Below, one piece after another: positions 1 through 36,290 of a stretch of DNA of 36,290 bases. The notes beneath the pieces were generated by a model. The model worked only from the letters and a program-made list of their open reading frames with translations. It was not told the DNA's origin and ran no database searches. The stretch comes from a virus. The DNA is taken from positions 1 through 36,290 of the IMG/VR virus record IMGVR_UViG_3300035661_000181; one strand, written 5' to 3'. The first letter of the stretch is position 1; each line of letters starts with the position of its first letter. Position numbers and translations under genes: made by a program.

Positions 1-1
1 T

Positions 2-30
2 TTGACAAATAGTGTCTAAAGTTGTATAAT
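2..30 (+). promoter_or_regulatory. sigma-A-type promoter
   Basis: Perfect consensus: TTGACA at 2-7, 17-bp spacer, TATAAT at 25-30, about 30 bp upstream of the helicase start. It should be read by the host vegetative RNA polymerase and drives the replication block. Confidence 0.85.
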
Positions 31-61
31 ACTTATACTTATAGAAAGGGGATGCGCGGAA

Positions 62-1654
62 ATGAAAATTTCGATAGGAGGGCAACAAGAGATACGGGAA
101 TTCTCTATTGATGAGAAGAAATTTATCATAGATGCTCTGACTATTAGTAATCCTGCTTATGAACAGATACTTAGACATACCCCCTATAAATATACTACAG
201 TACCTAAATATTTATTTTATGCCGTTGCTTCGGGGAATGGACTTTTAAATGTTCCAAGGGGGTTTAAAGTTCCTTTTCCTCATGTTATTACTGAGGACTT
301 AAGGTTAACACATGAAAATATAACTTACCCTAAATTGAAAATTATCCCGCGCAAAACACAAGTTGAAGCCTTAGAATCATATATAAGTAAACGTGAAGAA
401 AACCCTAATAACATTCCTGGGGTATTTGAGATACCAACTGGAAAAGGAAAATGTATATTAGGCGCTATGCTTGCCGCTAGGTTAAAACAACGTGCATTAA
501 TTGTTGTGGCAAAAGATGATTTAATTGATGCTTGGAAGGATGACGTAAACCTATCATTAGGAATCCGTCCACGATGCGTGGGATTGGTCAAGGCGAAAGA
601 TTATCGTCTAGGAGATAGAATCACATTAACCACTATACAAACGCTCTCTAAACTGTCACCAGAGCGTTTAAATGAAATGCGTCAGTATTTCTCTATGGTT
701 ATAGTTGATGAGTTTCATCATTCTGCCGCTAAAATTTATGAAATAATTAATACCTTTCCCGCTAAAGACCGTATAGGACTTACTGCTACAGCTATGAGAA
801 ATGACAATCTTGACCCCGTTCTCAATTTTTACTTCGGTGATATTTGTTTCAAATTTAAAGAATCCGATGAGGATGAGGATATTATTGCGCCTAAAAATGT
901 CAAGATAATAATTAAAAATTCCAGCATAAATTACAATCCTCCTACTCAGTATTTATGGACTGATGGAAACCATAAAGGCATTGTTGGTGACTTCATTGAG
1001 GAAAGCGACCAAGGAGAAGATTCTATTATTAGAAGCGGAACCAATCTTTGGAAATCCCGAATTGATTTACTTTTGTATGAAGGAAAAGTAAAACAAAAAC
1101 CTATGAACCCTCATAAGATATATGATGCCATTGATGGTAACCGTGTCTTCAACACTATGGTTGCTAATGATATTCGTGCAGAGTATGAACAGGGAAAATC
1201 TTGCCTAGCATTCTGCAAAGAAAAAGATCATGTGAGATTACTTGCGGAACTTGTAGAAAAGGCAGGAGTTCCTGCTGACCAAATTCAATTATATTATGGA
1301 GATGCTAAAGGGAAAAATGCAAAAAGGGAAATGCGCGAAAAAGCTGAGAGCAAAGAAGTATTAGTAACCATTGCCACATACTCAATAGCCACAGAAGGAA
1401 CCAACGTCAAGGCATGGGAGTGCTGTTTCCTTGCTATGACCTTCAATAATCCTATTAGTGCAATTCAAGCTATAGGGAGAATACGTCGCAAAAAGGCCGG
1501 GAAGATTATTGTGAAAGTGTATGATTATAGGCATCCTAAAATAAAAGGCGCAAGAAATCATGGAGCAACCAGGGACAGAGTGTATAAGGAACGAGGATTT
1601 TCTATAGTAGGTGGGGATCCAATGTCCAGATTTAGTAGAGGTTGGAATATGTAA
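62..1654 (+). CDS. SF2 DEAD/DEAH-type helicase (UvsW-like)
   Basis: A 530-aa superfamily 2 DNA/RNA helicase. Visible motifs are Walker A TGKGK (about residues 126-130), the Walker B variant DEFH (216-219), motif III TATA (241-244) and motif VI GRIRR (472-476). Length and layout fit T4 UvsW-like helicases, which unwind branched recombination intermediates and R-loops and help switch from origin-dependent to recombination-dependent replication. The start ATG has AAAGGGG about 9 nt upstream and lies just behind a consensus promoter, with a terminator after the gene, so it may be a single-gene unit. The SF2 class is certain; the UvsW role is inferred from context. Confidence 0.9.
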   Translation: MKISIGGQQEIREFSIDEKKFIIDALTISNPAYEQILRHTPYKYTTVPKYLFYAVASGNGLLNVPRGFKVPFPHVITEDLRLTHENITYPKLKIIPRKTQVEALESYISKREENPNNIPGVFEIPTGKGKCILGAMLAARLKQRALIVVAKDDLIDAWKDDVNLSLGIRPRCVGLVKAKDYRLGDRITLTTIQTLSKLSPERLNEMRQYFSMVIVDEFHHSAAKIYEIINTFPAKDRIGLTATAMRNDNLDPVLNFYFGDICFKFKESDEDEDIIAPKNVKIIIKNSSINYNPPTQYLWTDGNHKGIVGDFIEESDQGEDSIIRSGTNLWKSRIDLLLYEGKVKQKPMNPHKIYDAIDGNRVFNTMVANDIRAEYEQGKSCLAFCKEKDHVRLLAELVEKAGVPADQIQLYYGDAKGKNAKREMREKAESKEVLVTIATYSIATEGTNVKAWECCFLAMTFNNPISAIQAIGRIRRKKAGKIIVKVYDYRHPKIKGARNHGATRDRVYKERGFSIVGGDPMSRFSRGWNM

Positions 1655-1660
1655 CTCGTC

Positions 1661-1698
1661 ATATATATATAATTAATATATATATATAAATATATAAT
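1661..1698. repeat. AT dinucleotide palindromic tract
   Basis: An almost pure (AT)n tract, self-complementary around AATTAATA, between the helicase stop and the terminator. It could extrude as a cruciform or simply be low-complexity spacer. No protein or binding site is recognised. Confidence 0.7.
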
Positions 1699-1732
1699 GA
1701 GCATGGTACTATTATTAGTGCTTATTTTTTTT
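1696..1732 (+). terminator. rho-independent terminator
   Basis: AATGAGCA pairs with TGCTTATT (8 bp, one G-T) around a loop of about 15 nt, followed by eight T. It ends the helicase transcript. Confidence 0.65.
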
Positions 1733-1761
1733 AGGTTTATGTCTAACTTTAGATATTTTTC

Positions 1762-1790
1762 TTGACCTTTTACATGGTATGTGATAAACT
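1762..1790 (+). promoter_or_regulatory. promoter-like element
   Basis: TTGACC, 17 bp, TAAACT. The spacer begins TTTTACAT, and the element before the DNA polymerase gene (18124-18152) has a very similar spacer start, hinting at a shared early-promoter design. It would drive the genes from 1821 on. Confidence 0.55.
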
Positions 1791-1820
1791 GATTTTAGAT
1801 GATAAGGAGTGATTGCAAAA

Positions 1821-2285
1821 ATGGTAAAGAAAGTTCAAATTGTTGATTGTTCTGCTAAACCTGATGTTGATGCATTAGTAAATGAGTTAAGCAGGATTCA
1901 TAAACAAAAGGCAATACTGGAGAAACGTGATAAGGAAATTAAGTTGATTATTACTGACCACTACTTTAATTCCGCACAGAAGGACAATCGTGGTAATAGT
2001 TTTTATGAAACAACTTTCCTTGATGGAACCCCTGCAATTTTGAAACGCGAAGCACGTACCACCATTAAATTAGACTATCAAAAAGCAATGGAATTTTTCA
2101 GCAATAAAAACTTACTGAAGGAAGTTGCCGAGCAGAAATGGGTATTTAGTGATGAATCTATTGAACAAGCATTGGCGGGTGAAAAAATAACTTATGATGA
2201 ATTGGAATCAATCTGCGAAAAGAAAGTCACGTATGCTATCAAATTTGTTAAAGCCACAGAGGACGAAGATGCCACTGAATATTGA
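1821..2285 (+). CDS. phage protein of unknown function
   Basis: A 154-aa soluble acidic protein, not recognised. The N-terminal half is helical and charged (KQKAILEKRDKEIK), suggesting a coiled coil; the C-terminus ends in an acidic patch (TEDEDATEY). The ATG at 1821 is preferred; an in-frame GTG at 1809 abuts AAGGAG with no spacing. The next gene starts inside its last 17 nt, so translation is probably coupled. It is the first gene of the operon carrying the helicase loader, so a replication or recombination role is possible but not shown. Confidence 0.7.
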   Translation: MVKKVQIVDCSAKPDVDALVNELSRIHKQKAILEKRDKEIKLIITDHYFNSAQKDNRGNSFYETTFLDGTPAILKREARTTIKLDYQKAMEFFSNKNLLKEVAEQKWVFSDESIEQALAGEKITYDELESICEKKVTYAIKFVKATEDEDATEY

Positions 2286-2619
2286 TGGTAAGTGCTACGA
2301 TATACCAGGACTAGGAAATATTAAATTATTCCCCATCGCAAAACTTAGTCAGGCAATGACAGACGCAGATATTCCAAGAGATACCCAAACATTACGTAAG
2401 TGGGAATTAGCTGGTATACTTCCAAAAGCAATTTTCCGCAAAGGACATAAACGCTTGTATTCTGCCGAACAAATTAAGTGTATTGTAAGAATAGCAAAAG
2501 AGTGCAATATTAGACGAGGATTTAGCATAGAACAGACTGATTTTGTTACAAAAGTAGCGGAGGAATTAGGAACCCTTAACAAAAAGTATATGGATGCTAT
2601 GAAATCAGCAAAGAAATGA
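2269..2619 (+). CDS. MerR-like HTH DNA-binding protein
   Basis: A 116-aa protein with a winged-helix HTH pattern typical of MerR/excisionase-type proteins: DTQTLRKWELAGILPKA is followed by a basic stretch and the YSAEQIK segment seen where MerR proteins read Y(D)xxDLxxL. The start at 2269 overlaps the previous gene; upstream GAGGACGAAG can serve as a weak RBS. It probably binds DNA as a regulator or replication/recombination accessory. No metal-binding cysteines are seen, so a metal sensor is unlikely. Confidence 0.65.
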   Translation: MPLNIDGKCYDIPGLGNIKLFPIAKLSQAMTDADIPRDTQTLRKWELAGILPKAIFRKGHKRLYSAEQIKCIVRIAKECNIRRGFSIEQTDFVTKVAEELGTLNKKYMDAMKSAKK

Positions 2620-2632
2620 GGAAATTTTTTTT

Positions 2633-2812
2633 ATGCGCCTTGTTTACAAGCACAAAAAACGTGCTAAGAAAGACCTTGATTTTATTGTCCGTCTTTGCTA
2701 CCGTGAAATTAAAAAGAGTGAGGAAACTAGGAAAATAATTCTGAAGGTAGACATAAATACCGGTAAAATCCTTATTGATGAGTTGACTCAACGTTATGTC
2801 GAATTTTTATAA
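2633..2812 (+). CDS. small basic protein, unknown function
   Basis: A 59-aa ORF, very lysine/arginine-rich at the N-terminus (MRLVYKHKKRAKKDL), with a well-behaved hydrophobic pattern afterwards. GAGGAAATTTT precedes the ATG. It sits in line with its neighbours and its stop overlaps a following ATG (TAATG). No family recognised; it could be a small DNA-binding protein or host-takeover peptide. Confidence 0.55.
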   Translation: MRLVYKHKKRAKKDLDFIVRLCYREIKKSEETRKIILKVDINTGKILIDELTQRYVEFL

Positions 2813-2948
2813 TGGGATATTTTAAAAAGTATAACAAAGGTTGCAATAACAATGATTAGCGGAACCTAATATTAACCACAATTACCAGGATGAAGTACAG
2901 GGAGTTATTGACGTAGTGTATAGTAATAATTTATTTGTTGCTATATGA
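2812..2948 (+). pseudogene. possible frameshifted small ORF
   Basis: Starts in a TAATG overlap with the previous gene and reads 15 codons to TAG. A second open stretch in another frame begins at once (AEPNINHNYQDEVQG...) and runs to TGA at about 2946. Together they look like one 45-aa gene broken by an indel near 2857. The remaining bases to 3016 hold nothing else recognised. Confidence 0.3.
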
Positions 2949-3015
2949 GCCTGTCATTATTTGCACCAAATACATTCAAACCATGGAAATAATATAGGGA
3001 AAGGGTGTAACGCTG

Positions 3016-3309
3016 TTGAAAAAGAAAGCAGTAGAAGCAAAAGATACCTCCGTTAAGGGAGTTGCCGACCACGTATTAAAACAGGGCGACAGAAATAACA
3101 CTTTATGTAAGGGAGAAGTTCGCGTAGGAATGAGTAAGGGAGCAACCCTTAATATGGGTAACTACCAAAGTGCGCGAATTGACTTCTGGATGGAAAGAGT
3201 TGTGGAAGATTCATCCCATGCCATTAATCAAGCCTATTCCGATATGGGGGATGAGCTTGATTCTTTGATTGACCAAGAAACAGAAGCATTAGGAATTGAA
3301 CTAGGTTAA
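3016..3309 (+). CDS. phage protein of unknown function
   Basis: A 97-aa protein starting at TTG (AAAGGGTG lies about 9 nt upstream). Acidic C-terminus (DELDSLIDQETEALGIELG); the central MSKGATLNMGNYQSARIDFW segment suggests a compact beta domain. No family recognised. It precedes the loader and replication genes in the same operon, so it may act there. Confidence 0.65.
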   Translation: MKKKAVEAKDTSVKGVADHVLKQGDRNNTLCKGEVRVGMSKGATLNMGNYQSARIDFWMERVVEDSSHAINQAYSDMGDELDSLIDQETEALGIELG

Positions 3310-3325
3310 GTAGGGGGGGATATCA

Positions 3326-3880
3326 ATGACTACACCTAATTGGGAACTGTTGAAGAACACATCTTTTGCAGATGAAGAGGATATTCTTATTCCTTCAAAA
3401 AAGACTAAAAAATCTACCAAGATAGTTAGAAGTCCTTCACAAGATATTCCGGAGGATGAAAATTCTTACAAAAATAAGTTGGAAGAGGAAAGATTTAATG
3501 ACTTTGTTGTAGGAGATTGGAAGAAATATTTTCAAAAGAAAGCCATTGATAATGGATATTTTTTTAGATATGTTAATAACCCCAAAAGTAATTCCCAAGC
3601 CAAGTCTATATTACAAGCATTAATGAAAGAATTTTCAGGCGATGAAATTAAAATAATGATTGATTTTCTGTGGGGAGCACCTCATAAATTGACCAATAAA
3701 TCAACGATGGGAATAGGGATGCTTTCTGGAAATTGGTTACAGTCTGTTCTAATAGCTTCACAAAATTGGGCGCAGGGTAAATTTAATGATAATCTAGAAA
3801 AGTCCGTCAGAGAATATAAGCCTGACCCCAGGGACAAGACTCCCGATAAATCAAGAGTATTTTTATGGGGTGATATGTAG
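3326..3880 (+). CDS. replication-associated protein, unknown function
   Basis: A 184-aa protein. Residues 1-60 are charged and probably disordered (KKTKKSTK, IPEDE). Residues 60-150 are helical, followed by a basic-acidic tail. The start has AGGGGGG 9 nt upstream; the stop overlaps the loader start (TAGTG). Position directly before a DnaC-like ATPase resembles phages where a DnaD/gp59-like DNA-binding partner precedes the helicase loader, but no diagnostic motif was seen. Confidence 0.6.
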   Translation: MTTPNWELLKNTSFADEEDILIPSKKTKKSTKIVRSPSQDIPEDENSYKNKLEEERFNDFVVGDWKKYFQKKAIDNGYFFRYVNNPKSNSQAKSILQALMKEFSGDEIKIMIDFLWGAPHKLTNKSTMGIGMLSGNWLQSVLIASQNWAQGKFNDNLEKSVREYKPDPRDKTPDKSRVFLWGDM

Positions 3881-4527
3881 TGTTAGTCGGAAGAAGAAAC
3901 GCCGAGATTAAGAACGACATTCCCGACGAAGTATATGTTGCAGTAGGTATACCCCGTAATTATATTCCTGCTCAATTGGAGGATTATACAGGAGATGACA
4001 AGACCGTCAGCATTCTTAAATCTTATATAAAGAATATACACCAAGAATTTGATGATGGAGTTAACCTCTATATTTTTGGAGAAAATGGTAAAGGAAAGAC
4101 ATATTTATCCTCTATTGTACTTAGAGAAGCAATGCGTCGTTGGTATAAAGTTAAGAGAATTACTCTTACCCGATGGATTGCTTTAAAATTGACCTCACAG
4201 GGGAATCTTAGTGATGAAGTGTGGAATGAAATTCGGCAAGTAAATAATGCTGAGTTCTTGTGTGTGGATGAAGTAGGGAAAGAATCTGATACCAAAAGTG
4301 ATATTAATATTTCTATTTTTGAGGAATTGTTAAAGTTCCGCGAGGAGAGAGGGTATCCTACTATCATTTGTAGCAACCTTGCCCCTAAATTCATTGAAGA
4401 AAAGTATGGGGCAACTATTAATTCTTTAGTCAGTCAAAGTGTTTGTATCAAACTTGTTGGCGGGGATATGCGCCCTGAAGTATTTAGACAGAAAAAAGGC
4501 GTACAATTATTAATGGGAGATGAGTAA
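3880..4527 (+). CDS. DnaC/IstB-like helicase loader ATPase
   Basis: A 215-aa AAA+ ATPase. Walker A GENGKGKT at residues 67-74 and Walker B LCVDE with D130/E131 fit the DnaC/DnaI/IstB family, which loads the replicative helicase onto ssDNA. RxE-type sensor segments follow (PTIICSNL, the usual 'ICSN' of loaders, is sensor I). It starts at GTG overlapping the upstream TAG and ends two genes before the DnaB-like helicase, its expected partner. No N-terminal zinc ribbon is seen, unlike DnaI. Confidence 0.88.
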   Translation: MLVGRRNAEIKNDIPDEVYVAVGIPRNYIPAQLEDYTGDDKTVSILKSYIKNIHQEFDDGVNLYIFGENGKGKTYLSSIVLREAMRRWYKVKRITLTRWIALKLTSQGNLSDEVWNEIRQVNNAEFLCVDEVGKESDTKSDINISIFEELLKFREERGYPTIICSNLAPKFIEEKYGATINSLVSQSVCIKLVGGDMRPEVFRQKKGVQLLMGDE

Positions 4528-4935
4528 ATGCTTCATGGTGATATTTCAAATAGACAAGCACCAATCATAGCATTTAATCTTGACAATTTGTTGTATGAAA
4601 ATAAGTCTAAGTCTATCTTTAATATGTTCAAGCCACGTAGTTTAAATCAGAATTTTTTGGACATTGTTAACAATATCTGGTATAACTATGAGTTTTGTAT
4701 TTATCTTATATCTGCAAGTCCTGTCGGAGAAACATATAGAAAGTTGGAGGAAGTTGATATTCAATTTACTTCTGCTGTTCACTATGTCGGAGTCGATAAC
4801 TTGCGCAGACAATGCCAGTATAGGTATCAGCTCTATGTGGACAGCGACAAAGACTTGCTGAGTCAGATTAGCAGTAGCAACGCTATCCATTTAGATGATT
4901 TGCCGAACTATATTAGGAACTTAGGTAGGAGATAG
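4528..4935 (+). CDS. HAD-like protein with altered nucleophile
   Basis: A 135-aa protein with a compact HAD layout: motif I FNLDNLL (residues 16-22), motif II YLISAS, and late acidic motifs YVDSDKD and IHLDD. In active HAD phosphatases motif I is DxD; here the first Asp is Asn17, so the phosphoaspartate nucleophile appears lost. It may bind a phosphorylated ligand or protein rather than hydrolyse it. It is tightly packed between the loader and the helicase (start 1 nt after the loader stop). The fold call is by motif only. Confidence 0.6.
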   Translation: MLHGDISNRQAPIIAFNLDNLLYENKSKSIFNMFKPRSLNQNFLDIVNNIWYNYEFCIYLISASPVGETYRKLEEVDIQFTSAVHYVGVDNLRRQCQYRYQLYVDSDKDLLSQISSSNAIHLDDLPNYIRNLGRR

Positions 4936-4936
4936 A

Positions 4937-5485
4937 ATGAGTGTTGAGTCTAATTTTTTCACTAAGTTATTAGAGTCTGGAGATTATTCCACCGTTGATG
5001 ATAAGCAAATAAAGGGAAAGTTCTTTAGTGGACAGTACAAAAGGATGTTTAAGTTCATACAAACATTCAAGACTAAGTACTCTAAAGTCCCTGACATTGA
5101 AACTTTCCAACGAAAATTTCCTGACTTTGAGATTACTCCTTCACCAGAGTGTATGGAATATTACTGTGATGCTGTTAGGCAGAAAATAAAGCACAACATT
5201 ATGATTGACTCCCTTGAAAAAGTCGGGGAACAATTAGATGATTTAGATACCGATGAAGCATATGAAATTATCAAAAAACTTATTAGAGAAGTTGAAAGTG
5301 ATATTATCTTAGGCGATACTAAGAAGGTAAATGAGAATGTAGATGATCGATGGAATCAATATATTGAACGCAGAAATACTGGAGGTATTATAGGAATACC
5401 AACAGGAATTGACGCATTTGATAGGATGACAGGAGGACTAGGAAAGACCGACCTTTTAACTATTCTTGGATTTACCGGAGTAGGT
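4937..5485 (+). CDS. dnaB: DnaB-like replicative helicase, exon 1
   Basis: First 183 codons of a DnaB-family hexameric helicase, ending at the third Gly of the P-loop (ILGFTGVG). Residues 1-110 form the helical N-terminal domain that contacts primase; the RecA-like domain starts near IGIPTGIDAFDRMTGGLGKTDLL. Reading straight on gives only seven more residues before a stop. Joining to 5937 restores GVGKTWSL, a complete Walker A. Exon 1 ends in T, as expected for a group I 5' splice site. The spliced protein is 427 aa, normal for phage DnaB. Confidence 0.87.
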
Positions 5486-5936
5486 AAGTTTTCTATAATT
5501 TCTATTTAAAGTACCTTTAAATACTCTATGACCAGGAATGCTTATCACTTTTATAAAGCGGGCAAAGAAGTTATAGAGTTTTTAGACCTTATTTATAAAG
5601 ATGCTAAAGTGTATTTAGATAGAAAATATTATAGATATTGCCGTCTTACAAGTATGTGAGTATCTTGTAGGATTATTAGGGAGCAAAATCGGTGGAAGCT
5701 GTGATATGCCAGTACCGAGGTAACTATCTAATTTAAAAATTAGAAGAACCGTAACGCATAGAGGATGAACCTGTTTACAGAATATAATTCCTCCAAGAGT
5801 GTTCCCCGCTCTCACCTTGTCAACGAATGACTTGATGTGAAAATGTATGCTAGGCTGGGTTGGAAATGACCAACCGATGCAAATGAGGGAAACCTCCAGA
5901 GGTAAGGATAAAAAGCCTTACGTTAATAACATTCCG
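5486..5936 (+). ncRNA. probable group I intron in helicase gene
   Basis: A 451-nt non-coding insert between GVG and KT of the helicase P-loop. Boundaries follow the group I rule: exon 1 ends in U (GGT), the intron ends in G (CATTCCG), and exon 2 opens AAAACG. It is rich in hairpins, including TCTAATTT/AATTAGA, GGTTGG/CCAACC, a GAAA-capped GAGG/CCTC and GTAAGG/CCTTAC near the 3' end. GCTTAT at 5540-5545 could pair with exon GTAGGT (three wobbles) as P1, but this is weak. P7 was not assigned. There is no ORF inside, and none of the GUGYG start of group II introns. Confidence 0.75.
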
Positions 5937-6671
5937 AAAACGTGGTCTTTAATTATTCTAGGAGTAGCATTAGCCAAGACGGGAACTAAAGTTCTATTTA
6001 TCACAAGAGAGATGAGTCCCGACCAAGTATTAAAACGTACTGATGCTGTCTGGTGTGCAATAAGTTATAATGACTTTAACCGTGGACAGTTATCTATTAA
6101 AGATGAAACGAAGTACAGAGAGTATTTGAACCACATGGCGGAAAAAGAGGTAAATTTCGTCGTGGAATTAGCTACTGGAGGGGTAACTAATATTGCCGCT
6201 TTGATAGATAAACATGAGCCAGAAGTTGTTTTCGTCGATGGAGCATATTTAATGACGGACGATGAGGATGACGATGATTGGAGAGGAACTATGAAAGTAT
6301 GGCGTGGAATGAAACAAATATGTCTTGCCAAAAAAGTTCCGATTGTTGCTACCTCACAGTCTAAGGAAAGTGAAAAGGTTACTCTAGGGAAAATATCCTT
6401 CAGCAAAGCATTGGCGAATGAGTGTGACGTTGTTATAGCGTTAGAGCAGGACTCCGAGATGTTTAAGATGAAGGATATGATGTGGAAACCATTAAAACTG
6501 CGAGATTCTGAAATGACGGGTTACTTTGTTACCAAGTGGGATTGGAACCATATGGATTATCATACCACTATTTTTGAGGGAAGGTTCTTAGATAAACCAA
6601 CGGCGGAAGAATTGCCGGAAGAAATTCAAGATATAGATAAGAAACCCACCAATAAAATAAGTAAGCGGTGA
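5937..6671 (+). CDS. dnaB: DnaB-like replicative helicase, exon 2
   Basis: 244 codons plus stop completing the helicase. It opens with KTWSLI (end of Walker A). It carries the H1a glutamate region FITREMSP, Walker B EVVFVDGAYLM, the IVATSQS motif (H3-like) and a C-terminal acidic/basic tail. The same frame is open from 5847, but those residues are intron sequence. The primase gene follows after 4 nt. The protein should unwind duplex DNA 5'-3' ahead of the phage polymerase and recruit the primase next door. Confidence 0.87.
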   Translation, partial: KTWSLIILGVALAKTGTKVLFITREMSPDQVLKRTDAVWCAISYNDFNRGQLSIKDETKYREYLNHMAEKEVNFVVELATGGVTNIAALIDKHEPEVVFVDGAYLMTDDEDDDDWRGTMKVWRGMKQICLAKKVPIVATSQSKESEKVTLGKISFSKALANECDVVIALEQDSEMFKMKDMMWKPLKLRDSEMTGYFVTKWDWNHMDYHTTIFEGRFLDKPTAEELPEEIQDIDKKPTNKISKR

Positions 6672-6675
6672 TGTT

Positions 6676-7680
6676 ATGGATGCTGGACAATTAGAGGGAT
6701 TAATCAGGGACTTAGGGTTTACTTATGTTCGTGTTGTTTCCAGAGCAGATGATACAAATATAATGTTCTGTTGTCCTTTTCATGGAGAACGGCATCCTTC
6801 ATGTGGAATTTCCGCTGAGAAGGAAGTCGGAAACTGTTTTGCTTGTGGACAGACTTTCACTATCCCTTATCTCATTGCTTATGTTAGAGGAATTTCTATT
6901 AGGAAAGCTAAAGACTTTTTAGAAGAGAAATTTAATGTAAGCAAAAAAACTTTGAATAAAACTAAACTATCAATTCGTAGGTTTGATGATGCACCGGTAA
7001 AACCACAAAGAGCAGTACTGTCCCGATTGAAGTTAGCGCCTTATAGAAGTGGAAAAGTCGCGCATAATTATATTCTATCAAGAGGAATAACTAAGGATAC
7101 TTGCAGAGAGTTTATGCTAGGTTGGGACGAAGAGAAAAAGAGAATAACCATCCCTGTCTTTTGGGAGGATAATCAACTCGCTGGATTCTTAGGCAGAGCA
7201 GTATTGGAACCTAAAATAGATGGGGAGGATAATCCTATGTACAAAGCAGTATATGCAAATTCGGATAAGTACTTAGTTTATAATTTTGAACGTTCTCATA
7301 TTCTTTTTCCTATTAATAGGTTCGTACCAACTCCCGATAAAGAAGTAATTATAGTAGAGGGAAGTCTTGACGCTATATGGCTTTATCAATTAGGATTTAG
7401 GAATACTCTTGCGCTATTAACTTCAAAGATGAGCAGAGAACAAGCAGAGATGATGAAAAGTTTGGGCATTCTTCGTGTTAATTTATTTTTAGATAATGAT
7501 AAAGCGGGGAAAAATGGAAAAGCACAGTTGTTCTCTTTATTGAAAAGAGATTTTGTGTGTTATGATGTTCAATACCCAGAGGGTAAGAAAGACCCGCAGA
7601 ATTTAAGCCATGATGAAATTATGTTCATGTTAAAAAATAGAACTCGATATGGAGTATTAGAATTAAAAAGGATAGTGTAG
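6676..7680 (+). CDS. DnaG-like DNA primase
   Basis: A 334-aa primase. The N-terminal CHC2-type zinc finger has C33-P-F-H36 and C54-F-A-C57. The TOPRIM core is visible as VIIVEGSLDAI (acidic E in EGxxD) and LFLDNDKAG (DxD). At 334 aa it is shorter than bacterial DnaG (about 600 aa) and lacks a full helicase-binding C-terminus, as is common in phages. It makes RNA primers for lagging-strand synthesis. It follows the helicase by 4 nt, probably coupled. Confidence 0.9.
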   Translation: MDAGQLEGLIRDLGFTYVRVVSRADDTNIMFCCPFHGERHPSCGISAEKEVGNCFACGQTFTIPYLIAYVRGISIRKAKDFLEEKFNVSKKTLNKTKLSIRRFDDAPVKPQRAVLSRLKLAPYRSGKVAHNYILSRGITKDTCREFMLGWDEEKKRITIPVFWEDNQLAGFLGRAVLEPKIDGEDNPMYKAVYANSDKYLVYNFERSHILFPINRFVPTPDKEVIIVEGSLDAIWLYQLGFRNTLALLTSKMSREQAEMMKSLGILRVNLFLDNDKAGKNGKAQLFSLLKRDFVCYDVQYPEGKKDPQNLSHDEIMFMLKNRTRYGVLELKRIV

Positions 7681-7740
7681 TTATTGAAGCAAAGTGGAGT
7701 GTTCATTGGATAATTTGCCCGCTTAAATGCTATTTAGTTC

Positions 7741-7769
7741 TTGACAATTTAAGACCTTTCTGATAGGAT
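7741..7769 (+). promoter_or_regulatory. promoter for ssDNA-binding protein gene
   Basis: TTGACA at 7741-7746, 17 bp, TAGGAT at 7764-7769, about 60 bp before the 7828 gene. It allows higher expression of the ssDNA-binding protein than of the upstream primase. Confidence 0.65.
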
Positions 7770-7827
7770 ATTTATATCCACTAAGGACATACTACTGCAA
7801 TAAGCAGATAAAAAGGAGAGTGTTAAT

Positions 7828-8571
7828 TTGAAAACCAACTTATTTAAAAGAGGATTCAATGCCGTCAAAGAGGAAGAAGAAAGACGCGAGAAAGTAAAAG
7901 AGTTAAAGAAAGGTCGTCTATTCAAGTTCTATCTTAAAGACGGGGATGAAGATGTTCCTATTTTATTTCTTACAGAAGAGCCAATTAACTATTGGGAACA
8001 CACCTGGGACAAGGGAAAAGTAAATGTACCTTGTAGCGGGGATGACTGTGAGTACTGCAAGGATGAAGAAAGATACGGGAAAGCTAGATTTGTTTCTGCT
8101 TGGTTAGTTGTAGACCGTAGAGAGTTTGAATATACCGACCAGCAACAGAAGAAAGTTAAAGGAAAAGACCGTATTAAATTAATGGTTCGTGGAATGACTA
8201 ATGCTGCTGTATTAGAGAAACAGTCCACAAAATATGGACTTACCAAATATTCATGGACTGTTACTCGTACAGGAAAAGATACTTCAACTACTTGGCTTTT
8301 TGACCGTGGAGAACCGGTTTCTCTAACGAAAAAACAACTTGAAGTTATTTATTCTCAATTGCCAGAAGGTTTGAAAGGACTTGACCCCTATGAAATTGTT
8401 GAAAAACAAATTACCGGGGCGATGGAGTTAGAGGAAACTAATAACTCTGTAGGTGAGGAAATTAGTAAAGAAGCCGAAGAACAAGTTCTGGAAGGTGTCC
8501 AAGACATTGAAGAGGATGAAGAGCCAAAGAAAATAACTAAAAAAGTTCCTGGTAATATTATCAAGAAGTAA
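7828..8571 (+). CDS. ssDNA-binding protein (T4 gp32-like)
   Basis: A 247-aa protein of the gp32-type layout. A basic N-terminus (KTNLFKRGFNAVKEEEERRE) suits cooperative binding. A Cys cluster C-x4-C-x2-C (CSGDDCEYC) would ligate zinc. A central beta core follows, then a long acidic tail (EEISKEAEEQVLEG...DIEEDEE) ending in a short basic patch. Acidic tails of phage SSBs recruit polymerase and recombination partners. It starts at TTG behind AAAAGGAG and has its own promoter. A weak hairpin follows. Confidence 0.75.
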   Translation: MKTNLFKRGFNAVKEEEERREKVKELKKGRLFKFYLKDGDEDVPILFLTEEPINYWEHTWDKGKVNVPCSGDDCEYCKDEERYGKARFVSAWLVVDRREFEYTDQQQKKVKGKDRIKLMVRGMTNAAVLEKQSTKYGLTKYSWTVTRTGKDTSTTWLFDRGEPVSLTKKQLEVIYSQLPEGLKGLDPYEIVEKQITGAMELEETNNSVGEEISKEAEEQVLEGVQDIEEDEEPKKITKKVPGNIIKK

Positions 8572-8580
8572 AATTGTTTG

Positions 8581-8596
8581 GGGAGAGTTATCTCCC
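8581..8596 (+). terminator. short GC hairpin, weak terminator
   Basis: GGGAGA/TCTCCC with a GTTA tetraloop right after the SSB stop. Only two T follow, so it may be an attenuator or mRNA 3'-end stabiliser instead. Confidence 0.4.
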
Positions 8597-8604
8597 TTCA
8601 ATAT

Positions 8605-8678
8605 GGGGATGGTGGCGTAAATTACTAACGCACTTGTTTGTGATGCAAGTTAATGTGGGTTATACAACCATCATCCCC
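8605..8678 (+). tRNA. tRNA-His (GTG)
   Basis: The acceptor stem GGGATGG/TCATCCC pairs fully, with an extra G-1 (8605) opposite C73 (8678), the hallmark of tRNA-His. D-stem GCG/CGC; anticodon arm CTTGT-TTGTGAT-GCAAG gives anticodon GTG. The T-arm is atypical: TGGGTTATACAACCA has only 3-5 pairs and no TTCRANY loop. CCA is not encoded. It could be functional or beginning to decay. Confidence 0.7.
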
Positions 8679-8720
8679 TTTCAATTTTCCTTTTATAATT
8701 TTTAGAGGGGGACGGTATAT

Positions 8721-8897
8721 TTGCGACAGACATTTGTTGAAGATTTCGGGATTAATTATGTTCCTCACATTCTTCCATGCGGAGAAGAGATTAATGCGGA
8801 TGGGAAAATACATGAGTGTTGCAGAACAGTTTGCCCAAAGAAAACTATAAAGCAAATTGAGAAATGTTTCTCCATGTACAAGGATGAAGAGTATTAA
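8721..8897 (+). CDS. small Cys-rich protein
   Basis: A 58-aa ORF from TTG with GAGGGGG about 10 nt upstream. Four Cys in the second half (ECCRTVC and KCF, with PCG earlier) suggest a small metal-binding or disulfide-stabilised fold. No family recognised. From 8898 to 9036 I see no credible gene. Confidence 0.5.
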   Translation: MRQTFVEDFGINYVPHILPCGEEINADGKIHECCRTVCPKKTIKQIEKCFSMYKDEEY

Positions 8898-9036
8898 ACA
8901 ATACTAGCGTGTGGTGTAATGGAAACATGTCAGCCAATCATAATTCAATAATCCTCTACCGCTGTGTAATACCATACATACCGTGAAAGAAATTTTGCGG
9001 GATAAAATTTAAGGGGATGATTCCAATGGGATTGGG

Positions 9037-9141
9037 GTGTATTTATTATTAGGAATAGTAGTAATAGCATTTACAGTCGCAATACTCGTTGGAGTGATAG
9101 CATTAATGTTTCACGTTGAAGAAAAGAAGTGGAACCAATAG
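9037..9141 (+). CDS. single-TM mini-protein, start uncertain
   Basis: 34 codons from GTG encoding one transmembrane helix (LLLGIVVIAFTVAILVGVIALMF) with a charged tail (EEKKW). An ATG at 9026 behind AAGGGG is out of frame by one base at a GGGG run, so the gene may be frameshifted or the sequence may miss a base. Confidence 0.4.
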   Translation: MYLLLGIVVIAFTVAILVGVIALMFHVEEKKWNQ

Positions 9142-9180
9142 AATATTATCACCATAGTTTAATAGCCTTTGGAAAGAATT

Positions 9181-9214
9181 CTCCCACCTCTATGCATTAT
9201 CATAGTGGTGGGAG
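9181..9214 (+). terminator. strong hairpin before tRNA-Pro
   Basis: A 14-bp stem with one T-T mismatch: CTCCCACC...CTATG, 6-nt loop CATTAT, then CATAG...GGTGGGAG. A run of six T begins 8 nt later. It could be a terminator or an RNase III/RNase P processing signal for the tRNA 20 nt downstream. Confidence 0.5.
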
Positions 9215-9234
9215 TACGCCACATTTTTTATTAT

Positions 9235-9312
9235 CTGGATGTAGCTCAGTTTGGTCAGAGTCCTCGCTTTGGAAGCGAGTTGTCGCAAGTTCAACTCTTG
9301 CCATCCAGACCA
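9235..9312 (+). tRNA. tRNA-Pro (TGG)
   Basis: Cloverleaf: acceptor CTGGATG/CATCCAG, TA at 8-9, D-arm starting GCTC, anticodon arm CTCGC-TTTGGAA-GCGAG (anticodon TGG), T-arm containing GTTCAACTC, discriminator A and encoded CCA. It stands apart from the main tRNA cluster. Confidence 0.9.
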
Positions 9313-9331
9313 TATATATCCAAATAAAATG

Positions 9332-9430
9332 ATGAATAATTATGTTAGAATTAGAATTAGTAAAGAAGTTGTATATGAGGTATTAAAATCCTCCGAAAAT
9401 GAAATGGAAAAGTTAAAAAGATTATACTAA
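9332..9430 (+). CDS. tiny charged peptide ORF
   Basis: 32 codons just after tRNA-Pro (MNNYVRIRISKEVVYEVLK...). It reads like a beta-strand followed by a charged helix. No clear RBS, so it is marginal. Confidence 0.3.
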   Translation: MNNYVRIRISKEVVYEVLKSSENEMEKLKRLY

Positions 9431-9459
9431 ATTGGAGTGTAAAATAGGAGGATGCGACA

Positions 9460-9621
9460 ATGACCCCAGAGCAAAATAAAGCAATTGTAGAGTTATTTTG
9501 GAGTTTAGGTGAGTTACCACCAGGAGATGAATATGATAGTTTCAATGGAAGATGCGACGAGATTTATGAAACTTGGGCGAAAGTATCTTCAATTGAAGAT
9601 GCCGATGAAACTAAACAATGA
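9460..9621 (+). CDS. small acidic protein, unknown function
   Basis: A 53-aa ORF behind a strong AGGAGG, 8 nt before ATG. Acidic and helical (MTPEQNKAIVELFWSLGELP...), with a GRCDEIYETWAKV segment. No family recognised. It is one of a run of very small genes leading to the J-domain and vWA genes. Confidence 0.6.
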   Translation: MTPEQNKAIVELFWSLGELPPGDEYDSFNGRCDEIYETWAKVSSIEDADETKQ

Positions 9622-9709
9622 AAAGGGTATTCATCATTACCCCTACATTAGAGTAATACCAAATTACCACGACGTAGCTGAAAGCCCCTACTTTGAAGAA
9701 CGGAGTTGA
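9605..9709 (+). CDS. small ORF overlapping upstream gene
   Basis: 34 codons starting 17 nt inside the previous gene in another frame (MKLNNEKGIHHYPYIRVIP...). Aromatic/His-rich N-terminus. It fills the gap to the next gene exactly, but the RBS is weak. Confidence 0.35.
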   Translation: MKLNNEKGIHHYPYIRVIPNYHDVAESPYFEERS

Positions 9710-9716
9710 AATAAAT

Positions 9717-9955
9717 ATGGCACTTACTGTTGAAATTATTCTTGGAATGAAGTTGCCGGGAGAGTTATTTACTCCCCCCCCCCCGACAATGTGAAAAATG
9801 AATATAGGGAATTAGCAAAGAAGTTTCATCCCGACGTTATAAAAGATGGACGCGCAATGGTTAAAATCAATGAGCTATATCAAAAAGCACATGAACAAAT
9901 AGTGGCGGGAAAATGGGAATTGCCAAACATTCTAATGATAAAAGGGAGGATGTAA
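9717..9955 (+). pseudogene. J-domain protein, frameshifted at poly-C tract
   Basis: The ATG frame runs 25 codons into eleven consecutive C (9774-9784) and stops at TGA 9792. From 9785 another frame reads DNVKNEYRELAKKFHPDV..., which contains the J-domain HPD signature, and ends at 9955, 3 nt before the vWA gene. One added C (or two fewer) would give one ORF of about 79 aa. J-domains stimulate Hsp70/DnaK ATPase. It could be phase-variable by C-tract slippage, ribosomally frameshifted, truly broken, or a homopolymer sequencing error. Confidence 0.75.
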
Positions 9956-9958
9956 CTA

Positions 9959-10903
9959 ATGGGTGGAGGACGTTGGAGCAGTAAAGATTGGATAGTTTAT
10001 TATACAGCGCGAGCATATAATAGTGCATCAACCACTACAGTAGACATTTATACCTCACGTACTGCAAAGGATGTTAAGGATAGTGGGCTTGACCCAAAAG
10101 GAGTTAAACTCCGCGAGTCTTGTGATTCTGCTGATAATCCCGAATCAACCGCAATTATTATCGCCCTTGATGTAACTGGTTCAATGGGAATCATTGCCGA
10201 TGTAATGGCGAGAAAAGGATTGCCTGTTTTAGTAAGTGAGGTGTATAACCGCAAGCCTGTGACCGACCCAGCTATTATGTGCATGGCAGTTGGCGATGCC
10301 GAAGCAGGAGATATCATGCCTTTGCAGGTTACTCAGTTTGAATCTGCCACTGAAAAGATTGCTAACCAGATGACCTCAATTTGGCTTGAAGGTCGTGGTG
10401 GTGGGAATAAATATGAATCTTATATTCTTCCTTGGTATTTTGCCGCGATGCACACTAAGATTGACTGCCTGGATAAGCGCGGGAAGAAAGGTTATCTCTT
10501 TACCATAGGAGATGAAGCACCAACCCCTTATCTCAGAGCGCAGGACATTGAGCGCGTTTTGGGGTATCGTCCACAGCAGGACATGATTATGGTGGATGAA
10601 CTTTTCACAATGGTAGACCACATGTATAATGTGTTCCACATCATTGTTGAAGAGGGCGGATGCGGAACAAGCAGTTACACCAAAGATGGTTGGAACAAAG
10701 TTCTTGGACAACGTGCCATTCCTTTGTCCGACCACACAAAATTAGGTGAAGTCATTATCAGCACCATTCAAGTTTGTGAAGGTGAGAATATTGATGTAGT
10801 TACCAAAAGTTGGGATGGTAGTACGGGACTTGTCGTTGCTAATTCTCTTAAAGGATTGTCTAGCATAACTTCAGCTAAAGATGGATTGGTAACTTTTGAT
10901 TAA
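9959..10903 (+). CDS. von Willebrand factor A domain protein
   Basis: A 314-aa vWA-fold protein. IIIALDVTGSMG (about residues 66-77) is the MIDAS metal-ion site (DxSxS with Thr73 in place of the first Ser). A Gly-rich segment (LEGRGGGNKYE) and GYLFTIGDEAP later fit the second MIDAS region. No signal peptide or TM segment, so it is cytoplasmic. AGGGAGG lies 8 nt before ATG. It directly follows the J-domain gene, suggesting a chaperone-linked or assembly role, which is inference. Confidence 0.8.
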   Translation: MGGGRWSSKDWIVYYTARAYNSASTTTVDIYTSRTAKDVKDSGLDPKGVKLRESCDSADNPESTAIIIALDVTGSMGIIADVMARKGLPVLVSEVYNRKPVTDPAIMCMAVGDAEAGDIMPLQVTQFESATEKIANQMTSIWLEGRGGGNKYESYILPWYFAAMHTKIDCLDKRGKKGYLFTIGDEAPTPYLRAQDIERVLGYRPQQDMIMVDELFTMVDHMYNVFHIIVEEGGCGTSSYTKDGWNKVLGQRAIPLSDHTKLGEVIISTIQVCEGENIDVVTKSWDGSTGLVVANSLKGLSSITSAKDGLVTFD

Positions 10904-11010
10904 AGGATATAGGGAAACACCTCCTACGACATATTAGTAGATGGTAATTACTCCAGCGAAAAATAAAGTTGAAAAATATATGTAGTATTTAAGAAAGGTG
11001 GTAATATTAA

Positions 11011-12222
11011 ATGATTAAAGCAGTTATCGGAGCCAACTACGGCGATGAGGGAAAAGGATTGATGACAGACTATTTCGCCGCCCAAAGCAACAGAGCATTA
11101 GTAGTAAGATTTAATGGCGGAGCGCAAGCTAGTCATACCGTTGTTACCCCAGAGGGATTCCGCCATGCTTTTAGTCATATTTCTTCAGGCACTTATGCAG
11201 GAGTTCCCACACTTCTTAGTAAACATTTTATTATTAATCCTATGCTTTTTCGTAAAGAAATTGATATTTTGGGACGTAAAATGACCCTTCCTGACATATG
11301 GGTTGATGAGCGTTGTATTGTAACTACTCCTTATGAAATGTTATTGAACCAGATTATTGAAGAAATGCGCGGGAAATATAGACATGGAAGTTGTGGTGTT
11401 GGGATAAATGAAACCGTTAACCGTGACTTGAAATATAGTATTCGTGCAGTTGATTTTTATAATGAGGATTATATGTTGGATGTATTGTATGAACTGCGCA
11501 AGAATTATATTTTAGATAGATTAGATTCATTAGGATTTAAGTTCATACCTACTGACTATCTAAAGATTCTCTCTAGTGAAAGAATTATCCATGCATATAT
11601 GGAAGATATTAGATTCTTTAAACATAACACCTGCCTCATTAATACCGGAAAAATTAGACCTCTTACAGATATTTTTGATGATGTTATTTTTGAAGGCGCA
11701 CAAGGATTGGAATTAGACCAGAACAGTATGAACTTCCCTCATGTCACTCGCTCAAATACAGGACTAAAAAATATTGTGGATATTGTGCAGGAAAATTGTA
11801 TGAAAGGAAAAATTGACGTAACCTATGTTAGCAGATGGTACGTCACGAAACATGGAGCAGGAAATTTTCCGAATGAAATAGCCAAGAAGGATTTGTCCAC
11901 AAAAATTATCGACCTCACCAATGTTCCTAATTCCTATCAAGGGGGCATACGTTATGGATTGCTAGATGTGGATAGACTGCGTGATAATATCACAAATGAC
12001 CTGATACATGGAAACACCGGTGAAGTTAATCTAGCAATAACATGCTTAGACCAATTAGGCTTATCTCCTGTTATTCCGATTGTGTTTGGTGGGGCCAGAA
12101 AACTATGTGGGACTAACGCATTAGAAGGATTTTTCCGCAGACTAATGAATATAAATAAATTATTCATCAGCGATGGAATGACTAGGGAAACAATAAGGGT
12201 TATTGACAATAGTATTAAATAG
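11011..12222 (+). CDS. PurA/PurZ-family adenylosuccinate synthetase
   Basis: A 403-aa GTPase-fold ligase of the PurA superfamily, which joins aspartate to a purine nucleotide (IMP in PurA; dGMP in phage PurZ, giving 2-aminoadenine DNA). Seen: P-loop GANYGDEGKG with Asp12, GGAQASHT with His42, FEGAQGLELDQ, VTRSNT, and HGAGNFPNE. The Arg-rich GRRRRTGW loop of bacterial PurA is absent; SYQGGIRYGLLD replaces it (about residues 308-319), which resembles the phage branch as I recall it. The catalytic Asp is kept, whereas described PurZ enzymes carry Ser, so substrate specificity is open. AAGAAAGGTGG precedes the ATG. Confidence 0.88.
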   Translation: MIKAVIGANYGDEGKGLMTDYFAAQSNRALVVRFNGGAQASHTVVTPEGFRHAFSHISSGTYAGVPTLLSKHFIINPMLFRKEIDILGRKMTLPDIWVDERCIVTTPYEMLLNQIIEEMRGKYRHGSCGVGINETVNRDLKYSIRAVDFYNEDYMLDVLYELRKNYILDRLDSLGFKFIPTDYLKILSSERIIHAYMEDIRFFKHNTCLINTGKIRPLTDIFDDVIFEGAQGLELDQNSMNFPHVTRSNTGLKNIVDIVQENCMKGKIDVTYVSRWYVTKHGAGNFPNEIAKKDLSTKIIDLTNVPNSYQGGIRYGLLDVDRLRDNITNDLIHGNTGEVNLAITCLDQLGLSPVIPIVFGGARKLCGTNALEGFFRRLMNINKLFISDGMTRETIRVIDNSIK

Positions 12223-12231
12223 CTATATAAT
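12203..12231 (+). promoter_or_regulatory. consensus promoter for structural-like genes
   Basis: TTGACA at 12203-12208, exactly 17 bp, TATAAT at 12226-12231. It overlaps the end of the PurA-like gene and leaves a leader of about 115 nt before the 12355 gene. Confidence 0.8.
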
Positions 12232-12354
12232 AGATATGATATAAGCCTTTATGATGAAATTAATTATAGTAACATAGACGAAACCAACTGTTTTAATAGT
12301 GGTATGAATATAGTTTTAGCCGTGTTAATTGTCAATTAGAGGAGGAATTTTTTT

Positions 12355-12774
12355 ATGGCGTTTATTCATCTATACCAGGGAAACCCTACATCAGGTGGAA
12401 CAGATGGAACATTAGTTTCTGAGTCTGGAACTTATATAAATGCCATAAATACTACCCTATTAAATGCTTCTAATTTAGAAGTTGGTACGTGGCAGAAACT
12501 TGCAATACGCTGTGATAATAACTATGCTACCTCCGGAAATGTAACAATCGCCCCTGTTGGGACAAGTGCTTCTGATTGGCAATTTGCTCCTGACAACTCT
12601 GGCTCACCTGGGGTAGCACAAGGCTGGGGAAATCCACTAGTTATCAGTACTCAAGTATCAACCACTAATACTATTTTTTGGGTACAAGCAAAAACTACTG
12701 TTACTGACACCGTACCTGTCAGTGATAAAAACGTAAGTATAAATTTTTCTGCCAACATAATGGCAACTAATTAG
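12355..12774 (+). CDS. probable virion surface protein
   Basis: A 139-aa protein rich in Thr/Ser/Gly/Asn with alternating hydrophobics, typical of beta-sandwich decoration or appendage proteins (TSGNVTIAPVGTSASDWQFAPDNSGSPG). No Cys-rich or catalytic motif. AGGAGG lies 11 nt upstream. First gene behind a consensus promoter, followed by similar proteins. Placement on capsid, tail or fibre cannot be told. Confidence 0.55.
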   Translation: MAFIHLYQGNPTSGGTDGTLVSESGTYINAINTTLLNASNLEVGTWQKLAIRCDNNYATSGNVTIAPVGTSASDWQFAPDNSGSPGVAQGWGNPLVISTQVSTTNTIFWVQAKTTVTDTVPVSDKNVSINFSANIMATN

Positions 12775-12786
12775 GGAGTGATATAA

Positions 12787-13080
12787 ATGGCTACAACCCC
12801 AGGAAGTAAAGTCGGGGCGATACAAAGCGTAGCAAATAACGCTGTGTTAACGATACAACCCGCAGGACAAGCTGAATATACCATCCATAACATTCACTAT
12901 GGAGGTGCGGTTCAGTTGATATTCACAGATGGAACCAATACCATTAACTCCCTCTCTGATTCGTCAGCAGGGGGAATGTTTGGCTATAACTTTAATGTAA
13001 CGAACGCTCTATATCTTACTATTAAAAATGTGAGTGGAGGAACAATCCTTATTGGTTTTGATGGAGTGATAACTGCATGA
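12787..13080 (+). CDS. small beta-rich virion-type protein
   Basis: A 97-aa protein with a repeated beta pattern (VLTIQPAGQAEYTIHNIHYGG, ALYLTIKNVSGGTILIGFDGVI). Small phage proteins of this type are usually capsid or tail surface components. The stop overlaps the next start (GCATGA), indicating translational coupling. Confidence 0.55.
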   Translation: MATTPGSKVGAIQSVANNAVLTIQPAGQAEYTIHNIHYGGAVQLIFTDGTNTINSLSDSSAGGMFGYNFNVTNALYLTIKNVSGGTILIGFDGVITA

Positions 13081-13304
13081 AATATATAATCAATAATCCA
13101 AATTTCGGGGAAATAAAACTAGAAGAAATAGGACAACCAGAAGTATTAGATAGACATTTAAGAGAAAAATGCGCAAATATATTAAGCTGGTCTTTCAATT
13201 TCATAGATAAGATATTTGAGATTGAGTTAGTGGAATTGTCGGAGGATGAGGAAGTAGTTTTAAGTTTTTATGGAGAGTTGATAGCACAGGGTGATGAGGA
13301 GTGA
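13077..13304 (+). CDS. small acidic protein, unknown function
   Basis: A 75-aa acidic protein (pattern IIN-NFGEIKLEEIG, later VELSEDEEVVLSFYGELIAQGDEE). It overlaps its neighbours on both sides by 3-4 nt, so it is co-translated with the putative surface proteins. It could be an assembly chaperone or spacer protein; no family recognised. Confidence 0.55.
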   Translation: MKYIINNPNFGEIKLEEIGQPEVLDRHLREKCANILSWSFNFIDKIFEIELVELSEDEEVVLSFYGELIAQGDEE

Positions 13305-14113
13305 GTAAGTTAATAGGACTGCCCGATAAAGCTACTCATGGAAATGCTAAGTCTGTTAACTTCACTTATGGTACTCAACAAGAATCATATTATCCAGGCT
13401 CTCCTATCTCTATTCCTACATCTGAGCCGGGGACTTCACAAGTCAGTTTTACTGTTTCTGCCGCAAACTTAATTACATTAAGTGGAAGTGGGATATCAGA
13501 TATTTCCTGGTTACACTATCCTTATGTGTTTGTTGGAGGGACAACTTCTGGCGTAAGTGTTACCATTAGTTATAGAGTATTAATAAATGGGGTAAGTGTT
13601 AATACTGGAACCTTCGCATCTGGAACAACCACATACTGGACAGCAAGTATATTTAGGAATAATGCCGTTGGTGTATTTGCCGGGGATGTTGTCGAAGTAA
13701 GATTTTGGGCGGACTCAACGGGAATATCAATAACTTATCAGGGGATGCAGATTCATCCGTGGGGGGTAACGATAGGGAAAAAGCTGAATTGGGCGGATAA
13801 TGTAGTTATAGTTGTAGGAAATTATTGGTCTTTAGTTGGAGGAGTCAGTCCAACTAAAAATGGAAGCGGCTCGATTACGTATTTTACAGGAAGTTATGCG
13901 GGAAATAGAGCAATACGGTTGTATTATAGTAACACTCATAGCTTTCAATCCTTAAAAATTGACCCTCTTGTTAATGGATTTGCCCCTATGTCTGGAGGAA
14001 TTGGTTATCCTGTTAGTTCATTTTTAATAGCATTGAATAGTTCAGGGGCTAATCCATATTATTCCCCCTTCCCTGTTATTACATCTTTGTCATGGACTCC
14101 TGTTCAACTTTAG
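13301..14113 (+). CDS. putative receptor-binding/appendage protein, copy 1
   Basis: A 270-aa protein from GTG overlapping the upstream TGA. All-beta composition (Ser/Thr/Gly/Val), no TM segment. It is a clear paralogue of the next gene: both start with a K-L-x-G-x-x-D-K-A motif, share YPGSPxxIPTxEPG and a VRFWA segment, and end SWTPxQL. The middle has diverged most, as expected for a ligand-binding face. Probable host-binding or virion surface protein; the exact organelle is unknown. Confidence 0.6.
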   Translation: MSKLIGLPDKATHGNAKSVNFTYGTQQESYYPGSPISIPTSEPGTSQVSFTVSAANLITLSGSGISDISWLHYPYVFVGGTTSGVSVTISYRVLINGVSVNTGTFASGTTTYWTASIFRNNAVGVFAGDVVEVRFWADSTGISITYQGMQIHPWGVTIGKKLNWADNVVIVVGNYWSLVGGVSPTKNGSGSITYFTGSYAGNRAIRLYYSNTHSFQSLKIDPLVNGFAPMSGGIGYPVSSFLIALNSSGANPYYSPFPVITSLSWTPVQL

Positions 14114-14123
14114 GAGGGATATT

Positions 14124-14927
14124 ATGGGAAAATTATTAGGGATTGCAGATAAAGCGCAGTACTCTAACCGAAAGAGTGTTTCATTAACTTACGGAAGTTA
14201 TGTAGAATCTTCTTATCCAGGTTCCCCAGTAGCTATTCCTACTACCGAGCCGGGAGTGTCACAGTTAAGTATTACTATAGATAACTCTATGCTTGTTACT
14301 GCATCTTCCGCTGATATAATTTTTTCGCAAATGGCATATATAGTGTGCGCTTTAAATAACACAGCAGGAAGTACTATTACATGTTATTGGAGAGTATTAA
14401 AAAACGGTGTAAGTCTATTTACTAATAATAGTACTGTCCCTTCCGCGCAGTTTACTTCTCCTTATACTATAAGTACTACTTGCGTAGCGGGGGATGTTTT
14501 TGAAGTTAGATTTTGGGCATCTGCTGTCGGATTGAATTTAGTGTACCATTCATTACAAGTTCATCCGTGGCAAATTCTCCTTGCTTCAAAACCAACGTAC
14601 TGCGACAATGTTGTAATAGTTACATCTGCCACTGAAATAACTTTAAGTGGAGCTAATCCTGGAAAAGTGTCGGGAACAAGTAGTGCAATTTCTGGTTTAT
14701 TGAGTACCTCCGCAGGAACTAGAAACTTTTTTATAGATAAAGCAATTAATGCAATAATTACCGGAGTTAAGTTTGACCCCGCAGTTCATGGATTTTATCC
14801 TAATAATGTTAGTTGGTCTACTCCTGCGCTATTACGCAATGGGACATATACTTCCGCCACTTACAATCCATATTACTGCTCGTTATCTAAATTAACTTCT
14901 ATTTCATGGACTCCTTTACAACTGTGA
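14124..14927 (+). CDS. putative receptor-binding/appendage protein, copy 2
   Basis: A 267-aa paralogue of the preceding protein, in tandem after 10 nt, with AGGAGGG upstream. Same conserved ends (LLGIADKA at the start, SWTPLQL at the end) and same length, but most central residues differ. Arose by tandem duplication. May widen host range or form a hetero-oligomer with copy 1. Confidence 0.6.
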   Translation: MGKLLGIADKAQYSNRKSVSLTYGSYVESSYPGSPVAIPTTEPGVSQLSITIDNSMLVTASSADIIFSQMAYIVCALNNTAGSTITCYWRVLKNGVSLFTNNSTVPSAQFTSPYTISTTCVAGDVFEVRFWASAVGLNLVYHSLQVHPWQILLASKPTYCDNVVIVTSATEITLSGANPGKVSGTSSAISGLLSTSAGTRNFFIDKAINAIITGVKFDPAVHGFYPNNVSWSTPALLRNGTYTSATYNPYYCSLSKLTSISWTPLQL

Positions 14928-14939
14928 GGTGATTTAATT

Positions 14940-15320
14940 GTGAACTTAAACGACAAGGGACATTTCATGCAAAACGGACTCACAGATAGAGGACGCAGAT
15001 ATTTTTCTGAGGTTACAGAAACCGGAGGAAAAGTTTACCGTTTGCTATTACCAATTTCAATTAACTGTGATATAATTAGACATGTAATCATCTCAGTATC
15101 CATTACTTCTGATTTGGTAAGGAACTTAATAATACACACTTCAATATTAGCGGATGCTATCCGAAATGTTACAGTTAAAAGTGCTTTAATTTCAGGTAAT
15201 GTGGTAGAACTAACGTTTCAAATTACTTTGAATATGGGAGAAAACCACATTATCACTAAACAGGTGTCTGTTCCAGCTAATATAAGTATGATTGCAGGAG
15301 ACGAATTCATATTTATTTAA
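14940..15320 (+). CDS. phage protein of unknown function
   Basis: A 126-aa protein from GTG. It has an internal quasi-repeat of about 15 residues (CDIIRHVIISVSI, SDLVRNLIIHTSI, ADAIRNVTVKSAL), three copies of a beta-strand unit. Beta-rich, soluble. It lies between the duplicated surface proteins and the BppU-like gene, so a baseplate or fibre role is likely. Confidence 0.5.
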   Translation: MNLNDKGHFMQNGLTDRGRRYFSEVTETGGKVYRLLLPISINCDIIRHVIISVSITSDLVRNLIIHTSILADAIRNVTVKSALISGNVVELTFQITLNMGENHIITKQVSVPANISMIAGDEFIFI

Positions 15321-15361
15321 TGGAAAGGTATAATAGCAAGCATACAGAATGGAGTGATATT

Positions 15362-15664
15362 ATGATAATTGCGGGAGATTATGGAACTAAAATTATTGAT
15401 ACTATACTAGATGAGGACGGAAACGTTGTTCCATTAGGAAACGTTACTAGTGTTATTTTGAAGATTAGGAAACTAGGAGATACAATTTCTAAACAAGGCA
15501 CATGCACCGTTCTCGATGCTAACGCCGCGAAAGTACAGTATAAAACTGTGCAGGGAGATTTTCCTACTTCTGGTGTATATATTATTCAACATACTATCAC
15601 TTTCAATGATAACTCCAGTTTCAGTTCTGAACCTAAGAATGTAACAATAGGAGAATCAATATAA
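15362..15664 (+). CDS. BppU-like baseplate upper protein N-domain
   Basis: A 100-aa protein resembling the N-terminal domain of BppU-family proteins: DTILDEDGNVVPLGNVTSV, then a KIRK strand, VQYKTVQGDFPTSGVYIIQHTI and a final strand. Such domains anchor receptor-binding proteins to the baseplate. The ATG at 15362 has GGAGTGAT upstream; an in-frame ATG at 15320 overlaps the previous stop and would add 14 residues. Full BppU is longer, so this is a single-domain version. Confidence 0.55.
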   Translation: MIIAGDYGTKIIDTILDEDGNVVPLGNVTSVILKIRKLGDTISKQGTCTVLDANAAKVQYKTVQGDFPTSGVYIIQHTITFNDNSSFSSEPKNVTIGESI

Positions 15665-15723
15665 TTATGCACAATCATGCTCAGTCGTAATCATGTAGTA
15701 ATTAAAGTAAAACCGGGAGAATA

Positions 15724-15873
15724 ATGTACACATTTTTAGACGCACAAAAAGACAACGTTTCTTTCGGAGAAAAGAGTACAGGAAAAATCTGTACAAAATG
15801 CGGAAGATATAATATAGTTACGGGGATTAATTTCCCCTTTTTGGAGGATACCCCTTCCTTAAATGGTAGGTAA
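15724..15873 (+). CDS. small CxxC protein, uncertain
   Basis: A 49-aa ORF (MYTFLDAQKDNVSFGEK...) with one CTKC knuckle. GGGAGAATA precedes ATG, overlapping the stop of a 15-codon mini-ORF that starts at 15676. The terminator-like hairpin at 15822 lies within its last third, which argues against full-length transcription. Confidence 0.35.
   Translation: MYTFLDAQKDNVSFGEKSTGKICTKCGRYNIVTGINFPFLEDTPSLNGR
15822..15842 (+). terminator. rho-independent terminator
   Basis: GGGGA-TTAAT-TTCCCC followed by five T. Ends the structural-gene transcript before the tRNA region. Confidence 0.65.
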
Positions 15874-15936
15874 CAGATATTTAAAACTTGGGATACATGA
15901 TGAGCGTATGAGGTTCTATTCTTCTACCTATCCTCC
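15843..15936 (+). other. tRNA-like structured element
   Basis: An 8-bp closing stem GGAGGATA/TATCCTCC encloses GGTAG/CTACC and a possible anticodon-like arm CAGAT-ATTTAAA-ACTTG (one mismatch), plus a GATAC/GTAT-type arm. The acceptor resembles tRNA-Ser, but D- and T-arms do not fold canonically. It lies between a terminator and a promoter, so transcription is uncertain. Confidence 0.35.
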
Positions 15937-15946
15937 ATACATACTA

Positions 15947-15975
15947 TTGACAAATATTTAGGTTTTTGTTACAAT
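15947..15975 (+). promoter_or_regulatory. promoter of the tRNA cluster
   Basis: TTGACA at 15947-15952, 17 bp, TACAAT at 15970-15975, about 33 bp upstream of the first tRNA-like gene. Confidence 0.8.
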
Positions 15976-16008
15976 AAGAAACATAGCTAGTAGATAAATT
16001 AATAAACG

Positions 16009-16137
16009 CGGTAGTTAGCTCAGTGGTATAGCAACTAAAAAGTCATCTTTCATTTTTCCTTTAATCTCGCGAGGTGCTAGAAAGATTACAGTCATTGAAG
16101 GAGTAGGTCGCAAGTTTAAATTTTGCATTCCCGCCCA
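16009..16137 (+). tRNA. tRNA-like gene with ~50-nt insertion in anticodon arm
   Basis: The 5' part has acceptor CGGTAGT, TA and a D-arm GCT...GGTAT...AGC. The 3' part has variable AGGTC, T-arm GCAAG-TTTAAAT-TTTGC, acceptor ATTCCCG and encoded CCA. The acceptor pairs 6 of 7. The anticodon region is 71 nt instead of 17. AGTCAT occurs at 16041 and 16090, flanking 49 nt, and ATCTTTC/GAAAGAT can pair inside. Identity cannot be read. It could be a pseudo-tRNA, a chimera or a tRNA with a small intron. Confidence 0.5.
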
Positions 16138-16140
16138 ATT

Positions 16141-16217
16141 GCCACTATAACACAACGGTTTTAGTGTAAGGGTTTTGTAAACCTTCAATGCGGGTTCAAT
16201 TCCTGCTAGTGGCTCCA
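16141..16217 (+). tRNA. tRNA-Thr (TGT)
   Basis: Acceptor GCCACTA/TAGTGGC, D-stem ACAC/GTGT, anticodon arm AGGGT-TTTGTAA-ACCTT (anticodon TGT), T-arm GCGGG-TTCAATT-CCTGC, discriminator T, encoded CCA. Reads ACA. Confidence 0.88.
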
Positions 16218-16224
16218 TACATAT

Positions 16225-16294
16225 GAAGGAATTGAACAGATAGTGACGTTCTGAAATATTGGAAGTCTTAGGGTACAGATTCTCCGTTCCTTCA
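16225..16294 (+). other. degenerate tRNA-like sequence
   Basis: Ends GAAGGAA/TTCCTTC pair perfectly and GAAC/GTTC forms a D-like arm. A 7-nt loop ATTGGAA (TGG, Pro-like) sits on a poor stem and no T-arm is found. No CCA. Probably a tRNA relic. The stretch on to 16424 holds hairpins (TCGGT/ACCGA around ATTAGTG/CACTAAT; CTCGG/CCGAG; TACTCCCATTGGGAGTA) but no gene I can name. Confidence 0.35.
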
Positions 16295-16424
16295 TTAAAT
16301 ATCTCGGTCACTACCCTTTCGCTGATTAGTGAATCGTAGGCACTAATATACCGATAGAGAGTGTTAAAGCAGTTCACTCGGATGTTCGCGCCGAGAAAAA
16401 TACTCCCATTGGGAGTACCAACAT

Positions 16425-16499
16425 TGGGGATTCGTATAATGACAAGTACAACTGTCTTTGACACAGTTAGAAGTGGTTTGATTCCACTATCCCCTTCCA
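16425..16499 (+). tRNA. tRNA-Gln (TTG)
   Basis: Acceptor TGGGGAT/ATCCCCT (first pair T-T), D-arm GTA/TAC, anticodon arm ACTGT-CTTTGAC-ACAGT (anticodon TTG), T-arm AGTGG-TTTGATT-CCACT, encoded CCA. A weak first acceptor pair is typical of tRNA-Gln. Reads CAA. Confidence 0.85.
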
Positions 16500-16504
16500 T
16501 ATAT

Positions 16505-16574
16505 GCAGGATTATTTTATGGGAGAATACTTTTCTTGCAAATAAGTGGCAGTAGTTCGATTCTACTATCGTGCA
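16505..16574 (+). tRNA. tRNA-Ala (TGC), degenerate
   Basis: Acceptor GCAGGAT/ATCGTGC (one mismatch), anticodon arm CTTTT-CTTGCAA-ATAAG (anticodon TGC, one mismatch), T-arm AGTAG-TTCGATT-CTACT perfect, discriminator A, CCA not encoded. The D-stem is weak and AT-rich, and the acceptor lacks the G3-T70 identity pair of tRNA-Ala, so charging with Ala is uncertain. Confidence 0.65.
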
Positions 16575-16645
16575 TCAATTGACGACTTTTTTGGGAGTAT
16601 GTCACCGTCATTAAACAATAAAAGCTGTCCCAAAGATTACATAGT

Positions 16646-16722
16646 GTTCCTGTAGGCCAATTGGCAGAGTCAGTAGACTTAAAATCTACGTAGTGCGAGT
16701 TCGAGTCTCGCCAGGAACACCA
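16646..16722 (+). tRNA. tRNA with Leu anticodon TAA, short variable loop
   Basis: Acceptor GTTCCTG/CAGGAAC, D-loop AATTGGCAGA, anticodon arm GTAGA-CTTAAAA-TCTAC (anticodon TAA, reads TTA), T-arm GCGAG-TTCGAGT-CTCGC, A73, encoded CCA. The variable region is only 5 nt (GTAGT), whereas bacterial tRNA-Leu normally has a long class II variable arm. Confidence 0.88.
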
Positions 16723-16725
16723 TTT

Positions 16726-16802
16726 GCTCTCGTATTCCAATTGGCAGAGAAAGTGGTCTTAGAAGCCATAAAGTGTCAGTTCGAGTCTGACCGAGAGTAC
16801 CA
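16726..16802 (+). tRNA. tRNA with Leu anticodon TAG, short variable loop
   Basis: Acceptor GCTCTCG/CGAGAGT (first pair G-T), anticodon arm GTGGT-CTTAGAA-GCCAT (anticodon TAG, reads CTA), T-arm GTCAG-TTCGAGT-CTGAC, A73 and encoded CCA. The variable loop AAAGT is again 5 nt. It starts 3 nt after the previous tRNA and shares its D-loop, so the two probably arose by duplication. Confidence 0.85.
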
Positions 16803-16806
16803 TAAT

Positions 16807-16880
16807 GCGACTATAGTTAAACGGTATAATACGCGCCTTCCAAGCCTGAGTTGTCAGTTCGATTCTGATTAGTCGCTCCA
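16807..16880 (+). tRNA. tRNA-Gly (TCC)
   Basis: Acceptor GCGACTA/TAGTCGC, anticodon arm CGCGC-CTTCCAA-GCCTG (one mismatch; anticodon TCC), T-arm GTCAG-TTCGATT-CTGAT, T73, encoded CCA. Reads GGA. Last gene of the cluster. Confidence 0.85.
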
Positions 16881-16952
16881 CTAATAAATTGAACACGCTA
16901 GACACCTAATTTATTAGTGCTTATAAACACTAAAGATAGGACGGTGATTAGC

Positions 16953-17281
16953 GTGAAACTTTTTTATAGTGAAACTCAGCATAAGAAAATTCCGCTTGAC
17001 GATGTTGCGGTAAGCATTTATAATTATATTAGGGAGGACGAAAGCAACATTATAAAACTTGAAAAGAAGATTAGATTAATGCATAGAAAGCTATCTAATA
17101 TTCGGAATAACCATTTACATCAAGCAACTACTAAGATAGTGAAAACCAAACCATCAAGAGTAGTTATGGAAACACTTAATGTTAAAGGTATTTAATTATT
17201 CAGCATAACTACGTAAACAGTTATGACTGATATGTAGGATTCGTTGTATCCGAATTTAAGCCCTTGGAGTGTCACAAATAA
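16953..17281 (+). pseudogene. decayed TnpB-like (IS200/IS605 OrfB) remnant
   Basis: An open stretch from GTG 16953 (80 aa) ends KKIRLMHRKLSNIRNNHLHQ...SRVVMETLNVKGI. It lines up by eye with the conserved TnpB segment LxRKLS...(F)HKxSxxxV...xVxEDLNVKGM around RuvC-II, whose catalytic Glu is kept. The ORF stops there; RuvC-I, the zinc finger and RuvC-III are missing. About 50 nt on, SEFKPLECHK before TAA matches typical TnpB C-termini (EFxPVECP). So the middle is deleted and the gene is a relic. Whether the 80-aa piece is still made (it has GGACGGTG upstream) is unknown. Confidence 0.55.
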
Positions 17282-17382
17282 AACGAAAGTAGCTTTTAGC
17301 AAAATCAGACACGTTGAATAGGGAATTAAACAATCTTTATTAAGTTTTATAAAGTTTTGGCAACGGTAAAGCACTCACTGGA

Positions 17383-17436
17383 CTCGACTACTTTGATGTG
17401 TTAAATTATGTTTCCGCATTATGTGGAAAAGTCGAG
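17383..17436. repeat. nested inverted repeat upstream of HU gene
   Basis: Outer arms CTCGACT (17383-17389) and AGTCGAG (17430-17436) enclose TTTCCGCAT/ATGTGGAAA. A separate palindrome GCGTA-AAA-TACGC lies at 17451-17463. Candidates are a regulatory hairpin or operator for the HU gene, or an end of the decayed IS element. Confidence 0.45.
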
Positions 17437-17489
17437 AAGATTATTATTTTGCGTAAAATACGCACTAATTAATTGGAGGAATAATTATT

Positions 17490-17789
17490 ATGAACATGAC
17501 AAAAGCAGACTTTGTAAAAGCAATGGCGAAACGCGCTCATATTACCCAGGCGCAAGCCGAGAAAGACCTTCACAACGTATTGGATACTCTCGTTGAAGTA
17601 ACAGCTAACGGTTATGGAGTCAAATTCGTTGGATACTTTTCTACCGAGATTCGTGAAGTTGCCGAACGTGAATTTGCCAATCCGCAAGACCGTTCACAGA
17701 CTGTAACTGTAGCCGCTCATAACAAAGTTGCTATCAAAGCTGGTTCCCTGCTTACCGATGCCGCTTTCAACGCTGACATTTCCGAATAA
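17490..17789 (+). CDS. HU-family nucleoid protein
   Basis: A 99-aa HU/IHF-fold protein (MNMTKADFVKAMAKRAHITQAQAEKD..., V/GVKFVGYFSTEIREVAER). It dimerises, bends DNA and helps compact or replicate the genome. The usual PG-x-NPxT tip is altered here (FANPQDRSQTV keeps NP). TTGGAGG lies 10 nt before ATG. Phage HU proteins such as SPO1 TF1 prefer modified DNA, which is relevant given the base-modification genes in this window. Confidence 0.88.
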   Translation: MNMTKADFVKAMAKRAHITQAQAEKDLHNVLDTLVEVTANGYGVKFVGYFSTEIREVAEREFANPQDRSQTVTVAAHNKVAIKAGSLLTDAAFNADISE

Positions 17790-17805
17790 AAAAGGAGTCC
17801 TTGAA

Positions 17806-18081
17806 TTGAACCAAGAAGTACAGTCAACGGTTAAGTTGTCCGAGCAGATGTTAGCAAGTGCAGTCGCTAATGTTGCTTTAGCCAAAGGCGAAGCAAAGAA
17901 AGAAGCACTCGTTAGTCAGTACAAAGCAGAAATTGCTTTACTGCACGCTAAAGAAGAAGCCGGTCAGGAAGTTAAAAATATTGAATGGCTTATTGCGAGA
18001 GATACCTTTTATATCTCCCTTCTTGAAGGAGCAGATAGCTATATTCAGAAACTACTCCTAAAACAGATGTCAAAAATATAA
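17806..18081 (+). CDS. helical protein of unknown function
   Basis: A 91-aa Ala/Glu/Lys-rich protein, probably coiled coil (EQMLASAVANVALAKGEAKKEAL). Start TTG at 17806 with AAAGGAGT 7 nt upstream; longer frames upstream lie inside the HU gene. It follows HU by 16 nt and ends at a terminator, so the two form an operon. Confidence 0.65.
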   Translation: MNQEVQSTVKLSEQMLASAVANVALAKGEAKKEALVSQYKAEIALLHAKEEAGQEVKNIEWLIARDTFYISLLEGADSYIQKLLLKQMSKI

Positions 18082-18088
18082 AGAAAAT

Positions 18089-18120
18089 GGCGGGACTTAA
18101 TTGTCTCGCCTTTCTTATTT
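18089..18120 (+). terminator. rho-independent terminator
   Basis: GGCGGGAC/GTCTCGCC (8 bp with a G-T) around TTAATT, followed by TTTCTTATTTTT. Separates the HU operon from the DNA polymerase gene. Confidence 0.85.
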
Positions 18121-18123
18121 TTA

Positions 18124-18152
18124 TTGTCTTTTACATAGGTTTATGATATACT
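18124..18152 (+). promoter_or_regulatory. promoter for DNA polymerase gene
   Basis: TTGTCT, 17 bp (starting TTTACAT), TATACT. The spacer start resembles the element at 1762-1790. The polymerase ATG follows after 30 bp behind AAGGAGTGATG. Confidence 0.65.
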
Positions 18153-18182
18153 AATAGTATATATTATATAAGGAGTGATGAG

Positions 18183-20363
18183 ATGTTTCACCCCAATTAC
18201 TACACCTTAAAAATAGTCCAGAGCAGTCTGGAACTATACTCTTTAGTCAAGAAACTGAAACAATCTAAAGTTAGGTACTTCGATACTGAAACTACTGGAT
18301 TGAAAGTTCGCTATCCAAATAATGACCGTATCGTTGGATTCACGTTTGCGATGGATGATGAAATAGATGATAAGGTGTATTATATTCCAGTAGCACATGA
18401 CTTTGAAGGAGAGTACCGACTAGGACATGTGAACTATGAAAAACTAAAGCCTTTAACTCCCGCAGATTTTCCTCACTTCAATGAAGAAATACTCCTGGGC
18501 GATTACAACAACATGGACTTGGATGAAGTTTTACAGGAAATAACCCCTGTGTTTTATGAGCCGGGAATTTTAGTCGCACATAATATAATGTTCGATTTAC
18601 ATGTATTAGCGTGTTGTGGAATAGATGTAGAAACAATATTTGAACGAGTTACTTTGTTTGATACACAGATAGCTTTTCATACTGTTGAAGAAGAAGCGGA
18701 GAAGAAATTAGAGTCCATTATCAAAAGATATTATAATATTATTAAAACTGACTACAATGATGTGGTATCTACTGTATGGGGTGATGAGAAAAAGTCCGTA
18801 GGACTAAAGGCGAATAACAAAGCATCCTTCCAGCACGTTCAGATTCCTATTGGAGCATACTACTCTGGAGAGGATGTATGGTTTATGAAGCAACTATACT
18901 TTGAAGTTATAGATAAACTTGTCGAAGATGAACAGGACAAGCTATTCTATAAAATGCGTATGCCTTTCCTTCCTGTATTATGGAGAATGGAACGCAGGGG
19001 AACAAAAGTAGATAAAGCCAAGTTAGCCATTATGACCGAAAAAGCGCAGAAAGCATTGCAAGACATTGAGTATGAATTATACGAACTAGTGGGGCTGGAG
19101 TTCTCTGTAGGTAGTGGTCAGCAGTTAGCTGAACTTCTTCATGGACACGTTAAGAAATTGAAGGACAAAGACAGTGGTGGATTTAAGGAAAGTTGTAATC
19201 AACTAATAGTTGATAAGAACTTTGGATTCCCTGTTATCAACTGGACCGATGGGGGTAATAATGATAAGAAAACGCAGAATATATTGCGAGTTCCTCAGAC
19301 TAATGCCACCACTTTAGAAGAGTTATTAGACGTAGAATGGAATTCTAAATTCAAAGTAACTAAGCAATGGTTTGAAGTCGGGAAAAAAGTCATTAAATTA
19401 CTATTAAAACACGCAAAATTAAAGAAACTGTATTCCGTATATATGGCAGGATTGTTGGATGATATATACCAAGATGGAAAAGTGCATCCCTCTTTTAACA
19501 TATGTGGTACTGATTCCTGGCGTTTGTCCTGTGATTCTCCTAACCTCCAGCAGTTACCTAGACCGTTGGAAGGAGATGAAGAGGACTATGAATTCTGGAA
19601 TCAGTTTGAAATACGCGAATTGTTTATCCCCGATGAAGAGGACGAAGTTATAATAGCTAGTGACTGGAACAACCTTGAAAAGAAGATAACAGCACACTTC
19701 ACCAAAGACCCTGCACTATTGAGATTATTCGCGGAAAAATTGGATGGCCATGGACAGATAGCTACAATGGTATTCGCTGAGTGTAAAGACTGTCATCCAA
19801 ATGAGGTCAAGAAAAAGTATCCTCATTTACGCCAAAGAGCAAAGTCTATAGGATTCGCAATGGACTATGGCGGAACAGCTTATGCTGTGCAACGTAACCT
19901 TAAATGTTCATTAGAGGAAGCACAAGGATACGTCGATGCGTACTTTGAGGGCTTTTCAGGACTAGCACAGTGGGCAACAAAACAGAAACAATTCGGGCGA
20001 AAGTTTGGATATGTTCTTACTATCTTAGGACACAAAAGACATCTAAGTGGAATACTTGAAAGTAATGGAAAGATTCGTTCTTACTATGAAAGGATTTGCT
20101 TAAATGCCCCGATACAAGGAAGTGCGGCGGATATAGCAATTCGCGCACAAATAGCAATAGATAAAGACCCAATCCTTCGCGCCATTAATTGTAGAATGAT
20201 TATCCAAATACACGATGAAATTGTATTAGTTGCACCAAGAAGGTATGTAAATTTGTGTATGGAAAGAATTGCTTACCATATGGAGTTCTGCTTACCTCAC
20301 CCTATGGTAGTACCTTTAACTGTAGGAATTGATTATGGAAAAACTTATGCAGAAGCTAAATAA
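18183..20363 (+). CDS. family A DNA polymerase with 3'-5' exonuclease
   Basis: A 726-aa Pol I-type replicative polymerase. Exonuclease: FDTETTG (D34, E36), VAHNIMFDLHVL, and YYSGED. Polymerase motif A ASDWNNLEKK replaces the usual DYSQIELR (Gln/Ile/Glu to Asn/Leu/Glu). Motif B is RQRAKSIGFAMDYG, and motif C is IHDE (HDE at 677-679). There is no 5'-3' exonuclease domain. A-family enzymes with exonuclease also serve the known Z-genome phages, but nothing here proves a base preference. It has its own promoter. Confidence 0.93.
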   Translation: MFHPNYYTLKIVQSSLELYSLVKKLKQSKVRYFDTETTGLKVRYPNNDRIVGFTFAMDDEIDDKVYYIPVAHDFEGEYRLGHVNYEKLKPLTPADFPHFNEEILLGDYNNMDLDEVLQEITPVFYEPGILVAHNIMFDLHVLACCGIDVETIFERVTLFDTQIAFHTVEEEAEKKLESIIKRYYNIIKTDYNDVVSTVWGDEKKSVGLKANNKASFQHVQIPIGAYYSGEDVWFMKQLYFEVIDKLVEDEQDKLFYKMRMPFLPVLWRMERRGTKVDKAKLAIMTEKAQKALQDIEYELYELVGLEFSVGSGQQLAELLHGHVKKLKDKDSGGFKESCNQLIVDKNFGFPVINWTDGGNNDKKTQNILRVPQTNATTLEELLDVEWNSKFKVTKQWFEVGKKVIKLLLKHAKLKKLYSVYMAGLLDDIYQDGKVHPSFNICGTDSWRLSCDSPNLQQLPRPLEGDEEDYEFWNQFEIRELFIPDEEDEVIIASDWNNLEKKITAHFTKDPALLRLFAEKLDGHGQIATMVFAECKDCHPNEVKKKYPHLRQRAKSIGFAMDYGGTAYAVQRNLKCSLEEAQGYVDAYFEGFSGLAQWATKQKQFGRKFGYVLTILGHKRHLSGILESNGKIRSYYERICLNAPIQGSAADIAIRAQIAIDKDPILRAINCRMIIQIHDEIVLVAPRRYVNLCMERIAYHMEFCLPHPMVVPLTVGIDYGKTYAEAK

Positions 20364-20447
20364 GCGCCAACATAGGATATATACTTTATCACATTGTAGC
20401 CATTTCACGTAACCAATAGAGAAATATATAGTGGGAGGGGAACCTTT

Positions 20448-21155
20448 TTGAGAGCAGAAATCAACGCCATTATCAACAAGATTAACAAAGACTTTGGAAT
20501 GAACGCTATACGAAAGGCCAGTGACGTAGAGGAAGTTAAATCCCGTATTTCCTCTGGAAGTCTAACCTTGGATATAGACCTTGGCGGGGGTATTCCTATT
20601 GGAAGAATGACGCAGATAAGCGGAGGATTTTCCGCCTGTAAATCTGCCCTTGCTTACCATATTGCCGCTAATGCACAAAAAATGCGCAAGAAATTAGTTC
20701 GATGGGATAAGTATTGTACCAAGGATAAAGAGATAAAGCATTGGGTTATATGTGACCCTAAAGACAAAGAAGGAGTTCCTTTAGTTGTTGCTATTATTCA
20801 ATCCGAGAATCATTCATACTCTAATTCATGGGCAACAGGAATAGGGATAAACGTCGATGACCTTATATTTGTAGCACCTGAAGGGATGGAAGAAGGATTA
20901 GAAATAGCAGGACAGTTACAAAAATCCGGCGAAGTTGATATAATTATTCATGACAGCTATGCCGCTTATAAGCCCATTAAAGTTATAGAAAAGTCACAGG
21001 AAGATACTGTACAGATGGGTATAAAGAACCAATGCTTTGACGAGTATCATGGGAAGTACCAAGCCTTTAACAACCGTCTAGAGCGCGAGGGGAAGTTACC
21101 AACAACCCTTATTGCATTAAACCAGTTGCGTGAAAAGATAGGAGCTTATGGCGAT
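20448..21155 (+). CDS. recA: RecA/UvsX-like recombinase, exon 1
   Basis: The first 236 codons of a strand-exchange ATPase. It starts at TTG with GGGAGGGG upstream. SGSLTLDIDLGGGIPIGRM leads into the P-loop GGFSACKS (60-66 region), where the usual Gly before Lys65 is Cys64. Walker B-like IIIHDSYAA follows, and exon 1 ends NQLREKIGAYGD. Reading on gives an immediate TGA. Joining to 21520 gives GDPEYEPGGRSIGF, matching RecA NQ-REKIG...GDPETTPGG. The spliced product is 414 aa. Confidence 0.87.
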
Positions 21156-21519
21156 TGAATTAAAATTCTAGTATACCCCTTTAAAAATTTCTTTGTCATT
21201 CCATAAAGTTTTAAAACTTTTGGGGAGATAAAATATCTAAGGAAATTATATTAGAGTTTATTAAAAATTTGGGTCGCCCTGTACAGGAATGTATAGAAAA
21301 CAACCATGTGAACGCAGGCAAAAGCGGTGTGTCTCTTAAAGAGATGCTAACGATGGACGGAAAAATCCCAATATCGTGCCAATCCCGAAAGGGAAGGTGT
21401 AACGACTATCGAAACCACGCTATTAGCGGAAGGGAGTAGAGTAGGATAGAGATTAGCACTATTCGAAGCGCATGGCATCCAGAACGGATGAAGAGATAGT
21501 CTAGTTGCGAAAGCAATTG
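21156..21519 (+). ncRNA. group I intron in recombinase gene
   Basis: A 364-nt ORF-less intron. Exon 1 ends in U (GGCGAT) and the intron ends in G (CAATTG). GTCGCC at 21273-21278 pairs with the last six exon bases with U-G at the splice site (P1), and the two preceding G pair with CC of exon 2 (P10). GACTATC (21404-21410) pairs with GATAGTC (21495-21501) as P7. P9 is TTGC-GAAA-GCAA near the end, and CCC-GAAA-GGG lies upstream. The P1 loop is long (about 117 nt). Confidence 0.88.
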
Positions 21520-22056
21520 CCTGAGTATGAACCAGGAGGAAGAAGTATTGGGTTTACAAGCAGTATAAATCTCCGTTTGCGTAGAGGTGATTGGATTACC
21601 ATTGGAACTGGGGACAATAAGAGAATTATTGGTCAGGTTACCAAATACAAAACCCATAAGAATAAGACCTATAAACAGCAACAAACCGGTGAGTTTGACT
21701 TCTACTTCGATGAGGGCGGAGCCGTTCCAGCCGGAATGATAGATAATGCCAAGGAATTAATTATCCTTGCTATTGTTTATGAAGTAATAGAAAGGCGTGG
21801 AGCATGGTATTATTATAAGGGACAGCAGATTGCACAAGGCGAAGCTAATGCCATTGAGTTAATTCGTGGGGATGAAAAACTTTTCGCGGAAATTAAAAAC
21901 ACTGTTACCAAGTTGTCATTAGAAGCAGACGCAGAAGTAGAGCGCCCAGATGTGTTTGGAACTGATGATATTATCTTGAACGATATAACTGATGGTGTAA
22001 TTGAATCTAACGAAGTTATAGTAATAAAATCTGCTTCAAAAGGGAAAAAGAAATGA
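21520..22056 (+). CDS. recA: RecA/UvsX-like recombinase, exon 2
   Basis: 178 codons plus stop. It opens PEYEPGGRSIGFTSSINLRL, the conserved post-L1 segment with strand beta-5, then a GDW-TIG region and a KYKTHKNKTYKQ basic patch that resembles loop L2/C-terminal segments. The C-terminus is acidic with a final KGKKK. The apparent TTG start at 21505 is intron sequence. The stop overlaps the next mini-gene. Confidence 0.87.
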   Translation, partial: PEYEPGGRSIGFTSSINLRLRRGDWITIGTGDNKRIIGQVTKYKTHKNKTYKQQQTGEFDFYFDEGGAVPAGMIDNAKELIILAIVYEVIERRGAWYYYKGQQIAQGEANAIELIRGDEKLFAEIKNTVTKLSLEADAEVERPDVFGTDDIILNDITDGVIESNEVIVIKSASKGKKK

Positions 22057-22154
22057 TAAATATAGACAAAACAATTGACCGTTTGACTCCTACTGTTATT
22101 ATAGTGTGTTGTCTTTATCTGTTAGGACAGTTAATTAGAGTGATTGTACAATGA
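22053..22154 (+). CDS. single-TM mini-protein
   Basis: 33 codons (MINIDKTIDRLTP then VIIVCCLYLLGQLIRVIV). The ATG overlaps the recombinase stop (ATGA) and the stop overlaps the next ATG, so translation is coupled on both sides. One TM helix with a short soluble N-terminus. Function unknown; the overlap geometry is its main support. Confidence 0.5.
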   Translation: MINIDKTIDRLTPTVIIVCCLYLLGQLIRVIVQ

Positions 22155-22381
22155 AAAAAGGTTTTATGAGGAGGGGATACTCTCCCCTCAATAAACAGAT
22201 GGAGAACAAGGGAAGATTTATAGCTAGTTGTGATAGTTGCACATACTTTTATAGTGAGGAGTTAGGCGTTCCTGAGTACTGTCACAACATGGGAGTTACT
22301 AAGTTTGATATGGCTGAAACAGAGGAAGGGAGAATTTATTGTACGTATTGGAAACACGCAGGAAGAAAGGAAGAAAAGTAA
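22151..22381 (+). CDS. small Cys-rich protein
   Basis: A 76-aa protein with CDSCTYF, EYCHN and YCTYW: five Cys and one His that could bind one zinc or Fe-S cluster. Basic ends. It overlaps the mini-protein upstream by 4 nt and abuts DUF3307 downstream. No family recognised; similar Cys/Trp-containing small proteins are common in phage replication regions. Confidence 0.6.
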   Translation: MKKGFMRRGYSPLNKQMENKGRFIASCDSCTYFYSEELGVPEYCHNMGVTKFDMAETEEGRIYCTYWKHAGRKEEK

Positions 22382-22726
22382 ATGGATAACACTATATTAA
22401 TAATATTTGGAACTCTTTTGATGTGGCATTTTTTGTATTATTTTCACTTGCAGGGAGAGTTTGTCGGAATGATGAAGATAAAGAGCAATTTAATTCTCAT
22501 TATCCATTGTATTACATGGGCATTAGGATTGATTGGAGTTCTTTCCATTACCGACCTTGCAACTTGGGGGAAATTTTTATTCTTGTTCGCAACCCATTTT
22601 GCAATTGATTTTTGGAAGTGCAGAACTGTTCCTGTTGAAAATAAGCTGGATGAAACCAACCTGTTAATAGACCAAGTACTTCACATCCTTATTTTGTTAA
22701 TGGTCATACCCTCCTGGAGTTTTTAA
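22382..22726 (+). CDS. DUF3307 membrane protein
   Basis: A 114-aa integral membrane protein with three to four hydrophobic helices. It matches the DUF3307 pattern: H-F-x-LQ near the N-terminus (FHLQGEF), H in helix 2 (IIHCITW), THFAIDFWK in helix 3 and DQVLHIL in helix 4. The conserved His/Asp/Gln residues line the membrane. The family is widespread in phages and bacteria but its function is unknown. Starts 1 nt after the upstream stop. Confidence 0.75.
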   Translation: MDNTILIIFGTLLMWHFLYYFHLQGEFVGMMKIKSNLILIIHCITWALGLIGVLSITDLATWGKFLFLFATHFAIDFWKCRTVPVENKLDETNLLIDQVLHILILLMVIPSWSF

Positions 22727-23043
22727 TGAATTATATTAAAAATAAAAGTAAGAAGCAGGAGAAACGTACTGCCAAAGATTTTGGCGGTAAAACAACCCCT
22801 GCTTCTGGGGCATTGGATGGGGCAAAGGGAGATGTAAGAACCTCCCTTTTTCTCATTGAAAACAAATATACAGATACCCCTTCCTATGTGCTTAAATTAG
22901 AAACGTGGAAGAAGATTGAAAAAGAAGCATTGAAGGACGGACTCCGTTATCCAATGATGCAGATAGACATTCAAGATAGGCAATTAGTTTTGCTTGACAA
23001 AGATGTTCTCATAGACATTATTGACGGTAACATTGGGATATGA
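22726..23043 (+). CDS. PD-(D/E)XK resolvase-like nuclease
   Basis: A 105-aa compact nuclease of Holliday-junction-resolvase type. N-terminal KKQEKRTAKDFGGKTTPASGA, then KGDVRTS and LIENKYTDTPSYVL, i.e. the GD...(I/E)xK catalytic pattern (D in KGDV; E-N-K). It would cleave branched DNA before packaging. Starts on the last base of the DUF3307 gene; the promoter at 23021 lies in its end. Confidence 0.7.
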   Translation: MNYIKNKSKKQEKRTAKDFGGKTTPASGALDGAKGDVRTSLFLIENKYTDTPSYVLKLETWKKIEKEALKDGLRYPMMQIDIQDRQLVLLDKDVLIDIIDGNIGI

Positions 23044-23049
23044 TACAAT
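23021..23049 (+). promoter_or_regulatory. extended -10 promoter
   Basis: TTGACG, 17 bp, TACAAT preceded by TGA (extended -10), inside the end of the upstream gene. Would drive the 23081 gene. Confidence 0.55.
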
Positions 23050-23080
23050 GAAAAGTAGTTTAATTATAGGAGAGATATAA

Positions 23081-23281
23081 ATGGCAAAGCAAATAGTTAA
23101 AAAAATAGATAATCAAGAGAATGACTTGATTACCGCAAGAGTTTTAACGGAAAAAAGGCTATTAAAATTGATGGACAAAGAAGAAAACCTTATGGAAGAA
23201 ATTAATTCCGCAAAATTATCCCTGGAATTGATTATTGCTAAAATGGACGAACTAGGAATTTCCGCAGATAAAGCTGAGTAA
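23081..23281 (+). CDS. small coiled-coil protein
   Basis: A 66-aa charged helical protein (ITARVLTEKRLLKLMDKEENLMEEINSAK...). ATAGGAGAG precedes ATG and a promoter lies just upstream. Heptad spacing suggests a short coiled coil, perhaps a partner or antagonist of a host protein. No family recognised. Confidence 0.6.
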   Translation: MAKQIVKKIDNQENDLITARVLTEKRLLKLMDKEENLMEEINSAKLSLELIIAKMDELGISADKAE

Positions 23282-23288
23282 TGGGTGT

Positions 23289-23332
23289 AATTAAAAATAT
23301 ATTTCCTGCCCTACAGGAAAGTTATATTTAAT
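23289..23332 (+). other. long AT-rich hairpin
   Basis: AATTAAAAATAT...TTTCCTG pairs with CAGGAAA...TATATTTAATT, about 20 bp with few mismatches and a CCCTA loop. No T-run follows, so it is not a standard terminator; it may stabilise the mRNA 3' end. The rest of 23333-23434 holds nothing else recognised. Confidence 0.5.
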
Positions 23333-23434
23333 TACCACATGATATCTTCACCATTCAACGAATTAGGCAGTAGTTAACAGGTAATTTTATAGACATTGTA
23401 ACAATAGTACAAATAGGAATTGAGGTAACTTAAT

Positions 23435-24319
23435 ATGTCTTTGAAAAAAGTATTTAATACCCTGAAGGATGAGGGAATTGTTTTACCGAAATTAAATAAA
23501 TTCCTTTTATCTATAGGACAAGATGAAGATAGAAATCATGGGTATAATAGTCCGAGTGCCGTTTCATCTTGCCCTCGTTCTATCTTCTATACCAGAACTG
23601 GAGTAAGTTCTGATGGGGTAATAGACCCACGTACTCGTCGTATATTCGACAATGGACATGGAGTACATGAGAGATTACAAGGATACCTACAGGAAGAAGG
23701 TATATTGTTAATGCCTGAAACTCCTGTATGGAATAAAGAATTAAAGATTCTGGGACACTGTGACGGAATACTAAAGATGAATAAATTCTCTTTAGCCATT
23801 CTTGAAATAAAGTCCATTAATTCAAACGGATTTTCGCACCTAATAAGTGCTAAACCAGAGCATCAAATGCAAGCCCAGGTTTATATGTACTGTCTGGAGA
23901 AAGTCCGTGAGGAGTTAGCCGAGTGCAAAGATAAACATGAGTTTGAAATAGTCAAAGCGGAATTACTTGGAGAGTATGCTACTCTTATGGAGGGTTTCAT
24001 AATGGATGGAAGGAAGTTCTCTAAGGAAGAAAAAATTGCGCACAAAGTATCTATAATGGAGAAGGTGTTAGATATTCTATATGACATTCCCAAACGTATA
24101 GATACAATGACTGTTATTTATGAAAATAAGGATACGCAGGATATAAAAGAGTATGTTATTAAGTGGGATGATGATTTGGTAAGTTTTATTGTGGATAAAT
24201 ATAAAACTCTTAACAAAGCTGTCGAAACAAACAAAGTTCCCAATAGACCAGACGATGCAACAATCAAGTCTTTCCAGTTCTGTAGATACTGCAACTACTC
24301 TTTTTACTGCTGGAGATAA
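23435..24319 (+). CDS. Cas4/RecB-like PD-(D/E)XK exonuclease
   Basis: A 294-aa nuclease of the Cas4/AddB-type. Cys46 (SSCPR) and C-terminal C283, C286, C292 (CRYCNYSFYC) form the four-Cys Fe-S signature. The active site is H-C-D110 (GHCDG) with LEIKS (E124, K126). The QAQVYMYC helix is the Gln-Tyr motif of RecB-like nucleases. Such phage enzymes resect DNA ends for recombination. There is no CRISPR array here, so it is a recombination enzyme rather than an adaptation one. Confidence 0.85.
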   Translation: MSLKKVFNTLKDEGIVLPKLNKFLLSIGQDEDRNHGYNSPSAVSSCPRSIFYTRTGVSSDGVIDPRTRRIFDNGHGVHERLQGYLQEEGILLMPETPVWNKELKILGHCDGILKMNKFSLAILEIKSINSNGFSHLISAKPEHQMQAQVYMYCLEKVREELAECKDKHEFEIVKAELLGEYATLMEGFIMDGRKFSKEEKIAHKVSIMEKVLDILYDIPKRIDTMTVIYENKDTQDIKEYVIKWDDDLVSFIVDKYKTLNKAVETNKVPNRPDDATIKSFQFCRYCNYSFYCWR

Positions 24320-24320
24320 G

Positions 24321-24731
24321 ATGTACAAGGGAATTGACTTTATAATTGAAGATATAGACGAACTAGACAAACTTGTAAGTTTTTGGACACCAATTATGCA
24401 GTTAGGGGATTGGGAAATTTCGGTAAAGTTTGCTCCTCTAGGCGATATGATAGAGGGCGGGGAATTATCTTTAGGAGATAATACCTATCTGCATATTCAG
24501 AAGCAATCCTGTATTCGTTTACTGAGTTGGGATGGTTGGATTGAGTACAAAGATAAGTTCAATATTCCCTTTAGTTATGATATGGAAAAGGTATTAGTCC
24601 ATGAATTACTTCATTGTAATTACTCCAACACTTATGATGGAATTATGAATGATACTCTTCATAGGTGCTTAGAGGAAACTTCAAGAGCATTAGTGTTAGT
24701 AAAAAGGGCGGGAGAAAATGTTAGTAATTAA
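24321..24731 (+). CDS. HExxH putative metallopeptidase-like protein
   Basis: A 136-aa protein with HELLH (H94, E95, H98), the gluzincin/minigluzincin zinc motif, and a downstream helix with EE (CLEETSRAL) that could supply a third ligand. It starts 2 nt after the Cas4-like stop, with GGAG in that stop region. A longer frame from 24189 lies within the previous gene and is not used. The substrate is unknown. Confidence 0.65.
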   Translation: MYKGIDFIIEDIDELDKLVSFWTPIMQLGDWEISVKFAPLGDMIEGGELSLGDNTYLHIQKQSCIRLLSWDGWIEYKDKFNIPFSYDMEKVLVHELLHCNYSNTYDGIMNDTLHRCLEETSRALVLVKRAGENVSN

Positions 24732-24840
24732 CTTGTTATGTGGACATAAAAGTGGAAATAGTACTACTAGATGACTATTATATCTTGCTAAACTTGCAGT
24801 ATGGAACGTAGAAGATGATTGTGATAAATATACTCGTTGA
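24718..24840 (+). pseudogene. small ORF interrupted by in-frame TGA
   Basis: ATG behind GGGAG reads 18 codons (MLVINLLCGHKSGNSTTR), a TGA at 24772-24774, then 21 further codons in the same frame (LLYLAKLAVWNVEDDCDKYTR) to TGA. It looks like one 40-aa gene with a nonsense change; it could be two peptides or TGA readthrough. Confidence 0.4.
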
Positions 24841-24855
24841 GAGGAGGTGGGATGA

Positions 24856-25116
24856 ATGGAAGTTAAGTGCGAAGTTTGCGGAAGAGTTATGAACCTAGTA
24901 GCAGTATTAGGGGAAAAATTTCTTCACGAATGTCCTATTTGTGCTATCCGTACAACTGTAGAGAAAGTTGTTGACGATGTCGAAGTAGCAGTAGATGATG
25001 TTGTTGAGATTGAAGCTGAAGCCAAGAAAGTTGAAGCAGACTCAGTTGCAGTTAAGGAGGATATGGCCGCTATTAAGGATGAAGTAACCGCTGTTAAGGA
25101 GGAAGTAGTCAAATGA
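24856..25116 (+). CDS. zinc-ribbon protein with acidic coiled coil
   Basis: An 86-aa protein. CEVC...CPIC (two CxxC pairs, residues 5-33) forms a small zinc ribbon. The rest is a Val/Glu/Lys-rich helix with repeated D/E-V-V and A-A-x-K-x-E-V heptads. GAGGAGGTGGG precedes it. The stop overlaps the next start (ATGA), and the ribbon is paralogous to the next gene's, so the two are co-translated relatives. Confidence 0.7.
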   Translation: MEVKCEVCGRVMNLVAVLGEKFLHECPICAIRTTVEKVVDDVEVAVDDVVEIEAEAKKVEADSVAVKEDMAAIKDEVTAVKEEVVK

Positions 25117-25313
25117 TAAATGTAAAATGCCCTCATTGTGGTAGAGAAATGCTTTTAGTATCCACCTATCAGAACAGTGATAATGTACTAGTTGAGTGTC
25201 CTATATGTGCCATTAGAGAGTTTATCACTATTGAACAGACCGACATTCAACCTTCCGACCCAGCTTTATCCAATGCAATGACCGGGAACAATGAGGTTGC
25301 AACAGTAAACTAG
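25113..25313 (+). CDS. small zinc-ribbon protein
   Basis: A 66-aa protein: CPHCGREMLLV then CPICAIRE, matching the preceding gene (CEVCGRVMNLV...CPICAIRT) but with a different, shorter tail. Possibly binds nucleic acid or a host protein. It overlaps the upstream stop by 4 nt. Confidence 0.7.
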   Translation: MINVKCPHCGREMLLVSTYQNSDNVLVECPICAIREFITIEQTDIQPSDPALSNAMTGNNEVATVN

Positions 25314-25326
25314 CGGAGGGAAACAC

Positions 25327-25884
25327 ATGAAACCCCCTATCAAAAAAGGTGAAATAAAACGAGGAAAAAGACAGGAAATAGAGTTTCAGAGTGAGGAATC
25401 ATTACTGGATAGAATAGAGAAGGAACTCATTGAAGATGGGTTCTTGAAGTTCTCTAATGATAGTACAGATAGTGAATACCTCACTCTGCCCTTCCACTTG
25501 GATGAAGTTGCGCCAAGGGAAATAACCCGTTACCTTCACGCTTACACGCAACAACGTGTTTATATAAGAAGTTGGTTATCCCGAGTAAATATACTTCTGT
25601 TAGAAGCCGAGTCGGATTTAGACCGCGAGAAAATTAGAGTGTACGCTAGTGTGCCGAGTGCTGTTAAATCCGTATCAGAAAAGGAATTGTACCTGTATGA
25701 TGATGAAAAGTGCTCCCTCATACTAGATATCCTAAAGGAATTGCGGTCAAAGCAGATAATGCTTGCTGACCAGATTAAGAATATAGAGGAAATCATATTT
25801 GATATATCCCGCGAATTATCCCGCAGGGGAATTGATTTAGGGGCGCATAACCGTGAAGAAAATGTAAATAGTCAAAGAAGATAG
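25327..25884 (+). CDS. phage protein of unknown function
   Basis: A 185-aa mostly helical protein. The N-terminus is basic (PPIKKGEIKRGKRQE). A long helical stretch follows from about 75 to 165 (QQRVYIRSWLSRVNILLLEAESDLDREK), consistent with a coiled coil. AGCGGAGGG lies 8 nt before ATG. It lies between zinc-ribbon genes and a resolvase-like nuclease, so a recombination/packaging accessory role is possible; no motif decides. Confidence 0.65.
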   Translation: MKPPIKKGEIKRGKRQEIEFQSEESLLDRIEKELIEDGFLKFSNDSTDSEYLTLPFHLDEVAPREITRYLHAYTQQRVYIRSWLSRVNILLLEAESDLDREKIRVYASVPSAVKSVSEKELYLYDDEKCSLILDILKELRSKQIMLADQIKNIEEIIFDISRELSRRGIDLGAHNREENVNSQRR

Positions 25885-25896
25885 AGGTAGAGAGAG

Positions 25897-26418
25897 TTGG
25901 CTAAAAAGCTAGATTTGCTGAAAGAGCAACTCTCTTTCCTACAAATACACAATGCAAGTGACGAGGAAATTCAAGAACTAGAACTAAAGATAGTAAGAAG
26001 TAAGCGAGGAAAGAGTAGCAGAACAAAAGGGGCATCATATGAGCGGGACGTTGCAAAGAAATTTATGAAACGTTTTCCGCAGTTAGATTTAGTACGAACT
26101 CCATCAAGTGGAGGTTTCAAAAAAAGCGCAAATAATAAAACTTTGCGTGGGGATACAAGTAATGTAAATGAGGATTATGAGTTTATGCTACACATTGAAG
26201 CAAAGAATCAAGCCAAAATTCAAATAGAGAAGTGGATTAAGCAAGCCGAAGAGGATTGTCCCGAAGGGAAAATTCCGGCAGTAGTTTTTCACAAACAGCA
26301 AAAAATAGAGGACGGAAAGAGAACAGAGAAAGCAAGAGACTATATCTGTCTGCCTTTCGAAGATTTTCTTGAAATTGTTGATGACCGTGTGGTGGAACTA
26401 TTAACGGAGGGGAATTAA
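25897..26418 (+). CDS. Holliday-junction-resolvase-like nuclease
   Basis: A 173-aa PD-(D/E)XK nuclease. A helical N-terminus leads to RTKGASYERDVAKKF (the conserved first Glu), then RTPSSGG, GD(T) and LHIEAKNQ (E-x-K). This is the Hjc-like layout; function is cleavage of recombination junctions or packaging intermediates. Starts at TTG after GAGGTAGAGAG; the stop shares a base with the next ATG. A second, smaller resolvase-like gene is at 22726. Confidence 0.75.
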   Translation: MAKKLDLLKEQLSFLQIHNASDEEIQELELKIVRSKRGKSSRTKGASYERDVAKKFMKRFPQLDLVRTPSSGGFKKSANNKTLRGDTSNVNEDYEFMLHIEAKNQAKIQIEKWIKQAEEDCPEGKIPAVVFHKQQKIEDGKRTEKARDYICLPFEDFLEIVDDRVVELLTEGN

Positions 26419-26771
26419 TGAAAGCCTTAGATGCCACAGTTATTAAAATTTTGGGCCATAAGTATACGGTTGAGTACGATTACACCACCAACATAGGAAA
26501 CCCCGGCGAAACTAATGTATTCCCTAACACTATTAGGATTGGCGCAGAATACCCCGCAGACACTAAGACGGAGATACTATTGCATGAGATATTAGAAGCA
26601 ATTATTAACCGTTTTAATATTGAAACTCAGATTAACCATGACCTTATTGTATTGATTAGTGAGGTTTTGCATCAAGTTTTGCGTGATAATAAATTAGAGT
26701 TCTATGAGGATGACGATGACGGAGTTATTGTCTATAACCCTAAGAGAAAGTTGCCTAGAAAAGAGGTTTAA
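26418..26771 (+). CDS. HExxE phage metallopeptidase-like protein
   Basis: A 117-aa protein with LLHEILEAI (H56, E57, E60), the zinc-dependent motif seen in small phage proteins related to ImmA/IrrE. The C-terminus is acidic then basic (YEDDDDG...KRKLPRK). GGAGGGG precedes ATG. Related in type, not sequence, to the HELLH protein at 24321. Target unknown; ImmA-like proteins cleave repressors, but that role is not shown here. Confidence 0.65.
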   Translation: MKALDATVIKILGHKYTVEYDYTTNIGNPGETNVFPNTIRIGAEYPADTKTEILLHEILEAIINRFNIETQINHDLIVLISEVLHQVLRDNKLEFYEDDDDGVIVYNPKRKLPRKEV

Positions 26772-26774
26772 CAT

Positions 26775-27134
26775 ATGGTATTAACTTTGTGCTTGCTTTT
26801 TCTAGTAGTAGCTGGTATAATAGGATTAATGGTATTCTTCCACCACTATGCGCTAGGAATTGCGCAGGGGGAAAGTATGATGCCATATTTGAAGAATAAT
26901 AGACCATTTTTGTTAAAAAAGAAATTTGTAATATCCATGAATGAGGTTTACCTCATTAAAGTTGACAAAGAAGAACAATATTTCATAAAAAGACTTACAG
27001 ACATTAGATTTACTCCATTCGGTAAAGTGCTTTTATACTTCACAGGAGATAATGCAGATAAGTCATATGACAGTAGAGAATTTGGCTATATTCGTCCAGA
27101 GAATGTTATAGGAAAAGTAATAAAAATTATCTAG
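26775..27134 (+). CDS. type I signal peptidase (S26)
   Basis: A 119-aa membrane-anchored serine protease. One N-terminal TM helix (LTLCLLFLVVAGIIGLMVFF) precedes GESMMPYL with nucleophile Ser34. YFIKRLTDI supplies the general base Lys72, and GDNADKSYDSREFGYI is the C-terminal box E. This matches Gram-positive SipS/SipW-size enzymes, which cleave signal peptides outside the membrane. Phage copies are rare; it could process phage or host exported proteins. It lies directly before spoVS. Confidence 0.85.
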   Translation: MVLTLCLLFLVVAGIIGLMVFFHHYALGIAQGESMMPYLKNNRPFLLKKKFVISMNEVYLIKVDKEEQYFIKRLTDIRFTPFGKVLLYFTGDNADKSYDSREFGYIRPENVIGKVIKII

Positions 27135-27146
27135 GAGGAAACCCCA

Positions 27147-27431
27147 ATGAAGGAAGTTCAATTAATTAAAGTTGCAGCAGATAGTAATGTAAAGAGTGTA
27201 GCAGGAAGTATTAGTCATGCACTAAAAGGCGACGAAATATCTGCACCGAAAAATGTAGAGATTCTAGCTATAGGAGCAGGAGCAGTTAACCAAGCATTTA
27301 AAGCCTGTGCTATTTCTAGTGGTCATCTCGCAAACTATGGAGAAGCTCTTATTATCCGTCCCGGATTCAAAGTAGCTGAAATTAATGGTGAAGAAAAAAC
27401 CATTATGCGTTTCATTATTACTACAATGTAA
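27147..27431 (+). CDS. spoVS: stage V sporulation protein S
   Basis: A 94-aa protein matching SpoVS by eye over its full length: an Alba-like N-terminus with LIKVAADSNVKSVAGSI, GAGAVNQAFKACAISSGHLA and a final FIITTM-type strand. In Bacillus SpoVS affects septation and sporulation; related Alba-fold proteins bind RNA/DNA. TAGGAGGAAACCCC precedes ATG; a terminator follows. A phage copy suggests control of sporulation during infection and supports a spore-forming host. Confidence 0.92.
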   Translation: MKEVQLIKVAADSNVKSVAGSISHALKGDEISAPKNVEILAIGAGAVNQAFKACAISSGHLANYGEALIIRPGFKVAEINGEEKTIMRFIITTM

Positions 27432-27437
27432 GTAAGT

Positions 27438-27468
27438 AGTCGGGGTATTTATATGCCCCGACTTTTCT
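27438..27468 (+). terminator. rho-independent terminator
   Basis: AGTCGGGG (27438-27445) pairs with CCCCGACT (27456-27463), then TTTTCT. Ends the signal peptidase-spoVS unit just before the queuosine-precursor genes. Confidence 0.85.
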
Positions 27469-27485
27469 AAAAAGGAAGTGGAATT

Positions 27486-27857
27486 ATGTATATCACGCGA
27501 GAATTTAGTTTCTGTGCGGCCCATTATTTAGATGGATATAAAGGCGACTGCGCTAATATGCACGGACATACCTGGAAGATTGCCATAACTATATTTATCC
27601 GTCAGATGGATAAATTGGGAATAGGGATAGACTTCAAGAAACTAAAGACTGTTGTAACAGACAAGATAATTGTCAAGTTCGACCATAAAGTATTAAATCA
27701 TGTAATGCCGATAAATCCAACGGCGGAAAATATCGCTAAGTGGATTTTTGAGGAATTGGACGAGGACTTTAGAGATACTTCAAAGGAGTGCTTCCTATCC
27801 AGCGTCAAAGTGTGGGAGAATTTTCCCGACTGTTATGTAGAATACTATGGAGAGTAA
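27486..27857 (+). CDS. queD: 6-carboxy-tetrahydropterin synthase
   Basis: A 123-aa PTPS-fold enzyme. Zinc ligands His13, His26, His28 (AAHYL, MHGHTW), catalytic Cys22 (GDCANMHGH), and late FDHKVLNH and PTAEN motifs. QueD turns dihydroneopterin triphosphate into 6-carboxy-5,6,7,8-tetrahydropterin, step 2 of preQ0 synthesis. AAAGGAAGTGG precedes ATG. The other pathway genes queE, queC, folE follow, separated by unrelated small genes. Confidence 0.93.
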   Translation: MYITREFSFCAAHYLDGYKGDCANMHGHTWKIAITIFIRQMDKLGIGIDFKKLKTVVTDKIIVKFDHKVLNHVMPINPTAENIAKWIFEELDEDFRDTSKECFLSSVKVWENFPDCYVEYYGE

Positions 27858-27908
27858 TTGTTAATTTAAGTGGGATATTCTCGCCACAAAATGTATTAGG
27901 AGATTAGA

Positions 27909-28277
27909 ATGAAAAGATACCACAAAGATATATTCTTTGAGGTAGGAGTACAGGATGAGATTAAAGAGTTAATCCAAACTTTAGAATTTCATCCCACCAG
28001 ACACTTTATGAAAAGTTGGATGGAAAGGGGTAATGTTTGTATTCCTACTAAACATATGATACAACAAGGCGAAGTTTTCGAGTATTATCGCAATAGGCGC
28101 GGAGAAGTAGAGAAATTCGCGGTAAGATGTTGTAATATGTCAAATGATTACGATATTATCTATGTCATAAACCAGTATGGGGGATTAGTAACATCATGGA
28201 TAAACACTAAGAATGAACAACATGAGGACATGAAGATGGAAGTTTATGAGCAAGGGATGCCAAGTATACCAAATTAG
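27909..28277 (+). CDS. small protein, possibly DUF4258/toxin-like fold
   Basis: A 122-aa protein. FHPTRHFMKSWMERGNV...HMIQQGEVFEYYRNR...KFAVRCC...DYDIIYVINQYGGLVTSWI resembles the His/Arg-rich DUF4258 pattern, a RelE/BrnT-like beta-sheet fold in some toxins. The match is only by shape of motif. It lies inside the 7-deazaguanine cassette, between queD and a decayed endonuclease, and may be cargo rather than pathway enzyme. Confidence 0.5.
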   Translation: MKRYHKDIFFEVGVQDEIKELIQTLEFHPTRHFMKSWMERGNVCIPTKHMIQQGEVFEYYRNRRGEVEKFAVRCCNMSNDYDIIYVINQYGGLVTSWINTKNEQHEDMKMEVYEQGMPSIPN

Positions 28278-28350
28278 AATTGCAAGTACCTTACTAATTA
28301 TACAATAGAGAAGTATTTGAATTATTTTTATCCACATTTAATATAGTTGA

Positions 28351-28890
28351 ATGAAAAACAACGAAAAGGTAGTAGAACCAGAAAAGTAAACGATGAATTT
28401 ATTGAGATAGTGTTAGACCTTTCAGAACAAGGTATGGGAATAGAAACTATAGGGAAAACTTAGGACTAGATGGGACTACAGTAAGATATAACTTAATAAA
28501 AATACTTGGAAAAGAAGAGTACGAAAAAAAAAACGCTCTAAAACAAAATTTACGGAAAGTAATGGATGGAATGAAAAATATTATATACAACTAAACCTGG
28601 TATTAGAGTAATTTAGAAGTAGAAACCCCTGAATTATTAGATAAATTGAGTATAAAATTTGAATCCCATAGTTATTTAAAACTTGGCAATAATAAATACT
28701 TTCCAGACTTTTATATACCTTCCCACAAATTATATATTGAATGTGCCGTAATCATAAATAGAGAATTTTATAAAATAAAATAAAATTAATTAAAAAGGTT
28801 AATAACTATTCAATATATGATGTTAATTTCTTATTAGTATCTTCTGATACCTTTAACAGTTTTGAACAAGTGTTAAAGGAGAGATTAAAG
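28351..28890 (+). pseudogene. decayed homing endonuclease (PD-(D/E)XK type)
   Basis: No single ORF, but three frames carry one protein: an HTH segment (FIEIVLDLSEQGMGIETIGK, then LGLDGTTVRYNLIKILG after a shift near 28460), then LDKLSIKFESHSYL...KYFPDFYIPSHKLYIEC, a Vsr/EDxHD-like nuclease core (PDF...IE). The usual Lys after Glu is lost, and several stops and indels intervene. A mobile freestanding endonuclease invaded between 27909 and queE and decayed. No other gene in 28278-28891. Confidence 0.6.
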
Positions 28891-28891
28891 T

Positions 28892-29533
28892 ATGTTAAGT
28901 GTATGTGAGATACAGGACTCACTTCAAGGAGAAGGTAAATATACAGGAATACCAACAACATTTATTCGTTTATATGGATGTAATCTTTATTGTACTTACT
29001 GTGATAGTGAGTACGCCAGAAGGAATGGTAAGAGAAGAAATGCCAGCATAGAAACGATTATGAACGCAGTATATAAACTTAAAAATAAGCACGTATGTAT
29101 TACAGGCGGAGAGCCTTTATTGCAAGATGATATTTACCCATTGGTTTATGAATTAGTTGATAAGCAGTACATCGTATCAATCGAAACTAACGGTAGTATT
29201 GATATAGAGAAAGACAGTTATAACCGCTCATTTAGCTACTGTATGGACATTAAATGCCCATCAAGCAAGATGGCACATTTAAATAAATATACCAACTTAG
29301 CCAATCTATTAGGGAAGGATGAGGTTAAGTTTGTCATACAAGATTTTGAAGATTTTATGTTTGCCGTAGGAGTCGTCAGGCAATATCCTACACAGGCTTG
29401 CTATATTTTTTCTCCGTGTTTTTCTAAAGATGGAACAAGCAACGCGAAAGAAATAGCATCATGGATGATGGATAATAATGTGACTAACGTTAGATTGGGC
29501 ATACAGATGCACAAAATTATAGGAATATATTAA
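28892..29533 (+). CDS. queE: 7-carboxy-7-deazaguanine synthase (radical SAM)
   Basis: A 213-aa radical SAM enzyme. CNLYCTYC (C30, C34, C37) binds the 4Fe-4S cluster, preceded by the QueE signature SLQGEGKYTG. ITGGEPLLQ and ETNG follow. It converts carboxytetrahydropterin to 7-carboxy-7-deazaguanine. RBS AAAGGAGAG lies inside the decayed endonuclease. It is slightly shorter than many QueE but has all core motifs. Confidence 0.93.
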   Translation: MLSVCEIQDSLQGEGKYTGIPTTFIRLYGCNLYCTYCDSEYARRNGKRRNASIETIMNAVYKLKNKHVCITGGEPLLQDDIYPLVYELVDKQYIVSIETNGSIDIEKDSYNRSFSYCMDIKCPSSKMAHLNKYTNLANLLGKDEVKFVIQDFEDFMFAVGVVRQYPTQACYIFSPCFSKDGTSNAKEIASWMMDNNVTNVRLGIQMHKIIGIY

Positions 29534-29591
29534 GGAAATTAGTGAACGTAAAATGTATGTATACGAAATACGAAACAGAGAGGGAAAAATA

Positions 29592-29954
29592 ATGCCAATA
29601 GCCGCAATAGACTTTGATGGAACCTTATGTGAAAATGCGTACCCAAAAATAGGTGCTCCAAAATGGGAAGTAATTAATAAAGTAAAAATTCTCAAGAAGG
29701 ATGGATGGCAATTAATTCTATGGACTTGCCGCGAAGAAGATAACCTAGTTTCCGCTATAGATTGGTGTAAATCAGTAGGATTAGAGTTTGATGCGGTCAA
29801 TGATGAAGTGCCAGAAATAAAAGAATTATTTGCTAGTGGCTCAATGTACCGTACAATACTACTACGTGAAGCCACAAGATGCGGAGCAAAGATTTATGCA
29901 GATATTTACCTAGATGATAAGAACGTCACTTTGGAAGAATTTTTGAGGGATTAA
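29592..29954 (+). CDS. HAD-family phosphatase
   Basis: A 120-aa HAD hydrolase starting MPIAAIDFDGTLCEN: D-x-D nucleophile pair at residues 7 and 9, and ILWTCREEDNL as motif II (Thr). Start at 29592 behind GAGAGGG is preferred to 29553. Flanked by queE and queC, it may remove phosphates in nucleotide or pterin metabolism, for example from dihydroneopterin or base-modified nucleotides; the true substrate is unknown. Contrast the inactive-looking HAD at 4528. Confidence 0.75.
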   Translation: MPIAAIDFDGTLCENAYPKIGAPKWEVINKVKILKKDGWQLILWTCREEDNLVSAIDWCKSVGLEFDAVNDEVPEIKELFASGSMYRTILLREATRCGAKIYADIYLDDKNVTLEEFLRD

Positions 29955-29955
29955 A

Positions 29956-30600
29956 GTGGATACTAAAGCATTGCTACTAGTTAGCGGAGGATATGATTCT
30001 TATGTTATATCTGCATTATGTGAAAGCCTTTGTTACCAGACCCATTATTTATTTTTTAATTATGGGCAAAAGGCGTACCCTAAAGAATATGACGCAGTAT
30101 CCCGACTGTGTAATAGAGTTAATGGAGACAGTTTTCAACTCAGTGATAAACTCACTGAGGTAATAATTAATGCTCCTTGGTTACTGAATGGATTTAAAAA
30201 AGGAGATAATTACTTTCCTTGGCGCAATTTAATGTTTCTATCTCATGCCCTATCTTATGCTGAAACTTATATGTATGACATGGTAGTGATTGGAACAAAT
30301 TCCGCAGGAGATTATGCAGATTCAAGTGATACCTTCATAAAGACTATGGAGCAGATATACCAGACAGTGGGGATTAAGTTGTGGAGTCCTTTGCAGAATA
30401 TGTTTAAAGGGGATGTCTATGACTTAGGTAAGAAACTTGAAGTTAATTTTGAAGATACTTGGAGTTGTGACTTTTCTGATAAGTCCCTTCCATGTGGGAA
30501 ATGCCCATCTTGCCAGGATACGAAGATGGGAATTAAAAATGGGTATTTAGAAGGTAGTATAACTTTTTTAGATTCTTCGGTTGAAGATTTTTATAGATAG
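29956..30600 (+). CDS. queC: 7-cyano-7-deazaguanine (preQ0) synthase
   Basis: A 214-aa PP-loop ATPase. SGGYDS (residues 10-15) is the PP-loop; C171, C180, C183, C186 (SCDF...PCGKCPSC) are the zinc ligands of QueC. It amidates and dehydrates CDG to preQ0 using ATP and ammonia. It starts from GTG or nearby, 1 nt after the HAD stop, so it is coupled. No QueF gene (preQ0 reductase) was seen in the window, so preQ0 is the likely end product. Confidence 0.93.
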   Translation: MDTKALLLVSGGYDSYVISALCESLCYQTHYLFFNYGQKAYPKEYDAVSRLCNRVNGDSFQLSDKLTEVIINAPWLLNGFKKGDNYFPWRNLMFLSHALSYAETYMYDMVVIGTNSAGDYADSSDTFIKTMEQIYQTVGIKLWSPLQNMFKGDVYDLGKKLEVNFEDTWSCDFSDKSLPCGKCPSCQDTKMGIKNGYLEGSITFLDSSVEDFYR

Positions 30601-30609
30601 TGGTATAAT
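30581..30609 (+). promoter_or_regulatory. promoter before small peptide gene
   Basis: TTGAAG, 17 bp, TATAAT (30604-30609), overlapping the end of queC. The leader has a hairpin AGTGGAGG/CCTCACT (one bulged G) at about 30636-30671. Confidence 0.6.
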
Positions 30610-30703
30610 ACTTATAGACCTAATGGGCTAAAGGAAGTGGAGGAATCTGAAAAGACCTTCTTCCCCTCACTAACCTTGGTACTACTAAAGGAGGTGCAAC
30701 CCC

Positions 30704-30832
30704 ATGCTATTTGTTAAAGGACTAGCTTCGAGTGGTGGAGAAAACAAAATCACCAAAAAAGGAACTGGAATCAAGAAAGCTTCTGGTGGAGAAAACAAAA
30801 TCACCAAAAAAGCACAGAATGTTGGGAAGTAA
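30704..30832 (+). CDS. 42-aa Lys/Gly-rich repeat peptide
   Basis: A short basic peptide with a perfect internal duplication of SGGENKITKK (coded by a near-perfect 27-nt direct repeat). Strong AAAGGAGGTG lies 8 nt before ATG, a promoter and structured leader precede it, and a terminator follows, so it is a single-gene unit. Likely disordered; nucleic-acid binding is plausible. No family recognised. Confidence 0.6.
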   Translation: MLFVKGLASSGGENKITKKGTGIKKASGGENKITKKAQNVGK

Positions 30833-30838
30833 TTAATT

Positions 30839-30866
30839 AAAAGACCGCTGATACTAGCGGTCTTTT
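30839..30866 (+). terminator. rho-independent terminator
   Basis: AAAAGACCGCT-GATACT-AGCGGTCTTTT, 11 bp. Bidirectional-looking. Isolates the peptide gene from folE; an extended -10 (TGATATACT, 30875-30883) follows but no clear -35. Confidence 0.88.
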
Positions 30867-30905
30867 ATCTTTTGTGATATACTATATACTAAAGGAGTGT
30901 GTTTT

Positions 30906-31478
30906 ATGAATAATGAAGAAATTATTGCTTCCTGTCTATATGAGGTAATACTAGCATTAGATAATGAATATAGAGAAGCCTTATATGTTACTGAAAATCC
31001 GCATCTAAAAGGAACTGCTAAGAGAATAGCTAAGATGTGGATAGAAGCATTTAAAGGATTAGGTAAGCCCGATTTTGAATTTACTACTTTTCCATTTGAA
31101 AGCGAGATAGACAATGAATTTTCCAACTGGATTATCATTAAAGACATCGAGTTTTCTTCTTGGTGCGCCCATCATTTTCTCCCTTTTAGTGGAACAATTG
31201 ATATTGGATACGTTCCCAACGCTTTGATTGCAGGAGCCAGTAAGTTACCCAGGACTGTCGAATACCTGTCAGCTAGACCGCAAGTACAGGAACAGTTAGG
31301 TGAGGATATTATCCAGTTTCTATATGATAGATTATTAACTTCAAAGATATGCGTGAAAATAACTTCTAAACATACGTGCATTGCTTGCCGTGGAGCGAAA
31401 TCGCGCAATAGTGAAATGGTGACTTATCATTCATTCACCAAAGGAGATTTAAAGGAATTTCTGGAGATGATGAGATGA
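30906..31478 (+). CDS. folE: GTP cyclohydrolase I
   Basis: A 190-aa FolE-type enzyme: SSWCAHHFLPFSG (zinc Cys and His), ASKLPRTVEYLSARPQVQEQL, and HTCIACRG with the third zinc ligand Cys. It converts GTP to dihydroneopterin triphosphate, the first step to preQ0. ATG at 30906 has AAAGGAGTG 6 nt upstream; GTG at 30897 is in frame but abuts the RBS. The stop overlaps the DpdA-like start (ATGA region), tying precursor synthesis to DNA modification. Confidence 0.94.
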   Translation: MNNEEIIASCLYEVILALDNEYREALYVTENPHLKGTAKRIAKMWIEAFKGLGKPDFEFTTFPFESEIDNEFSNWIIIKDIEFSSWCAHHFLPFSGTIDIGYVPNALIAGASKLPRTVEYLSARPQVQEQLGEDIIQFLYDRLLTSKICVKITSKHTCIACRGAKSRNSEMVTYHSFTKGDLKEFLEMMR

Positions 31479-33487
31479 ATGATTATATAAAGAGCGAGTT
31501 TCAAATATTCTTTTCGGGTGTTGAACCCCCAAGGTATTTTGATATAGTAGTCAATGAAACTAATGCTATATTAATGTCATATCATTACATTCAACGTAAG
31601 GGGAAGAAGTTTTTAGAAGAGTGTAAGAAAAAACGCCCCGATATGAGAATGTTAGTAGACTCAGGCGCACATACCTTCATTAAGAAGGAAGATGAATATA
31701 CTAAGAAGCCAATGGAATATTGGGAGAATTATCTTGAAAAATATACTCAATTTGCGCGAGATAATAAAGACCTTGTTTTCGCTATAGTAGAATTAGATAT
31801 AGACTATATTGTTGGGCAAGAAAAAGTTGAGGAATGGCGCGAAAAGTACTTTAAACCCCTTGAAGAAGAAGGAATCCAAGTTATATATGTTTGGCATCGA
31901 GTTCGTGGTGATGCAAATTGGGAAGATATGTGCAAGAAATATAGCTATGTAGGGTTCAGTATTCAAGGGGATTCAGATATGACCGTAGATAGATGCTCCA
32001 AGATGGTAAACATAGCTAAGAAGTATGGAACTAGATGTCATGGGTTCGCTGTTACCGGAATGGATTATATGCAGAAAATACCACTATTCACTTGTGACTC
32101 GACGACATGGTTAGTTGGGACACAATTTGGCGAGGTAAACTACTTTGATGGACGTACTATGAAACGTCTAAAGAAAGATAAGTGGAAACGCCAGTACAAG
32201 AATAAGTATGTTGCCCTTGGAGCCAACTGGAACTTGGCGGAAAGGGAAGACCCTTACGAATTGGTGAGGATGAATGTTTTAGTATTCCTGCAAGTAGAAA
32301 AGTATATTCGCAGTATTATGAAGAACAAGATGTATTGGTTGCAGGGAAAGAAAGTTGTCGCAGAGAAGTCAAGGATTGAAATGCCCAAGAGAGAAATTAT
32401 TGATATAGAAGATGTTCAACTTCCTGACTTTGAATGGCTTAAAGGGGATGAAAATGAGGGATATGAAGAATATGCCCAAGCATTAGGGATTGATATTAAT
32501 TTGCCCAAAGACCAGATAGTGGCATGGATTGAAATGTTCTATATGTTCATTAAATGGGATACTAAGTTAATGGATGCTACTCCCGATGAAGAATTATATA
32601 TTGCTGTGGATATATTCGGACTAAAGAATGAATGTAATACTCGCAAGAAAGCGATTGAAGCACTAGGACAGTGTTTTAAAGACCATGCTTGCGGTAAACG
32701 ACATGAATTTGAGGAGTATGCACAAAAACTTGCGCAAGCAGGACAAGCCCCACCTAAAGCCAAGGAGCGCAAAGATTATTATGAGGAAGAAAGCCATACT
32801 CTTGTTGAGGTTCCTAAAGAGCAAATACAATCTATTCTCAGCCGCTTTATTCCCCAGGATACTACCGCAGATATGCCAGAAGTTGCCGCAATAGATGAAG
32901 AATTAGAACGTAATAATATAATTCCTATTAGAGATGAAAAAGGATGTCTATTAAAAGGACAGACCGCAGTTAGGAATAGGAAGACTATTTATTCGGACTT
33001 AATGCCTAAGTTGGCCTGTGACACCTGTATTAAAGCAGGAGGATGTCCTGACTATAAGCCTGGATTTGTATGTGCCTATAATAAGCTATTTAAGCGTTTT
33101 GATACGCGAAACAAAGCAGATATATATGATGCAATGACAACGATGGTTGAAACAAATTTAGAGCGTCTACAACGTCAGATGGTATTTGAGATGTTAGATG
33201 GTGGAGTTGCCGACCCGACTGTCACTTCTATGATTGACCAGAATATTAAACTTCTTAGTATGTTAAATAGTTTAGAAAATCAAGGAAATAGAATAACCGC
33301 GCAGAGAAAAGTAGTAGTTGATAGTACAGGGAAAGTAGAAACTGTAGAAACGGTAACAGCCAATCCCCAAGAGGGAGGAATATTAAGTAAAATCTTTGGA
33401 AACTCAATGAATCCTCCAACGGTAGGACTTAAAGGGGAAAAAGAAGAAGAACAGGAATATATAGATGTAGAAACCCTTAAAGAGTAG
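31475..33487 (+). CDS. TGT/DpdA-like DNA base exchange protein
   Basis: A 670-aa protein. Residues 1-230 read as a TIM barrel of TGT paralogue (DpdA) type: MLVDSGAHTF (D62), VFAIVELDID (D108, D110), VIYVWHR, YVGFSIQGDSDM, and TTWLVGTQFGEV. DpdA enzymes swap guanine for preQ0 or a derivative in DNA. Context supports this: it overlaps folE and follows queC. Residues about 230-670 are extra, with a Cys cluster C515, C518, C524, C533 and a helical, then disordered acidic tail. Some TGT zinc-site features are not obvious, so the assignment is by motif and context. Confidence 0.7.
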   Translation: MNDYIKSEFQIFFSGVEPPRYFDIVVNETNAILMSYHYIQRKGKKFLEECKKKRPDMRMLVDSGAHTFIKKEDEYTKKPMEYWENYLEKYTQFARDNKDLVFAIVELDIDYIVGQEKVEEWREKYFKPLEEEGIQVIYVWHRVRGDANWEDMCKKYSYVGFSIQGDSDMTVDRCSKMVNIAKKYGTRCHGFAVTGMDYMQKIPLFTCDSTTWLVGTQFGEVNYFDGRTMKRLKKDKWKRQYKNKYVALGANWNLAEREDPYELVRMNVLVFLQVEKYIRSIMKNKMYWLQGKKVVAEKSRIEMPKREIIDIEDVQLPDFEWLKGDENEGYEEYAQALGIDINLPKDQIVAWIEMFYMFIKWDTKLMDATPDEELYIAVDIFGLKNECNTRKKAIEALGQCFKDHACGKRHEFEEYAQKLAQAGQAPPKAKERKDYYEEESHTLVEVPKEQIQSILSRFIPQDTTADMPEVAAIDEELERNNIIPIRDEKGCLLKGQTAVRNRKTIYSDLMPKLACDTCIKAGGCPDYKPGFVCAYNKLFKRFDTRNKADIYDAMTTMVETNLERLQRQMVFEMLDGGVADPTVTSMIDQNIKLLSMLNSLENQGNRITAQRKVVVDSTGKVETVETVTANPQEGGILSKIFGNSMNPPTVGLKGEKEEEQEYIDVETLKE

Positions 33488-33549
33488 ACAAATATGTTCT
33501 ATCAATTTAAGGGTCAGATAAGACAATCACATTAGATAAGTAGAAAATT

Positions 33550-33600
33550 CCCTCTAGTTGTGGTATTATATTAGTGTAAGTTTCATATCTAACTAGGGGG
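33550..33600. promoter_or_regulatory. inverted repeat overlapping phoH ribosome site
   Basis: CCCTCTAGTT (33550-33559) and AACTAGGGGG (33591-33600) pair over 10 bp (one G-T), with a 31-nt loop. The second arm holds AGGGGG, the likely RBS of the 33608 gene, so folding would block translation. A -10-like TATTAT lies in the loop. Confidence 0.45.
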
Positions 33601-33607
33601 AATTTAT

Positions 33608-34273
33608 ATGTCCATTACGAAGAGTAGTATGTCCACTATAGGTAAACAAAAATTAACTGCCTATAAACAAGACTTGCTAGATATGAAGAAAAGACTCGTC
33701 TTTGTTGCGGGTCTGCCGAGTACAGGAAAGACCAAGCAAGCTATAGACTGCGCTTGCAAGGAAATACAGGGAGGGTATTATGATAGTTTAATCTTAATTC
33801 GTCCTGTTCTGATTCCTAAAGCTGGACTACTTCCTGGTACTTTGTTAGAAAAAATGTCACCTTATACGCGTCAATCCAATCTATATTGTCAGGAACTAAA
33901 CGGTAATATTACTCTTGATGAGTTGATTGAAAGTGGCCGCGCAGAAGTAATTCCTATTGACCTTTTGCAAGGGAATCGCTTCAGTAGGTGCTATGTCATT
34001 ATGGATGAAATGCAAAATGTTCCTTTAGAGGACACCTTTAAAATTCTTTCTCGTTTGGGGGAGGGAAGTAAGTTCGTTGTAATAGGGGATATATCCAAGG
34101 GACAGTTAGGAAGAGATGCAAAGTTCGGAAAGACCATGATGGACTACTGCATTGAGAAATTTGCGGATAAAGAATATGCAGGAGTTCATTACTTTTATAG
34201 TTTTGATGATATATTAGGAGATAACACAACGAAAGACATCATAATTACTTTGATTCCCGATTTTGTTTTTTAA
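33608..34273 (+). CDS. PhoH-like ATPase
   Basis: A 221-aa P-loop ATPase of PhoH type. Walker A GLPSTGKT (about residues 35-42), YVIMDEMQN as Walker B, and the RPVLIPKAGLLPG segment characteristic of PhoH proteins. The family is widespread in phages and linked with RNA/nucleotide stress metabolism; the exact role is not settled. At 221 aa it lacks the N-terminal PIN domain of long PhoH. Confidence 0.88.
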   Translation: MSITKSSMSTIGKQKLTAYKQDLLDMKKRLVFVAGLPSTGKTKQAIDCACKEIQGGYYDSLILIRPVLIPKAGLLPGTLLEKMSPYTRQSNLYCQELNGNITLDELIESGRAEVIPIDLLQGNRFSRCYVIMDEMQNVPLEDTFKILSRLGEGSKFVVIGDISKGQLGRDAKFGKTMMDYCIEKFADKEYAGVHYFYSFDDILGDNTTKDIIITLIPDFVF

Positions 34274-34285
34274 GAGGTGGTTGCT

Positions 34286-34441
34286 GTGTCAGAAGTTCTC
34301 AAGAACACTCTGGTTATTAATGTGGACAACAAGGATAATGAAAGTTCAACTTTAACCCACAATTTTGATGAAAATGCTTCAATAGTTATTAAAGAAGATA
34401 ATAAGGGTAATGCTTCTGCAAGCCTTACTCTTAAATTCTAA
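34286..34441 (+). CDS. small beta-rich protein
   Basis: 51 codons from GTG with AGAGGTGG 5-6 nt upstream, 12 nt after phoH. Alternating pattern (LKNTLVINVDNKDNESSTLTHNF) suggests a small beta sheet. Asn/Ser-rich, no Cys. Function unknown. Confidence 0.6.
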   Translation: MSEVLKNTLVINVDNKDNESSTLTHNFDENASIVIKEDNKGNASASLTLKF

Positions 34442-34457
34442 GAAAGGAGTGAACATA

Positions 34458-34541
34458 ATGGGTAAATGTGGAGGTAAAGCGCCTTCGGCTAAAGCTCTTA
34501 AAGCACCAAAAGGTGGCGGATGCAAGGGTGGTAAATGTTAG
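34458..34541 (+). CDS. 27-aa Gly/Lys/Cys-rich peptide
   Basis: MGKCGGKAPSAKALKAPKGGGCKGGKC: seven Lys, eight Gly, three Cys. AAAGGAGTG lies 8 nt before ATG. The end G-C-K-G-G-K-C resembles metal-binding or cell-penetrating basic peptides, but no family is recognised. Follows the 51-aa gene by 16 nt. Confidence 0.5.
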   Translation: MGKCGGKAPSAKALKAPKGGGCKGGKC

Positions 34542-34620
34542 TCTGAAAATTTTCAGGTTGGTTTTTATTTTATTAAAATTTCCAGGTTGGTTTCCACCGT
34601 ATTTTGAGTAGGCATTACCA

Positions 34621-34671
34621 ATAAATATTCCCTTTCCTGACATAATTAGGATTGGGAATATTTATTTTTTT
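34621..34671 (+). terminator. rho-independent terminator
   Basis: ATAAATATTCCC (34621-34632) pairs with GGGAATATTTAT (34654-34665), then six T. An imperfect pair of TTTCAGGTTGGTTTT/TTCCAGGTTGGTTTC repeats lies just before it. Confidence 0.88.
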
Positions 34672-34738
34672 GTACCAAAAAATTCACTTTTTATATAAAA
34701 TGTACCAAAAAAGACAACATTTTGTTAATTGATTTTTC

Positions 34739-34767
34739 TTGTCAAAAGTGTTATAATAAACTATAAT
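34739..34767 (+). promoter_or_regulatory. promoter
   Basis: TTGTCA, 17 bp, TATAAT (34762-34767). Two copies of TGTACCAAAAAA (34671 and about 34700) lie upstream and could bind a regulator. Confidence 0.75.
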
Positions 34768-34810
34768 TGCAGAGCATCCACAGTACTGGATGATAGTAAG
34801 GGGGTTTAAT

Positions 34811-35182
34811 ATGAACAAAAAAGACGGGCGAATTGATAGTCTACTTAACAAGTTCTGCAATGCCCATGGATTCCCACTTTCAGTAGAGTGTCGCAGAAGG
34901 ATTAAGAAGTATTTAATTAACCCAACATACCAAGGATGGCATGATATTCATGCTATTGTGATATGGAACGCCCCTGTTATAAACATATGGACGCAAGTAT
35001 GTCATTGCAACTACTTCCTAGATGTAACAGGGCGCGAGTATGTTAAAGATGAAGCTGGGGAATGGACACAGGTTTCAGAATGGGAAAATGTGCCGAGTCC
35101 GATAGAGTTATTAGTTAGTTTGGAAAGTTTCTTTAATGAAGAAACCAACACTAACAATAAAAAGCATAGGATTCACAAATAA
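34811..35182 (+). CDS. phage protein of unknown function
   Basis: A 123-aa protein. Basic N-terminal half (MNKKDGRIDSLL, RRRIKKYLIN), Trp-rich middle (GWHDIHAIVIWNAPVINIWTQ), acidic centre and a His/Lys end. Start ATG at 34811 behind AAGGGGG; the in-frame ATG at 34790 precedes the RBS and is rejected. Own promoter and terminator. No family recognised. Confidence 0.65.
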   Translation: MNKKDGRIDSLLNKFCNAHGFPLSVECRRRIKKYLINPTYQGWHDIHAIVIWNAPVINIWTQVCHCNYFLDVTGREYVKDEAGEWTQVSEWENVPSPIELLVSLESFFNEETNTNNKKHRIHK

Positions 35183-35199
35183 AATGAATATTTCATGTA

Positions 35200-35238
35200 G
35201 GGGTACCGAAAAGTGAATAACTTATGGGTACCCCTTTT
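35200..35238 (+). terminator. rho-independent terminator
   Basis: GGGGTACC (35200-35207) pairs with GGTACCCC (35227-35234), followed by TTTT. Confidence 0.8.
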
Positions 35239-35344
35239 GTAATAATAGGAGTGGTTATTTTAAAACGGTATCGAAATTTGCATAATAAGGAAACGATGGT
35301 TGTATAGGTTTAGCTTATATCCTATTTTTTAGGTTTTTGGTATA

Positions 35345-35377
35345 TTTTTGGTAGGTTTTTGGTAGGTTTTTGGTAGG
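35345..35377. repeat. tandem 11-bp repeats
   Basis: Three exact copies of TTTTTGGTAGG (35345-35355, 35356-35366, 35367-35377) with partial copies before (TTTTTAGG) and after. Units phase with one helical turn, like iterons or an array of regulator sites. It lies in a gene-free stretch 35183-35401. Confidence 0.75.
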
Positions 35378-35401
35378 TTTATAAGATTTATAAGGTTTTT
35401 A

Positions 35402-35429
35402 TTGCTTTTACCATGAGGTATGCTATTAT
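35402..35429 (+). promoter_or_regulatory. extended -10 promoter-like element
   Basis: TTGCTT, 16 bp, TATTAT preceded by TGC, immediately downstream of the 11-bp repeats and about 35 bp upstream of the next gene. Confidence 0.45.
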
Positions 35430-35466
35430 AGTGATAGAAGCCTACTCAAAAAAGGAGGGGAATGGT

Positions 35467-35787
35467 ATGGACACAATTGCATATCTAACTGGGGTATGTG
35501 AAGCAGACAAAGTCTATCACTCAGGGAAATTAAAAGGTATTGACCCAATGAGGTATGCTGAAATGAACCAGAAAGAACTATTATTATTAGATGAAGAAAT
35601 TACTGAATTTGTCGCAGGTTGGAAGCATGAATGTGCTATGATACGGGAGAGAAAGAACAAATGGGACGAGTATGAGAAAGAGGTAATAAAAAAGATTTCC
35701 ATTAATAATGTAAAACGCGCGCGAAAAAAGCGCAATGAAGGGTTATTAATGTTCATGATGTGTTTGATGATGAGACATAGACATTGA
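35467..35787 (+). CDS. helical basic protein of unknown function
   Basis: A 106-aa protein. Acidic helical first half (ELLLLDEEITEFVAGWKHE), basic second half (NNVKRARKKRNE) and a Met-rich end (LLMFMMCLMMRHRH). AAAGGAGGGG lies 6 nt before ATG 35467; the in-frame ATG at 35413 is upstream of that RBS. It sits behind the 11-bp repeats, which may control it. After it, only a 7-codon ORF (35807) occurs before 35861. Confidence 0.6.
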   Translation: MDTIAYLTGVCEADKVYHSGKLKGIDPMRYAEMNQKELLLLDEEITEFVAGWKHECAMIRERKNKWDEYEKEVIKKISINNVKRARKKRNEGLLMFMMCLMMRHRH

Positions 35788-35860
35788 TGACTTAGGGGGC
35801 GTATAATGAAGAAAAGGAAGAGACAGTAGTTTCGGATTATTCTATACGGAGGGGATACGG

Positions 35861-36127
35861 ATGAATCTTAAAATGGTTTACTGTAAGAGATGTGGGATGC
35901 CTATAGGGTATACGCAGAAGCGGGTATGTACTGAATGCATCAAACTATATCACAAGGAAAAGGCAAAGAAGTGGACAGATGACAAGGAAATAGTTAGATC
36001 AGTTATTTACAAGTCAGACAGGGATAACCTCAAGGCATTAGCACATAAGCACAACATGGCAATATATGATTACCTTCATATAATGATTGAAAAAGAATTT
36101 GCGCTGGAGATAGGAGGTAAAGTATAA
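35861..36127 (+). CDS. zinc-finger-type small protein
   Basis: An 88-aa protein. CKRCG...VCTECI (two CxxC pairs) forms an N-terminal zinc knuckle. The rest is helical and basic (YHKEKAKKWTDDKEI), with RDNLKALAHKHNMAIYDYLHIMIEKEF resembling a ribbon-helix-helix/CopG-type domain. It may be a DNA-binding regulator. ACGGAGGGG precedes it. Confidence 0.65.
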   Translation: MNLKMVYCKRCGMPIGYTQKRVCTECIKLYHKEKAKKWTDDKEIVRSVIYKSDRDNLKALAHKHNMAIYDYLHIMIEKEFALEIGGKV

Positions 36128-36149
36128 TAAGATGTTGGGAGGGATAAAA

Positions 36150-36227
36150 ATGTTAAAGTATAAAGGTATTCCCTGTAAGGAGTGCAAACAGTACGAGGAA
36201 GGGTTCTGTAAGTACCATTATTGGTAG
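36150..36227 (+). CDS. 25-aa Cys-rich peptide
   Basis: MLKYKGIPCKECKQYEEGFC...: three Cys and a terminal HYW, a mini zinc-knuckle. GGGAGGG lies 7-8 nt before ATG. Short but well placed. The remaining 60 bases of the window show nothing further. Confidence 0.4.
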   Translation: MLKYKGIPCKECKQYEEGFCKYHYW

Positions 36228-36290
36228 ACGATGTTACACCGGCGGATGGGTGAAAGTACAATTATCCTGATTTATTTTTGAAATATTGGG

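Follow-up and report, generated by a model that had tools for sequence, protein, structure and literature searches.

The 451 nt at 5486-5936 of the viral DNA analysed here (the window: the whole 36,290-nt stretch, IMG/VR record IMGVR_UViG_3300035661_000181) are almost certainly a group I intron, IA-like, that interrupts the Walker A motif of a DnaB-like helicase, descends from an endonuclease-bearing mobile intron and is spliced out to give a helicase of 427 amino acids. From the sequence we infer splicing in infected cells, dependence on guanosine and loss of homing. All features of the helicase locus, the intron included, lie on the plus strand.

Two open reading frames, at 4937-5509 and 5847-6671, together constitute the helicase. 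Each half matches phrog_19, the profile of DnaB-like replicative helicases (5.6e-27 for the exon 1 half, 2.1e-30 for the exon 2 half), and they cover adjoining stretches of the profile (161-366 and 366-579); the joined protein matches it at 1e-63 and Pfam DnaB_C at 1.4e-18. Deletion of 5486-5936, joining 4937-5485 to 5937-6671, restores Walker A as GFTGVGKTWSL within a single open frame that contains GFTGVGKTWSLIILG. Exon 1 (4937-5485, 183 codons) ends in ...GFTGVG and exon 2 (5937-6671) begins with KTWSL... and closes with the stop at 6671. Unspliced, exon 1 runs on for seven codons past GVG (KFSIISI) to an in-frame TAA at 5507-5509, just within the intron, for a product of 190 amino acids. 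The insertion is in phase 0: the P-loop codon GGT (Gly) precedes it and AAA (Lys) follows. The initial annotation had the P-loop codons themselves split: the Walker A motif is indeed interrupted, but no codon is divided.

The ends of the insert come from a boundary scan of 3,114 open joinings (exon ends 5440-5511 combined with intron ends 5850-5989). Walker A is restored by 29 of these; three of the 29 end the exon with U and the intron with G, and among those three the 5485/5936 joining alone retains KTWSLIILG, where homologs have KTWLEIIIG and KTWFEILIG. Moving the cut across 5485-5489 leaves the protein identical, and the combination of U before and G at the end exists solely for 5486-5936, whose ends read U^AAGU...CCG^ (here and below the caret marks an insertion point), with U5485 preceding the intron and G5936 as its terminal (omega) G. 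The two-part helicase, the restored GFTGVGKTWSL and the U/G ends reported in the initial annotation are, by reconstruction and boundary scan, exact to the base.

One codon junction of this helicase presents a natural series of three states: empty site, endonuclease-bearing intron and endonuclease-less intron. Uninterrupted homologs (L128-L131) read GGTGTAGGT^AAAACTTGG or GGTGTTGGT^AAGACGTGG across the site. The endonuclease-bearing state is found at locus L026 (in IMGVR_UViG_3300029825_000002), whose helicase is 34% identical to that of the window over 410 amino acids (E=3e-74) and carries a 1,185-nt intron of the same family at the identical TGVG^KTW junction; its joined exons align with L130 with no gap at the junction, and its exon 1, like the intronless homologs, is homologous to exon 1 of the window. 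The empty-site homologs came from an alignment-based scan and not from plain tblastn, which with the helicase as query returned remote relatives only in phages and two loci in viral contigs.

The Rfam group I model does not see this intron. RF00028 has no match at gathering threshold across the whole 36,290-nt window, and none to the surroundings of the insert even at E<=10. When 22 loci with family introns were run against Rfam, no family member was detected, and at L115 and L041 the same searches did pick up other group I introns of the ordinary sort. The RF00028 miss is a false negative, overruled by covariation and comparative evidence; the non-standard P7, which is not GACUA/UAGUC, may be part of the reason. 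A group I covariance search without a match is, literally, the result that the initial annotation had named as refuting its claim; since the failure is that of the model, this test would wrongly reject a genuine intron. An Rfam group I covariance search can thus come back empty on a genuine phage intron, and split phage "pseudogenes" may accordingly be intact spliced genes.

Relatives were collected by other means. With blastn against phage records, pieces of the insert are found between or inside split genes: in gyrA of phiR1-37, AR9, PBS1 and BpSp, in the PJN02 Dda/ExoV helicase, in an AAA ATPase of the crAss-like cr6_1, in the tape-measure gene of a phage of C. difficile, and at loci of Lak-A1 and bajarodcaudo virus. 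Some 100 more loci came from scanning viral contigs for motifs, and a profile search of these yields 82 near-complete cores (52 without near-duplicates). The family is widespread among phages. The family profile, when the window is left out of it, still recovers the window at 5675-5855 with E=1.9e-36; the rest of the window contains nothing better than E=1 against this profile.

An alignment of 32 family cores, spanning P3 through the 3' strand of P7, establishes the ribozyme fold. RNAalifold, unguided, returns P3, P4, P6, P7.1 and P8, with compensatory changes in 27 of 30 pairs. With P5 and the P7 pseudoknot included, the P3-P8 structure has 94.4% of 1,175 cells paired, double (compensatory) changes in 31 of 37 core pairs and a covariation score of 0.607. 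The corresponding means for shuffled controls are 72.5% paired and a score of 0.187; none of 500 shuffles matches the observed values, and slid structures reach 35-48%. Single-sequence RNAfold (z=-3.4) does not show P3/P7, which is to be expected of a pseudoknot.

In the window copy the P1, P2, P3, P4, P6, P7, P7.1, P7.2 and P9 hairpins are fully paired. A 9-bp P2 hairpin (5644-5672) precedes the 5' strand of P3 (5679-5684), which pairs with its 3' strand at 5801-5806; all six pairs covary. P4 (5689-5693/5714-5718) encloses P5 (5698-5699/5708-5709) within 5689-5718 and is followed by P6 (5719-5721/5748-5750, within 5719-5750). The weak points are P5, which is short, with two standard pairs only, and P8, which is irregular: P8 covaries family-wide, and its register in the window copy, 5812-5815/5837-5840 (within 5812-5840), is probable. 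The 5' strand of P7 (5754-5760, A.c.GCAUA), with bulged C5755 and guanosine-binding G5756, pairs with UAUGCU at 5846-5851, which J8/7 precedes. The guanosine-binding G-C pair is invariant in the family and adjoins a bulged nucleotide, C or A. Independently of one another, the outer pair and the middle pair of P7 each vary between A-U and G-C, as the variants ACGCAUA/UAUGCU (window), GAGCGUA/UACGCC (L028), GAGCAUA/UAUGCC (L003) and ACGCGUA/UACGCU (L053) illustrate. The window P7 is GCAUA/UAUGC in place of the usual GACUA/UAGUC. Between P7 and P3 lie P7.1 (5761-5765/5789-5793; four of its five pairs covary in the 32-core alignment) and P7.2 (5771-5774/5777-5780), together spanning 5761-5793. P7.1 and P7.2 make up the extension typical of subgroup IA, and by their presence the window intron is IA-like. 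The P9 domain (5855-5921) is a 3-way element with a GAAA-capped hairpin at 5885-5896 and a terminal hairpin at 5902-5921.

P1 straddles the 5' splice site: GGU^AA at 5483-5487 pairs with an internal guide sequence, UUGCC, at 5638-5642, and U5485 forms a wobble with G5640. The helix is only 5 bp in the window, 3 bp of them to the exon. Simply searching for the longest possible P1 pairing is non-specific, giving several chance pairings of at least 7 bp; with chance pairings of similar length about, the assignment rests on positional homology and family comparison. The position and pairing of the guide are shared with L026, L004, L002, L006 and L007, and guides change along with their exons (AUGCU^AA with UUGGCGU in the C. 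difficile phage; CAUGGU^A with UGCCAUG in L007), P1 covariation being seen in L006 and L007.

The features by which sequence and structure mark a group I intron are in place: a P3-P8 core with the P3/P7 pseudoknot, a P7 G-C pair beside a bulge, a U.G wobble with the guide, a G as last intron nucleotide, a gene restored by removal of the insert, and empty alleles. Covariation, homologous introns and empty-site homologs bear out the two central claims of the initial annotation, that the insert is a group I intron and that the helicase is whole only when spliced. The intron is of a known kind; its family deserves a covariance model of its own.

Loop L1 holds what is left of an endonuclease gene. 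A frame of 43 codons at 5528-5659, of which ~31 are recognisable as an endonuclease C-terminus, matches the end of phrog_4645 (profile positions 273-303 of 308, E=8.4e-4); over 31 amino acids it shares 42% identity with the L026 endonuclease, and over 27 it shares 52% with Lak-A1. The L026 intron encodes an intact LAGLIDADG-type protein of 282 amino acids (Pfam LAGLIDADG_3, 8e-10; phrog_4645, 2.6e-51). A homing intron is recognised by an intact intron-encoded endonuclease, and the window copy has the remnant only. The initial annotation held that the insert has no ORF and cannot home by itself: the window and its intron do lack an intact endonuclease, and no copy able to mobilise the intron in trans was detected elsewhere in the window, but a remnant frame does exist. 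Judged by its sequence, then, the window intron is a degenerate mobile intron; its simplest history would be that of an endonuclease-bearing homing intron that has since lost most of its endonuclease.

The following course of events is proposed. The RNA would fold so that P3-P8 surround the guanosine pocket of P7; exogenous guanosine would cut after U5485, held by the P1 U.G wobble (GGU^AA with UUGCC); exon 1 would then attack after G5936, and the joined exons would encode one 427-amino acid helicase. Self-splicing, as in other group IA introns, is most likely. The position of the TAA, seven codons inside the intron, agrees with the view that a ribosome brought to a halt allows the ribozyme to fold (reviewed in PMC3984707). 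The ancestor would have been a mobile intron whose loop L1 held the gene of a LAGLIDADG-type homing endonuclease, and a deletion would have taken this gene except for its C-terminal stretch. The present copy should no longer home alone; being spliced from an essential gene, it would nevertheless persist.

The initial annotation went further in proposing that splicing acts as a timing switch for replication. A complete P-loop is impossible before splicing, so that delayed or conditional splicing by an intron co-opted as a regulator could time the appearance of the replicative helicase, and loss of the endonuclease from an intron whose ribozyme core is intact is what one would expect of an intron kept for a reason. 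However, retention of the ribozyme without the endonuclease is expected even without any benefit, because an unspliced helicase would be lethal; Rfam finds no aptamer-like or other regulatory RNA at the locus, and the L026 relative, endonuclease-bearing and at the identical position, has the look of a normal homing intron. The switch finds no support: anatomically the window intron is an ordinary group I intron of phages, and we regard a regulatory role as improbable. Still less probable is that the intron is dead or decaying, leaving a pseudogene or two separate polypeptides that assemble. The missing Rfam core and the degenerate endonuclease would suit such a state, but each of the core helices P3, P4, P6, P7, P7.1 and P7.2 is still intact, the insertion point separates the P-loop Gly from its Lys, both exons are still recognisable along their length, and exon 2 has no homologous N-terminal extension ahead of KTW.

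That the insert should belong to another class of intervening element is the least credible reading of all. Inteins also invade P-loop proteins, but an intein is excluded here by the stop codons in the exon 1 frame. Group II introns are reported in phages, AR9 and PBS1 among them (PMC12350094), but Rfam yields no group II match at the locus, domain V and a GUGYG start are not found, the insert starting AAGUU, and the U^AAGU...CCG^ ends and the P3/P7 pseudoknot topology speak against that class.

Several known systems resemble the group I intron of the window. The intron in the homologous DnaB-like helicase of L026 shares the TGVG^KTW junction and the ribozyme family and differs in having the full endonuclease. 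The gyrA introns of AR9/PBS1, phiR1-37 and BpSp resemble it in the P9 domain (85-90% identical over ~91 nt), in the GCAUA/UAUGC P7 and in insertion after GGU in conserved codons (GGT^GAATA(T/C)CA(T/C)CC in AR9 and BpSp), and the AR9 gyrA CDS is annotated as joined from three pieces, that is, as spliced; in contrast, their host gene is gyrase and their P4-P6 differ, the P3-P8 core of the window being nearer the PJN02/cr6_1 type. The stretch 5674-5936 consequently looks mosaic, with a P9 domain like that of giant-phage gyrA introns on a core of that other type; L041, in which this P9 domain stands beside a GACUA P7, links the two types of P7. The group IA introns of the T4, Twort and SPO1-like phages and those of Bastillevirinae (PMC11878797) share with the window family the P7.1/P7.2-bearing core, the endonuclease in a loop and the choice of conserved DNA-metabolism and packaging genes as targets, but they align to RF00028 and to the IA2/IA3 models, whereas the window family misses RF00028 and has another P7 sequence. 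Introns of crAss-like phages were recognised via their endonuclease genes (PMC7886860), of which the window intron has no intact one; cr6_1 has a family member, with an endonuclease in L1, at the G^K junction of an AAA ATPase.

The same G^K junction recurs among the targets of the family. It is split in a Dda/ExoV helicase (VGGGGMG^KSW, L003) and an AAA ATPase (LAGTKGTG^KTV, L004); in two terminases (L063, L039) and a Sak4-like ATPase (L024), for which only the downstream exons are placed, the downstream exon begins at the Lys of GK(T/S). In another group of terminases the intron lies 1-2 codons further upstream and exon 2 starts QGKT, LGKS or VGKT. We lean toward the view that these introns form a distinct and widespread phage group I clade, with the GCAUA/UAUGC P7 and unseen by RF00028, that has repeatedly and independently invaded the G^K junction of P-loop ATPases (replicative helicase, Dda, AAA, Sak4, terminase), its GCC guide reading the GGU Gly codon of Walker A. 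If so, published Rfam-based counts of phage introns are systematically too low. As GGU and the intron's own AA suffice for the guide, there is a testable model for recurrent landing in P-loops. A preference for conserved motifs is known from phage introns and inteins; P-loop targeting is therefore a strong case of a known tendency and not a new principle. The contig that carries L026 holds two family introns, in the helicase and in the L063 terminase, both at GK(T/S). Another contig with a family intron (L013) also encodes a ROOL RNA at 172-761 (272.8 bits).

The window has a second split gene. A uvsX/recA-like gene is divided into two ORFs (20448-21158 and 21505-22056), the break falling after ...LREKIGAYGD and before PEYEPGGRSIGFTSS..., and removal of 21156-21519 (364 nt, with U before and G at the end) gives a uvsX/recA frame of 414 codons. 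The Rfam group I model matches this insert at 21237-21519 with 35.4 bits against a threshold of 50 (E=2.6e-7 in 701 nt), and the match ends on the predicted last base. This intron has a P7 of the GACUA type and a 6-bp exon/guide pairing of GGCGAU with GUCGCC (21273-21278). Two RecA-fold genes of this virus thus each contain a group I intron, and default thresholds miss both.

Elsewhere in the window, an adenylosuccinate-synthetase-like gene (11011-12222; phrog_1211, Pfam Adenylsucc_synt) and a family A DNA polymerase (18183-20363) are possibly genes for 2-aminoadenine (Z) DNA. A cluster at 27486-33487, by eye of QueD/QueE/QueC/FolE type, with a queuine tRNA-ribosyltransferase-like protein (phrog_887), hints at a possible 7-deazaguanine DNA modification in the same genome; towards its C-terminus the queuine-transferase-like protein (31475-33487) weakly matches a terminase small subunit (phrog_6902, 7e-6), through either an odd fusion or chance. 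A RAGATH-18 RNA (Rfam RF03064, 60.7 bits) lies at 17261-17325, downstream of the tRNA genes clustered at 16141-16880.
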